Shown: in pieces, positions 1 to 64,000 of the stretch | How the letters are laid out: each line of letters opens with the position of its first letter | Numbering within the stretch: position 1 is the first letter of the stretch | Assembly (NCBI RefSeq): GCF_001886855.1 | Contig: NZ_CP013197.1 | Coordinates: forward strand, 248,001 to 312,000 | DNA: 64,000 nucleotides | Source: Spiroplasma citri | GTDB taxonomy: Bacteria > Bacillota_I > Bacilli_A > Mycoplasmatales > Mycoplasmataceae | Reading direction: 5' to 3' | Translations under genes and position numbers: made by a program | Notes under the pieces: model-generated | Database searches by the model: none | Seen by the model: only the letters and a program-made list of their open reading frames with translations | Told to the model about the DNA's origin: nothing

Positions 1-462
1 ATTTCAATAATATCTTCATCAGTTTTAGCACCATTTTTCTTAATTTCTTCTAAACGATTAGATTTAATTTCTTCTTGTCTTTTTAACATTTGGTCAATTA
101 CAGAACCACCGTCAACAGTACCATCAACTTGATTTAGATTATATTCTTCTGCTATTTTATTTATTCTTTCTTGTTTAGATAAATCATTATATTTTTCATT
201 ATCAATTAATGAACTAATAATTTTTTTATCTTTATCTGTAAAATTTTGTAAATATAATTCATTTTCTAATAAATTACTTTTATTTTTTTAATTCTTGTAA
301 TTGAGCATTAACAGTTTCTCAATCTGTTTTTTCAACTACATCTTCACGATTTTTAATTGATTCACGAATTTGTTTTGCTTGAGCATCTAATAATTCATTA
401 ACTGCTTGTGCTTTTTCATCATCAATATTTAAAATCTCTTTAATTTTTTCTACATTTGCCAT
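1..462 (-). CDS. Phage scaffold-like coiled protein, frameshifted, incomplete at window start
   Basis: The ATG at 462 is preceded by AAGGAG. The first 60 codons (MANVEKIKEILNIDDEKA...) are charged and helical, cross one TGA-Trp, and hit TAA at 280-282 just after an A7 run on the coding strand. Removing one A would continue the frame into more coiled sequence that stays open to position 1 (SNLLENELYLQNFTDKDKK...). Size, charge and a place downstream of terminase and portal fit a phage scaffolding protein, but that is inference without a family match. Either the gene is broken, or it is read by slippage or +1 frameshifting, or the run length is a sequencing error. The major capsid gene would be expected just outside the window. 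Confidence 0.55.
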
Positions 463-625
463 TATTTTGCACTCCTTATTTAAGTGTTGGATTAACACTT
501 TTAACAAATTATAGTTAAGACTCTTTTTATGGAAAAAGATTAAACCATTAACTTTATTTTACACTATTATTTTACCAATACAATACTTTTTATATACAAA
601 TACTAAACAAATAACATAAAAGTGT

Positions 626-631
626 TATAAT
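626..631 (+). promoter_or_regulatory. -10 box (TATAAT) for the small 654-766 gene
   Basis: TATAAT lies 23 bases before the ATG at 654, and an AAGAGGT ribosome-binding site sits between them. No good -35 box is visible. The rest of 463-653 is AT-rich and holds no other gene that I can support. Confidence 0.4.
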
Positions 632-653
632 AAAGTTGAAAAGAGGTAATAAA

Positions 654-766
654 ATGACATTTTTAGATTTTATAATTCTCCAATAAATATAATTATAATA
701 AACTTAATATATTTCATTGCTAATATACCCCTTAAAACAAGTAATAAAGGTATTTACACAATATAA
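654..766 (+). pseudogene. Small membrane peptide gene, apparently frameshifted
   Basis: An ATG with a good RBS opens MTFLDFIIL and then stops at TAA (684-686). Shifting frame by -1 near 678 gives PINIIIINLIYFIANIPLK and further residues up to TAA at 764-766. Together they would make a roughly 37-residue single-span membrane peptide with its own promoter box and the hairpin terminator at 765-793. It points against the flanking phage genes. The short length means the coding assignment is tentative; no family was recognised. Confidence 0.3.
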
Positions 767-793
767 AAAAGAGATTATTAAATCTCTTTTTTT
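765..793. terminator. Bidirectional hairpin terminator
   Basis: AAAAAAGAGATT (765-776) pairs with AATCTC and a T run (781-793). The symmetric A/T runs suit termination both of the plus-strand peptide gene and of the minus-strand gene ending at 792. Confidence 0.7.
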
Positions 794-1037
794 AATTCTT
801 TTTAACAATCATAGTATCAAGCATATTTTTATATTCTTTATCTTGATTTGCCATATATATCATTGTTTCTTTAAGTTTTATTTGAAATTCTTTAAAATGA
901 TTAATGCACAACTGCACAGGTCAATCACCTTGCATTTGTCTTACTAAATCACCATTTTCATCTTTTTTAAATTTTGCTAATACCTTATCTTTACAATCAG
1001 GCATCTCACAATCTAACGATTTTTTAATAACTGCCAT
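792..1037 (-). CDS. Hypothetical 81-aa protein of the phage module
   Basis: An 81-residue protein begins MAVIKKSLDCEMPDCKDKV and reads one TGA as Trp. A Cys pair (CEMPDC, about residues 10-15) and a later Cys in VQLCINHFKEF could bind metal; this is inference from spacing only. The start lies one base beyond the stop of the lipoprotein gene, with AAGGGTG as RBS, so the two are very probably co-transcribed. The coding stop falls inside the terminator at 765-793. No family was recognised. Confidence 0.65.
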
Positions 1038-1038
1038 C

Positions 1039-1545
1039 TTATTCACCCTTAACTTTTACATTACCATCAGTATCAATAACTAAATTGGGCTCTGCTGTAT
1101 CTAAATTTCAACGATAAACTGATTTAAAATAATTACTATTTATTTCTCATCATTTACTAGCCTCATAAGTAAAATCATATCTATTTATTGCTAAACCTTT
1201 TGGGCAAACCAATAAATCATGTTCTATATAATGATCCAGTTTTCTTTTTAATGAAATAGAATTTAAATCTATATCGTTATTAAACTTACTTAAATATCAT
1301 TCTTTATTTTCATTACCACGTCATACTACATAATATCATTTATTATCAACTTTATTAAATGGTTTTTCTTGTGGTGCTATTCATTCTAAATTGTCTTTAA
1401 TGTTTTGATCTTTTGTATTTATTTGGTTTTCTTGTTTTAGTTTTTTTAATTCATCTTCGCTATATTGTGTGTTACAAGCAACTAAACTTGTTGTGCTTGT
1501 ACCAATTAGAGTGATTGCTCCTAAAAGACTTAATATCTTTTTCAT
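1039..1545 (-). CDS. Prolipoprotein in the phage module
   Basis: 168 residues. The N-terminus MKKILSLLGAITLIG...SLVAC is a typical spiroplasma lipoprotein signal peptide with the lipobox Cys at residue 24, so the mature protein should be anchored on the outer face of the membrane. The mature part is Trp-rich (most Trp as TGA), hydrophilic and of unknown fold. It follows the 1005-aa structural gene after 67 bases and abuts the 81-aa gene. A lipoprotein inside a phage late-type operon could act in superinfection exclusion or lysogenic conversion, but nothing in the sequence proves this. Confidence 0.75.
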
Positions 1546-1612
1546 TATAATAATAATCCCTTTCGTTAAATCTTTTTACAATCACAATTATATATATAAT
1601 CAAGTAAAAAAC

Positions 1613-4600
1613 CTAACTTCGTGGAATTAATGTAATACTAACAGGATTATTACTTTTATTTCTAATACCTAAAATATTTGAATTATCAATATCTATTGAT
1701 ATGTTTTTATCATTACCAAAATATTGATAAAGTCTTTTATCTTTAAATTTAAAAAATGAAAAATCAGGAAAAACCACTTTTGTAAATCTAATCTTTAATT
1801 TCATGTCATTAGTATGTCATGCTTGTACATACAATTCTTTAATTTTATTATCATCATTATCAGATAATTTTGTTATTTGTAATAAAAAACTAAAATCACA
1901 ATTTTTAGAAAAAGAATAGCGATTTTGATAATATCCACTAGGTAAGCCAGTAGTTTCACCAGTAAATAATGTTGTCTTTTTATTTTCTTTTATATTAGCA
2001 AGGTCATATATTAAACTACCATTAAAATTAACTTTATCAATTTGTTTATCACCCTTAAATTTTAATTTTCCGTTGGAAAACCAGCCTAAATTATTTTCAC
2101 AAGTAGAATAACCACCAAGAATATTTATATTTCTATTAGGAATAAAATTCTCTATATTTGGTGGGGCACATTTAACTTGTAAATTATTAAGATTATTAAA
2201 TTGAATTGATGAATAAGCATTTAATAATTGTTCTCAAGTAGTAATTGTTGTGTTAATTTGTTTTAAATCAACTTCTAATTCATAATATACATTATCATAC
2301 TTGTTGTTAAATAAATTAATTCAGTCTTTTTGTCAAATAAAAGAAATGCTTGAAGTACATTGTTTTGCTGCTGTTATGTTAGCTTTTAATGGTCTAATTG
2401 TATTAGAATCTAATATATTTACTGTATATGGTTTATATGTAAATGGGTCTGGTGGTAATACTGCTTGGGGGTAAAAGAATGTTGTTTCTTCAAGTAAATC
2501 ATAATCTAATGCACTTGTTTTAATAACACTATTTCATGCTTGTACATTCCCATTTGGTTTAATAAATTTTGCCATTGTTTGTCATTCACCTTGAAAATTT
2601 TGAAATGCAGTAATATTATCATTTAAAGTAAATGGATTTTCTGAATATGTTGTAATTTTAAAATTAGTTTTACCAATAGTTTGTAAATTAATTAAATCAA
2701 TTACATAACTTTCTAATGTTCCATCTGCTGTCGGATTAAAATCTAATTTATTATCTAAATTAGTTAATGGTGTATCTTTATCTAATGCTTGAAAATCTTG
2801 TGATAATATTACAATTTCATCAGTACCACCATTAACATTAATTCTATTTTGCCCTAAATCAATAGTAGAATAAACTTTTGTACCTAAATCTTGACCAGTT
2901 GCAGAATAATAATGTGTTTTAATTTTATCAGTTAATTTAAGCATACAACCAAATGTTAATGAATTACTTCCAATTAAACCACCAACTTGATCTTCTGTTT
3001 CATTACGAAACATATCATAAGGAATATTACCTTTTCCAGCACTATTATCTTTTCATAAACTATTTTGAATAATTTCATAACTTAAATAATCAATAAAAGC
3101 ATTTAATTGGGCTATTTTTGGTATTAATTGCGTATTTTTTTGACTCATTAATTTAACTGGTAAACCTAAATCAAAAAATGAAATTATTTTACCAACAATA
3201 GGTAAATTATTAAGACTAAATTTAGTAAATTCATTAACATCTCAAGGTAATAATGAAATTGATGAATGTGTATAACGATTAGCATTTAATACATCATGAA
3301 ATGATGAAGATTTTAATTGTGAATAATCAAATGATGCAACACCAAAAGGGGCTTTTTTATATTCTGGGTCTTGATAAATAAATTTACGAATTTGTTTCGT
3401 ATCATAAGCACCATTAGGTTTAAATTGTAATCCACTATCTCAAAAAGGTGTTTTATTAGGATTTGTTGCTCTAGTAGCAATTAAATCACTTCCTAATACA
3501 CCTTCAGCATTTTTCTTTGCTAATGGATCTGCTAATGCATTAAAAATATTAGTTCATTCTCCATAAGTAGTTTGATTAGATGGTTTTAAACCTTGTAAAT
3601 TATATAAAACATTAGCAGGATTAGAATTAGTTAATAAAGTATCAGGCATTCCACTTAATTCATCTGAAAATAATAAATCTCGTGGTTGATATACTCTTTT
3701 ATTAATTTGTCCTGATTTAATAGGGCGACCAATAACAGTTAAAGAACTAAATGCAGTTAAACCTAATACTTTTAAATCAATTCATTTAACACCAACATCT
3801 TCAGCTAATACTGGGTCATAATCAACAACTCCATTAATAATTCTTGGAAAAAAATAACCTTCACCAATAGCACCATGTTGTATTTTTTGTCATATTGCCA
3901 TACCTGATTTAGATAAATGGTCATTAACACTACTAAATGTAATTTCTTGAAATAAAAACTTTTTATTATCAAAAGGATCATAGTAATCTGTAATATTAGA
4001 AATATATAATCATTGAATAGATTGATTATATTCATAAGTATTAATAGTTTCTCCACCAATATTTTCATTATTTTTATTTAAAACAACATAAAGGTTTAAT
4101 TCATCATTTTGACCAAATTGTTTATCTGTTGATAATAAAGTATATTGTCTTTGAGTTGAAATACCTTGAAAAATAGGGTCAGGCGTTCCTTGCGATGAAA
4201 AATATGCACCACTTGTACTATTTTGTAAATATGCTTCATACATATCACCACGATTAGTAGGGTAATGCATTGGATTAATAATTTTAGTATAAAAATTATC
4301 AGCATCTTTAAAGTTTTTTTCTTCTGTTCCTTTATTAACTTGTTTTAATTTAAAAGCATTTTTTCATTGAGCAATAATAGTAGCATTACCAGTAATTGCT
4401 AAAGTAAAATCTGAATAATCTTGTGGAATACTATTAATTGGTTTATATCCACTTGTAGTTAATGGAATAACACCATTTGTAATAACAAAAGGAAAGATAA
4501 ATCATTTATCTAATTCTTGGATTTTACGCTTAATAACTTTACTATCAGTAGATGCCATTCGCATTGCAGTATATAATACTTGATTATTAATTTGGATTGC

Positions 4601-4630
4601 TTCTTTTGAATTATTTTTGTTTAAATTCAT
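1613..4630 (-). CDS. Large phage structural-type protein (1005 aa), unrecognised
   Basis: One uninterrupted table-4 frame of 1005 codons opens with MNLNKNNSKEAIQINNQ at 4630, where the preceding AGGTGG is the likely RBS. The start overlaps the last 20 bases of the portal-like gene, so translation is probably coupled. There is no signal peptide or clear transmembrane segment. The first 150 residues look mixed alpha/beta; the last 600 are rich in Asn, Thr, Gly and aromatic residues, as in virion or tail beta-structures. Position after the portal suggests a head-tail, collar or receptor-binding component. I cannot assign a family. Several TGA codons are read as Trp. Confidence 0.7.
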
Positions 4631-5972
4631 CTTTTATACCACCTGTATTTTCATTTTCTTCATTCTCATTTTCTAACCCAAAATTATCATTATATTCCAT
4701 TTGTTCTTTATCAATTTTTTCAACTTCTTTTATAGCAAAAGTCATTGGAATACTATCAACAATATGAATATAATTTGCCCGAGACATTGTACCATTTTCT
4801 AATCTTGTATTATTTGTATCAACTAAACGCATTTGGTCAATAATTCCTGCTGGTTTAAATTTTAATGAGTAGGGGCGTTCAATTTTATCTCAATTATTAT
4901 TTTCAGCAATTCAATATTTATGAAATATTCATCAACAATCAAATAAACGATATAAATAATCTAATAAAAAATCTTGTCATACTGCTTGTGATTCAATATC
5001 TTCTGATTGCATAATTAATGTTTGATTTTGATTAGTATAAGTTCCTTGTTCATCTGCTTGTCAACTTAAACCAATACCACGAAAAACAATTTTTAAAATA
5101 TGGTCAGTATCTAAATTATAATCATTTGAATTATATTGCCCTTGAGTATAATTAACAGTTGATCTACCACCTTTTTCATCATAGTTATTTAATACATTTT
5201 GAATAACAAAATCACTTTCATAATCATTTCAAGATTTTTTATTCTCTTTTACATTATCTATTTCTTCACTTGTTGCTTGAATATAACCTCTTGCTCGTGA
5301 AAATCTTCTTGTTTTCTTTTTAATAAATAAATTATCTTGTAAATCTTCAATTAATCACATAGTAGGGTAAATATCGGGATAAGCATTTAACATTGTACTT
5401 GATGCTTGACCTTGTTGATTAGCACGAATAAAATTAGGAATTTGAATTAATGGAAAACGACCTAATTTATTAATATAAGTTCTTTTTTCAATTCTTAAAC
5501 TTTTATCTATTTTTCCAGTAGTTGCACCTGCTTGAGTATTTTCATCATTAGGATATGAATCAATTTGAATATATTTATCATTAATAACAACATGAAAGAT
5601 ATAACCAGTATCATCTTGATTTGGTAATATTCAAATATCTGCTGCTTGCTCTTCTTCATTAATTTTTGATACAAAATTAGTAAATAATGCTGTTCCTAAC
5701 ATAACATCTAAATCATTATCTTTTGTTTCATATATAAACATAACAGCAACACCTAATAATGATTTAGTTCATGACATTTTAATTAATTTTTCATAAATTT
5801 TTCTTTTATGATATCAATTTTGTCAATGTATTAATGCTTGTTCATTTTCACTATCACAAAGTAAACCACGTCCAATTTCCATTCTTACTTTTCTTTGTGC
5901 AACAATTAAAGGCACATTTATTTTTCAATCACGATTATTAAATGATAATCAATTATTTATATTATTATTCAT
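4611..5972 (-). CDS. Phage portal-like protein
   Basis: 453 residues, starting MNNNINNWLSFNNRDWKIN at 5972 with AGGAG upstream. It lies downstream of the terminase pair, and its size matches phage portal proteins, which form the dodecameric ring through which DNA enters the capsid. The C-terminal 60 residues are very acidic (NDNFGLENENEENENTGG), as is common for portal tails. The assignment rests on gene order, size and composition; no single diagnostic motif is visible. Its end overlaps the 1005-aa gene and its start overlaps the 61-aa gene. Confidence 0.6.
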
Positions 5973-6150
5973 TTTTATTTACTCCTAATCTAGCAAGATG
6001 ACAAATTAATATCTTACTGTCTTTTTCTACTTTATCTACTTTTAAAACTTTATAATCATTTTTATATTTATAAACAAAAATATTATTTTTAGGGATATTC
6101 TTTTTATATTTTCCAATAATTTTATCCATATCAATTAAATATATATACAT
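5965..6150 (-). CDS. Small hypothetical protein between terminase and portal genes
   Basis: 61 residues, MYIYLIDMDKIIGKYKKN and so on: basic, rich in Lys and Tyr, without a signal peptide. The RBS GGGAG lies before the ATG. The gene starts one base after the stop of the large terminase gene and overlaps the portal start by 8 bases, so spacing supports translation as part of the operon. No family was recognised. Confidence 0.55.
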   Translation of the reverse strand: MYIYLIDMDKIIGKYKKNIPKNNIFVYKYKNDYKVLKVDKVEKDSKILICHLARLGVNKNE

Positions 6151-6151
6151 T

Positions 6152-7615
6152 TTAAATATACTCCCTTATTAATCTATTAGTTGATGATTGAACAATCTCT
6201 CTTATATATTCTGATAATGCATAATAATCAGCATCAAATTCATCATCATATAAATCAACTATTTCTTCTTTTCCACCATTAGGTTTTTCTTTTCATTGAA
6301 TCATTGGATATTCCGTATTAGTTTCTTCTAATATTAAATCATGGGTCATTTTATCACTAATCATTGCTGCAATAAATGAATTAACTCTATTAGTAACTGA
6401 CCACATACTTTTATCAACTTCTTCAAATCTTAATAATTTACCATATCTATATTTTATTTTTTCTTTATTAAGAACATCAATAAATGCTCTACCACCAGCA
6501 CCATAATCAACATTAATAGTTAAACCACTTTCAATAAAAATAGTACTATTTTTTAAACTAGATAAATAAAATTGAATAATATCATTTGCTTGTTCAAAGG
6601 TATCTTTATATTCCATTGTTGCATTAGAATGTGTATATTTACCTATTTTATGTACTTTTTTTAAAGTTGAATTATATACTCATAAACTAGCACTTGTTTT
6701 ATGTCCATTAGGACTATCTGCTTGGGCAAAATCAACACCACCTAATATTTTGTCAAAATTTCAAGTTAATTTAGTAAATTTAAGATATCTAGCAAAAACA
6801 GCACCTTGTACTTGCCCAGGTAATCCTCAACTTCATACTCTTGCTCTAACTGGGTCTAATTTTTCTGTTTCTAATTGGTCAAGAATTACATTATCATCTA
6901 AATAAGGATTAAGTCTTCAACTAGAATAATGTATTATTACTGTTTTAGTAAGTTTTTTATTCTTTTCATAATAATTAATTTTAAATTTACCTATTTGATC
7001 AGGATATTTAGATAATAATATTTGTTCATTAAATAACATTATTTCATTACAATATTTAATAATATAACGGTGTAATGATTCAGGATTAGATGAATTAATA
7101 ATAAATTTTCTTTTAGCACCATGAATAGCATATTTTAATTCACTCATATCATCTTTTGTTAATTGGTCTGCTTCTTCTCTTCATTCAATAGCAAATTCAT
7201 ATTTATTTAAATCAGCAAAAGCTTTTAATTTTTCTCTTTTTGTTTGTGAATGTAAACCTTTACAAATAATATAAGTACCATTATCTAATGTAAAAGAATT
7301 CTCAGATAAATTAACTTTATAATTAATATTCATATCATTAAGAGTATTTTGAATATTTTTAAATACTCCATTTCTAATATCTTTATTCATTTTCATAACA
7401 GCAATAATAAATATTGGCTTACCCACCAATAATGATATAGCACAGCATTTGCCAACTACATTATCTTTTATCATAAAAGTTTTAGCACTATAACGACTTC
7501 CTATTTCATTATATTCATCAGCAGGATTATATATTTCTTTTCACGGTGCATTAGGGACATGTTGTTGATAAAATCATCTTGGAATTTCATCTAAATGTAA
7601 AAAATGTTTAAGCAT
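6152..7615 (-). CDS. terL: Phage terminase large subunit
   Basis: 487 residues. The ATPase that packages DNA into procapsids and cuts concatemers. Visible motifs in order: a Walker A variant GSRYSAKT (39-46), a Walker B-like WREEAD (145-150), the coupling motif SSNP (about 175-178), and a C-terminal nuclease domain opening with GVDFAQAD, where Asp 295 is the likely first metal ligand, plus acidic residues near the end (DDEFDADYY). The start at 7615 follows GAGGTGA and overlaps the small terminase gene. The Walker A has Ala where Gly is usual, which terminases tolerate. It appears intact. Confidence 0.88.
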
Positions 7616-7946
7616 CTTTAATCACCTCATTTATTTTAGGTAAATCAACATTATCAAAATTAATAACAATATTAGCATTATTTATATTTGTATCTTTAAC
7701 ATATTTCTCAACATATATTTTCTCCCCCCCGCCATATTTGTCATTTAATAAAGCCAATTCCAATTCTATTTCTAATTGATTTATTGTATCTTTAATAAAA
7801 TAAGCGGTTTTTGTATCAACTTCATCTTGTCAATTATCAAATGGTAGTTTTAAATAGTATAAATATGCTCTTTTATTACTTAATTTGTCCGCTTTTTTTC
7901 GTAAAAACTCCTTAGTTTTACCCGAAATAGTCTTAAAAGTTACCAT
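7608..7946 (-). CDS. terS: Probable phage terminase small subunit
   Basis: 112 residues. The start MVTFKTISGKTKEFLRKKAD has AAGGAG upstream, and the stop overlaps the terL start by 8 bases. The N-terminal half is basic and helical, and the C-terminal half ends in an acidic tail, as in DNA-recognising small terminases. The assignment is mainly positional. The Gly-Gly-Gly at about residues 70-72 is encoded by a G7 run, unusual in this AT-rich DNA and a possible slippage site; the frame here is intact with seven G. Confidence 0.6.
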
Positions 7947-7998
7947 TTTTTACTCCTTTTTGCATATTAAAATTGCTATTATTTAAACAATATGGTTA

Positions 7999-8027
7999 AA
8001 TAAAAGAGTAATAAACAAACCTATCAA
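7999..8027 (-). promoter_or_regulatory. Possible promoter of the phage operon
   Basis: On the minus strand TTGATA (8027-8022) is followed after about 17 bases by an AT-rich TTTATT-like -10. It lies some 55 bases upstream of the terS start. The match is weak in such AT-rich DNA. The remainder of 7947-8250 carries only the terminator and repeat listed separately. Confidence 0.25.
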
Positions 8028-8094
8028 GAACTAAAAACGTATCACAATGTATTAAAGAACTTAATATTATTTTTATTATGTTTATTTTACAATT

Positions 8095-8123
8095 AAAAAA
8101 GGACTTTTTCAAGTCTTTTTTTT
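8095..8123. terminator. Hairpin terminator between phage module and IS30 element
   Basis: GACTT (8102-8106) pairs with AAGTC (8111-8115), extended by an A run before and a T run after. It can act in either direction. Confidence 0.55.
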
Positions 8124-8136
8124 GTAAAACAAGTAT

Positions 8137-8158
8137 AGAGACAGATATTCGCAACTTG
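8137..8158 (+). repeat. Left copy of imperfect direct repeat flanking the transposase
   Basis: Core AGAGACAGATATTCGC followed by AACTTG. The right copy at 9372-9392 lacks one A and differs at two other bases. Such G/C-containing identity is unlikely by chance in AT-rich DNA. Confidence 0.55.
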
Positions 8159-8250
8159 TTATAAATTAATTGTATAACTTTAAAAATAATTGTCAATAGT
8201 TTTTTAAAAATAGTGTATAAATAATTTTAAAAAGATTGGAGACAGAATAT

Positions 8251-9234
8251 ATGAAAGATTATACACATCTAAAATATGATGAACGAAATTTATTTAAGGA
8301 TTTATTTTTATCTGATAGTTGTAAAAAGAAAAATGGTACACTTAATTTATCTGAAATTGCAAGACAAACAAATCGCAGTGTGAATACTGTTAAAAGAGAA
8401 ATTAAAAGATTTAAAAATATAGAAGATTATACAGCAATAGAAGCACAAAAAGATTATTATAAAAAGCGTAAAAAATGTATTAAAAAACTACCTACATTTA
8501 CAAAAGAACAATTAAATTTTATTCATCTGAGATTTAATGTTTATCATGATTCACCAGCAGAAATTATTCAACGATTTTTAATAAAGTTTGGTATCAAATT
8601 TCCCGCTTGTGTTAAAACATTTTATAAATGAATTTTTTTAGGTCTTTTGGGTTTGTTAAAGAAAAATTTATTAAATGGTGGTAGAAAAAATAGAACAAAG
8701 AAAAGACCTGATAATCGTGGCAAATTAGATGAAAGATTTAAATCAATATGAGATATTGAAAATAAAGAATCTAATGTTGGATGACTTGAAATGGATACAG
8801 TGGTTGGTAAAGACCATAAATTTGCTATTTTAGTTTTAGTAGAACAATTAAGTAAAAAATATTTTGCAATAAAATTAGAAAATCATACTGCTAATGAAGT
8901 TTTAGAAAAACTTGAAGAATTAGTTAGAATTAATGGGTTAGTTGGAAAAATTAAAGGAATAATAACAGATCGCGGAAAAGAATTTAGTAAATTTGAAGAG
9001 ATGGAAAAGATTACTGGTTCTAATGTTTATTATTGTGACCCTGGTTCACCAAAACAAAAACCCTTAATTGAAAGAATTAACCGTGAATTTAGAAAACGCT
9101 TTCCTAAGGACACTGATTTTAATAATGTTAATCAGAAAAGAATAGATTTAGTAGTTAATGTTATAAATGATAAACTCCGACCGTGTTTAAATTGAATAAG
9201 TGCAAAAGAAATGTTTTTACAAAATATTAAGTAA
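8251..9234 (+). CDS. IS30-family transposase
   Basis: 327 residues. The N-terminal helix-turn-helix (about 35-55, LSEIARQTNRSVNTVKREIK) binds element ends, and the DDE catalytic core shows Asp182 in EMDTVVG, Asp240 in IITDRGKEF and Glu274 in KPLIERINREF, followed by the IS30-typical FPKDTDF. Three TGA codons read as Trp. The ATG at 8251 is preferred over an in-frame TTG at 8236 because GGAGA sits 8 bases upstream. The gene looks intact. It resembles the transposase carried by SpV1-type spiroplasma phages (established family knowledge, not verified here). Confidence 0.93.
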
Positions 9235-9293
9235 ATTTATTAATTAAAATTTAATAAATACTTTTTTAGTGTGCTTAAATATGGTTAAATTAA

Positions 9294-9962
9294 TTTATAT
9301 TTATAAAATATTTTATTTTTTTTAAAAAAAGAGTTGCATTTGTTAAAAATGATGTTATCATCAAATTAACAAGAGACAGATTTTGCTACTTGAATTTACA
9401 TAATACAAAATTAAGAAATTCTGGCTTTGTGAAAAATCGGTTTTTTATCTTATATATTGTCTTTGCCGCTTTGTTAACATTTTTATTTTTTACACTTGGT
9501 ACAATTATCGGTGCGGTTACTGGTGAAAAATTTACTGGCAGTTGGCATAACATAGCAATTTATTGAATTAGTACAACAGTGTAACATTGGGTTTGTCCAG
9601 TTATTTTTATTATCTATTTTTGCATATTGGTAGAAAAAGAATTTATAAATTATAAAGATTTTTGTTTACAAAAATTATATAAGTTTTATCTTCATCCAAT
9701 TTTTTACACCATTTTTATTGCTGTCCGCCAAGGCGTTTTATTATTAACTCCAGTTGATGAAAAATTATGAAATTATAGTGTTCCAACGAATAATTATTAT
9801 GTGCCATATTTTTTTCAAGATTTTCGCCACTTAGAATATTATATTTTATATTTACTTGTGTTAAGTATCATTATTGCTTTATTAATAACATTTGTTGTTA
9901 ATTTAAATAATTTATTAGTTAACCGTCAAAAAATTAAAGAAATGAAAGAAAAGATAAATTAA
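9294..9962 (+). pseudogene. Decayed multi-pass membrane protein, possibly Pr6Pr-like
   Basis: The frame is open from 9294 with no proper start codon, reads KLTRDRFCYLNLHNTKL and several hydrophobic spans (FFILYIVFAALLTFLFFTLG; YYILYLLVLSIIIALLITF), but is cut by TAA at 9582-9584 between STTV and HWVCP. Sequence after the stop remains clearly coding to TAA at 9960, with one TGA-Trp. It looks like the membrane proteins of the Pr6Pr type common in spiroplasmas; that family call is tentative. Loss of the 5' end next to the IS30 element suggests the insertion contributed. Confidence 0.6.
9372..9392 (+). repeat. Right copy of imperfect direct repeat flanking the transposase
   Basis: AGAGACAGATTTTGCTACTT followed by G, about 1.2 kb from the left copy, in the same orientation. 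It lies inside the 5' part of the decayed membrane-protein frame. Confidence 0.55.
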
Positions 9963-10031
9963 ATTTAAATTATTATTATTTTAAGGTAAAATTGAAATAC
10001 ATAAAAATTATAGAAGAATAGAGGGAAAAAA

Positions 10032-10901
10032 ATGACACAACAGAGTAATTTCTGAACAGATGTTGAAAAAGGAATGATGAGTTATTTAACAAAATATATT
10101 AATCTTTTTGAAACAGACTATGCAAAATACACAGCGGAAAAAAATCCAAAAATAGAAGCTTTTTTAGCGGGGGCAAAGTTTAAAACTAATTTTGAAGATT
10201 TATTTAATTTTGTGAAAACAGAAATCAAACCATTATTTGATGATATTAGAGAAGAATATTTACAAGATAAAAAACCAGAAGAAATTGACCAGAAAAAAGT
10301 TACAACATTAATTGAAGTAAGCAAATTATTTAACGCAATTATTCCATTGCCACGATTTTTAAATGATTTTATGACTAGCGCAAAAGAAGCTAGCCCTGTT
10401 GATTTAAATAAACTTTTTGTAAATATGATGAAGGTAGAGATTGGTGAGTTAACAAAAATTTATGATGATGAGATAAAAGATCTTGATCCAGCACTTGATA
10501 AATGTTTAAAAGATATTAATAGTGCTAATGATGCTTTAGAAATTTGAAATTTAGTAAATCAATTAGGCTTATTTTTACAACGTGATATTATGTTAACTGA
10601 TTTTTCTCCTGAAAAAGAAGAAGAAAAGTTAAAAGGGCAGTTAGAAAATATTAATCAAATTGAAAAAGATTATAATGATGGAAAAATTAAATTACCAGAA
10701 TTTAATAAAGAAAAAATTATTGAAGAAGTCCAAGCGTATCATAATTTTGTCATTGCATTAAACCCGAAAAAGCGATTAGAAATTGTTGAAAAAACAACAG
10801 AATATCGTAATAAAGTTGTTCCTTTAGTTCAAATTATTCAATGTTTACATGATTTATTAATTAATATTTTAACTACAACAAATATCATTAATACAACATA
10901 A
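10032..10901 (+). CDS. Conserved hypothetical cytosolic protein
   Basis: 289 residues, starting MTQQSNFWTDVEKGMMSYL at an ATG 6 bases after GAGGG. It is largely helical and charged with no signal peptide or membrane span. An acidic Lys/Glu-rich stretch lies around residues 195-240 (FSPEKEEEKLKGQ and following). Two TGA codons are read as Trp. It stands alone between the decayed membrane gene and the arginine operon. I do not recognise a family. Confidence 0.75.
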
Positions 10902-11206
10902 AAAACTTTAAAGAATTGTTTTTAAAATTAAAAAGAATAATATAAAAGTATAAGGATAAAAAGTAAACAATGGCATTTTTACTTATGCAATATGGAAAAG
11001 TGTATTGCTTTAAATATATTTTATAAAAGGATAACATAATCAATCTTGAGTATATTTATTTAAATGACATTAAATGACATTACAATTTGATAGGTATTCT
11101 GTGTATTTAACAGCAATTTGCATTTTTTAGTTTTGCATGTTTATCTTTAATTTTTATTAAAGGATTTTAATAAAAATGCACGTAGAAAGAGAAGAGGACA
11201 AGTAAC
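10902..11206 (+). other. Intergenic region upstream of the arginine deiminase operon
   Basis: No gene is supported here. It contains a perfect tandem repeat of TAAATGACAT (11061-11080) and AT-rich promoter-like stretches. An 18-codon frame with an ATG at 10970 has no convincing RBS. GAGGA just before the arcA ATG is the RBS. Any arginine-responsive operator would lie here, but none can be named. Confidence 0.4.
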
Positions 11207-12406
11207 ATGATAGAAAAATATGGTATTAATGTTTATTCAGAAATAGGTAATTTGAAAACAGTATTACTACATCGTCCTGGCGATGAATTAGCTAATTTAT
11301 CACCAGATTTATTAGAACGATTATTGTTTGATGATACACCAGATTTAGCAGTTGCACAAAAAGAACATGATTTTTTTGCACAAACTTTTAGAGATTTAGG
11401 TGTTGAAGTATTATATATTGAAAAATTAGTCGCTGAAGTTTTAGACACTGATTCAAAAATGCGGCAAGAATTACTAGAACAGTTTTTAAAAGAATCTGGT
11501 GCTAAAGAAGAATACATTAGTAAGTTACGTACTTATTTAGGTAAATTAGATAATCAAGCTCTTGTTAATAAAATGATAGCAGGAGTAACAAAATACGAGT
11601 TAGGAGTAGAAATTACAGATAATTATCCGCTAGCGGTTGATCCAATGCCAAATATTTTATTCCAACGTGATCCATTTGCATCAATTGGAAATGGTGCAAC
11701 TATTCATAAAATGTTTACGGTTACTAGAAATCGTGAAACATTATTTTCTGATGTTGTTTTAAGACATCATCCCCGTTTTAAAGAAAAAATTAATTTTTGA
11801 TATGATCGTAACGAAAAAGAAACTTTAGAAGGTGGAGATATTTTAGTTTTAAATGCAAAAACATTAATTATTGGTGTTTCACAAAGGACATCGATGGAAG
11901 CTATTAAAATAGTAGCAAAAAACTTAATTGAAAATGATTCAGTTAGTTATGAAAAAGTAATTGCATTAGATTTAAAAACAAAAAATCGTGCTTTTATGCA
12001 TTTAGATACTGTTTTTACTAATATTGATTATGATAAATTTATCGCGCATCCATTAATTTTTGAAGCAATGGGTGAATTTAAAATTTTTGAAATTACAAAA
12101 AATGGAGTTAAAGAAATTAAAGAAACAATTAAAGATTATTTATCAGAAGAAGTTGGTAAGCCAGTTCAAATTTTTAAATGTGGTGGAGAAGATCCAATTG
12201 CACAGGCAAGAGAACAATGAAATGATGGGACAAATGTTATTACAATTCATCCTGGTGAAGTGATTGCCTATTCAAGAAATCAAATTACAATTGAAATTTT
12301 AAAAGAAGCTGGTGTTAAAGTCCACGTTATTGATTCAGCTGAATTATCACGTGGGCGTGGAGGGCCTCGCTGTATGTCAATGCCAATTTGAAGAGAAGAT
12401 ATCTAA
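11207..12406 (+). CDS. arcA: Arginine deiminase
   Basis: 399 residues. It hydrolyses arginine to citrulline and ammonia, the first step of the ATP-yielding arginine pathway. Visible family signatures are LHRPGDEL near the N-terminus, [25 protein letters not shown], and the C-terminal [12 protein letters not shown] holding the nucleophilic Cys389. Length is close to that of other mollicute enzymes and all key motifs are intact. Trp codons at 11800, 12218 and 12390 are TGA. It is the first gene of arcA-argF-yfcC-arcC, with 39 bases to the next gene. Confidence 0.97.
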
Positions 12407-12445
12407 AATATTAATATTATATTTTAAAAGGAGAGAAAAAATAAT

Positions 12446-13450
12446 ATGGCTGTAAATTTAAAAGGAAGAAGTTTCCTAACTTTACTAGATTTCACGCAAA
12501 GAGAAATTTACTATTTATTAGATTTAGCAAGACAATTAAAAGAAGCAAAATATGCTGGAACTGAACAAAAACCATTAGCTGGAAAATCTGTTGCTTTATT
12601 ATTTGCAAAAGATTCAACACGAACAAGATGTGCTTTTGAAGTAGGAACATTTGATTTAGGTATGCACCCTGTTTATTTAGGGCCAAGTGGTAGTCAAATG
12701 GGGAAAAAAGAATCAATTGAAGATACTGCAAAAGTGTTAGGGAGAATGTTTGATGGAATTCAATTTCGTGGATTTAAACAAACTGATGTTGAAGCATTAG
12801 CAAAATATTCAGGTGTTCCAGTATGAAATGGATTAACTGATGAATTTCACCCAACCCAAATGTTAGCTGATATTTTAACATTGCAAGAAGAAAAAGGGCA
12901 ACGCAATATGAAAGGGCTAAAATTTGTTTATTTTGGTGATTCTCGTTTTAATATGGCAAATAGTTATATGGTTATTAGTGCTAAATTAGGAATGCATTTT
13001 GTTGCTTGTGCGCCAAAAGACTTATGACCAAATGCAGAATTATTGAAAAAAGTACAAGCAATTGCGAAAGAACATGGTGGTTCAATTACGTTAACTGAAG
13101 ACCACAAAACAGCAGCAAAAGATGCTGATGCAATTGCCACTGATGTTTGAGTGTCAATGGGAGAAGATCCTGCCGTTTGAGGAAAAAGAATTAAGTATTT
13201 AACACCATATCAAGTAACAATGGAAAAAATGAAACAAGCAAAAGAAGATGCTATCTTTTTACATTGTTTACCAAGTTTCCATGATGGGAATACAGATACT
13301 GCACAACAAGTGATTAAACAATTTGGTGGAACTGGAGAATTAGAAGTTACTGATGAAGTTTTCCAATCAAAATATTCACGTGTTTTTGAAGAAGCAGAAA
13401 ATCGTTTACATACTATTAAAGCAGTAATGCTAGCAACAATTCGTGGCTAG
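12446..13450 (+). CDS. argF: Ornithine carbamoyltransferase (catabolic)
   Basis: 334 residues. In this pathway it runs phosphorolysis of citrulline to ornithine and carbamoyl phosphate (arcB role). The carbamoyl-phosphate site STRTR (57-61), the DEFHPTQ motif and the ornithine-site HCLP (273-276) are all present. GGAGAG precedes the ATG. Intact; sits between arcA and the transporter gene in one operon, which marks it as catabolic rather than biosynthetic. Confidence 0.96.
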
Positions 13451-13483
13451 GTTATTTATGAAAGATTAAAAGGGGGTGCAAAA

Positions 13484-14974
13484 ATGGATATAAAAAAGAA
13501 AAAAAAGTTTAAATTTAAATTACCCACAGCATTTACAATTTTATTAGGAATTACGCTTTTAATTATTATTGTATCTTGAATTCCAGGAACAACTGGCCAA
13601 TGAAAAGATTCTGATGGAAACCTTCACAATGGTGGTCCTGCCGGAATTTTTGACTTATTTTTAGCTCCAATGCAAGGATTTAAAAATAAAGTTGATGTTA
13701 TTGTCTTTATTTTAGTTTTAGGAGGATTCTTAGAAATCGTTATTGAATCAAAAGCATTAGATGCTGGAATTGGCCGTTTAGTCGCAAAAATGAAAGGCCG
13801 TGAAATTTGAATTATTCCAATTGTAATGTTTTTATTTTCAGTTGGTGGTACAACTTATGGAATGGGTGAGGAAACAATTGCCTTATATCCAGTTATTATT
13901 CCTGTTTTATTGGCTGCTGGTTTTGATGTTTTAACAGCGGTAATGGCGATTTTATTTGGTGCCGGGATTGGTTGTATTGGTTCAACATTAAATCCGTTTG
14001 TTATTCAAATTGCCGCTGATAGTGCTGGTGTGCCTGATTTAACATCAACAACAGGAATTATTTGAAGAGCTGTGTGATGATTATTATTAACAGCTGGTGG
14101 AATTTCATTTGTTGTTTGATATGCATTACGTGTTCGCCGTACACCAGGGAAATCACCATTGTTTGATAAAAAAGATTTTTATGAAGCAGAATTTGCAATT
14201 GTTGATGATTTACCAGAATATAATGGTAAACTAAAAGCAATTATGGCAATTTTTATGATTAGTTTTGTCTTGATGATTTTTTCATTAATTGGATGAGACA
14301 AATTTGGAATTCCTGCCTTTGTTAATTTTACAAAATTAGTTAGTGAACATGCCCCATTTATTGCCAATTTCTTTGCACCATTAGAGCAGTGATCATTTAT
14401 GGAAATTTCAGCATTATTCTTTATTGCATCAATTATTATTGCATTAATTAATTGAAAAGGAGAAGAAAAATACGTTAATAGTTTTATCAGTGGTTCAGCT
14501 GATATCTTATCCGTTTGTTTAGTTATTGCGTTTGCAGCTGGAATTGGGTTTATTATGACAAATACTGGAATGCAAAACAAATTAGTTAGTGGATTATCTG
14601 CACCAATGTCGAAATTAGGAAAAACAGGTTTTATTATGGTAGCCTTCTTCTTCTTCCTAATTATCTCATTTGTAATTCCATCTAGTTCAGGATTTGCTCA
14701 AACTGTTTTTCCAATTTTAGGTCCTGTTGCTAATGGGGTAGCAACTGGTTTAACATCAGGAACAATTACTGCCTTTTCATTCGCAAATGGAATTATTAAT
14801 TTAATTTCTCCAACAAGTGCAATTTTAATGGCAGCTTTATCAATTTCAAAAGTTCCTTATGGTAGTTTTATGAAAGCATCATGACCATTAATTGTTGGAA
14901 TTGTTATTGCAACAATTATCTTATTAGGAATTGGAACTTTACTACCAATTTCAAACACTAGCCCTTGATTTTAA
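13484..14974 (+). CDS. YfcC-family membrane transporter in the arginine operon
   Basis: 496 residues with about a dozen hydrophobic segments, GGGGG-type RBS before the ATG. The conserved VGGTTYGMGEET and the symmetric IPSSSGFAQTVFPI loops match the YfcC/DcuC-type (C4-dicarboxylate anaerobic carrier) superfamily. Lying between argF and arcC, it probably exchanges arginine for ornithine in place of the classical ArcD antiporter; that substrate is inferred from context. Many Trp codons are TGA. It reads as intact. Confidence 0.88.
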
Positions 14975-15025
14975 ATGCCAATTGATTAAGAAAGTTTTCA
15001 TTTTAAGAGAAAGGATATGTAAATT

Positions 15026-15958
15026 ATGGCAAGAATAGTTGTTGCGTTAGGAGGAAACGCATTAGGAAATTCCCCCAGTGAACAACAAGAAATTGTAAAA
15101 GATACTGCGAAAGCAATGGTTGACATCATTGAAAATGGTGATGAATTAATTATTGCGCACGGGAATGGACCACAAGTTGGAATGATTAACAATGCTTTTG
15201 ATGAAGCTGCACATGTGAATAATAAAATTCCAATGATGCCATTTCCAGAGTGTGGAGCAATGTCACAAGCCTATATTGGCTATCATTTACAAAATGCAAT
15301 TTTAAATGAATTAAATAAACGTAAAATTAAGAAAAATGTTGTAACAATTGTAACACAAGTTGAAGTTGATCAAAAAGATTCTGCTTTTAATAATCCAACA
15401 AAACCAATTGGGGCGTTTTATTCCGAAACAGAGGCAAAAGGATTAGCTGAAAAAAATGGTTTTACTGTTAAAGAAGATGCTGGACGGGGATGACGACGAG
15501 TAATTGCATCACCACAGCCAATTGATATTGTTGAAAAAGAAATTATCGAAGATTTAATTAAGCAAGGACATATTCTAATTACCGTTGGTGGTGGGGGAAT
15601 TCCTGTTGTAAAAACAGGAACTGCTTATCAAGGCGTTCCTGCTGTTATTGACAAAGATTTTGCGAGTGCAAAGTTAGCGGAGTTAATTAAAGCCGATAAA
15701 TTGATGATTTTAACATCAGTAGCTAAAGTTGCAATCAATTATGGAAAACCTTATCAAAAGGCGTTAGATGTTTTAACTTTAACTGATGCAGAAAAATATA
15801 TTGCCGAAAATCAATTTGCGCCAGGTAGTATGTTACCAAAAGTACAAGCTGCAATGAAATTTGCTAGTTCTGGGTCACAGAAAATGGCAATTATTGCGGA
15901 GTTAGCCCAAGCTAAAGCAGCATTAGCGGGTAAAGCTGGTACAGCAATTAGGAAATAA
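15026..15958 (+). CDS. arcC: Carbamate kinase
   Basis: 310 residues. Transfers phosphate from carbamoyl phosphate to ADP, giving ATP, ammonia and CO2, the energy-yielding last step of the pathway. N-terminal [18 protein letters not shown], the [10 protein letters not shown] segment, the Gly-rich VGGGGIPV loop, and AVIDKDFAS are the family hallmarks. The AGAAAGGATATG region supplies the RBS. A long hairpin follows, so this is the last gene of the operon. Confidence 0.96.
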
Positions 15959-15974
15959 ATTCATAGTAGTTATT

Positions 15975-16034
15975 AAAACCTTTTTTCGCTAAAAATTGCT
16001 TTTTCTAAAAAGTACAATTAAGAAAGAAGGTTTT
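15975..16034 (+). terminator. Terminator of the arginine operon
   Basis: A 13-pair stem (15975-15987 with 16022-16034, one G-U pair) closes a 34-base loop and runs into TTTTT. The loop is long, so it could also have a regulatory role. Confidence 0.5.
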
Positions 16035-16038
16035 TATT

Positions 16039-16262
16039 ATGGTAAAGTTAGCAAAAAGAAGGCATAAAAAACAGTTTGAAATTTAAAAAAAATATTTTTT
16101 GCTAAATTTGAGTAATAATAAGATTAAGAAAAAACTTAATAATTATTTAAACTATTTATTAAAAATTTACAAAAGAATAAAATTAATAAAAAGAATGAAA
16201 AAGCTAAAACAACTAATACCATAATTCAACCCGAGATAACAAAAGATATTAATCTAATTTAA
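16039..16262 (+). pseudogene. Possible eroded gene remnant
   Basis: ATG at 16039 with a preceding GAAGG reads only MVKLAKRRHKKQFEI before TAA. In another frame downstream a coding-looking Lys/Asn/Thr-rich stretch ends IIQPEITKDINLI at TAA 16260-16262. Together they suggest the shattered remains of a small basic protein, though chance frames cannot be excluded. Nothing else is seen between arcC and the next gene. Confidence 0.25.
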
Positions 16263-16283
16263 ATAAAGAATGAAGGATAAGGA

Positions 16284-17932
16284 ATGAAAGAGGATTTAAA
16301 TAGTATTCAACATCAAATTTTAACACAAGAAGATAATTTGGATAAATTTGTTACTGATTTATATTATTTTAGTACGTTACTAGAAAACTTAAAAAAAGAT
16401 TTTAAAAATCATTTAACAGATTTAAACAGTTTAAAAAAGAGCAAAAAAATAACAATAGAAGAATATCAAACTAATTTAAAAACATTAAAAAATTTATATA
16501 AATCTAAAATGATACAATTAAAACAAGATATTAATAAAATGGCTGATTTATGTATGTTTACATTTGAAAAAAATATTGCTTTTAAAAAAGCACATAAAAT
16601 TGAAGTTGCAGCAGAACTTATAAAATTAAATAGTGAAATCAAAGATTTAAAGAAAAAAGCAAGTTTAGAACAAGCAACAATGTTAGAAACTTTAAAAGAG
16701 GAAAAGCTTAAAACCAGAAAACCAATTAGTACTAAAACTTTAGTTTTAATAAGTGTTATTAGTTTATCACTATTAATTATTGGAACATTATTAATTAATT
16801 ACTTACTTTACTTTCCAAAAACAAGAAATGAAAGTTTTGATTTAACAAAAAAAGAATATTTAATTGCTTTTATTATTGTTTTAATAACCTTAATAATTAT
16901 TATTGGTTATTTTATTTTAATGTTAAAAGTTGTTAAAAAGACTTATATGGATCGTGAAAAAAATATTTTTAAGATAACAGCAATTGGTTTTGTTGGTTCA
17001 TTTTTAGATACAATTGGAGTTGGTAGTTTTGCTGTTGCAACGGCAGGATTAAAAGCAACAAAGATTGTTAAAAATGATGCATTATTACCAGGAACAATAA
17101 ACATTGGGCTAGGAATACCAAACTTAATTGCTGGAACCACCTTTGTTGCTGCAATTAATGTTGAGGTTTTAACATTAGTATTATTGGTTGTTGGAGCAAT
17201 TTTAGGTAGTTTTGTTGGTGCCGAATTAACAAAAAGAATTAGTGCGAAACATATTAGTTTAACAATGGCCATTGTGTTAGCAATTGTTGCAATCCTAATG
17301 ATTTTAACACAATTAAATGTTTTACCAAGTGGAAATAAAACTGGTTTGGAAGTATGACAATTAGGACTTGCCTTTATTTTATTTATGGTTTATGGTGGAT
17401 TGCAAGCATTCGGAATAGGGTTATATGCTCCCGCGTTAGCAACAATTGCATTATTAGGAATGGATATTAAAGTTGCATTTCCAATTATGACATTAGCGTC
17501 AGGATCAGCTTTTCCAGTTGCAGCATATTCTTATTATAAAAATAATAAATATCAGCCAAAAACAGGATTTGGTTTAATGCTAGGGGGGCTCTTGGCGTAG
17601 TATTAGCTTTTTTAACAGTTTTTGTTGGTATTGAAGTTGGGTTAGGTGTTAAGCCCGATGTTTTTACTAATTATTTAAAATCATTAGCAGTTATTGTCGT
17701 TTTTTATGTAGCTATTATGCTATTATTATCTTATTTAAAAATTAGAAAAAAACCAAATGCTAATAATTTAACGACAAGAAAGATAATATTTTCACCGGAA
17801 AGCTATGATCAATGAAATGAAAAATTAGTTAATCAACTTGATGATTATTTACTAGCATATTATGACAAACGACAATTTTATAATGATTTACTTAATAAGT
17901 ATTTAGGAAAGGAAACAAAGACATGAAAATAG
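16284..17932 (+). CDS. TauE/SafE-family membrane exporter with coiled-coil N-terminus, frameshifted
   Basis: The first frame gives about 130 residues of charged coiled-coil, two membrane spans (about 150-172 and 190-214), then a TauE/SafE-type transporter domain with repeated halves ([27 protein letters not shown]). It stops at 17598-17600 right after a G6 run at 17583-17588. One additional G would restore [15 protein letters not shown] and 110 more residues, ending [10 protein letters not shown] at TAG 17930-17932, which overlaps the ald start. Thus about the last fifth is out of frame. Possible causes are a real mutation, phase-variable slippage or a sequencing error. TauE members export small organosulfur or sulfite-type anions; the substrate here is unknown. 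Confidence 0.7.
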
Positions 17933-18739
17933 GAATTCCAAAAGAAATTAAAGCACAAGAAAATCGTGTTGGGGTAACACCAAGTGGTGTGATTGAACTA
18001 GTAAAACATAAGCATGAAGTTTATGTTGAAAAAAATGCTGGTCTTGGAAGCGGTTTTACTGATGATTATAAAAAAGCAGGATCTATTATTTTAGATAATC
18101 CGGCTGAAATTTGGACAAAGGAAATGATTATTAAGGTGAAAGAACCATTAGAAAGTGAATATAATTTTTTATGAAGGACAAATTATTTTTACATACTTTC
18201 ATTTGGCTTCAGATAAAGCATTAACTAAAGCATTACTTGATGCAAAAGTAACGGCAATTGCTTATGAAACAATTCAACTTGAAGATAATTCATTACCATT
18301 GTTAAGACCAATGAGTGAAGCTGCAGGAAGATTAGCAGTTGCTAATGCAATGTATTTTATGTTTAAAACAACTGATGGTAGTGGTTTATTAATGAATTGT
18401 ACACCTGGAACAGAACGAGCGAAGGTTACTGTTATTGGTGGTAGTGTTGAAACAATTACTAAGGAAACAACCCATGATAATCCAACTTTCATTATGCATG
18501 ATGTTATCCATTATTCAGTAGCAAATATGCCAGGCGCAGTAACAAGAACAAGTACAATTGCTTTAACAAATGCAACAATTCAATATGCTCTAGCAATTGC
18601 TAATACTGATTTTAAAACACTATGTAAAACACATCCGCTAATTCGAAAAGGAATTCAAACAGTTGAAGGTAAACTTGTTTTTGCCCCAGTTGAGGAAGCA
18701 CATAACTTGGAATATGTTGATGTGTTATCAATTTGTTAA
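17923..18739 (+). pseudogene. ald: Alanine dehydrogenase remnant, frameshifted and lacking the NAD domain
   Basis: The N-terminus [20 protein letters not shown] is diagnostic for alanine dehydrogenase. The frame breaks in a T6 run at about 18167 (one extra T); the +1 frame resumes [20 protein letters not shown] and the MSEAAGR motif. After AKVTVIGGSV the protein jumps directly to TTHDNPTFIMHDVIHYSVAN, so roughly 130 residues of the Rossmann NAD-binding domain are missing. The C-terminal NMPGAVTRTSTIALTNAT is preserved. With both lesions it cannot encode a working enzyme. Confidence 0.92.
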
Positions 18740-18775
18740 TTATTAACTTGTCAGAGTATAAAAGTTTTTTAAAAT

Positions 18776-18807
18776 AAAAATAATTGAAGCTTTCTTCAAT
18801 TATTTTT
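18776..18807 (+). terminator. Hairpin terminator after ald remnant
   Basis: A perfect 14-bp stem (AAAAATAATTGAAG with its complement) around a 4-base loop, ending in a T-rich strand. Confidence 0.8.
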
Positions 18808-18899
18808 ATTAAAAGTTATTTTAATCTAATTTATTTTGTAAGGATAAAAGGCAGGTTCTTAATAATAACGCGCTAATAGAAGAAAATATTATTTTATGA

Positions 18900-18905
18900 T
18901 ATAAT
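18900..18905 (+). promoter_or_regulatory. -10 box (TATAAT) before the Pro/Gln-rich protein gene
   Basis: TATAAT 35 bases upstream of the ATG at 18940. No clear -35 hexamer. Confidence 0.4.
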
Positions 18906-18939
18906 AAATGCAAGTGATTAATACAAGTAGGGTGAATAT

Positions 18940-20469
18940 ATGTGTCAAAATAGCAAGAAGGGTCATAACAGTAATTGTCACAATAATTGTCGGATTCATC
19001 ATCCGAATTTTTTTAATTATTATCGATATCCTATTTTTCCTTCTTATGGATGTGGAACACCACCATTAATTCAATATTCAATTCCACAGCAACCATATCC
19101 GCCATTATTTTCCCAGTATCAATATTCTCCAATTATTCAATATCCAATGCCAGGGCCACAACCAAATCAAAGTTTGCCCCTAGGACAACCCTATCAATAC
19201 AATCCTTATAATGTTGGACAAAATTTTAATAATTTAGCAAATAATGCTAGAATTAATGATAATTTTCAATATCAACCGGTTAGAGAAGATTATTATTTAT
19301 CTCCTTATAATTCTCGCATTCCATTAGGAACACAACTATATTATAATGATTTTCGTCGTCCAATTTCACCATTAAGCGCTGAAGAAGAATATAATTGAGC
19401 AGTGTATATTTCTGATATTTTAGATGAGTTTATTGGGCGTCATCGTAGTCGACCAAAATCTAATTTTGATGAATATCAAAACTTAAAACAGACATTAGAT
19501 ACGTCATTACGTCATTTGAAAGAAGCAGAAGCACTAAACCAAAAGTTAGTTAATGCTTGAGAAAAAAAAGATAAAGAAACAAATCCTAATTCAGCAGATG
19601 ATGATACAAGTAATGATGGTCCTATGAATTTACCAACAGATAATAATGATTCAACATTATTAAAGCAAAAAACTGACCAATCTGATGCTTTAAATGAAAA
19701 AAATGTTTCGCCAATAATTGCTAGTTCTGAACCAGAAAAAAGTTCATCTTTAACTGAAGAGAATGTAGAAGATAAGTTTAATTTCCTTGATTTTGAAGAG
19801 GATTCAATTAATAACTTTAATCCTGAAGATGATGCGCATAGTTTCTTTTTTAATGATGAAGAATTTAAAGAAGCAGATTCCCCCGAAAAAAAAGACAATG
19901 ATATTTCAAAAAATGATAATGATGTTAATAATATTGTTGCTGAAGATATTCATGATTTTTTAGGTGTCAAATCACCAGATTTTGATTTAATGGAATCTAA
20001 TCCAGAAATAATAGAAACAAATGTTTTAGATGAAGAATTAAAATTTGTTGATATTGATAAAGTAAAGGATACAAAACCAGTTTTCTGGACATATAAGGAT
20101 TATACAATTAAGACATCATTAGGGGAAAAACAAGCTAGTGAAATTTATCCCAAAATATTTGATGAATATGGTCATCTTAAAATGGACCATTTTGAAGCAA
20201 TGGCACATTTTGGTGTGACAGAAAAACAATATGATCAATTAATTGAAAATTTTTATCGTGCAAAAGAAAATAAGACAAAAAAAATTAAAAAAAATGAATT
20301 TGGCGTAGTTGTTAAATCAAAATTTAATGTTAAAGCTTTTTGAATTACTATGGGTATTTTAGGTGTTATTTTATTATTAATTGCAATAACTGTTATTTTG
20401 TATTTTACTGTTCCTAGTGTTGCTGAAGGAATAAATACAATAACTGCTAAAATAAAAAAAATATTTTAA
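18940..20469 (+). CDS. Pro/Gln/Tyr-rich, C-terminally membrane-anchored hypothetical protein
   Basis: 509 residues. Residues 1-35 are Cys/His/Asn-rich, residues 40-120 are low-complexity Pro/Gln/Tyr (YPMPGPQPNQSLPLGQPYQ), a helical stretch follows, then about 150 acidic Ser/Asp/Glu residues, a folded-looking segment (VFWTYKDYTIKTSLGEKQAS), and one membrane span near the C-terminus (WITMGILGVILLLIAITVIL). There is no signal peptide, so the body is probably cytosolic and tail-anchored. Composition recalls cytoskeletal or attachment-organelle proteins of mollicutes; that is speculation. It shares style with the gene at 33654. Confidence 0.8.
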
Positions 20470-20511
20470 TTTAGAATAATAAATTTAAAAATAGTTTTTT
20501 AAAATATTATG

Positions 20512-20517
20512 TATAAT
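20512..20517 (+). promoter_or_regulatory. -10 box (TATAAT) before topA
   Basis: TATAAT 38 bases before the topA ATG, in AT-rich DNA without a distinct -35. Confidence 0.4.
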
Positions 20518-20555
20518 AATTATTGATGTGTTTTAAAAAATAAAGGAGAGAAAAC

Positions 20556-22550
20556 ATGGCACAGACGCTGGTAATAATGGAGTCCCCAACTAAAACGAAA
20601 GCAGTTGAAAAATATCTTGGCGAAAATTATTTAGTTTTATCATCAGAAGGACATATTCGTAATTTATCAACAAAGGGTGAATATGGATTAGGAGTAGATA
20701 TTAAAACTTTTGAACCAAGTTATAAAATAGAACGTGGAAAAAAAGAACTTGTTAAAAAATTAAAGCAAGAAGCCAAGGTAGCAGACTTGGTTATTCTAGC
20801 GACTGACCCTGATCGAGAAGGAGAAGCAATTGCGTATCATTTAAATGAAGTCTTAAATTGTGGTGAGAAATCACGCCGTGTTCGCTTTAATGAAATTACA
20901 AAAGAGGCAGTGTTGGATGCATTTCAACATCAAACAGATCTTGATATGAATTTAGTTCGTTCACAAGAAACACGACGAATTTTAGATCGTTTTATTGGTT
21001 TTCGCTTAAGCAAATTATTACAGAAAAAGATTAAGTCAAAATCAGCAGGTCGAGTACAATCGGTTTCTTTAAAGTTAGTTGTTGAACGAGAAAAAGAATG
21101 ACAAAACTTTGTGCCAGAAGAATATTGAACTGTTGAAGGATTATATAAAAAAGCAGTCGTTAAATTAATAAAATTTAAGGATGAGAAAATTGAATTAAAA
21201 GTAGAAGAAGATGTTTTAAAAGTTAAAAAAGCTTTAAAAAAAGATTTTGTTGTTGTTCAAATAAAAGAAAGTGAAAAACAACGAAAATCGCCAAATCCAC
21301 ATACGACTTCAACAATGTTGCAAGAAGCAAGTAGTAAAATGGGTTTTGTTTCAAATAAAACATCATTAATTGCCCAACAATTATATGAAGGAATTAAAGT
21401 TAAAGATAATATTACAGGGTTTATAACATATCCGCGGACAGATTCAATTCGGTTAAGTGATAAGTTTGTTCAGGATGCTTTTGATTATATTACAATTAAA
21501 TATGGCACAGAATATTTAGGCGAAGTTAAAACATCACCAAAAAATAAAAAAAATGTGCAAGATGCCCATGAAGCGATTCGCCCAACTAATTTAACGATGA
21601 CACCAGAAGTGGCAAAAGAATATTTAAGTCGTGATCAACTACGTTTATATAAGATTATTTATAATCGTGCGTTAGCTAGTTTAATGGCTAATGCAAAGTT
21701 ATTAAGTAAAGCAATTATTTTAGATAATAATAATTATGAATTTCGAATGACAGGAAGTACCATTCAATTTGATGGGTTTTTAAAATGTTATGTTTTAGAA
21801 GGTGATGAAGAAATTGCAAAATTACCAATGTTAAAATCAAATCAAATTATTAATTTAAATGAGTTATATGGAATTCAACATTTTACTAAACCACCAAGTC
21901 GTTACTCTGAAGCTAAATTAATTAAAACATTGGAGGAAATTGGGGTTGGCCGTCCATCAACTTATGCGCCAATTATGCGAACATTAAAAGATCGTGGCTA
22001 TATTATTGTAGAAAATAAAGCAATTAAAGCAACTGATAAAGGGATTTTAACAAGTGACAAATTACAAGAATATTTTAGTGATATTATTAATGAAACGTAT
22101 ACTTCCACAATTGAAGAAAATTTGGATGTGATTGCACATGGTGATGCTGAGCCAAAGCCATTATTAAAAGAATTTTGAGAACGATTTGAGCCCCGCATTG
22201 AAGCAGCAATGGAATTAATGGAAGAAATTCCAGTTGAGAAGGCGGGGATTGAATGTCCAGAATGTGGAAATGATTTAGTATATCGGTATGGAAAATATGG
22301 TAAATTTATTGCATGTTCAGGGTTTCCTAAATGTCGTTATATTCATCAAACTGGTCCAAAATTTGGTCCTTGTCCAGAATGTGGAGTTGGTGAAATTATT
22401 TTGAAATTTAATAAGAGACGCCAACGCTTTAAAGCCTGTACTAATTATCCAAGTTGTCATTACACTGATTCATATAAAGAAGAAAAGACAGAACAAGAAG
22501 AAAATAGTAACGAAAATAACGGATTGTATCGAATTAATTTATTAAAATAA
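20556..22550 (+). CDS. topA: DNA topoisomerase I
   Basis: 664 residues. Relaxes negative supercoils by single-strand passage. The TOPRIM domain shows Glu9 (LVIMESPTKTKA) and DPDRE (84-88), the catalytic Tyr292 lies in FITYPRTDS, the HEAIRPT and GVGRPSTYA motifs follow, and two C4 zinc fingers (CPECG...CSGFPKC; CPECG...CTNYPSC) close the protein from about residue 567. GGAGAG is the RBS. Intact, with TGA-Trp codons. It stands as a single-gene unit. Confidence 0.97.
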
Positions 22551-22629
22551 TAAACGATACTTTTTTTATGCTTAGGCATTTATGTAAAATATTTTATTAT
22601 TTAGAAAATGATTTTCATAGTTCTGGCGG

Positions 22630-22635
22630 TATAAT
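22630..22635 (+). promoter_or_regulatory. -10 box (TATAAT) before the S1-domain gene
   Basis: TATAAT 33 bases before the ATG at 22669. Confidence 0.4.
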
Positions 22636-22668
22636 TAGTACAGTTTCAGAAAGGGGATGTGACGAATT

Positions 22669-22992
22669 ATGTATGTAAAAGGAAGCAAAGTTCTTGCAAA
22701 AGTTACAAACATTACACCGTTTGGTGCATTTTGTGAATTAAAAAATGCTGCTGGATTAATCCATATTAGTGAGATTTCAGATTACTATGTAAGAGATATC
22801 AAAGAATTTGTTAATATTGGGGACAGTGTTTAAGTAGAGGTGCTAGACTATGATCCAGTTAAGAAACAAGTGAAATTAAGTTATAAAAATTGTCGACCTG
22901 AATTATTGAAAAAGAATAATAGTCAAATTCAAGAAACAGGAGTAGGATTCCAAATGTTAAGTGAAAAAATTAATTCACTAACAAGTAAATAA
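22669..22992 (+). pseudogene. S1-domain RNA-binding protein (CvfD/YugI-like), interrupted by a nonsense codon
   Basis: Full frame is 107 codons. MYVKGSKVLAKVTNITPFGA begins an S1 fold with the typical GLIHISEIS and IGDSV. In-frame TAA at 22831-22833 (codon 55) sits where the family usually has Lys in V-K-V-E-V; AAA to TAA would explain it. After the stop the frame remains perfect to the end of the domain (VEVLDYDPVKKQVKLSYK). The 54-residue product would lack the last two strands. Related proteins bind the ribosome or RNA. One substitution or a base-call error is enough. Confidence 0.8.
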
Positions 22993-23049
22993 ATTAAAAT
23001 TTTTACAAATGGAAGGTTTTTTTAGATAGAAAGTAGGCATATTATTAAA

Positions 23050-24324
23050 ATGATTAAAGTAGATTTTACTAATGCATTAGCCGAATCTGTTTTTAACAAA
23101 TATTTAGGGCGAGTTAAAGATATTCACCAAATGATTCATAATAAGACAGGATTATGAAATGATTTCCTTGGTTGAGTTGAATGACCAAATAATTATGATC
23201 AAGCAGAGCTTGCAAAGATGAAACAAACAGCAAAGCAATTAGCTAGTGAAATTGATGTTTTATTAGTAATTGGAATTGGTGGGAGTTATCTTGGCGCACG
23301 AGCAGCAATTGAAATGATTAATGGGTTATATAGTCAACAAAAAGTAGAAATCATTTATATTGGAAATACAATGTCTTCAACTTATACAGCACAAGTTTTA
23401 AAATATCTTCAAGACAAAAAATTTGGGATTTGTGTTGTGTCTAAATCAGGAACAACAACTGAACCAGCAATTGCATTTCGTCTTTGTAAAGAGCTTTTAG
23501 AAAAAAAAGAAGGAAATCTAAAAGCAGCTAACTTAATTGTTGCCATTACAGATAAGCAGAAAGGAGCCCTAAAAACATTAGCTGATAAAGCAGGATATCA
23601 AACCTTTGTTATTCCAGATGACATTGGTGGAAGATATTCAGTGTTAACGCCAGTTGGTGTTTTTGCAATGCTAGTAAGTGGTATTAACATTGATAATGTT
23701 TTTAAAGGAGCACAACAAGCTTATCAAGACACTTTAATTGATGATTTCACTAATCATTCCTATAAATATGCTGTTGGACGTTATATTTTAAATCAAGAGG
23801 AAAAATATAAAGCAGAAATGCTTGTAACTTATGAGTTACAAATGCAGATGATTACCGAATGATGAAAACAATTATTTGGGGAATCAGAAGGAAAAAATTC
23901 AAAGGGTTTATTACCTTTATCATGTGTTTTTTCAACAGATTTACATTCTCTTGGCCAATTCATTCAAGAAGGGACAAAAAATATTTTATTTGAAACAGTT
24001 ATTGCAATTAAAAAAGCACAAATTGATCTTAAACTGTCAAAAGCAGAAGTAGATACTGATGGTTTAAATTATCTCTCTGGAAAAACATTACATGAAGTAA
24101 ATACCATTGCTGTTCAAGGCGTTGTTGCTGCGCATAGGAAAGTTGGCCATGTGCCAAATATTGTTTTAGAATTTGCAACAATGGATGATAAAATGTTTGG
24201 TTATTTATCATATTGATTTATGAAAGCTTGTGCAATGTCAGCTTATTTGTTAGAGATAAATCCATTTGATCAACCCGGAGTTGAGATTTATAAACAAAAT
24301 ATGTTTAATTTATTGGGAAAATAA
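23050..24324 (+). CDS. pgi: Glucose-6-phosphate isomerase
   Basis: 424 residues, the usual short mollicute length. Interconverts glucose-6-phosphate and fructose-6-phosphate at the head of glycolysis. The substrate-binding [13 protein letters not shown], the phosphate-binding [12 protein letters not shown] and the late [18 protein letters not shown] match the family. TGA-Trp appears several times. The RBS is weak (AGTAGG, some distance away). A bidirectional terminator separates it from coaD. Confidence 0.96.
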
Positions 24325-24334
24325 AAGACAAAAT

Positions 24335-24365
24335 AAAAAAAATATTGAAACTCAATATTTTTTTT
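24335..24365. terminator. Bidirectional terminator between pgi and coaD
   Basis: A 14-bp stem (A run plus AATATTGA, complement after AAC) with A and T runs on either side; it overlaps the coaD stop codon and serves both converging genes. Confidence 0.8.
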
Positions 24366-24786
24366 ATTTTTTTAATTGCTTAATTTGGTTTAAAAAAGTT
24401 GAAGAAATTTCATTCAAACCATAATCAGCAATAAAAAAAATTGTTTCAAGATCTTTATTTAATTGTTTATTAGCAAACGCTAATTCCATTTCATATTTTA
24501 AATCGTTATTATTTCGTAATCCTCGAATAATATATTTAGCACCTAATTGTCTAGCAAAATCGCTAGTTAACATTTGGTCATTAATGACAATTTCAACATT
24601 TAAATTAAGGTTTTGACAAGCTATGACAGCTTGTTTAGCACGAGTTTTAATATTTGTTTGGTTTGATTTTTCTAAATTATTAGTAATTACAACATATAAT
24701 TTTGAAAATAAAGCACTTGCTTTTTTAATAATATTAAGATGACCGTCATGAATTGGATCAAAACTACCAGGAAAAATTGCTTTCAA
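24364..24786 (-). CDS. coaD: Pantetheine-phosphate adenylyltransferase
   Basis: 140 residues from the TTG at 24786. Transfers AMP to 4'-phosphopantetheine, making dephospho-CoA. Nucleotidyltransferase motifs are FPGSFDPIHDGH, where T/HxGH aligns, and the YIIRGLRNNNDLKYE segment. A GTG at 24798 would add MKII but leaves almost no gap after the AAAAGGA ribosome-binding site, so TTG is preferred; this also puts the start where the family normally begins. Shorter than the usual 158-165 residues, with a compact C-terminus. Confidence 0.9.
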   Translation of the reverse strand: MKAIFPGSFDPIHDGHLNIIKKASALFSKLYVVITNNLEKSNQTNIKTRAKQAVIACQNLNLNVEIVINDQMLTSDFARQLGAKYIIRGLRNNNDLKYEMELAFANKQLNKDLETIFFIADYGLNEISSTFLNQIKQLKK

Positions 24787-25008
24787 GATTATTTTCACAT
24801 CCTTTTAAATATTATTATTTTAACTGAAAAAATGTGTTATGATAATAGTAATATGATATTTTTCCGATTATTTGGATATTTTTTTAATACTAATGTAAAA
24901 TAATTAAGATTACATTTATTTAGAGAGATTACATTTATATTATTAAGGGGAAAAATGTAAATAAGTATTAATTAATGAATAGAAAATAGAAAGTAGACGA
25001 TTTTAATT

Positions 25009-26676
25009 ATGGCAAAAATTAATTTTTTCGCTCTTGGTGGATTAGATGAGCGAGGTAAGAATTTATACTGTATCGAAGTAGAACAAGATATTTTTATTTT
25101 TGATGCAGGGACAAAAAATCCGGAGCGTGGAATTTTAGGAATTGATGTAGTAATTCCTAATTTTGATTATCTAAAGGAAAACCGTGCTCGCATTAAGGGT
25201 GTTTTTATTACAAAGCCTTCCGATGAATGTTCTGAAGCAATTACTTATATTTTAAAAGAATTAGCATTACCAGTTTATGGAAGTGATTTAACTTGTAATA
25301 TTTTAAAATTTCATTTACAACGCTTTAAAGTTCGTGGTAAAGAAGAATGTTTTAATGTTATTAATGCAAAAGATCTTCTTGATTTTGATTTATGCAAGGT
25401 TGAAGTATTTTCAACAACAACAAATATGCCCAATAGTTATGGTTTTGCATTGCATACACCTGATGGCACAATTATTTATACTGGAGATTATATTTTTGAT
25501 GCTAAAGCAGACCCTAATTTTGCAACAGATTTACAACATTTAAATCAAATTATTGCTAAAAATAAAGTACTATTATTTTTATCAGAAGCTTCATCAGCTT
25601 CACGTCGTGACTATACAGCACCAAACCATAAGATTAAAAATTATATTGAACGAGCTGTTAAAGAAACAGAAAGTCGGATTATTTTAGCTTGCTTTGATCA
25701 AGATTTACATAAAATTAGTGAGTTATTTGATTTAGTTCGGGAAAATAATATTTCAGTTGGAATTTATGGTCAAACTTTATTGGAGTCATTAAAAGTATTA
25801 TCTGATAGTAAAAAACTAAATTTTAATGGAATTAATTTAAAAGGATTACAAGAAGCAGTTAAAGAAGAAAAATCATTAATTATTGTAACTGGTAGTGGAG
25901 AACGTTTATATAGTCGTTTAATTAAAATTGCTTCTGGTAATGATGATATTTTAGATATTAAAGAAAGCGATACAATTATTTTAGCAACACCGCCAAACCC
26001 AGGAAGTGAACTAAATCATGCCAATGTTTTAGATGAATTAGCTCGAACTGTGGCAAAAACAATTGCCTTATCAGATAAAAAAGTTTGAACAATTACAGCA
26101 AGTTATGAAGATGTTAAATTAATGAGTTCAATTATTAAACCAAAATACTTTGTTCCAGTGAAAGGATTATATAAAGATTTTGTGCAAGCGAGAATGGCAG
26201 CAATTGAAGCTGGAATTAATCCAGAACATATTTTTATTGTTGATAATGGGGAAGGGCTTGAGTTTATTGATGGTGAATATACAAAAAAAAGTAATAAGGT
26301 AAAAACCTCTGATTTATATGTTGATGGGATTGGTGTTGGTGACATTGGAGCAGTTGTTTTAAATGAAAGAAAACAATTGGCTACTGATGGCGTTGTTATT
26401 ATTGGAGTTTCAATTGATAGTAAAACAAAAGAATTAGTTTCTTTAATTGATACGCAAATGCGCGGAGTAATTTACATTCAAGAAAATAATGATATTTTTC
26501 GTAAAATGCAAAAAGTTATTATTGAAATTATTGAGAAACATTATAAAAAAGCTGTTGTTGGTGAAATTTATGATGTTAATGAAGCAAAAAATGAAATTAG
26601 ATCGACAATTAGTTCATTTGTTAAAGCAGAAACAGGAAAAACACCAATTATTTTAGCAATTGTGAATGAAATTTAA
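25009..26676 (+). CDS. rnj: RNase J-family protein lacking the metal-binding motif
   Basis: 555 residues with the full RNase J layout: beta-lactamase core, beta-CASP insert and C-terminal dimer domain. The first strand and LGGLDERGKN fit, but the signature HxHxDH is replaced by KPSDECSEA (69-77), the usual His of the HSIPDSYG segment is Asn (TNMPNSYG), and the beta-CASP PVHGE is PVKGL (383-387). The TGD (158-160) survives. So the usual zinc ligands are mostly gone, and catalysis is unlikely. It may be a non-catalytic partner of an active RNase J encoded elsewhere, as J1/J2 pairs are known. The frame is long and intact, which argues against decay. Confidence 0.85.
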
Positions 26677-26743
26677 TTTTATGATATATTTATAGTAGAT
26701 AAATATTTGAAGCTTTTAAATGTATGGTCATATTTAAAGTAAT

Positions 26744-26759
26744 TTCTAAATATTTAGAA
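26744..26759. promoter_or_regulatory. 16-bp perfect palindrome upstream of ftsK
   Basis: TTCTAAATATTTAGAA reads identically on both strands and ends 18 bases before the ftsK ATG. Just upstream, CTTTTAAAT (26712-26720) and ATTTAAAG (26732-26739) form another inverted repeat. An operator or leader hairpin is possible; AT-rich chance is not excluded. Confidence 0.3.
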
Positions 26760-26777
26760 TTTTAGGAGGGCTGCACT

Positions 26778-29744
26778 ATGGGGAAGGAATCTTATGATGA
26801 TCAGAATGAGAAAACTGCAATCTTAAAAGTCGAAAAAAAACCGCGTCGTAATGATTTCATCGGGTGAGTAATTGGAGCATTATTAGTGACATTTTTTACT
26901 ATTCTTGCAGTAGCACGAATTACTTTAATTGGGCAATTTATTGATGATGTTTTATTTACATTTGCGTTTGGTTGATTTAAGTATTTAATGTATTTTGTAT
27001 GTTTAGTATTAGGACTTACAATTTTTATTGGGGTACGAATTCGATTAAAATCACGGGTAATTTGAATGATAGTAACCTTTATTATTTTGTCATGCTGATT
27101 GGTAAGCAGTATTTTATTAATTTATCAATATGCTAATGGTCAAATGTCATATTTTGATAAAACTGTTTTTTTAGATGTTGTTAAGAATTATTTGCAACGA
27201 TGACAAGATGCATCGATTTTTAATCCTAATCACCCAGTGACATTTGTTAATTTTAATGGTGCTTGAATTACTTTATATGCTGCTGGTGGTATAATTGGAA
27301 ATTTTCTAGCGGGGATTGCTAGTTATACTACCATTTTTGGTTGTTTAATTTTGTGTTTATCAGTTTTTTTATTATGAGGAAGTTGAGTAACGACAGGAAC
27401 AGCAATTGGAATGTTTTTGCCAAAAAATGAACGTAAACAACAAGGAGTGCGTGTTTTGCGTTTATCAGCAAATCGCCGTCAAAAGCAAAATATTTACCAA
27501 AATTTTAATATTCCGGATGAGGAATTATTTTCTGCTCGTCAAGTTATGCATACCACAGAAGCATCAGATATTACAATTCAAATGCCATCATACACAGCTT
27601 TACATGACCAACATTTAATTGATGATTTAATTGACGATGATTTTGTTGGCAAGAAAAAAATGAAACAAAATTATGTTCGTTTTGATAATCAAAATAGTTC
27701 CACCCCAGAATTACGAAAAGAACCTTTTAATGATTATCATTCAATGCCTTCGCAACCATCACATTCTTCATCACTACCACACCGTTCAAGAATGCAATTA
27801 ACTCCTGACCAATATATTCAACCACGTAATCGCCGTAGTAATAGTACTCATCTTAATAAAAAACTTGATGATTTACCAGTTTATGGTTCTTCATATGGAA
27901 AAGATATTAATATTGATGTTGCACGAGATAAGTTGAATTCAGCAACCGATATTACACCTTTTGGTAAAATTAATCGAGGTGGTAATTCAACAACTTTAAA
28001 GCAAACATCATTTTATGATGAACAATTACCAACGGAAGAATTTAATCCAACTCCATCAGAGCAATTTGAAACAGTTGATATTAATGAAGGAATTTATCAT
28101 CGACAAAGTAATCAAGAATATCATCATACATTAGAACCATACCAAGATGAGTATTATCCTAATTATGAGGCACCATTAATGGAACAACAACATTTTGACA
28201 TGCCTTATCAACCACAACACCGTGTTGTGAAACCCAAGTCAATTGAAATTAATAAAAAATTTAGTCAAACTGTTTCATGTCAAAATACTTTTAATAATCC
28301 GCATTATAAATTACCAAATTTAGGTTTATTAAGTCCAAAGGAAGATAATCGTCGTAATAATGAACGAAATAAACTTGCTGCACAAAAGAAAGCAGTGAAA
28401 ATTAATCAAGTTTTTCAACAATTTAATATTGCTGCTAGTGTACAAGGTATTAATATTGGGCCAACTATTACAAAATTTGAGGTTCAAATGCAACCAGGAG
28501 TAAAAGTTAATAAAATTATGCATTTAGAAAATGATTTAAAATATGCTTTAGCTACTCAAAATGTTCGAATTGAAGCACCAATTCAAGGAAAGTCAGCAGT
28601 TGGGATTGAAATTGCTAATGAAATTAGTAATAAAGTAACATTACGTGAAATTATGGAGCGATTACCATTAGAAAAACAAGATCGTAAATTATTAGTTGGA
28701 ATTGGTCGTAGTGTGAATGGGGGAATTATTTTTGTTGAATTAGATAAAATGCCACATTTATTAGTTGCTGGTTCAACGGGTAGTGGAAAATCTGTTTGTA
28801 TTAATACCATTTTATCATCACTAATATTACGAACAAAACCATCGGAAGTTAAATTATTATTAATTGATCCAAAACAGGTTGAACTAGCTGTTTATAATAA
28901 TTTGCCACATTTATTAGCCCCAGTTATTACAGACACTAAATTAGCAAATTCCGCCTTGAAAAAAATAATTGCTGAAATGGAGCGTCGTTATAGTATATTA
29001 TCAGAACGTGGAGTTCGTAATATTGAATCCTTTAATAAAAAAGTTACGCCAAAAGACTTTTTACCTTATGTTGTTGTTGTAATTGATGAGTTAGCTGATT
29101 TAATGATGACAGCTGGAAAAGATATTGAAGATTCAATTATGCGAATTATGCAATTAGCGCGTGCTGCTGGAATTCATATGGTGATTGCAACACAACGACC
29201 ATCAACAGATGTTATTACTGGAGTAATTAAAACAAATATTCCATCACGAATTTCCTTTTCAGTTACCTCGGCAATTGATTCTCGAACAATTTTAGACCAA
29301 GGTGGTGCAGAAAAACTAATTGGTTATGGTGATATGTTATATGCACCAGCAGGACAAAATATTCCAACTCGTGCACAGGGAGCATTTATTTCCGATGATG
29401 AAATTCAACGATTAGTTGATTTTTGTCGTGCGCAACAAGAACCTGATTATGATGAAGAGTTTTTAAATATTGAAATAAATAGTGAAACAGGTGGTGGCAA
29501 TGAAAATGATAATATTGATTCATTGTATCAAGAAGTTAAACGCTTTGTTATTTTAAATCAAAAAGCTTCAACATCTTTAATTCAACGAAAATTTTCAATT
29601 GGATATAATCGTGCTAGTCGCTTAATTGATGTTTTAGAAGAAAATGGCATTATTGGTCCTCAAAATGGTGCAAAACCACGAGATGTATATGTTCAAAATA
29701 TTGACTTAGATGATAATCCTTTTAATGATGGCGGTTATTGATAA
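26778..29744 (+). CDS. ftsK: DNA translocase FtsK/SpoIIIE
   Basis: 988 residues. Pumps chromosome DNA at the division septum. Four hydrophobic spans occupy about residues 28-215, then a 260-residue Gln/Pro/His-rich linker, then the motor: Walker A GSTGSGKS (665-672), Walker B VVVIDELAD (about 767) and TQRPSTDVITG. The gamma winged-helix domain (about 916-975, LYQEVKRF to KPRDVYVQ) recognises orienting DNA sites. AGGAGG precedes the ATG. TGA-Trp codons, including the last residue, require table 4. Confidence 0.96.
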
Positions 29745-29811
29745 AACACAAGTAATTTATAAAAAAACAATGATTTATTGTGTATTTATAATTTTTATAT
29801 ATAATTAATGG

Positions 29812-29817
29812 TATAAT
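29812..29817 (+). promoter_or_regulatory. -10 box (TATAAT) of the ecf-truA operon
   Basis: TATAAT 86 bases before the ecfA1 ATG, flanked by AT-rich DNA; the -35 is not clear. Confidence 0.4.
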
Positions 29818-29902
29818 TGGAAAGATAAAATTTCAATTAATATTTTTAAATATTAAGTATATAATTAAAATATTATGTAAAAAACATTAAGGATGAGAAA
29901 AG

Positions 29903-30778
29903 ATGGCAAAAAAAACAAAAAAAACAAAAAAAATAAATGCAAAGTTAAAGAAACTAAATGATATTTCATTAAAATTAACTGATGTTGAATTTCGCTATAG
30001 GGAAAATCATCCTAATGCTGTTGATGGAGTTAGTTTTGAAATTAACCATGGGGAATATGTTACAATCATTGGTCATAATGGTAGTGGAAAATCAACAATT
30101 AGTAAAATTATTATCGGTGTTTTACGTCCACAAAAAGGGAAAATTGAAGTTTTTGGTAATGAGGTTCATTCATCAACAATTACAGGAATTCGAAAATTTT
30201 TAGGGATTGTGTTTCAAAATCCAGATAATCAATTTATTGGATCAACAGTTCGTGATGATATCGCATTTGGCCTTGAAAATCGGCAAATTCCACAAAAAGA
30301 AATGCAAGCAATTATTGATAAAGCTGCTGCAAAAGTTGGCATGAATAATTTTCTTGACCATGAACCATTAATGCTATCAGGAGGACAAAAACAGCGAGTT
30401 GCAATTGCTTCAGCACTAGCATTATCACCAGATATTATTATTTTTGATGAGGCAACAAGTATGTTAGATCCAAAAGGGCGAAAAGAAATTAAACAAATTA
30501 TGGTTGAATTGAAAGAATCACGTGAGAAAACAATTATTTCAATTACGCATGATATGGACGAAATCTTAAATGCTGATAAAGTGATTGTTATGAATAAAGG
30601 CCAAATGGTTAAATGTGGTAAACCACATGAAATTTTGTATGATGAAGAGTTTTTAAAATCAATTCATTTAGATGTGCCTTTTGTTTCAAAAGTCGTTGAT
30701 AGTTTACGCTTAAATGGTTTAGAAGTGAAAAATACACTAGATCTTAGAGAGTTGGTGGATGAGATATGTCAAAAGTAA
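29903..30778 (+). CDS. ecfA1: Energy-coupling factor transporter ATPase A1
   Basis: 291 residues. One of the two ATPases that power ECF vitamin or cofactor uptake. Walker [10 protein letters not shown] (57-65), Q-loop [10 protein letters not shown], signature LSGGQKQR (about 159), Walker B IIIFDEAT and the H-loop ITHDMDE are intact. The N-terminus carries a Lys-rich extension of about 20 residues. It overlaps ecfA2 by 13 bases. No substrate-binding S component lies nearby, so substrates are set by separately encoded S proteins. Confidence 0.95.
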
Positions 30779-31683
30779 AAAAACAACCTAAAATTGAAGC
30801 ATTACAAAATGTTGATATTACATTTACAGATGTGTCTTATGTTTATGCTCCTAAAACGCCTTATGAATATACTTCATTGCAAGATATTAATGTTGTTATT
30901 AAGCCTGGGAAAATTACTGCTATTATTGGGTCAACAGGAAGTGGAAAATCAACTTTAATTCAACATATCAATGGTTTATTAATTCCAACCACGGGAGTTG
31001 TTGATGCAAATGGCTTTATTATTAAAGCAAAACAAAAACGAATTAAAAATATTAAACAATTACGAAAATCAATTGGTTTAGTGTTTCAGTTTCCAGAATA
31101 TCAATTGTTTGAAGAAACAATCGAAAAAGATATTATGTTTGGTCCAGTTCACTTAGGTGAAAGTAAAGAAGTTGCTCGAGAAAATGCCAAAAAATACTTA
31201 GAAATGGTTGGCTTACCATTAAACTATTTAGAACGTTCACCGTTTGATTTATCAGGAGGGCAAAAACGCCGGGTTGCCATTGCAGGGATTTTAGCAATGG
31301 AGGGTAATACTTTAATTTTAGATGAACCAACCGCTGGGTTAGATCCTGAGGGTGAAGAAGATTTTATTAAGTTATTTCAACGGGTTAATAAAGAACAAAA
31401 TAAACGGATTATTTTAGTAACTCATAATATGGATCATGTTTTAGAAATTGCTGATGAAGTTATTGCTTTAAAAGAAGGGCGAATTTTAAAAGTTGGAACA
31501 CCATTTGAAATTTTTAAGGATAAAAATTTATTACAAGAATTGTTAATTGAACCACCAAAAATTTATCATTTAATTTATCAATTGCAAGAAAAATGTCTTG
31601 ACTTAACAAATGTTAATATTCGGAATATTAACCAATTAGCAAAAGAAATTATTCAGCATAAAGAACAAAAAAGAAAGGGATAA
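30766..31683 (+). CDS. ecfA2: Energy-coupling factor transporter ATPase A2
   Basis: 305 residues. Second ATPase of the ECF module. Walker [10 protein letters not shown] (55-63), [11 protein letters not shown]-loop, LSGGQKRR signature, [14 protein letters not shown] Walker B and D-loop, VTHNMDHV H-loop. The FPEYQLF sequence is typical of EcfA2 rather than A1. Start codon lies within the end of ecfA1, and the stop is 5 bases before ecfT, so all are translated together. Confidence 0.95.
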
Positions 31684-31688
31684 AAAAG

Positions 31689-32660
31689 ATGCGCTTATCA
31701 TTTGGACGTTATATTGCTTATAATTCCCCAATTCATCGAATGGATCCACGGGTAAAATTATTTATGTTGTTATCATTGATGATATCAATCTTTTTTTCAA
31801 CTGGTTTTACCGGTTATACTATTTTGGGAATGACAATTTTTAGTTTGTTCTTTTTAGCAAAATTACCACCAAGGTTATTACGAGCATTACTAAAACCAAT
31901 TTTATTTATGTTTATTATTTTGTTGTTAATTAATTGTTTTTTAGTCACTGATGGTTATATTGGATGACATTGAGGTGGGAAAACAACAGCAACAGGGCCT
32001 GTTGCTGTGGGAGGAAAAAGTTGATTTGCTTTTTCCGAAAAAGCAATTTTTAATGCCCTTTACATGGCGTGCCGGATTTATTTAATGATTTTAATTACAA
32101 CAATTTTAACGGCAACAACACAACCATTAGATTTAACCTTAGCGTTAGAAGATTTATTAAGTCCATTAAAACTAGTTCGTTTTCCAGTCCATATTTTATC
32201 AACAATTATTTCAATTGCCTTACGAATGATTCCAACTTTAATTGAAGAAGCAGGACGGATTATGAAAGCGCAAGCCTCGCGTGGGGTTGATTTTAAGAAT
32301 GGTCATTTTAAAGATAAAATTAAGTCGACAACAGCTTTAATTATCCCATTATTAGTATCAGCATTTCAAAAAGCTGAAGATTTAGCATATGCAATGGATG
32401 CCCGCGGTTATGACCCACATGCAAAACGAACACGTTATCGTCATTATCGGATTCATTTTCCTGATGTGTTATTATTTATTTTTGGGGTTGGGATTGCTAG
32501 CATTATTATTGCTCAATCAGTAACGATGGGTCAATATGAAACCTTTTATGAAGTTTGACATTGAGATACTGATTCCAATGGATGAATATTTGGTAAAATT
32601 AAAACAGGATTTTTACAAATTCGTATTTCACATATTGATGAATTTGTTTTAGGGTGATAA
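31689..32660 (+). CDS. ecfT: Energy-coupling factor transporter transmembrane protein T
   Basis: 323 residues with about six membrane spans. It couples the EcfA ATPases to interchangeable S components through cytosolic helices carrying the Ala-Arg-Gly signatures: here KAQASRGVDF and YAMDARGYDP are both visible. Four TGA-Trp codons plus the final Trp occur. The stop TAA shares its last A with the truA start codon. Confidence 0.94.
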
Positions 32661-33400
32661 TGTTATATTTATTATTAAGTATTGAATATGATGGTTATGA
32701 TTATAGTGGCTGAGTTAAACAAAAAAATGCTTGAACAATTCAGGGTGAATTGGAGAAAGCATTTTTTGGCATTTGTCATCAAAAAATTTGAACTTTAGGT
32801 GCTAGTAAAACTGATGCTGGTGTACATGCTTCTGACCAAAAGGTATTAGTAAAACTACCATTTCAATCACAACATTTAGTTTTTTTTATTAAAACTGTTA
32901 GTAAAACTTTACCACCAAATATTAATATTAAAGGATATCAGCTTGTCTCAGAAAATTTTAGTGTTCGAACTGCAAAAGTAAAAGAATATGTTTATACAAT
33001 TAATGATCAAGAGTATGATCTTTTTAATCATCGTTATGAACTTAAAGTTAATACACCATTAAATGTTAGAAAGTTACATCAAATTAGTCAAATTTTTGTT
33101 GGAACACATGATTTTGGATATTTTGCAGGGGTTAAACCAACCGAAAATATTGTAACACAACGAACAATTAATAAGATTTGAGTTAAACGAAACAAGGCAA
33201 AAAAAATTGAAATTCATTTTATGGGGAAAAGTTTTATTCGTTATCAAATTCGAATGTTAACACAAAATATTTTAGCTTGTTATGCTGGTAAAGTTAGTTT
33301 AAGTGAATTGCAAGCACAGTTAAAACATCCTCCTCAAGGAGCAACAACAAAGTATTGTGCAAAACCATATGGTTTATGTTTGAAAAAAATAAAATATTAA
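32660..33400 (+). CDS. truA: tRNA pseudouridine(38-40) synthase TruA
   Basis: 246 residues. Makes pseudouridine in the anticodon stem-loop of several tRNAs. The nucleophile is Asp52 in ASKTDAGVHA; YDGYDYSGW opens the protein and SFIRYQIRMLTQNIL lies near the C-terminus. Start overlaps the ecfT stop (TAATG), the usual ecfA1-ecfA2-ecfT-truA order. Intact. Confidence 0.95.
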
Positions 33401-33600
33401 GATAGTTTCTTAATTTATTTGAAATAATCTAATTATATTATTTGTTAAGATAAAATTATTTTAGTTAATTTAAGGTTTAAGATTAAATTTAATTAAACAA
33501 AAAAATTTAACATTATTTAAAAAAATAAATATTAATTTTAATTAGTCTACTTTCCTTTAAAAAATAAATATGATAATATATATTATTTCACTTTTTATGG

Positions 33601-33606
33601 TATAAT
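33601..33606 (+). promoter_or_regulatory. -10 box (TATAAT) before the Asn/Pro-rich protein gene
   Basis: TATAAT 48 bases upstream of the ATG at 33654. The 250-base gap after truA otherwise holds nothing recognised. Confidence 0.4.
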
Positions 33607-33653
33607 TTATAGTAACAAGTATGTGTAGAAAATGTGGCAAATGAGGTGCAAAA

Positions 33654-34679
33654 ATGAATAATGGTTTTTATATTTTACCAAATGAAGAAGGATATTTAGT
33701 AAAGTCACATGATACTAATAGTGAAATTGCATTATTTAGAAGTCGTCGTGATGCAGAAGTGTTTATTAGCACTTTAACATTATCACCAACACCTTCATTT
33801 TCAAATAATTATTTACCAGGAACTTCAATTCCTCACTATTCATCTCAACCTCAACAAATTATTACACCGTATCCAACTAATGGTGCTTCACCACAAGTTT
33901 TTTTTATTCAACAACCAGCTCCAGCACAACAAGTAACGCCATCACCATATCCATTTTATCCGATGATGCCACCAACGCCGCCAATGGGAGGAATGTGCCA
34001 TGGTATGTATCCAAATTATTATGGTCCACAAAATAATAATTATGGGTCAGGAGGCTGTGCTTGTGGGAATAATAATTCAGATTATAATGAACATTTTGAA
34101 AAAAATTATCCCAGTAAAAATAATGAAGATTTAAGACCAAATTGAAATAATGCCAGCAATGATTTAGACATAAAAAAAAATAATGAATTAGAAGATGATA
34201 CAGTTTCTTGAACACAAGAAAATGATGAATATTCAAATAATGGATATGAAGAACAACTAGTTCAAACTCCGGTTGAAGAATATAATTCTGAGACAGTTAC
34301 TAATTCAGAGCCGATAGTAACCCCAAATTTTTATTCGGAAGAATTAGAACAACAAGCAAATCATTCCCAACCAACAAATAACCAACCATACTATGAACAA
34401 GCTTTTGTTTCTAATCCCGTTTTTCTTAATCAACAATCAGAGCAATCAGAGCAACCACAACAAGTGGCACGATCAATTACTGATGATGAATTCTTTAAAT
34501 ATGCTAATGAACAAGAATTTAATCATAATTCCAAAATTTCAAAAAAGGAAACAAAACGTTTAATGAAAGAAGAATTAAAAGCAGCCAAAACACAAGCAAA
34601 ATTAGAAAAACAGAATCGTAAAAAGGCAAAGCGTCAAGGAGCACTTGATATTGAGGAATTAGACCCAATTGTAGAATAA
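33654..34679 (+). CDS. Asn/Gln/Pro-rich hypothetical protein with small N-terminal domain
   Basis: 341 residues. The first 45 (MNNGFYILPNEEGYLVKSHD...FRSRRDAEVFIS) look like a compact alpha-beta domain, somewhat like DUF2188 (weak, by eye). Residues 50-150 are Pro/Tyr/Gln-rich and contain a Gly/Cys/Met patch (GGMCHGMYPNYYGPQ; GSGGCACG). The rest is acidic and Gln-rich, ending in a Lys/Ala helix (KETKRLMKEELKAAKTQAK). No signal peptide or membrane span. Similar low-complexity style to the 18940 gene; function unknown. Confidence 0.75.
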
Positions 34680-34701
34680 AAAGCAAATTAGTTTGCTTTT
34701 T
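34678..34701 (+). terminator. Hairpin terminator
   Basis: AAAAAGCAAA (34678-34687) pairs with TTTGCTTTTT (34692-34701) and leads into a T-rich stretch. Confidence 0.75.
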
Positions 34702-34729
34702 ATTTTTTTAAAATATTATAAATTTATGG

Positions 34730-34759
34730 TTGTTTTTTGAATAAAATTAATGTTATAAT
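34730..34759 (+). promoter_or_regulatory. Promoter of the tRNA-Ile/tRNA-Ala pair
   Basis: TTGTTT (34730-34735), an 18-base spacer and TATAAT (34754-34759), 12 bases before the first tRNA. Confidence 0.55.
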
Positions 34760-34771
34760 GATTTAGGTTTT

Positions 34772-34848
<77 letters not shown>

Positions 34849-34866
34849 TTTTTTTATAAGAATTTT

Positions 34867-34942
34867 GGGCCCGTAGCTCAGCTGGGAGAGCACCTGCCTT
34901 GCACGCAGGGGGTCGACGGTTCGATCCCGTTCGGGTCCACCA
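34867..34942 (+). tRNA. tRNA-Ala (TGC)
   Basis: 76 bases with encoded CCA. The acceptor GGGCCCG pairs with CGGGTCC (one G-U), the anticodon stem CCTGC/GCAGG holds the loop CTTGCAC with anticodon TGC, and the T arm is GGTTCGATCCC. It lies 18 bases after tRNA-Ile, so the two are co-transcribed. Confidence 0.96.
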
Positions 34943-34968
34943 TTTCAAATAGATTTAAACAATTAATT

Positions 34969-35002
34969 AAAAAAGCATATTAAATTATTAATATGCTTTT
35001 TT
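34969..35002 (+). terminator. Terminator after the tRNA pair
   Basis: GCATATTAA and TTAATATGC (34975-34996) form the stem core, flanked by an A run and six T. Confidence 0.8.
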
Positions 35003-35091
35003 AATTTGACTTAAAGGTAGTCTTTTCCTAATATCCTTAATTTTTTTTGTGTGTGTGGGTTTAATAAAATGGCTTTTTTGGTATAATATAT

Positions 35092-35097
35092 CTAATG
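35092..35097 (+). promoter_or_regulatory. -10 box (TATAAT) before the 35126 gene
   Basis: TATAAT 29 bases upstream of the ATG; a GTGTGTGTGGG stretch lies 35 bases further up. Confidence 0.4.
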
Positions 35098-35125
35098 CAA
35101 AACAAAATATAAACAGGGGTGAAGT

Positions 35126-36052
35126 ATGTCAATTTTTGATAAAAATGAAAACGAAAGATATGCATATTTTTTAACGAATTTTAAAGAAATAGTTGCAGAC
35201 TGAGCAGTTATGATTAATGATCAGTTTATTAAGTCATCATTAGATAATTCATCAACTAAATTATTTGGAATGAATGTTGATAAAGCAATTTTATTTTTTG
35301 ATATTAATTTAGATGCAAATAGTGAATTACATGAATTAGGAATTATTAAAGAAAGTTATAGTATTGATTTAACAAATGATTTAGATTTAAATTTAGCGAA
35401 AAAAATAAATAAGAAAAACGAAGAAAAAAATTATGATTTAATTTATAATCAGATTGATAATTTTTTTATTGAAGATTCAGAATTATTAAAATTTTGTGAA
35501 TATACGTTAAATATTACTAATTTATCAATGGAGACAGATGGGCCAACAATTAGTTCCTTAAATAATTACAAGTCAGTTGCTTTTAATAGTTATCCAACAA
35601 AAATTTATGAATTACTAGATTGATTTAACATTGAAATTGTTGATGCAATTAATAATGGATTAAAAATAAAACGCTTTGGAGTTAAAGAAAATAGTCATAG
35701 TAATAACAAAATAAGAAGAAAACCAAGATTAATGTCAAACAAAACTTTAAAAAATATTGACAATGATGATGACAAAATTAATAAAGAAATAATTTTTACT
35801 GAGTATTTTGCAAATAATGGTAATATTAGTGCTAAATTAATTGCTTTAAATAAGTTGTTACCATTGTTAGAAGAAAAACGAGCTGAAATTAAAGAGTTTA
35901 ATCCGAAGTTAGAATATGATATTTTTAGTTTTTTACAACATACAAAATATCGGAACTCTTTAACATATCAAGAAGATAGTGATGCTGAAAAACGTTTAGA
36001 TAAGGTTTTTAAAAAAGCGGTGCTATCTTTATACTTATTAGATATTGATTAA
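35126..36052 (+). CDS. Conserved hypothetical acidic protein
   Basis: 308 residues, starting MSIFDKNENERYAYFLTNFK after a GGGGTGAAG region. Mostly helical, rich in Asn, Asp, Lys and Leu, no membrane span or signal. A basic patch (NKIRRKPRLMSNK) around residue 195 divides it into two halves. Two TGA-Trp codons. Single-gene unit between promoter box and terminator. I do not recognise the family. Confidence 0.75.
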
Positions 36053-36078
36053 AAAACGAAGAAAATAATTCGTTTTTT
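36051..36078 (+). terminator. Hairpin terminator
   Basis: AAAAAACGAA pairs with TTCGTTTTTT around an 8-base loop, directly at the stop of the preceding gene. Confidence 0.75.
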
Positions 36079-36111
36079 ATTAATTAAAATTATTTTAAGA
36101 AGTTTTTCCGT

Positions 36112-36117
36112 TATAAT
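36112..36117 (+). promoter_or_regulatory. -10 box (TATAAT) before rplI-dnaB
   Basis: TATAAT 19-24 bases ahead of the rplI start region, so the leader is very short. Confidence 0.45.
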
Positions 36118-36135
36118 TTGTAGTAGGTGATTATG

Positions 36136-36585
36136 ATGAAAGTTATTTTAATTAAAGATGTTAAAAGAAAAGGAAAAGTTAATGATGTAATTGAAGTTGC
36201 TGATGGATATGCAAAAAATTATTTAATTAAAGAAGGTTTCGCAATTCCAACAACTTCTGCTAATTTAGCTAAGTTAAATGTTGTTTTATCACAACAAGCA
36301 GCACAAGAGGCAGCTACAAAAGCTTCTTTAGAAGAATTAAAAGCAGCATTAGAACAATTAACATTGAATTTTAAACTAAAAGTTCATAATAATAAAACGT
36401 TTGGTTCTATTTCTTTAACACAAATTGAAGATCGATTAGCGAAAGAATTTAACTTAAAAATTGATAAAAAGAAATTTATTGATAATAATAATTTAACAAG
36501 TTTTGGATTACATTACTTAAAAATTAAATTAGCTCCAAATATAATTGCAACATTAAAAGTGATGGTAGAAAAAAAGGAGAGTTAA
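36136..36585 (+). CDS. rplI: Ribosomal protein bL9
   Basis: 149 residues from the ATG at 36136. The N-terminal domain MKVILIKDVKRKGKVNDVIE with GYAKNYLIKEGFA is diagnostic; a long helix joins it to the C-terminal rRNA-binding domain. An ATG one codon earlier (36133) and a GTG at 36127 are in frame, but GTAGGTGA is best spaced for 36136. dnaB follows after 3 bases, as in many Firmicutes and mollicutes. Confidence 0.95.
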   Translation: MKVILIKDVKRKGKVNDVIEVADGYAKNYLIKEGFAIPTTSANLAKLNVVLSQQAAQEAATKASLEELKAALEQLTLNFKLKVHNNKTFGSISLTQIEDRLAKEFNLKIDKKKFIDNNNLTSFGLHYLKIKLAPNIIATLKVMVEKKES

Positions 36586-36588
36586 TTA

Positions 36589-37965
36589 ATGGAAAACATC
36601 AGTAAAACAGAATTAAATAAACTTAATGTACTTAAAGATGCGGAAAAAAATGTTTTAGCAATAATTGCTCACTCTATTACTGCAGCGGAAGAAGTTTTTT
36701 CAATTTTGACAGAAGAAGATTTTACTGTAATGAATTACAAAGTGATTTTCAAAGCTTTACAAGAACAATTTTCAGCGAAGGTTGCAATTAATATTACAAC
36801 ATTAAGTAATTATATGTTAAAAAATAATATTTTAAATAAAATTGGTGGTATTGAATTTTTAACTGATTTATTTCAATCCTATACAACAGATGCTAATTTA
36901 TCTGAATATTTAGATATTATTATTAAAAATACAACCTCACGCCGCTTGAAGGCTGTTGTTGATAGTATTAATCGTCAGATTGATGCTCATCAGCCAATTG
37001 ATGAAGTTGTTAGTCATGCAGAAAAAGAAATCTTAGATGTTAAAAAGGAACGAAAAGGTAATTTATTTAAAACTTCATATGCTGAAGTTGATAAAGTCTT
37101 ACAAAAAATTGAATTGTTAGAAAATTCTGGAGAAATGTTAACAGGAAGCCCAAGTGGTTTTCGTGATTTAGATCGTATGACATCAGGTTTTCAAAAAGGG
37201 GATTTTATTATTTTAGCGGCACGTCCTTCAATGGGAAAAACAGCATTGGCTTTAAATTTTGCTGTTAAATCAGCTGCACAATCAAAAAAAGCAGTTGCTA
37301 TTTTTTCAGTTGAAATGCCAGCAGAACAATTAATTCAAAGAATGCTAGGAAGTTATTCAACAGTCGATTCTGTTAAAGTTCGAACTGGTAAAGGGTTACA
37401 AGAACGCGATTGAGAAAATATTACTAAGGCGGCAGATTTTTTAAAACAAACAAAATTATTTATTGATGATACGCCAGGTTTGAAAGTCATTGAATTGCAA
37501 TCAAAGTTAAGAAAATTATGTCGTGAAAACGAAGTTGGTTTAGTTGTTATTGATTATTTACAATTACTTAGCACTGGAACTCATTTTGGTGATTCACGTC
37601 AACAAGAAGTTTCAACAATTTCCCGTCAGCTTAAGGCATTAGCACGTGAATTAGAGGTTCCGATTATTTGTTTATCACAATTATCACGGTTGGTTGAAAA
37701 ACGAGAAGACAAAAGACCAATTATGTCTGATTTACGTGATTCAGGAGCAATTGAACAAGATGCTGATATTATCATGTTTTTATTTCGAGAAGAATATTAT
37801 ACTGCCCAGGATTCAACCAATTTGGGGGCACCAATTTTAGAAACAGAAAAGGCACAATTAATTTTATCAAAGCATCGAAATGGTCCAACTGGGAGTGTTG
37901 AATTATTATTTGTAAAAAAACATGGTTCATTTGCTGATTATGGTTTGCAAAATACAAAAATTTAG
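36589..37965 (+). CDS. dnaB: Replicative DNA helicase
   Basis: 458 residues. The hexameric helicase of the replication fork. The N-terminal helical domain (residues 10-110) is followed by the RecA-like motor: RPSMGKTA Walker A (about 211-218), FSVEMPAEQL, VVIDYLQLL Walker B, SQLSRLVEKR, and DLRDSGAIEQDAD. One TGA-Trp at codon 275. It shares an operon with rplI. Intact. Confidence 0.97.
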
Positions 37966-38020
37966 GATACTATATTAATTAGTAAAAAAATAAATTAGTG
38001 TTTAAGAAACGAGGTCTACA

Positions 38021-39256
38021 ATGCGTAAGTTATTATCGATTTTTGCAGCAACAACTTTAGTTACAACATCAGCAGCATCAGCTGTCGCTTGTAGTGGTGC
38101 ACCACAAGGAAATCTTATTCCTATTTTTATGTATAATGGAAATCAAAAATTTAGCCATGCGCCAACAGTAACTCGTAAATCAATAAATGGAATTGATGAT
38201 GTAACACAATCAGGAAAAGATGAAAATGGTGCTCCCTATGAATACAGTTTACAGGGAGGGCGAATGGGTTTAATTAATGGTTTAATTAATAATGCAATTA
38301 ACCCTATTTTAAATGGGATAAATTTAACAAAAGATAATAGTGCAACAACTGGTAAGGGAGCAAAGTGAACTGATGAGCAAATTGCAGCTGGGTTAGAAGG
38401 ACAAAAAGAGCAACTAGTTCAAACTGCAAAAACTGATGCGCAAGACCCTTTTAATAGTAGTAAAAAAATTAATCAAAAAGCAATATGAAAAGATTTGTTC
38501 AACAATTATTCGACTAGTTTTGACTCATCCTATAGTCAAGTTGCTTTCCTTGCAAATGAAAATAAAGCAATTTTAAATAAAACAAATGATAATTTGGTTA
38601 CAATGACTGGAAATGCAGAAAAAACAAATAATAAAAATTGAGTTAAAGAACATACTTGACCAGATGGCAAAAAAAGTCCTTATACACCTTCATCATTAAA
38701 AGTATTATCACCTATAGCATCGATTCTTGAATGATTCAATGATCCAAAAAATAGTTATAATCAAGGTTATAATCAAATTGACCAAAATCGAGGATATCAA
38801 TCAGCACGTTATCTTGCAATTGCTATTCCTAATGTTACAATTCGCTTTGAGTTTCAAGGAGAACATAATCGTTTTACCTTTACAGTAACAATTGATAAAT
38901 TAGTAGCATATGCAAATTACCTTGTTTACGAAAATCCAAATAGTACAAAAGATAATCCAAGTTACGGTCACCAATGATTTTTCCTAAGTTATGGTTTTTA
39001 TGACTTTGAGAGTTTAAAAGATGATGATTATCATCACTATAATTTTAATGCTATTCCAGATGATGTTAAGATTGATAAAAATATTAAAGTTGCATTAGGA
39101 TTTTTCAAAAAAAATGATGACAAAGGAATCTTGACAGCGGATGAAGATAAGGAAGTTGGTAAACGTGGTCAATTCCCGACTGCAGAAACAGATTATACTT
39201 TCCCAGCTCTAAAATGAAAAATTAATGTTAATTCGATTACTGACCAATATAAATAA
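38021..39256 (+). CDS. Prolipoprotein, conserved hypothetical
   Basis: 411 residues. MRKLLSIFAATTLVTTSAASAV then the lipobox Cys at residue 24 gives a lipid-anchored surface protein. The mature part is rich in Asn, Lys and aromatic residues; a long C-terminal region (TIRFEFQGEHNRFTFTVTID; HQWFFLSYGFYDF) looks beta-rich. The stop shares its last A with the rlmH start. Surface role unknown; it may be an antigen or binding protein. AACGAGG precedes the ATG. Confidence 0.85.
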
Positions 39257-39873
39257 TGGATATTAAAATTCTGGCAATTGGTTCATTAGATAAAAAGTAT
39301 TTGGTAATAGGTTGTGAAACTTTTCTTGAACGAATTAAGCATTATGCAAAATTAGAAATTATTGAATTAAAAGAAGTTAACAATAAAACTGAACAAGTAA
39401 CAATTAATGAACAAACGGCATTAGTAATAAAAAAACTATTAGATTATCCGGAATATTATAAAATATTATTAGCCTCACAAGGACAAATATTAACAAGTGA
39501 ACAAATTGCTGCATACATTACGGAAGTTAAAGATTTTAAAAAAGCAAAGTTATTATTTATTATTGGGGGTAGTCATGGTTTTAATAATAATGAACTATTA
39601 CCAAAAGTTAATTTTCACCTGAGTTTTGGAGCAATAACTTTACCGCATCAATTATGTCGATTAGTATTATTAGAACAAATATATCGTAGTTTTAAGATAA
39701 TTAATAATGAAATTTATCATAAAGTAATTTTAAAAAAAGAACAACCAGATTATATTTTTTTGGTTTTAGTTCTTTTTTTATTTTGGAGAGCTTGTTCCAT
39801 CATTGCAATTTTTCGTTTTCGCGCTAATTCTGATAAAGCATTTGTATTTTTTTCTAATAATAATTGGCGATAA
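39256..39873 (+). CDS. rlmH: 23S rRNA pseudouridine1915 N3-methyltransferase, with stop-loss extension
   Basis: The enzyme part is complete: MDIKILAIGSLDKKYL start, SAM-binding LLFIIGGSHGF, and LSFGAITLPHQLCRLVLLEQ. Family members end with Tyr-His-Lys or similar, reached here at 39723. Instead of a stop the frame continues VILKKEQPDYIF for 49 further codons to TAA at 39871, through its own terminator and into DNA that is antisense to the next gene. A single inserted G between AAA and TAA at 39724 would account for it. The enzyme may still work with the tail. Confidence 0.88.
   Translation: MDIKILAIGSLDKKYLVIGCETFLERIKHYAKLEIIELKEVNNKTEQVTINEQTALVIKKLLDYPEYYKILLASQGQILTSEQIAAYITEVKDFKKAKLLFIIGGSHGFNNNELLPKVNFHLSFGAITLPHQLCRLVLLEQIYRSFKIINNEIYHKVILKKEQPDYIFLVLVLFLFWRACSIIAIFRFRANSDKAFVFFSNNNWR
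39732..39779. terminator. Bidirectional terminator between rlmH and the 40244 gene
   Basis: AAAAAAAGAAC (39732-39742) pairs with GTTCTTTTTTT (39769-39779), with an inner AACCA/TGGTT pairing. It lies within the extended rlmH frame and covers the stop of the opposing gene. Confidence 0.7.
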
Positions 39874-40244
39874 TAAGGACTATTTTTTTTAGCTAATTTG
39901 ATAACTTTAATTCGATCAGCAACAGTCATATTATTAACATCAATATAATTAGGATCATTTGCTTTAAAAGCTTGTTTTTTTAATTGATTATTCTTTTTTT
40001 CCGCATTTAATAAAATTTTATACATTGGATTATTTTTGTCAATAATTTTCTTTTTATCTAATTGTGGTTTTTTCTTTGTTTTACTGTAAATTTCATGACT
40101 TCGTGATGTTTTGCGTGCTAAACTTTCAATCTGGAGCTTAACCACTTGTTCTTTATGTTCTTGAATTTTTTGATAACGCAAATCATGCTCATTATCTTTT
40201 GTTTTTTTTCATATAATAGTTTTATTTTCTATCTGTTTTACCAT
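39750..40244 (-). CDS. Basic helical hypothetical protein
   Basis: 164 residues from the ATG at 40244, which follows AAGGAG; MVKQIENKTIIWKKTKDNE leads into a Lys/Gln-rich helical chain (EQVVKLQIESLARKTSRSHE) with a middle section NMTVADRIKVIKLAKKNSPY. Highly basic, probably nucleic-acid binding or ribosome-associated by charge alone. One TGA-Trp near the start. No family recognised. It converges on rlmH. Confidence 0.7.
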
Positions 40245-40361
40245 TTTTCTCCTTACTTTTTAATATGTAGTTATTCTAGTTCTATTATAATATTAATTAT
40301 AATGAGATGAAACAAAGAAGTAAAAAAAGATAAAATATTTCATTTTTTTCTTAAAAAAGAC

Positions 40362-40390
40362 TTGCATTATTAATTATTATCCAATAAAAT
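40362..40390 (+). promoter_or_regulatory. Promoter of the S10-spc-alpha superoperon
   Basis: TTGCAT (40362-40367), 17-base spacer, TAAAAT (40385-40390): the best-formed promoter in the window, some 110 bases before rpsJ. Confidence 0.6.
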
Positions 40391-40429
40391 GAGTAAGCAT
40401 GTATATTTTGTGGGAACATCTTTTTTGTT

Positions 40430-40450
40430 CTATCATTGATACACTGATAG
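40430..40450 (+). promoter_or_regulatory. Leader hairpin before rpsJ
   Basis: CTATCA and TGATAG bracket a 9-base loop in the untranslated leader of the ribosomal superoperon. Its place would suit autogenous control, but no protein-binding features are evident. Confidence 0.3.
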
Positions 40451-40500
40451 GCGTTGTAAATGTTTACACAAAAAATATGAATAAATTAGGAGGAAAAGTA

Positions 40501-40809
40501 ATGGCTCAAACTAAAATGAGAATTAAATTAAAAGGTTTTGATCATCGTGTGGTTGATCAATCAATTAAAAAAATCATTGAAGCAGCTCAATCCGCAGGAG
40601 TACAGGTAAAAGGGCCAATCCCTTTACCAACTGATCGTAATATCATTACTATTTTAAGAGCAACTCATAAATATAAAGATTCAAGAGAACAATTTGAAAT
40701 GAGAACACATAAAAGAATTATTGATATTATTAATCCTGATGGTCCAAAGGTAATTGACACTTTAAAAAGAGTTCAACTACCAAGTGGTGTGGAAATTGAA
40801 ATGAAATAA
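40501..40809 (+). CDS. rpsJ: Ribosomal protein uS10
   Basis: 102 residues from the ATG at 40501, eight bases after [26 protein letters not shown] and GPIPLPTDR are diagnostic. The frame is open further upstream, but the family length and RBS fix this start. First gene of the superoperon. Confidence 0.97.
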
Positions 40810-40875
40810 ATAACCATTTTCTTAAGTTTAATTTATAGACAAGATATACATGACGTATTTTCAAGGAGGAAAGAA

Positions 40876-41652
40876 ATGAAAGGAATCTTAGGACGCAAAA
40901 TTGGTATGACACAAATTTTTGCTACCGATGGTAGATTAATACCAGTTACAGTAGTTGAAGTAGAACCAAATGTTGTTTTACGAGTGTTAACAAAAGAACA
41001 AAATGGTTATCAAGCGCTTCAATTAGCTGTTGAAGATAAAAGAATTAGCTTGGTTTCAAAACCAGACCAAGGACAATTCAAAAAAGCGAATACAACACCT
41101 AAGCGCTTCGTTAAAGAAATCAGAAATATGGATGGTTATAATCCTGGTGATATTATTAAAGCTGATATCTTTACTGCTGGGGAATTCGTTGATGTTACAG
41201 GAACTTCAAAAGGGAAAGGATTTACAGGTTCAATTAAAAGACACAACTATTCACGGGGGCCAATGGGACATGGTTCAGGTTATCACCGTGGCGTTGGGTC
41301 AATGGGAGCTATTGCCCCAAATCGAATTTTAAAATCTAAAAAAATGCCTGGACATATGGGAACCAAAAAAGTAACAATTCAAAATTTAGAAGTTATTGCA
41401 ATTGATACTGAAAAAAATGCTTTATTAGTAAAAGGTTCAATTCCAGGTCCCAAAAAACAATTTGTAATTATTAAAGAAGCAATTAAAGGTTTAGAACCAA
41501 ATACACCAACAGAACTAGTTAAAAGAACTGTTGAAACAAAAACACCAGAACCCAAAATAAAAGAAGAAAAACCAGTTGAAGTAGTTGTTGATGCATCAGT
41601 TGATACAACACCAACAGAAGTCACTGATGCACCAGCATCAAAGACAGAATAG
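40876..41652 (+). CDS. rplC: Ribosomal protein uL3 with acidic C-terminal tail
   Basis: 258 residues; the core [30 protein letters not shown] and [22 protein letters not shown] is standard. About 50 extra residues follow (rich in Pro, Thr, Glu, Val), absent from most bacterial uL3 (about 209 residues). AAGGAGG precedes the ATG. Confidence 0.96.
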
Positions 41653-41674
41653 TTTTGTAGAAAGGGATTTTAAA

Positions 41675-42301
41675 ATGAAATTACAAGTACTTGATGCGAA
41701 GGGAACGAGCGTTAAAGAAATTAGTGTAAATGATGCCATTTGAGGAATTGAGCCACATCAGCAAGCAATGTTTGATGCTGTTATTGCGCAACAAGCCGCA
41801 ATGCGTCAAGGTACACACAAAACTAAGACAAGAACTGAAGTATCTGGTGGGGGGAAAAAACCTTGAAGACAAAAAGGAACTGGTCGTGCTCGCCAAGGTT
41901 CAATTAGAGCACCACAATGAAAAGGAGGAGGGATTGTCTTTGGTCCAACTCCGGAGAAAAATTATTTAAAACATGTCAATAAGAAAGTTAGAAAATTAGC
42001 AATTAAATCTGCATTATCATTAAAAGTTCAAGATAAAAACATTATGATAATTGATCAATTTGGAATTGATAAACCTTCAACAAAAGCAATGGTTGAAGTC
42101 TTAAATAATTTAAAAGTTAATGGTGAAAAACTATTAATTATTACCACAGAAGGTGATGAAGTTAATTTTAAATCATCACGTAATATCGAAAAAGTAAATA
42201 TAATTACATCAACTGGTATTAATATTTATGATTTATTAAATGCAAACAAATTATTAGTAACAGAACAAGCAGTAAAAGCAATTGAGGAGGTATACGCATA
42301 A
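41675..42301 (+). CDS. rplD: Ribosomal protein uL4
   Basis: 208 residues. The extended loop [20 protein letters not shown] and [15 protein letters not shown] are typical; three Trp in this stretch are TGA, and without table 4 the gene appears broken. Overlaps rplW by one base (TAATG). uL4 regulates the S10 operon in some bacteria; no target was recognised. Confidence 0.96.
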
Positions 42302-42588
42302 TGCATATTACAAATGTCATTAAAAAACCAATTTTATCAGAAAAAACATATCGTAATATGGCGAATGGGGTTTATACTTTTGAAGTTGCGCGTACTGCAA
42401 ACAAAGTTCAAATTAAAAAAGCTTTTGAAAAAATCTTTGAAGTAAAGGTTGAAAAAGTTAATGTTATTAATTATGACCCAAAAGAAAAGAAAATGGGAAA
42501 ATTTGTTGGAGAGACAACATACGCAAAACGTGCAGTTATTAAATTAAAACCAGGTGAGAAATTAGATTTATTAGGAGAAGATAAATAA
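42301..42588 (+). CDS. rplW: Ribosomal protein uL23
   Basis: 95 residues, [20 protein letters not shown] to [13 protein letters not shown]. Start overlaps the rplD stop; the GAGGT just upstream is its RBS. A short CCAG/CTGG hairpin at 42592-42608 lies between it and rplB. Confidence 0.96.
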
Positions 42589-42643
42589 TTCCAGGATACA
42601 CTATCTGGGACTGTTTATTGGCGAAATAGGAGGATAAATAACA

Positions 42644-43480
42644 ATGCCAATTAAGAGTTTTAAACCAGTCACACCAAGTCGTCGTAATATGACGTCATTA
42701 GATTTTTCCGTGCTGACAACTGACCGCCCGGAAAAATCATTAGTTGAAACTAGGAAAAAACATGCTGGTCGTAATAACCAAGGAGTTATTACAACAAGAC
42801 ATAAAGGTGGCGGCCACAAAGTTAAATATCGTATTATTGACTTTAAACGTAATAAGGATAATATTGTTGGAAAAATTGCAACAATTGAATATGATCCAAA
42901 TCGTAATGCCTTTATTTGTTTAGTTAATTATGTTGATGGTGAAAAAAGATATATTTTGGCACCAAAAACCATTAAAATTGGAATGCAAATTGTTAGTGGT
43001 GAGAAGACGGATATTAAAGTTGGAAACTGCATGAAATTAAAAAACATTCCAGAAGGGACTGTTCTACATAATTTAGAATTACGTCCAGGCAAAGGTGGGC
43101 AATTAGCTCGTTCAGCAGGTTCATCAGTGCAATTATTAGGGAAAGATGAAGATGGCAAATATGTCACAATTCGGTTAACATCAGGTGAAGTTCGTAAGGT
43201 TTTAGGAGAATGTCGAGCAACAGTTGGTGAAGTTGGAAACGAAGATTATGCCCTAGTAAATTGAGGAAAAGCGGGACGAAACCGTTGACGTGGAATTCGT
43301 CCAACTGTTCGTGGGTCAGTTATGAACCCAAATGACCACCCGCATGGTGGGGGAGAAGGTAAAGCTCCAGTTGGGCGAAAAGCACCAATGACACCATGAG
43401 GTAAAAAAGCATTAGGGGTCAAAACTCGTAACAAGAAAAAAGCTTCAACTAAATTAATCGTTAGAAGACGTACTAAATAA
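42644..43480 (+). CDS. rplB: Ribosomal protein uL2
   Basis: 278 residues. Peptidyl-transferase region protein; [34 protein letters not shown] and the C-terminal [16 protein letters not shown] carrying the functionally important His are intact. Three TGA-Trp codons near the end must be read through. Confidence 0.97.
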
Positions 43481-43563
43481 TCTTACTAATTAGGGTCAAT
43501 CCGACAAATAATAGTTGAAAGTAAAAATCAAAATTAGAGAGATTATATATAGGAGGTAAAACG

Positions 43564-43839
43564 ATGTCACGAAGTCTGAAAAAAGGGCCATTTGTTGATA
43601 AACATTTACAAAAAAAAGTTGAAGCGTTGAATGCTGCGAATAAAAAAGAAGTTGTTAAAACTTGATCAAGAAGAAGCGTTATCTTCCCAGAGTTTATTGG
43701 TCATACTTTTGCTGTCCACAATGGAAAAGAACATATCCCAGTTTATGTTACCGAAGATATGGTTGGTCATAAATTGGGAGAATTCTCACCAACGAGAAAA
43801 TTTGGTGGACATGGCGACGATAAGAAGAAGAAAAAATAA
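43564..43839 (+). CDS. rpsS: Ribosomal protein uS19
   Basis: 91 residues, [39 protein letters not shown] and [16 protein letters not shown] precedes the ATG. One Trp is TGA. Confidence 0.97.
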
Positions 43840-43868
43840 TTAAATTCAGAAAGTGAGTATTTATATAA

Positions 43869-44207
43869 ATGGATGTAAGAGCAAACTTAAGAAGTATTAG
43901 AATATCGCCGCGAAAAGTAAGACTAGTTACCGATTTAATTCGGAATAAAAAAGTGGGAGACGCAATAGTTATTCTTAACAACACAAACAAAAAATCATCA
44001 GTTCCAGTTCAAAAATTAGTTAAATCAGCGGTAGCAAATGCTGTTAATAATAATGGATTGGATGCTGATCGCTTATTTATTAAAGAAATCTTCGTTAACG
44101 AAGGACCAACATTAAAACGTTTCCGTCCGCGTGCACATGGACGAGCATATGAAATATTGAAGAGAACAAGTCATATCACAGTTACTGTTAGTGATGGGCA
44201 ACAATAA
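43869..44207 (+). CDS. rplV: Ribosomal protein uL22
   Basis: 112 residues. [18 protein letters not shown] and the exit-tunnel loop with [20 protein letters not shown] identify it. It follows rpsS by 29 bases; AAGTGAG is the probable RBS. Confidence 0.97.
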
Positions 44208-44226
44208 GAAAGGAAGATAACAAGAG

Positions 44227-44985
44227 ATGGGTCAAAAAGTTAGTCCAACAGGATTACGAGTTGGAGTTATTAAAACGTGAGATTCAAGATGATACGCTGA
44301 AAAGCAAGAATATGTCAAATGATTGCATCAAGATATCAAGATTAGAAAAGCTCTAATGAAAGAATTAAAAGGAGCAAGTGTTTCTAAAATTGAAATTGAA
44401 CGAACAAAAAAAGAAATTGTTATCTTTATTAGAACTGCTCGTGTTGGTGTTGTCTTAGGACAAGAAGGAAAAAACATCGCAAAATTAGTAAAATTAGTAC
44501 ATATTACAATTGGCGATCGTAAAATGGAAGTAAAAATTAATGTTGTTGAAATTAAAAACCCGGACACTGATGCACAATTAGTGGCAAATACCATTGCTGA
44601 ACAGATTGTTAATCGTGCATCATTTAGAAGTGTACAAAAATTGGCAATTAAAAAAGCAATGAAAGCTGGAGCACAAGGAATTAAAACTTCCGTTTCAGGA
44701 CGTTTAGGAGGCGTAGATATGGCGCGAACAGAAGGATATACCAAAGGAACCGTCCCATTAGCAACTTTACGTAGTGATATTGATTCTGCTTTAGCAGAAG
44801 CTTTAACAACCTATGGCCAAATTGGAGTTAAAGTTTGAATTTGTAAGGGAGAAATCTTAAGCAAAGAATTAGTTTCCACAAGTGATGAAAAACCAAAGTT
44901 TGAAAAACGCGATTTTAATCGTTCAAACAATAATCGTCGTGATCAAGCACCAAAATCACATCCTGTTGCTAAGGAGGCAAAATAA
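44227..44985 (+). CDS. rpsC: Ribosomal protein uS3
   Basis: 252 residues. [20 protein letters not shown], the KH domain ([17 protein letters not shown]) and the C-terminal [20 protein letters not shown]. It ends with a basic Asn/Arg-rich tail ([11 protein letters not shown]), a little longer than in E. coli. The stop shares an A with the rplP start. Confidence 0.97.
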
Positions 44986-45398
44986 TGTTATTACCAAAAA
45001 GAACAAAATATCGTCGTCCGCATCGTATTAAATATGAAGGAAAAGCAAAAGGAAATACGAAAGTAGATTTTGGAGAATTTGGATTAAAATCACTAGATGG
45101 AGCCTGAATTACAAACCGCCAAATTGAAGCAGCGCGGATTGCGATGACACGTTATATGAAACGTTGAGGAAAAGTTTGAATTAGAATTTTTCCTCATATG
45201 GCAAAAACAAAAAAACCATTAGAAGTTCGAATGGGTTCAGGAAAAGGTTCACCTGAAGAATGAGTAGCAGTTGTTAAAACAGGAACTGTTATGTTTGAAG
45301 TAGCAGGGGTTTCCGAAGAAACTGCCCGTGAAGCATTACGATTAGCAATGCATAAATTACCAGTAAGATGTAAGATTGTTAAAAAAGGAGAAGAGTAA
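44985..45398 (+). CDS. rplP: Ribosomal protein uL16
   Basis: 137 residues, [40 protein letters not shown] and [15 protein letters not shown]. Several Trp codons are TGA. TAATG overlap with rpsC. Confidence 0.97.
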
Positions 45399-45401
45399 GA
45401 G

Positions 45402-46421
45402 ATGAATGATTTAACCAAAAAATCAGTTGAAGAATTGAAAAAACTGGAAGAAGAATCACGTGCTGAATTATTTGCGTTACGATTCCAATCAGCAATGGGG
45501 AATTTAGAAAAACCACATCGCATTGGGGAATTAAAAAATCAAATTGCTCGCATTTTAACAATCTTATCTGCTCGTAAAAATTCTGGGGAAAATACAGCAA
45601 TTAATGTTAAAGTTAATTTAAATGAAACATATGCGAAAATTGAAAAAGAATCACAAGCATTTGCAAAACAACGCAAGGCAAAAATTGAACAAATGATGGC
45701 TGAGCAACAAGCTGCTGAAGGAAAAATGGCAAATTTAATGGATTTACCAGTAAATGATGCAATGGATTTAACAGAAGAACAAGCTGTTGTTTCAACACCA
45801 ACAGGAGAAACAAATGGTCTTGATGAACAAAAAGCACCAGTTGCTGCAAAGAAACCAGCCGCTGCTAAAGATTTTCCTAAGCAAAAAGATGTTGTGGAAG
45901 AAAAAACTGCAACTGGAAAACCAGCCGCACCATCTGCTAAAAAAGCACCAGTGGCTAAAAAAGATGTTGCACAAGAAACTAAAACTGATAAGGATGCAGC
46001 ATTAAAAGCTTTAATTAAAGAAAAAGCTGCGGCAAAGAAACCAGCCGCAAAAAGTAAAACATCAACACCAAGCGGCAAAACAACAGTGACTGTTAAATCA
46101 GTTACTTCTGCTAAAGCAGATATTGAAGTACCGAAAGAAACATCAAAACCAGTACCAACAAAGACTGTCAAAAAAGCAGCTGAACTTAATGCAAAAGAAA
46201 AATTAGTAGCAATTAAAAGTTCTGTTGCGATGGGTGGTACTGCAAAAGAGCCTGGGTCAGGAGTTAAGATTGATTTAGAATTAAAAGCAAAAGATCCTAA
46301 CGCAAAAGAATATACTTACGGCACAAATTGAAAAGAAAATCGTGATAAAATTTTAACCGCTAGTAAAACAACAAAAAAAGCCGATGACAAAACAACTAAG
46401 AAAGGGACAGGAAAAAAATAA
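45402..46421 (+). CDS. rpmC: Ribosomal protein uL29 with very long C-terminal extension
   Basis: 339 residues, against about 65 for normal uL29. Residues 1-62 are the canonical helical hairpin ([39 protein letters not shown]). About 275 further residues form a coiled segment ([20 protein letters not shown]), a Lys/Ala/Pro low-complexity stretch like the tails of mollicute accessory proteins ([23 protein letters not shown]), and a final [20 protein letters not shown]. The frame is open throughout, includes TGA-Trp, and the stop shares an A with rpsQ's ATG, so the extension is genuine coding sequence. Its role is unknown. Confidence 0.94.
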
Positions 46422-46678
46422 TGGAAAGAAATAGTCGTAAAGTCTTACAAGGACGTGTTATTTCAGATAAATCTGAAAAAACAATTACTGTTTTAGTCGA
46501 AACATATAAAAATCACCCCTTATATAAAAAACGTGTAAAGTATTCAAAAAAATATTTAGCACACGATGAACAAAATCAAGCCCATATTGGAGATAAAGTA
46601 AGCATTATGGAAACGCGTCCTTTATCAAAAACTAAACACTTTCGTTTAATTGAAGTTATTGAAAAAGCAATTGGTTAG
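46421..46678 (+). CDS. rpsQ: Ribosomal protein uS17
   Basis: 85 residues, [20 protein letters not shown] and MDET-type [17 protein letters not shown]. Starts on the last base of the rpmC stop. Confidence 0.97.
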
Positions 46679-46699
46679 TAAGAAGAGGATAATAAAAAA

Positions 46700-47068
46700 A
46701 TGATCCAACAAGAATCAAGATTAAAAGTTGCTGATAACTCTGGGGCAAAAGAAGTGTTAGTAATTAAAAATTTGGGTGGTTCATGACGAAAGTTTACTAA
46801 TATTGGGGATATTGTTGTATGTACAATTAAAAAAGTAACCCCTGGTGGAATTGTTAAAAAAGGACAAGTTGTTAAAGCGATTATCGTGCGTACTAAACGT
46901 GGTTTGAAACGAAGTGATGGAACACAAATTCAATTTTCAGAAAATGCTGTTGTATTAATTAAAGATGATAAAAACCCACGAGGAACACGGATTTTTGGGC
47001 CAATTGCCCGGGAAGTTAAAGATGCTGGTTTTGTAAAAATTGCATCATTAGCACCAGAAGTATTATAG
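46700..47068 (+). CDS. rplN: Ribosomal protein uL14
   Basis: 122 residues, [35 protein letters not shown] and [17 protein letters not shown]. One TGA-Trp in the first third hides the start from standard-code searches. Confidence 0.97.
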
Positions 47069-47079
47069 GAGGCTATATT

Positions 47080-47400
47080 ATGGATAAAGTTAAATTTAAA
47101 AAAGGTGACTTAGTGAAAGTTATAGCCGGAAAACACAAAGGAACAGAAGGACCAATCATTCGTGTCTTACGTGAAAAAAGTCGTGTGGTAATCGAAGGAA
47201 TTACAAATATTAAACATGTAAAACCTTCGCAAGATAACACTGAAGCAGGAATTCAACAAGTTCCCGCTTCAGTTCATATTTCAAATGTTGCATTAATTGA
47301 TCCAAAAAATAAAAAAGAAATTACTAAAATTAGTTATCAAATTGCTGATAATGGTAAAAAAGTTCGCATTGCTCGTAAATCAAAAGCGCATTTAGCGTAG
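47080..47400 (+). CDS. rplX: Ribosomal protein uL24
   Basis: 106 residues with the KOW motif (FKKGDLVKVIAGKHKGTEG) and the downstream VHISNVALIDPKN. AGGAGG precedes the ATG. Confidence 0.97.
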   Translation: MDKVKFKKGDLVKVIAGKHKGTEGPIIRVLREKSRVVIEGITNIKHVKPSQDNTEAGIQQVPASVHISNVALIDPKNKKEITKISYQIADNGKKVRIARKSKAHLA

Positions 47401-47419
47401 AAAGGAATAATGATTAATA

Positions 47420-47962
47420 ATGAATGTTAATTTAGAAAAAAAATATAAGAATACAATTGTTAAAGAATTATTCAAAGAGCAAGATTTTCAATCAATAATG
47501 CAGGTTCCTGTTGTTAAAAAAATTGTTGTTAACATGGGAGCTGGTGATGCAACACAAAATAGTAAAGTAATTGAAGATATTACAAATCAATTAGCATTAA
47601 TAACTGGCCTACGACCAGTTGTTACCAAAGCTAAAGGTTCAATTGCTTCCTTTAAATTACGTGAAGGAATGCCAATTGGAGCAAAAGTTACTTTACGTGG
47701 GAAAAAAATGTATCAGTTTTTAGACAAACTAATTAACATTGCTTTACCACGAGTAAGAGATTTCCGTGGGCTTAATAAAGATGCCTTTGATGGGCGTGGA
47801 AATTATACCCTAGGAATCAAAGAACAAATTATTTTCCCTGAAATTGACTATGATAAAGTTAAAAGAGTACGGGGAATGGATATTACAATTGTCACAAGTG
47901 CAACTAATGATGCTGATGCTCGAACATTATTAAACAAAATGGGAATGCCATTTAAAAAATAG
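47420..47962 (+). CDS. rplE: Ribosomal protein uL5
   Basis: 180 residues; [58 protein letters not shown]. 5S rRNA-binding protein, standard length. Confidence 0.97.
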
Positions 47963-47975
47963 GAGGAAAGAAGAT

Positions 47976-48161
47976 ATGGCCAAAAAATCATTAAAAGTTA
48001 AACAACAATGCCATCCAAAATTCAAGGTAAGAGGTTATACTCGATGTGGAAACTGTGGGCGACCTCATGCTGTGTTACGTAAATTTGATTTATGTCGTTT
48101 ATGCTTTAGAAATTTAGCAAGTAAAGGACAAATTCCTGGGGTTAGAAAAGCTTCATGATAG
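47976..48161 (+). CDS. rpsZ: Ribosomal protein uS14, zinc-binding type
   Basis: 61 residues with two CxxC pairs ([21 protein letters not shown]), the short C+ form. The final codon is TGA-Trp followed by TAG. Confidence 0.96.
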
Positions 48162-48180
48162 AAAGAGAGACTAATTAATT

Positions 48181-48570
48181 ATGATGATTGATACAATCGC
48201 TGATATGCTAACAAGAATTCGCAATGCTAATCAACGTTTACACAGAAGTGTAAAAATGCCATCAAGTAAAATGAAAGTAAGAATTGCTGAGATTTTGAAA
48301 GAAGAAGGCTATGTCGAAGATTTTAAAGTATCAGGGGATATTAAAAAAGACTTAACGTTAACTTTAAAGTATAAAGGTAAAACAAAAGTTATTTCAGGAT
48401 TAAAACGAATCTCAAAACCAGGTTTAAGAGTTTATGTAACCGTTGAAAAAGTACCTCAAGTTTTAAATGGGATGGGAATTGCAATTATTTCAACAAACCA
48501 AGGAATTATGACAGACAAAACAGCAAGACAAGCTCACTTAGGTGGGGAAGTTATTGCTTATGTGTGATAG
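48181..48570 (+). CDS. rpsH: Ribosomal protein uS8
   Basis: 129 residues, [20 protein letters not shown] and the C-terminal [20 protein letters not shown]. Two consecutive ATG codons could start it. It ends in TGA-Trp then TAG. Confidence 0.96.
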
Positions 48571-48594
48571 AAATATTTAAAGGAGAGCAAAAAA

Positions 48595-49134
48595 ATGTCT
48601 CGAATTGGTAATAGAGAGTTAAAAATTCCAGTTGGTCTTGAAGTAACAATTCAACCAAATAATGTTATTGTAAAAGGCGTAAAAGGACAATTAGAACAAA
48701 CAATTCCAAGTGTTATTACTGTTGTCGCCAAAGAAGGTGTTGTGACAACAACTAGAGCAAATGATGTGAAACATAGTAAGCAATTACATGGCACAATTAA
48801 TTCTTTAATTCAAGGAATGTTAGAAGGTGTCAGCAAAGGTTTCAAAAAAGAATTAGAAATTAATGGAGTAGGGTATCGTGCGGCGTTAGTTGGTGATAAG
48901 TTAACGTTAAGTTTAGGATATTCACATCCAGTTGAATATAAAATTCCGCAAGGAATTACAATTACACTTCCAAAGCCAACACAAATTATTGTGGAAGGAA
49001 TTTCAAAACAATTAGTTGGTGAAGTAGCTGCAAACATCAGAAATTATCGTAAACCAGAACCTTACAAAGGTAAAGGAGTTAAATACAAAAACGAACACAT
49101 TATCCGTAAAGAAGGAAAATCTGCTGGTAAATAG
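48595..49134 (+). CDS. rplF: Ribosomal protein uL6
   Basis: 179 residues, [40 protein letters not shown], and the C-terminal [26 protein letters not shown]. Standard length. Confidence 0.97.
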
Positions 49135-49155
49135 CAGAAGAAAGGAATATCAACA

Positions 49156-49521
49156 ATGGCAAATTTACAAAGTCAAAGCCGTAGTGCAAAACGAAAAAGA
49201 AGACATTTTCGTGTTCGTGCCAAAATTAATGGTACAACAGCTGCTCCTCGTTTAAATGTGTTTAAATCAAATGGGCATTTTTATGCCCAATTAATTGATG
49301 ATGTGAAGCAAAAAACAATTGTTGCAGCCTCAACATTAAAAATGGCTGGTTTAAAATCAAGAAGCAATATCGCTGCGGCAGAAAAAGTTGGCACTGAAAT
49401 TGCAAAAAAAGCACTTGAAAAAAAAGTTACAACGGTAGTATTTGATCGTGGTGGATATTTATACCATGGAAAAGTAAAAGCATTTGCAGAGGCTGCTCGT
49501 AAAGCAGGATTGAAATTTTAA
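49156..49521 (+). CDS. rplR: Ribosomal protein uL18
   Basis: 121 residues, [35 protein letters not shown] and [20 protein letters not shown]. Confidence 0.97.
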
Positions 49522-49539
49522 AAGGAGCAATAAGAAGAT

Positions 49540-50151
49540 ATGGCAGAGAATAAAACAGATTTAAAACCAAATACAGGAAACCCAGTTCATCCAGCAGCAA
49601 AAAGAGAAGGGCCACAACATAATCCTCGTCAAGGCAATCAACGTTTTGAGCGTAATGATCGCCGTGGCGATGAAAATATGTTTGAAGAAAAAGTCGTAAC
49701 AATTCGTCGTGTTACTAAAGTAACAAAAGGAGGACGTCATTTCCGCTTTGCGGCAGTTGTTGTGATTGGTGATAAAAAAGGTCGTGTTGGTTTTGGGACT
49801 GGGAAAGCAAACGAAGTTCCTGATGCAATCAAAAAAGCAATTAAAGAGGCAAAAAAACAATTAGTAAAAGTGCCACTAGTGGGAACAACTGTTCCGCATG
49901 AAGTTATTGGTCATTTTGGAGCAGGAAAAGTATTAATTAAACCAGCTCGCAAAGGGACAGGAGTTATTGCTGGAGGGCCAATCCGAGTTGTGATTGAATT
50001 AGCAGGTTTAGCAGATGTTTATACAAAATCATTAGGATCAAATACCCCAATTAATATGATTCGTGCAACATTAGATGGTTTAAGTAATTTACGAACAATT
50101 GATCAAATTGCAAAATTACGTGGTAAAACCGTAGAAGAGTTACAAGGATAA
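49540..50151 (+). CDS. rpsE: Ribosomal protein uS5
   Basis: 203 residues. The core from about residue 50 ([57 protein letters not shown]) is standard. The first 48 residues are an Asn/Pro/Arg-rich extension not present in E. coli uS5. rpmD, which normally follows, is missing here, as in other mollicutes. Confidence 0.96.
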
Positions 50152-50163
50152 GAGGACAGAACA

Positions 50164-50601
50164 ATGAAATTAAACGAATTACAGTATACTGATGGAGCCC
50201 GTCATAGTAAGAAACGACTAGGACGAGGAACTTCATCAGGATTAGGAAAAACAGCTGGTAAGGGACATAAAGGGCAAAATTCCCGCACAGGTGGGGGTGT
50301 TCGCCCTGGATTTGAAGGGGGACAAACCCCAATATTCCGTCGTTTACCAAAGGTTGGTTTTACTAATTTAACAACCAAAAAATATATCTTGTTAAACTTA
50401 AGTGATTTGGAAAAGTTAGGATTAAATGAAATTAACCATCAAACATTAGTTGCCAAAAAAGTGCTAAAAAATGAAAAAGAATTAATTAAAATTTTAGGTA
50501 ATGGTACAATATCTAAGAGTGTTAATGTTAAAGTTAACAAAGTTTCGCAAACTGCAAAAACAGCAATTGAAAAAGCTGGAGGAAAAGTGGAGGTAATATA
50601 G
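50164..50601 (+). CDS. rplO: Ribosomal protein uL15
   Basis: 145 residues, [40 protein letters not shown] and [11 protein letters not shown] at the end. Stop TAG shares its G with the secY start GTG. Confidence 0.97.
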
Positions 50602-52028
50602 TGAAAACTAAAGCGAAAAAAAGAAAAACAACTCGCCGTAATCGTGAGGTTGATATTGTTAAATCATCAAATTTTTTTGTTAAAAATAAAGATTTGATTA
50701 AACGAATTGGCTTTACTTTATTAATTTTAGTTTTAATTCGTTTGGGTAGTTATTTAACAGTTCCAGGCGTAAAAATTTCACCTAACTTTCAAGATTTATC
50801 AAACAATGATCAGTTCTTTAGTTTGATTTCGATGTTAGGGGGAGGAACACTTGGAAAGTTTTCAATTTTAGCTTTAGGAGTATCACCTTATATTACTGCA
50901 TCTATTATTGTGCAGTTATTATCAACCGATGTAATTCCGCCCTTATCACGCTGAGCAAAAACTGGTGAACGTGGGCGGAAAAAATTAGATCGTTTAACAA
51001 AATGATTAACAATTCCGTTTGCAATTATGCAAGGAATTGCCACAATTTTTACTATGACAAACCAAGGCATTATTTCTCCAAAATGAGATTCATCTGATTT
51101 TGGAACTGGAAGTCCAATCTTTTATTATACATTAGTTCCGACAGCCTTAATTGCAGGAACAATGTTAATGCTTTGATTAGCTGATCAAATGACAATTAGA
51201 GGGATTGGTAATGGGGTCTCATTAATTATTTTTGCTGGAATTGTTGCGCAATTACCAAATAATTTACAAACAACCTTTAAATTCTGAATTTCAGCACAAG
51301 AAGATATTAACTTATTATTTGATGGAATTTTAAAATTCTTAGTGTATGTCGTAATGTTCTTATTGGTTGTTTTATTTGTTGTAATGTTAAATGAATCAGA
51401 ACGTAAATTGCCAATTCAGCAGACAGGAAGTGGTTTAGTATCAGGAAATGAAGAAAACCGCCCCTTCTTACCATTAAAAATTAATTCCGCCGGAGTTATT
51501 CCCGTAATTTTTGCCTCGGCATTAATTTCAGCCCCAATTACTGTTGCACAAATTATTAGTGTAAGTAATCCAAATAATGGTTTTGTGCAATTTACAAATA
51601 ATTATTTATTGTTTAGTACATGACCAGGAATTATTATTTATGCAATTTTAACAATTTTATTTACTTTCCTATATTCACAAGTACAAATGAATCCTGAAAA
51701 AATTGCTGAGAATTTTCAGAAGGCCGGAACTTTTATTCCTGGCGTTCGCCCTGGGAAAGAAACGGAAAAATACATTAAAGGAACAATCAACCGTTTAAGT
51801 ATTTTAGGATCAGTCTTTTTAGCAGCAATTGCGATTTTACCCTATGTGATTAGTAAATTAACAGCTTTACCAAGTGCATTAGCAATTGGAGGAACAGGGT
51901 TAATTATTATGGTATCAGTAGCATTAGAAACAATGCGTCAAGTTAAAGGGCGAATTACGCAACAAGCGTTTATTGATAAAAAATCACAACAATTAACTGA
52001 TGATACTAAAGATTCATATTTATGATAG
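50601..52028 (+). CDS. secY: Protein translocase subunit SecY
   Basis: 475 residues, GTG start overlapping the rplO stop, GGAGG upstream. Ten membrane spans are recognisable; [19 protein letters not shown], the plug region after LTVPGV, SEROKLP-like [11 protein letters not shown], and [20 protein letters not shown] mark it. A basic N-terminal extension of about 30 residues precedes the first span. Forms the membrane channel for secreted and membrane proteins. Several TGA-Trp codons; ends TGA-Trp then TAG. Confidence 0.97.
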
Positions 52029-52046
52029 AAAGCCAGAGGAAAGTTA

Positions 52047-52685
52047 ATGCGAAATTTTATTTTGTTAGGAGCTCCTGGAAGTGGAAAAGGAACCCAATCA
52101 GACCATTTAGTCAAAAAGTTTGGTTTTACTCATATTTCAACTGGCAATATTATTCGAGATAATATTAAGCAAAAAACACCATTAGGTATTTTGTGTCAAC
52201 AGTATGCTGACCAGGGAAAATTAGTTCCGGATGATATTATGATTCAAATGGTTGAAAACCATTTACAAATAGTAAGGGGTGATTTAATTTGAGATGGTTT
52301 TCCACGCACAATTGCACAAGCAAAAAAATTAGATCAATTATTGCAAAAACTAAATAGCAAAGTTGACCATACGTTATATTTTGAAATTGATGAAGCAAAG
52401 TTAATCGAACGAATTATGGGACGTTTAACTTGTCCAACTTGTGGGCGAACATATCATAAAACAGCATTGCCACCAAAAGTAGCATGAGTTTGTGATGATG
52501 ATCAAACCCCATTAGTACAACGAAAAGATGATAACGAAGAAAAAATTAAAATTAGATTAGCGGCATATCATGCTGATACTGCACCGTTAATTGAATATTA
52601 TTTAAATCAGCAAGTATTAACCGTTATTGATGCTGATATGGAAGGACATGCTGTTTGAGATCAAATTATGGCAGTTTTAAAATAA
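52047..52685 (+). CDS. adk: Adenylate kinase
   Basis: 212 residues. Interconverts AMP and ATP with ADP. P-loop GAPGSGKGT (8-16), [14 protein letters not shown], and a zinc lid beginning CPTCGRTYH with Cys/Asp in VCDDD. Long-lid type, usual for Gram-positive relatives. TGA-Trp codons at 52290, 52487 and 52657. Confidence 0.97.
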
Positions 52686-52709
52686 CGGAGATTGGAGGTA
52701 ATAGATAAA

Positions 52710-52928
52710 ATGGCCAAAACTAATTTATTAGAAGTACAAGGAACAATTTTAGAAGTATTACCAAATACAATGTTTAAGGTGCAATTAGAAAATGGCGCAA
52801 CTATTTTAGCTCACGTTTCGGGTAAAATCCGAATGAATTACATTCGCATTTTACCCGGCGATACAGTAGTTGTGGAAATGTCACTTTATGACTTAGAACG
52901 TGGGCGTATTGTTTTTAGACATAAATAA
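52710..52928 (+). CDS. infA: Translation initiation factor IF-1
   Basis: 72 residues from the ATG at 52710, the normal family length. [39 protein letters not shown]. An upstream in-frame start would add six residues but lies on the RBS (GGAGG). Confidence 0.96.
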
Positions 52929-52965
52929 ACAAAATAACAAAAATTTTGGTAAAGGAGTATACACG

Positions 52966-53079
52966 ATGAAAGTAAGATCATCAGTTAAAAAAATCTGCGA
53001 CAAATGTCGTGTAATTAGAAGAAAAGAGCGTGTGATGATAATTTGTTCACAGCCAAAACATAAACAACGACAAGGTTAA
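52966..53079 (+). CDS. rpmJ: Ribosomal protein bL36
   Basis: 37 residues, [20 protein letters not shown], with the zinc ligands C-x2-C, Cys27 and His32 (C...QPKHKQRQG). AAGGAG precedes the ATG. Short but unmistakable, and in its usual place between infA and rpsM. Confidence 0.96.
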
Positions 53080-53096
53080 AAAGGGAGGAAAATAAA

Positions 53097-53462
53097 ATGG
53101 CACGTATTGGCGGAGTAGATATTCCAAATGATAAGCGCGCAGTAATTGCGTTAACATATATTTATGGAATTGGAAAACCACAATCACAACAAATTTTAAA
53201 AGAAGCAAAAATATCAGAAGATATTCGTGTTAAAGATTTATCAGAAGATGAATTAACAACAATTAGAAATGAAATTGCCAAATTAAAAATCGAAGGAGAC
53301 TTACGACGTGAAGTTGCCTTGAATATTAAACGTTTAATGGAAATTGGTAGTTATCGTGGAATGCGTCATCGTAAAAGTTTGCCTGCACGCGGACAGTCGT
53401 CAAAGCAAAATGCGCGAACAGTTAAAGGACCACGTAAAACAGTTGCTAATAAGAAAAAATAG
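53097..53462 (+). CDS. rpsM: Ribosomal protein uS13
   Basis: 121 residues, [35 protein letters not shown] and [11 protein letters not shown]. Confidence 0.97.
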
Positions 53463-53480
53463 TAGATAAGGAGAACAATT

Positions 53481-53870
53481 ATGGCTGTTAGAAAAAAAAC
53501 GAATAAGAAAAAAGTTAAAAAAAATGTCCTAAAAGGAATTGCACATATTCATTCAACTTTCAATAATACAATTGTTACTCTTTCTGATGAAGCGGGTAAT
53601 GTCATTTCATGAGCATCAGCAGGGGCAATGGGTTTTAAAGGAAGCAAAAAGTCAACTCCTTATGCTGCTCAAATGGTTGCTGAAGCAGCTGGGAAAGCAA
53701 GCCAAGAACACGGAATGAGTAGTGTTCAAGTTGAAGTAAAAGGGCCAGGCCCAGGGCGTGATGCTGCGGTACGGAGCATTCAAACAATTGGATTAGAAAT
53801 CACTTCAATTAAAGATGTAACTCCAATTCCTCACAATGGGGCACGCCCACCAAAAAGACCAAGAGGATAG
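53481..53870 (+). CDS. rpsK: Ribosomal protein uS11
   Basis: 129 residues, [39 protein letters not shown] and [13 protein letters not shown]. One TGA-Trp at codon 44. Confidence 0.97.
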
Positions 53871-53885
53871 GAGAAAGATTAGGCG

Positions 53886-54839
53886 ATGAAACAATTTATT
53901 AGACCAGAATTTAAATTACAAGCAGAAGATAAAGCCAATAATTACGGAAAATTTTTAGTTGAACCATTAGAACGAGGATTTGGTGTAACATTAGGAAATG
54001 CGATACGTCGAACATTACTATCAGCAACACCAGGAGCCGCCGTTTTTGCTGTTCGAATTAAAGGTGCCTCGCATGAATTTACTGCTATTCCTGGTGTTGT
54101 TGAACATGTTACAAAAATAATTTTAAATATTAAAAATTTAGTATTAAAAATTAATCAAGATATTATTCCCGATGGAGAATCGGTAATTTTAAAAGTTGTT
54201 TCTTCAAAAGAAGGAGAAATTTACGCAAGAGATTTAGTTGTCCCAACGGGAGTAGAAGTTATTAATGGTGATTTATTATTAGCAACAATTGCTAAAGGTG
54301 GAGAATTAGATTTAGAGTTACATGCTCGTAATTCACGTGGGTATAAATCATTTACAGATAATAAAAAAGAAAAAAAATATGCTGATTTAATTGTCATTGA
54401 TTCAAACTATTGTCCAATTCAGCGTGTGGCATATAATGTTGAGCCAACAAAGGTTGGAAAAAATGCTGACTTAGAAAAATTAGAATTAGAAATTCAAACT
54501 GATAGTTCAATTACGCCAGTTAATGCTGTTGCAATGGCAGCAAAAGTTATTACTGAGCATTTAGAATTCTTTGTTAACTTGAATGAAGCAATTAAAGCAA
54601 CCCAAATTATTTCATCGGAAGCAGAGGCTGAAGAAGATGAATTAGAGCGTAGCATTGATGAACTAGAATTTACGCAACGTTCACAAAATTGTTTAAAAAG
54701 AGCAAAAATTGATACCTTGCGTGATTTAGTTTCAAAATCAGAAGATGAAATTCAAGAAATTAGAAACTTAGGGAAAAAATCATTAACAGAAATTAAAGAT
54801 AAAGTGGCCCAATTAGGTTTAAACTTTCGACGTGATTAA
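53886..54839 (+). CDS. rpoA: RNA polymerase subunit alpha
   Basis: 317 residues. The N-terminal dimerisation domain (FLVEPLERGFGVTLGNAIRR; GATAVFAVRIKG-like) and the C-terminal domain (SQNCLKRAKIDTLRDLVSKS; IRNLGKKSLTEIKDKVAQLG), joined by an acidic linker. Intact, standard length. Confidence 0.97.
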   Translation: MKQFIRPEFKLQAEDKANNYGKFLVEPLERGFGVTLGNAIRRTLLSATPGAAVFAVRIKGASHEFTAIPGVVEHVTKIILNIKNLVLKINQDIIPDGESVILKVVSSKEGEIYARDLVVPTGVEVINGDLLLATIAKGGELDLELHARNSRGYKSFTDNKKEKKYADLIVIDSNYCPIQRVAYNVEPTKVGKNADLEKLELEIQTDSSITPVNAVAMAAKVITEHLEFFVNLNEAIKATQIISSEAEAEEDELERSIDELEFTQRSQNCLKRAKIDTLRDLVSKSEDEIQEIRNLGKKSLTEIKDKVAQLGLNFRRD

Positions 54840-54854
54840 GAGAGGTGAAATAGG

Positions 54855-55214
54855 ATGTCCTATCAACAAAAAAGAGGGAAAAATACTGCATGAAGAAATG
54901 GCTTAATGCGTAATTTAGCAACCGAGTTAATTATTAATGAACGTTTAGAAGTAACAGAAACACGGGCAAAAGAACTACGCCGCCATGTTGATAAATTAGT
55001 TACATTAGGGAAACGACAAGATTTACATGCTCGTCGTCGTGCTGCTAGTTTTTTACGTGATATTGTTGCAAATGAAAAAGAAACTGCATTACAAAAATTA
55101 TTTAATGGTATTGCCAAAAAATATAAAACTCGTAATGGTGGCTATACACGCATTTTAAAATTAGATAATCGTAAAGGAGATAATGCTCCAATGGTGATTA
55201 TTGAATTAGTCTAA
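54855..55214 (+). CDS. rplQ: Ribosomal protein bL17
   Basis: 119 residues, [39 protein letters not shown] and [27 protein letters not shown] is the RBS. One TGA-Trp near the start. Last gene of the superoperon, followed by a terminator. Confidence 0.97.
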
Positions 55215-55217
55215 ACC

Positions 55218-55250
55218 AAAAAAACTAACTGTTATATCGTTAGTTTTTTT
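55218..55250 (+). terminator. Terminator of the ribosomal superoperon
   Basis: A 12-bp stem (A7-CTAAC with GTTAG-T7) around a 9-base loop, three bases after the rplQ stop. Confidence 0.85.
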
Positions 55251-55288
55251 CTTTTTATGATAAAATAAAATCTGAAAGGAATTTAACG

Positions 55289-56032
55289 ATGATTACAATT
55301 AAAACAGACCAAGAAATTGAATATATGCGCAAAGCTTGCACAACATTAAAACAAATTGACCAAGAATTAAAAGCGATGATTAAACCAGGAATGACAGGCA
55401 TTATGCTTAATCATCGCGCAGAAGAAATTATTCGAGCAAATAATTGCAAACCAAATTTTAAAGGTTTATATGGTTTTCCAGCTGCAATTTGTGTTTCTTT
55501 AAATGAAGTTTTAGTTCATGGAATTCCAAATCATACGCCATTTATGGAGGGTGACCTTGTTTCTGTCGATGCAGGCTGTTCATATGAAGGTTATAATAGT
55601 GATGGGGCTTTTACTGTAATTGTTGGTAAACCGCGAACAGCAGAACATGTGAAGTTATTAACTGTTACTGAAACAGCCTTAGCAAAAGCAACTGCAATTT
55701 TAAAACCAGGAGTGCGAATTGGTGATATTGGTGAAACAATTCAAACATATGTTGAAGGAGAAGGTTTTTTCTTGCCAACTGAATTTACCGGCCATGGGAT
55801 TGGGCAAGAATTACATGAAGATCCAATGATTCCTAATGTTGGAACAGCAGGCGTCGGAATGCGCTTACAAGCTGGAATGACAATTTGTATTGAACCAATG
55901 GTTCAAATTGGAACTAAAGCAATTAAAATGTTAGATGATAATTGAACGCCAGTGTCAGCTTTGCACTTATGCAGTGCGCATTTTGAAGATACCATTTTAA
56001 TTACACCAACTGGATATGAAGTTTTAACTTAA
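55289..56032 (+). CDS. map: Methionine aminopeptidase, type I
   Basis: 247 residues. Removes the initiator Met. The substrate His77 (VHGIPN), metal ligands Asp94, Asp105, His169, Glu202 and Glu233 are all visible. GAAAGGA precedes the ATG. In many Firmicutes map lies between adk and infA; here it is behind the operon terminator as its own unit. Confidence 0.96.
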
Positions 56033-56118
56033 ATTTTCTTGTTAATAAATTGAAAAATCGGTAATTATTGTGTATCATAAATAAATAGGGCTTTATGTTT
56101 AACATGAAGGGAGATATT

Positions 56119-56298
56119 ATGCGATTTAAACAAAGAAATTGAGTTTGAAAAATTAATATTTTTGGCAAACATATTAAAGTTGGAGCAGGGAAAAGAAATC
56201 CGTTTGATTATGCCCGAGTTAAAAAAATGACACGAGAATTAACAAAAAAACAACGATTAGAAGCAAAAACAAATAAAAATAATAACTATCAATTTTAA
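56119..56298 (+). CDS. Small basic hypothetical protein
   Basis: 59 residues, MRFKQRNWVWKINIFGKHIK and on; strongly basic, three Trp of which two use TGA, no membrane span. AAGGGAG precedes the ATG and a strong terminator follows. The RNWVWKINIFGKHIKVG opening looks folded; function unknown. Confidence 0.65.
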
Positions 56299-56740
56299 AA
56301 AACCATACTAAGAAAGTATGGTTTTTTAAATTATTTATTAAAATGATAACTATTTTTAATTTTTTGATAAATCATTGTTTTGCAATCTTAATCAAGAAAT
56401 CCAATAAAAGTAAAAACACCAACAAAATGATAACCAATGCCGATTTTTTTTCATTTAATTTTGCAAAAGTAATTAATAAAATAGTAAATTTAAGTTCAAT
56501 CATCTGACATATAATTTGCATACCCCTTTTAATTGCTAATTCTTTTTGCTGCAGAGGAACAATATTAGGAAATCAAACTTGCTGATAGTGATTAATATTA
56601 TAACCACTTGTTAAAGTTGAAAGATGATTTTCATCAGTAAACAAGGTGCTTAAGACATCAAAAATTGTCTGAAATATTATTTGATCATCAGTTGTAATTC
56701 CTTTTTGTTGTAAAATTTTTTGTAATGTTTCATTTGGCAT
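56174..56740 (-). CDS. Membrane-associated hypothetical protein, apparent stop-loss at 3' end
   Basis: The start MPNETLQKILQQKGITTDDQ at 56740 has AAGAAGGA upstream. A cytosolic helical region of about 60 residues is followed by two probable spans (FTILLITFAK; ALVIILLVFLLLLDFLIKIA) ending near 56340. No stop occurs there: the table-4 frame continues through the terminator hairpin and antisense to the small 56119 gene up to TAA at 56174. The genuine protein probably ends near 56330 with its stop or frame lost. Family not recognised. Confidence 0.5.
56297..56327. terminator. Bidirectional hairpin terminator
   Basis: A6-CCATACT pairs with AGTATGG-T6 over a 5-base loop; it serves the plus gene ending at 56298 and lies within the extended minus frame. 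Confidence 0.85.
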
Positions 56741-56859
56741 TTGAGGAATCCTTCTTTTTAAACTTGTCAATTATTTTACTTTTCTAATATAATAATTATA
56801 CTAAAAAGAGATTAAAATGTTATAATTATGGCAAGAATTGATTGAGAGAGGGGATTACA

Positions 56860-57834
56860 ATGTTTTTATCATTTCTTATTGTAGCACAAAATAATCAGAC
56901 AAAATTAATGAAAACTTTACTATCAATTAAAGAACAAACAAGTGATGATTATGAAATTGTTTTAATTGATGATAGTGGATTCCAACCAAAATCACCACTC
57001 TTAGAATTTATGAATGAATGTTTTTATAATAATATTGGTAAACAAATTCAAATAATTACAAATTTACGAAGTCAAGGTTTTTCATATGGCATTAATACCG
57101 CTATTTCAATTGCGCAAGGAGATTTTTTTATGATTGTTGATGAAGGACAAACAATTCATAAAACAGCAGTTGCAGTTTTAAAAGAAAAAGTTGAAACATA
57201 TCAAGTTGACCATAAAAAAATTGATATGCTTGAATTTTGTTTACAGTATGCTAATTCAAAGGAAAAAAGCGAAATTTGAAATAAATGTAATGTTTTACTA
57301 TCACCTAAAACTAATAAAGAAGTGTTAGCATATATTAATTCTTCACTTTTTACAAAGATATTTCGTCGAAACCTTATTTTGCAAAAAAATATTACATTAC
57401 TTGATTATCGTCGTACCGATACTTTCTTTATTTATAACGCATTAGTTTATACTGGTGGTTTTGTTGCAATTAAAGATGTTTTAGTTGAGTATGACTTAGG
57501 AATTGTTAATTATAGTGTTTTTGATTTAATTAAACAATGAATTTATATTTTTAATTTATATCGTGATTTAAATTTATATCGTGAATATCAAGAAGAATTA
57601 GAGTATTCTTTTATTCGTTTTTGCTTAATAACATTTTTAGAAATTGTTAGTTTACAAAACAATAAAAGATTATCAATTAAAGCTATTCATAGTGCCGAGA
57701 ACAAGTTAGAACGTCGTTATAAAAGTTTTGTGAAAAATAAATATATTAAAAATGTGAAAGAACCACAATTTAAAATGATTGTTGCTGATATTAAAGGTTT
57801 TATTAAACATTGAAAACTGGAAAATACAAAATAA
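56860..57834 (+). CDS. Glycosyltransferase family 2-like protein
   Basis: 324 residues from the ATG at 56860 after GAGAGGGG. The N-terminal SFLIVAQNNQTKLMKTLLSI, IVLIDDSGF, and GFSYGINTAISIAQGDFFMI match the nucleotide-sugar-binding fold of GT2 enzymes; the usual DxD is replaced by VDEGQ, so the metal site is atypical. C-terminal half is helical. Likely a transferase on membrane glycolipids or surface sugars, substrate unknown. The following gene starts directly after its stop. Confidence 0.75.
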
Positions 57835-58572
57835 ATGATGCAAGAGTTAGCAAACAATAAAAATTCAACCGTTACTACGATATCAGAACCGGAAGAAGAA
57901 TATCAGCTTCATCAATTAGCGCGTCCAGTTCGTGTGATTTTTGCTCGTTTTTTCGATATTATTTTAGCGAGTTTAATTCCCTTAGCATTAACTTTAACGA
58001 TGAAATATTGAGATCAAGCTCGAACAATTTGAGCTCCTATTTTAGTTATTGGGATTACTTTTGTTCTTTTCTTTCTTTATTTTATTCTTATTCCTTATTT
58101 TTGAGATGGTAAAACAATTGGAAAGTTTTGTTTTCAAATTAAATTAGTTACTAGTGAAACAAAATTAAAATTAGCGGTTATTTTTACTCGTGAGTTATTT
58201 ATTACATTTTTACCATGATTTGTTGTTTTATTAACAAATTTAAGTTTAAATTTAATTTTTAAAGTTAGTTTAAGTGATTTGTTTCGGGCAACTAATAAAA
58301 ATCCAATAGCATTAATTATTATTCGAACTATAACAACAATTTATTTTTTATGATATATTGGTTTAATCTTTGGTTTAGTATTAAATCCAAACCATCAAAT
58401 TTTATTTGATCGTCATTTTCATTTATTTACTGTAAAGAAAAACCCCATTTCTAAAAAAGAACCAAAAGAACCCAAAAAATTAATAACAAGAAAAACAAAA
58501 CATATTCATTTGCAAGAAAACCAACAAGGAAATATTTCTGATGAAATTTTAAAAGAAATTGATGAATTATAG
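57835..58572 (+). CDS. RDD-family membrane protein
   Basis: 245 residues starting immediately after the glycosyltransferase stop. RPVRVIFARFFDIILASLIP is the RDD-type opening (Arg-Phe/Phe-Asp-Ile), then three to four more spans with YFWDGKTIGKFCFQIKLV, also characteristic. A basic tail follows. These are multi-pass proteins of mostly unknown transport function. Probably co-transcribed with the glycosyltransferase. Confidence 0.85.
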
Positions 58573-58610
58573 GGTAAAATGTAATTGTTTGTAAAGAAAG
58601 GCAGAATATC

Positions 58611-60803
58611 ATGTTCAATGAATTTATTGAAAATTTAAATCCAAATCAACGCGAAGCTGTTTTAGCAATTACTGGACCAGTGCGAATTATTGCTGGCGCT
58701 GGAAGTGGCAAAACACGTATTATTACTAATAAAATTGCATATTTAATTAAATATGCTAATTTGCAACCATGACGGATTTGTGCTGTTACGTTTACTAATA
58801 AAGCTACTAATGAAATGAAAACACGTATTGTTGATATGATTGGAAATAGTGGTCAACGTTGTCTGATTGCAACTTATCACGCTCTATGTGTTCGTATTTT
58901 ACGAGAAGATATTATTCATTTAAATTATGATCGGCAATTTAATATTATTGATATGGCAGATCAAGATAGCATCATCCGCAATATTTATAAAACATTACCT
59001 GTGAAATATGATGCACAAGAAGCAAAAATGGTCAAGAATTTTATTTCCAAATGAAAAAATGACTTTATTAGTCCAAATAGTGCAAAACAATTGGCAAGTG
59101 GGGATGAAGTACGATGAGCAGAAATTTATGACGTTTATGAAAAACGTTTACGAGAGATAAATAGCGTTGATTTTAATGATTTAATTTTATTAACATATAA
59201 GTTATTTAAAAATAATGTGGAAGTATTGAAAAAATGACAAAATCGTTTTGATTATTTTTTAGTTGATGAATTTCAAGATACTAATGAATTACAATTTGAT
59301 ATTATTAAATGATTAGTTGGTGACAATCACAATATTACCGTTGTTGGTGACCCTGACCAAACCATTTATTCGTGGCGAGGAGCAAAAATTAATTTAATTT
59401 TAAATTTTGATAAGTATTTTCCACACACCCAAACAATTATTTTAAATGAAAATTATCGGTCAACACAAAATATTTTGTCATTAGCTAATAATTTAATTAT
59501 TCATAATAAAAATCGAATTGAAAAAGATTTATTTACTATTAAAGCTTCAGGTCAATTACCAATTTTATATCATGGTGCTAATAGTAGCGATGAAAGTGAT
59601 TTTGTAGCTCATAAAATTAAAACTTTAATGAAAGAAGAAAATTATAATTATAATGATATTTTAATTCTATATCGTGCCAATTACTTATCGCGTGATTTAG
59701 AAGGAGCTCTTGCTGATTATGGCCTTTCATATCGTATTTTTGGTGCTTTTAAATTCTATGAACGAAAAGAAATTAAAGATGCCCTTGCTTTTTTAAAAAT
59801 AATTATGAATAATGATCCTTTAGCCATTGAACGGATTTTGTTGTTAACGCCAAAAATTGGACCAAAAGCATTTGAACAAATTATGCAAATATTAAAAGAA
59901 CAGCAAATAATGTTTACAACATTATTGGAACAAAATTTTGATTTGTTACCATTAAATCTTCAACATAGTTTAAATAAACTGCGAGAAGCAATTGTAATAG
60001 CATTAGGACAATTACCAACTGCTAAGTCAATTGAAAGCCTATTAGTACTACTATTAGATAAAACAGGTTATTTGCAGCGCTTACGTGATAATTTTGAAGA
60101 AGAACGAGAAGAAAATATTTTAGAATTAATTGCTTCAGTTGTTAAATTTGATAAGCAAAATAAGTATTTAGAAGGAACGGAATTATTAAATGAATATTTA
60201 CAATTGATTTCATTACAAACTGACAGTGATAGTGATGATTTAACTGATAATACTATTTCTTTAATGACAATTCATAATGCAAAGGGATTAGAAAAAAAGG
60301 TTGTTTTTATTGTTGGTTTAAATGAAGGAATCTTTCCGACAACGCAAGCTATTAAAATGGAAACTGAACAATTAGAAGAAGAACGACGAGCCTTATACGT
60401 TGCCATTACAAGGGCAAAAGAATTGTTGTTTATAAGTTATGCTGATGGTTATTCATATATTACGGGTAATGAACGCTTTGAATCACGATTTATTAAAGAA
60501 TTAAATGGTGATTTTTATGAAAAAGTTAATAGTGAAAGGTTGTTTAGTAAGCCAAAGTCAATTACTATTTCTTTTCATAATCAAAGTGAAAAACAATCAC
60601 GCACTACTTTTCATCTTAATAAAAACCTTGAGTCATCTTTTAAATCTAATCCATGAAAAGTAAATGATACTGTTAGTCATGAATTATTTGGAATTGGAGT
60701 TGTTGTTAAAATCATTGCCCAAAATGTACAAATTGCTTTTCCGAGCCCTTATAATATAAAAATTATTTCAGCAGATAGTCAAGCAATTAAAAAAGTAGAA
60801 TAA
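58611..60803 (+). CDS. pcrA: ATP-dependent DNA helicase PcrA/UvrD
   Basis: 730 residues. Superfamily 1 3'-5' helicase for repair and conflict resolution. LNPNQREAVLAI Q-motif, Walker A AGAGSGKT (28-35), VTFTNKAT, Walker B LVDEFQDTN (about 218), GDPDQTIYSWRGA, LNENYRST, TIHNAKGLEKKVVF, and YVAITRAKELLFIS complete the set. The C-terminus is a short Tudor-like domain (SHELFGIGVVVKI). GAAAGGC precedes the ATG; TGA-Trp codons throughout. Confidence 0.96.
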
Positions 60804-60931
60804 TAAAAGAAAATAATAATGTCAATTATTTGAAATTTTTATTTAAAAACATAAAAAATTGTTAAGGGATAATATACTTATTTTTATTTTTTTGATATAA
60901 TAGGTGAGTATATTTTAAAGGAGGAAATTTA

Positions 60932-61195
60932 ATGGCATCATTTAAAGCTGTTATCGCTGATCCTGTTGGTATGCATGCACGTCCAGCAGCATTGATTGTA
61001 GGAGAAGCAGACAAATACCAGTCAGATATTACTATTTTCTCAGGAGGAAAAACTGGTAACTTAAAATCAATCATGACTATTATTGCGTTAGGAATTCATC
61101 AAGGTGCAGAAGTAGAAATTGTTGCGACTGGTTCTGATGAAGACGCAGCAATTGTAGGGATTGAAAAAGTAATGAAGGATAACAAGGTTATTTAG
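60932..61195 (+). CDS. ptsH: Phosphocarrier protein HPr
   Basis: 87 residues. Carries phosphate from enzyme I to sugar-specific EIIA. Active His15 (GMHARPAA) and regulatory Ser46 (GNLKSIM) are intact, so HPr kinase control is possible. AGGAGG lies before the ATG. A single-gene unit ending in a strong terminator. Confidence 0.97.
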   Translation: MASFKAVIADPVGMHARPAALIVGEADKYQSDITIFSGGKTGNLKSIMTIIALGIHQGAEVEIVATGSDEDAAIVGIEKVMKDNKVI

Positions 61196-61221
61196 GGCAA
61201 TTTTATTAAATATACAAAAAT

Positions 61222-61253
61222 TAAAAAATAATAGATAAATCTATTATTTTTTT
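61222..61253 (+). terminator. Terminator after ptsH
   Basis: AAAAAATAATAGAT with its complement (stem about 61223-61252), and an outer TATAC/GTATA pairing; T-rich 3' side. Confidence 0.8.
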
Positions 61254-61304
61254 GTATATTTTTGATACTTGTTTCTTTCTTAGTATTTTAAGGGAAAATT
61301 ATTA

Positions 61305-61310
61305 TATAAT
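61305..61310 (+). promoter_or_regulatory. -10 box (TATAAT) before tsaD
   Basis: TATAAT 18 bases before the ATG, immediately followed by the GAGGAGG ribosome-binding site. Confidence 0.45.
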
Positions 61311-61328
61311 AATGAGGAGGTGTATGAA

Positions 61329-62285
61329 ATGGTAATTCTTGCAATTGAGACAAGCTGTGACGAAACTAGTATTGCGATTTTTAAGAATGGAAAAATTTTA
61401 GCAAATACTATTTCGTCACAAATTAAAGAACATACAAAGTATGGCGGAGTTGTTCCAGAACTTGCTTCGCGGTTACATTTAAAAAACTTTTCTTATGTTT
61501 TACTTGAAGCTTTGCAAAAATCTAAGATTAATATAACAGAGTTACAATACATTGCATACACAGCAAAACCAGGTTTAATTGGAGCATTACATATTGGGAA
61601 AATAATAGCAGAAACATTGTCTAATTATTTAGAAATTCCAATTTTACCTTTAAACCATTTATATGGTCATATCTATGCTAGTGCAATCAATAATGATTTT
61701 TTATTTCCTCTTTTAGCAGTTCTAGTTAGTGGTGGCCATACTCAGTTAATATTGATGAAAAAACATTTGAATTTTGAAATTTTAGGCTCAACATTGGATG
61801 ATGCAATTGGTGAATGTTATGATAAGGTTGCCCGAATGTTGGACTTAGGGTATCCGGGCGGGCCAGTTATTGATAAGTTAGCAGCGACAGGCACAACAAC
61901 ACAATATCACTTACCATTACCATTAAATGACCAAAGTTATAATTTCTCTTTTAGCGGATTAAAATCAGCCGTGGCTATTTTAATTGTAAAAGAACAACGT
62001 AATACTAAAATTAACCTGTCTAATTTTTGCGCGACATTTCAAAAAACATGTGTTGATATTATTATGCGAAAAACAAAATTAGCAATTCAAAATTTTCAAC
62101 CGCAAATGGTTACGTTAGTCGGTGGGGTTTCAGCTAATAGCGCATTACGAGCAGCAATTTTAAATTTGGCAGCACCAAATTTAAAAGTCATTATTCCAAA
62201 ATTAGAATATTGTACGGATAATGCTGCAATGATTGCTCGGTTAGCAGCACAAGAACTACTGGAAAACAACATAAAAGGAGACTAG
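61329..62285 (+). CDS. tsaD: tRNA N6-adenosine threonylcarbamoyltransferase
   Basis: 318 residues from the ATG at 61329, eight bases after the RBS; a GTG at 61320 lies on the RBS itself. Makes t6A37 on ANN-decoding tRNAs. IETSCDETS, the metal-binding His110 and His114 (NHLYGH), VSGGHTQL and GGVSANSALR are present. The two RpiR genes follow closely. Confidence 0.96.
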   Translation: MVILAIETSCDETSIAIFKNGKILANTISSQIKEHTKYGGVVPELASRLHLKNFSYVLLEALQKSKINITELQYIAYTAKPGLIGALHIGKIIAETLSNYLEIPILPLNHLYGHIYASAINNDFLFPLLAVLVSGGHTQLILMKKHLNFEILGSTLDDAIGECYDKVARMLDLGYPGGPVIDKLAATGTTTQYHLPLPLNDQSYNFSFSGLKSAVAILIVKEQRNTKINLSNFCATFQKTCVDIIMRKTKLAIQNFQPQMVTLVGGVSANSALRAAILNLAAPNLKVIIPKLEYCTDNAAMIARLAAQELLENNIKGD

Positions 62286-62290
62286 ATAAA

Positions 62291-63106
62291 ATGGCATCAT
62301 TTTTATCAAAATTAGAAACATTCGATTCAAAGAATTTTACTAAAAAAGAAAATGAAATTATTAAATATATTAAAGAAAATATGAAAGAAGTAACAACAAT
62401 GAATATTGAAGTTTTAGCACAGCAGGTAAATACTGGTTATAGTGCAATATATGGTTTATTACGAAAAATGCAAATTAATGGTTATCGAGACTTTTTAATT
62501 GCGATTGCTGCTGATATTGAAATTAAATCATTAGATTTTGAAAATATGGAAAGTCTAATGAAGAAGACATATTTTGATATTCTTAATCAAAATGATACGA
62601 TGATTAATAATGAAAAGATGAATCAAACAATTAATGCAATTAAAGGAGCATATCGAATTTTTGTAATTGGAATGGGTTCAACAAATGCTTTATCACAAAC
62701 ATTAGCGTTAGAATTATATCGTTTTGGCTTTAATGCTTTTAATCTAAATGAGAATGAAGAAGACTTAATGGTTCGTTCTCGTTTTATGAATAAAAATGAT
62801 TTAATTTTAGCCTATTCATTATTCGGTGATAATGAAGCAGTTAATAAAGCATTAACAATTACAAAAGAAAAAGGAGTAACTATTGTAGTAATTTCTGGGA
62901 AAGATATGTCAAAAGCAGTTAAATTAGCGAATTGGTCACACATTATTTCAACCCCAAATCAACGGGTAAATGATCATAAAATTTATGTTAACAAATTATT
63001 ACCTTGAATGTATTTTACTGATGATTTAATTAATAAAGTTTGATCATCAGATATTGTTGATAAAGATTTTGTAATGGATCAACAAGATAATCGTTGAGAT
63101 TATTAA
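62291..63106 (+). CDS. RpiR-family transcriptional regulator
   Basis: 271 residues. N-terminal helix-turn-helix (about 15-75, LAQQVNTGYSAIYGLLRKMQ with NGYRDF) and a C-terminal SIS sugar-phosphate-binding domain (FVIGMGSTNALSQTLALELY). Starts five bases after the tsaD stop with AAAGGAG as RBS. Probably senses a phosphosugar and controls a catabolic operon that is not in view. TGA-Trp near the end. Confidence 0.88.
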
Positions 63107-63110
63107 AACA

Positions 63111-63942
63111 ATGGATAATATTTCAATTCTCTCAAAGTTATCAATGATTCAAGGAACTTGCACAAAAAAAGAAATTAAAATTGCAAATTATATTCGTGAA
63201 AATATTCATAATATTCGAAATCTTAAAATTGAAGATTTGTCAAAAGTAACTGGAATAGGTTATTCACCAATTTATTCTTTAATTTAAAAATTAGGCCTTA
63301 TTTGGTTATCGTGATTTTATTATTGCAATCGTTGCAGAACAAGAACGTTTGGAAACCAATAATTTGTATTTAGATTCAACAGAAAATATTTTTTTATATT
63401 ATCAAGATATGTTAGAACGTAATCAACAGACTTTTGATAATGTTAAAGTTTTAGAAACAGTTACTTTACTAAAAAAAGCGAAAGTAATTTATTTAGCTGG
63501 TTTGGGAATTTCATCGTTAGCAGTAAAAGAATTAGCTACCCGTTTATTTAGTTTTGGGTTTACTTGTAGTTTGTTGATGGAAAATGAAAGCAATATTATT
63601 ACCCGTGCGAGTTTAATACAACCAGATGATTTATTAATTTGTATAAGTTTAGAAGGAAAAACAATGGCTGTGATAGCAGCAGCTAAGGAAGCTAAAAATA
63701 ATGGGGTAAATGTAATTGGTATTACATCAAAGTATAATTCGGATTTATCAAAATATACCGATATTATGCATACTATTATTTCTTCAACTTTGTATGAAAA
63801 AAATGAAATTTTTATTTCTGCTTTATTACTGTTAATATATTGAAATGATAATTTAATTAAAACTCTTTTATCTGTTGATAAAGAGCATCAATATTTAGAA
63901 AATAGAATTAAAAGTAATAAAATTTTAAAAAAATATTGTTAA
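63111..63942 (+). pseudogene. Second RpiR-family regulator, inactivated
   Basis: Paralog of the preceding gene. MDNISILSKLSMIQGTCTKK begins the HTH domain, but TAA at 63285-63287 (after SPIYSLI, where Lys is expected) and one inserted base just after (the frame moves +1 before FGYRDFIIAIVAEQ) interrupt it. The SIS domain (VIYLAGLGISSLAVKELATR) is then intact to TAA at 63940. A C-terminal fragment might start at the ATG at 63409, but it would have no DNA-binding part. Four bases after the first regulator, without a good RBS. Confidence 0.85.
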
Positions 63943-63946
63943 AATC

Positions 63947-63967
63947 AAAGGAACTAATGTTCCTTTT
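63947..63967 (+). terminator. Hairpin terminator
   Basis: AAAGGAAC pairs with GTTCCTTT, loop TAAT, then a T-rich tail. Confidence 0.75.
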
Positions 63968-63979
63968 TATTTTTTATAG

Positions 63980-63985
63980 TATAAT
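63980..63985 (+). promoter_or_regulatory. -10 box (TATAAT) near window end
   Basis: TATAAT 15 bases before the window ends; presumably serves a gene outside it. Confidence 0.35.
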
Positions 63986-64000
63986 ATAAATTAAATATAG

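What the first reader, a model, noticed from the sequence alone, without database searches (positions are those of the whole stretch)
1613..7946. Compact terminase-portal module followed by an orphan 1005-aa structural-type protein
Gene order terS-terL-small ORF-portal is recognisable with tight overlaps, but the next gene, where a head-morphogenesis protein is normal, encodes one unbroken 1005-residue protein that matches no family I know. Its last 600 residues look beta-rich, as in receptor-binding or tail proteins. In a wall-less host, the adsorption apparatus could differ from known phages. The open frames suggest a functional phage or a recently active prophage.
Basis: partly seen in the sequence, partly recalled or inferred. 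Interest (0 to 1): 0.62.

Follow-up and report, generated by a model that had tools for sequence, protein, structure and literature searches.

The report
Spiroplasma prophage tail protein, hypervariable tip
The 'orphan' 1005-residue protein belongs to a family found throughout a known type of Spiroplasma virus; it is probably the part that grips the host cell, and its fast-changing tip sits beside an equally fast-changing viral surface lipoprotein that may keep rival viruses out.

Summary
Under the Spiroplasma code (TGA=Trp), TerS-TerL-61 aa-portal-1005 aa are intact and overlapping. The 1005-aa protein matches, over 99% of its length (37% identity, E 3e-149), a hypothetical protein at the same position in Spiroplasma phage MaM-2019a. 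Relatives occur in 9 of 14 Spiroplasma genomes and were not detected outside the genus. The host is Spiroplasma citri. This copy is a defective prophage: the scaffold-like gene is frameshifted; connector, RecT and RuvC genes are missing.

New here: residues 1-732 are a conserved body (99% identical to S. phoeniceum) and 733-1005 a hypervariable tip (58%), with a jump in synonymous divergence too, so tips are swapped by recombination. No reverse transcriptase was found. Tip and the next gene, a hypervariable lipoprotein, form one island of about 1 kb in otherwise 92-97% identical DNA. I infer a tail/adsorption protein with a receptor-binding tip; AlphaFold failed, so the fold is unknown.

In other Spiroplasma viruses, relatives of this lipoprotein duplicate, at 95-100% DNA identity, a hypervariable domain of the same virus's large protein, suggesting receptor-specific superinfection exclusion: the most novel lead.

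The parts
1613..4630 (-). 1005-aa large protein encoded directly after the portal; conserved in MaM-2019a-type Spiroplasma phages; inferred tail/adsorption protein
2435..4630 (-). conserved body, residues 1-732 (98.3% nt identity to S. phoeniceum copy, dN/dS 0.11); the most hydrophobic stretch is residues 476-496
1613..2434 (-). hypervariable C-terminal tip, residues 733-1005 (75.8% nt, dS 0.35, dN 0.28 against the same S. phoeniceum copy); inferred receptor-binding tip
1039..1545 (-). lipoprotein of 168 aa with signal peptide and lipobox (LVAC), hypervariable middle; inferred superinfection-exclusion partner
1354..2287 (.). hypervariable island (78% nt to S. phoeniceum) covering the tip and part of the lipoprotein gene, flanked by 97.2% (2373-9418) and 92-95% (below 1129) identity
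4611..5972 (-). portal, 453 aa (30% to MaM-2019a portal)
5965..6150 (-). 61-aa protein conserved between TerL and portal (98% in two other Spiroplasma genomes; weak phrog_20350)
6152..7630 (-). terminase large subunit, 492 aa
7608..7946 (-). putative terminase small subunit, 112 aa (by position; homologues in related prophages)
8236..9234 (+). IS30-family transposase carried at the phage end, also next to TerS in relatives; inferred role in integration; homology to the S. phoeniceum element ends at about 9418
792..1046 (-). 84-aa cysteine-containing protein conserved in the same place (79-90%)
1..507 (-). scaffold-like coiled-coil gene, interrupted by a frameshift near 286/287; intact copies exist in other prophages; the capsid gene follows outside the window

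Best explanation
This is the late-gene half of a defective, chromosomally integrated dsDNA phage of the MaM-2019a type in Spiroplasma citri. The 1005-aa protein is most likely the tail/adsorption protein. Its conserved body of about 730 residues would join the portal/neck and act on the membrane of the wall-less cell, and its C-terminal tip of about 270 residues would bind the host receptor. Tip variants are exchanged by homologous recombination between co-resident prophages, plausibly helped by the phage RecT. The adjacent hypervariable lipoprotein is most likely displayed on the cell surface and blocks adsorption of competing viruses. Shown: family, gene position, intact frame, body/tip split, recombination pattern, the tip-lipoprotein island, defects of this copy. 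Inferred: tail location, receptor binding, membrane action, exclusion.
For: Full-length homologue at the same position in MaM-2019a. Same order in some 20 prophages. Sudden body/tip divergence in several independent pairs: 98.3/75.8, 99.4/82.9, 99.2/76.0% nt; the reverse case, body 95.4 / tip 99.6%, shows swapping. dN/dS rises from 0.1-0.3 to 0.5-0.9 in the tip for these divergent pairs. No reverse transcriptase in 14 genomes. Tip and lipoprotein form one variable island. In another S. citri dsDNA phage the large protein in a similar place (D729, downstream of a 320-aa ORF I take for a portal by eye) carries a domain duplicated in its neighbouring lipoprotein. The catalogue of MaM-2019a genes leaves no other protein of comparable size for a tail.
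Against: No detectable homology to any tail or receptor-binding family or to phi29 gp9/gp12 or mycoplasma phage P1 proteins. No usable structure model. No virion proteomics was available to me. Lipoprotein and tip do not co-vary strictly: MaM-2019a NSRO-P2 and MSRO-P1 share 94% of the lipoprotein but 56% of the tip, and the tip-lipoprotein correlation within one body clade is weak (rho 0.12). The phage's lipoprotein is not duplicated inside the 1005-aa protein.
Confidence: 0.72

Rival explanations
1. The large protein is an internal or ejection/morphogenesis protein, and the C-terminal variation is neutral decay or mosaicism in dead prophages.
For: Many prophage copies are fragmentary; no similarity to receptor-binding families.
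Against: Variation is confined to the tip while the body stays under strong purifying selection in the same genes (dN/dS 0.11-0.32); tips keep an open frame and a conserved framework between variable blocks; tips are exchanged as intact modules.
Confidence: 0.15
2. The tip is diversified by a dedicated system (diversity-generating retroelement, invertase, or silent cassettes).
For: Blocks of extreme variability in a conserved framework; a duplicated tip plus lipoprotein cassette in one prophage (L062); C-terminal-only fragments in genomes.
Against: No reverse transcriptase in 14 genomes; the duplicated cassette carries the same tip, so it is a tandem duplication; synonymous divergence rises too, as expected for replacement by recombination. 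Invertases were not searched for.
Confidence: 0.08
3. The lipoprotein is not an exclusion factor but a cargo or host-interaction gene shared among Spiroplasma mobile elements.
For: 44 family matches in the S. citri genome, also in plasmid records; no strict co-variation with the tip.
Against: In nearly all mapped relatives it lies next to the 3' end of the adsorption-type gene, in either orientation; in plectroviruses and two other phage types it copies a domain of the virus's own large protein.
Confidence: 0.35

Closest known systems
Spiroplasma phage MaM-2019a (OL689226, OL689227, OL689230; about 19 kb contigs from phage-like particles of S. poulsonii, Ramirez et al., cited in PMC12453411)
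   Same: Same gene order TerS-TerL-small ORF-portal-large protein; homologous large protein (37%), TerL (46%), portal (30%), capsid (25%), lipoprotein (50-59%); transposase next to TerS.
   Different: A separate lineage, shared with S. phoeniceum and two other Spiroplasma genomes; lipoprotein gene in the opposite orientation; an N-terminal segment of about 65 residues of the large protein is absent; this copy is defective.
Plectroviruses SpV1-R8A2B, SpV1-C74, SkV1 (Vespertiliovirus)
   Same: Encode a distantly related hypervariable lipoprotein next to the large ORF1 protein; one lies next to this prophage.
   Different: Small circular single-strand DNA viruses with unrelated structural genes; there the lipoprotein duplicates an ORF1 domain, which is not the case in the window's phage.
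Bacillus phage phi29 tail protein gp9
   Same: Functional analogy only: about 19 kb phage, large tail protein with an internal hydrophobic stretch (phi29 about 431-475; here 476-496).
   Different: No sequence similarity by profile comparison; phi29 gene order differs.
T5 Llp superinfection-exclusion lipoprotein (PMC9586334)
   Same: Phage-encoded lipoprotein; the proposed function is the same.
   Different: Llp acts from the periplasm on FhuA; no homology was tested; a spiroplasma has a single membrane.

Membership tests
MaM-2019a-type Spiroplasma dsDNA phage | gene order TerS-TerL-small ORF-portal-large protein | tested here: met
MaM-2019a-type Spiroplasma dsDNA phage | homologous full-length large protein | tested here: met
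   37% over 99%, E 3e-149; 20-sequence alignment
MaM-2019a-type Spiroplasma dsDNA phage | homologous TerL, portal and major capsid | tested here: met
   46%, 30%, 25%; the capsid lies outside the window
MaM-2019a-type Spiroplasma dsDNA phage | connector, RecT and RuvC genes at the locus | tested here: not met
   absent in L011/L012 but present in related prophages; read as loss in a defective copy, not as exclusion from the family
MaM-2019a-type Spiroplasma dsDNA phage | packaged in particles | not testable with these tools
   needs induction, microscopy, virion proteomics
phi29-like phages (Salasmaviridae) | similarity of the large protein to gp9 or gp12 | tested here: not met
   hhalign probability 0.1-0.2
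phi29-like phages (Salasmaviridae) | gp16-type packaging ATPase | tested here: not met
   TerL matches Terminase_3, PF04466
Diversity-generating retroelement target | reverse transcriptase in the genome | tested here: not met
   PF00078 in 0 of 14 genomes, controls positive
Known tail fibre/receptor-binding families (Pfam, PHROGs, PDB) | profile match of the large protein | tested here: not met
Superinfection-exclusion lipoproteins (works like) | signal peptide with lipobox | tested here: met
   by inspection of the alignment: MKK start and a lipobox ending in AC are conserved in all rows; no signal-peptide predictor was run
Superinfection-exclusion lipoproteins (works like) | blocks adsorption of the same or related virus | not testable with these tools
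   needs an adsorption assay

The most novel reading that the evidence does not exclude
Unrelated Spiroplasma viruses (filamentous plectroviruses and at least two dsDNA phage types) each carry their hypervariable receptor-binding domain twice, once in the large virion protein and once in an adjacent, mostly unannotated reverse-strand surface lipoprotein. The two copies are kept nearly identical within a virus while differing greatly between viruses. The lipoprotein would then be a self-matched superinfection-exclusion factor; in the window's phage family the same lipoprotein stands alone beside a hypervariable tail tip and may exclude competitors.
Probability: 0.4. Interest if true: 0.72.

Novelty: new member of a known kind. 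Interest (0 to 1): 0.48.

Why it matters
It removes the orphan status of the protein and points to where host specificity of Spiroplasma tailed phages is probably decided: a swappable tip of about 270 residues. It also yields a testable, genus-wide pattern: viruses of a wall-less bacterium pairing a hypervariable adhesion domain with a matching surface lipoprotein. If that is superinfection exclusion, it would show how dozens of viruses coexist in genomes known for massive viral invasion.

Tried and rejected
AlphaFold2 of the full protein (pLDDT 26.7) and of the tip (42.3): the rules allowed only 2-3 near-identical sequences in the alignment, so the models are unusable and I ran no fold search on them. 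Profile search against PDB: only chance matches to ribonuclease. Pfam and PHROGs scans of 20 homologues: nothing significant. Viral-contig scans, three: no relative. Diversity-generating retroelement: no reverse transcriptase. Silent-cassette reading of L062: same tip, so a duplication. Lipoprotein domain inside the 1005-aa protein: none by profile or DNA. Strict tip-lipoprotein co-variation: not found. phi29 gp9/gp12 and mycoplasma phage P1 homology: none. Repeats at the prophage ends: only one 22-bp match, taken as chance.

Full report
1. Observation. Under NCBI table 4 the five genes are present at the stated coordinates with short overlaps; under table 11 they break up. TerL is confirmed by PF04466 and phrog_3717. 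The portal is inferred from 30% identity to the MaM-2019a portal, itself annotated by HHpred as SPP1-like. TerS rests on position. The 1005-aa frame is a real gene: full-length copies exist in other species and its first 732 codons are under purifying selection (dN/dS 0.11 against S. phoeniceum).

2. Not an orphan. tblastn finds it in Spiroplasma phage MaM-2019a (37% over 99%, E 3e-149), where the gene also lies directly after the portal. MaM-2019a contigs of about 19 kb were assembled from phage-like particles of S. poulsonii (Ramirez et al., as described in PMC12453411). Copies occur in 9 of 14 Spiroplasma genomes, often many per genome. None were found in 46 genomes of other genera of the family, and a class-wide profile search of 296 genomes found only Spiroplasma. 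It has no Pfam, PHROG or PDB match. Three named loci lie in S. phoeniceum P40. The window's own genome is S. citri: a 15-kb contig of the assembly is 95.5-98.8% identical to S. citri plasmid records.

3. Anatomy of the prophage. Left of the window (locus L011, window coordinate = locus minus 19000) follow the major capsid gene (-1366 to -38), a 114-aa gene and an IS30 copy; further left a plectrovirus; and at -11646 to -11410 a homologue of early gene e79. In relatives and in the circular S. citri record pSciBLH13-2 the order is TerS, transposase, e79, early genes. The locus therefore looks like a linearised phage genome whose ends are e79 on the left and IS30 on the right; homology to the S. 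phoeniceum element ends at about 9418. RecT, RuvC and connector genes are missing and a plectrovirus occupies that place. The scaffold-like gene is split by a frameshift near 286/287. This copy is defective; intact-looking relatives exist elsewhere. pSciBLH13-2 is itself a decayed phage of this kind.

4. Body and tip. In a 20-sequence alignment identity collapses after the motif PPDPFTY, which ends at residue 732. Window against S. phoeniceum: body 98.9% aa, tip 58.5%; nucleotides 98.3 against 75.8%; dS 0.06 against 0.35; dN 0.007 against 0.279. Independent pairs behave alike, including the two MaM-2019a contigs (99.2 against 76.0% nt). One pair shows the reverse (body 95.4, tip 99.6%). A jump in dS means replacement by recombination rather than only positive selection in place. 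dN/dS of 0.5-0.9 in the divergent tips means relaxed or diversifying selection. Reverse transcriptases are absent, with controls positive. RecT in these phages makes relaxed homologous recombination between prophages a natural mechanism (inference).

5. Lipoprotein. The next gene, 1039-1545, encodes a 168-aa lipoprotein with signal peptide, lipobox, conserved ends and a hypervariable middle. In nearly all related prophages a member of this family lies at the 3' end of the large gene, whichever way it points. Compared with S. phoeniceum, DNA identity is 97.2% over window 2373-9418, 78% over 1354-2287, then 92-95%: tip and lipoprotein form one island. They do not co-vary strictly.

6. What it suggests by comparison. 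Next to the prophage, the plectrovirus ORF1 (729 aa) and its reverse-strand lipoprotein share 294 nt at 99.7% in inverted orientation. Over 24 plectrovirus copies, 22 have such a repeat (94.6-100%). Within-virus domain identity is at least 90% in 12 of 14 scored pairs; R8A2B is a true exception (33%), and SkV1's 77% comes from how the domain was trimmed, since its DNA repeat is 97.6%. Between viruses the median is 32%, while the rest of ORF1 has a median of 92%. The repeat is annotated in the C74 and SkV1 records, the lipoprotein gene is not. In S. citri, 12 of 14 further loci show the same pairing between a lipoprotein of the window's type (52-60% identical) and a large protein, mostly of the D547 or D729 type. 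D729 lies after a 320-aa ORF that I take for a portal by eye, in an otherwise complete-looking dsDNA phage. Mature lipoproteins of plectroviruses and of the window's family are homologous by profile (hhalign probability 97%). I infer that this lipoprotein family displays adhesion-type domains at the cell surface, and that receptor competition (superinfection exclusion) is the most economical explanation; T5 Llp (PMC9586334) is a functional precedent, not a homologue. I did not find this pairing described in the open papers searched, which is not proof that it is new.

7. Limits. AlphaFold failed. No virion data. The tail role is inferred from position, size and variability. The hydrophobic stretch at 476-496 recalls the phi29 gp9 membrane loop but profile comparison shows no homology.

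8. Verdict. A new lineage of a known phage kind, here as a defective prophage. The large protein is a conserved, probably receptor-binding tail protein. The most interesting thread is the hypervariable lipoprotein family beside it.

Noticed in passing
L011:12797-15471 (G000:C1, window -6203 to -3529, just left of the window): Plectrovirus ORF1 and a reverse-strand lipoprotein share a 294-nt inverted duplication at 99.7%; 22 of 24 plectrovirus copies show such a repeat, hypervariable between viruses. The lipoprotein gene is unannotated in the SpV1-C74 and SkV1 records.
   Followed up: yes
L104-L117 and L119-L120 (S. citri chromosome): Two further phage-type large proteins (D547 and D729) carry an internal domain duplicated at 95-100% in an adjacent inverted lipoprotein; their viruses were only partly mapped.
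   Followed up: partly
L141 (NZ_CP047430.1, S. citri pSciBLH13-2, 22313 bp): Recorded as a plasmid, it is a circular, decayed genome of this phage type, with TerS, IS30, e79 and early genes in phage order.
   Followed up: partly
L100 (SpV1-R8A2B): Exception to the pairing: its ORF1 domain and lipoprotein domain differ (33%), and its lipoprotein matches that of another S. citri plectrovirus copy, L082.
   Followed up: no
L062:10636-13294: Tandem duplication of the tip segment with its lipoprotein genes in one prophage.
   Followed up: partly
window 34772-34942: tRNA-Ile and tRNA-Ala pair, the only tRNAs in the window.
   Followed up: no
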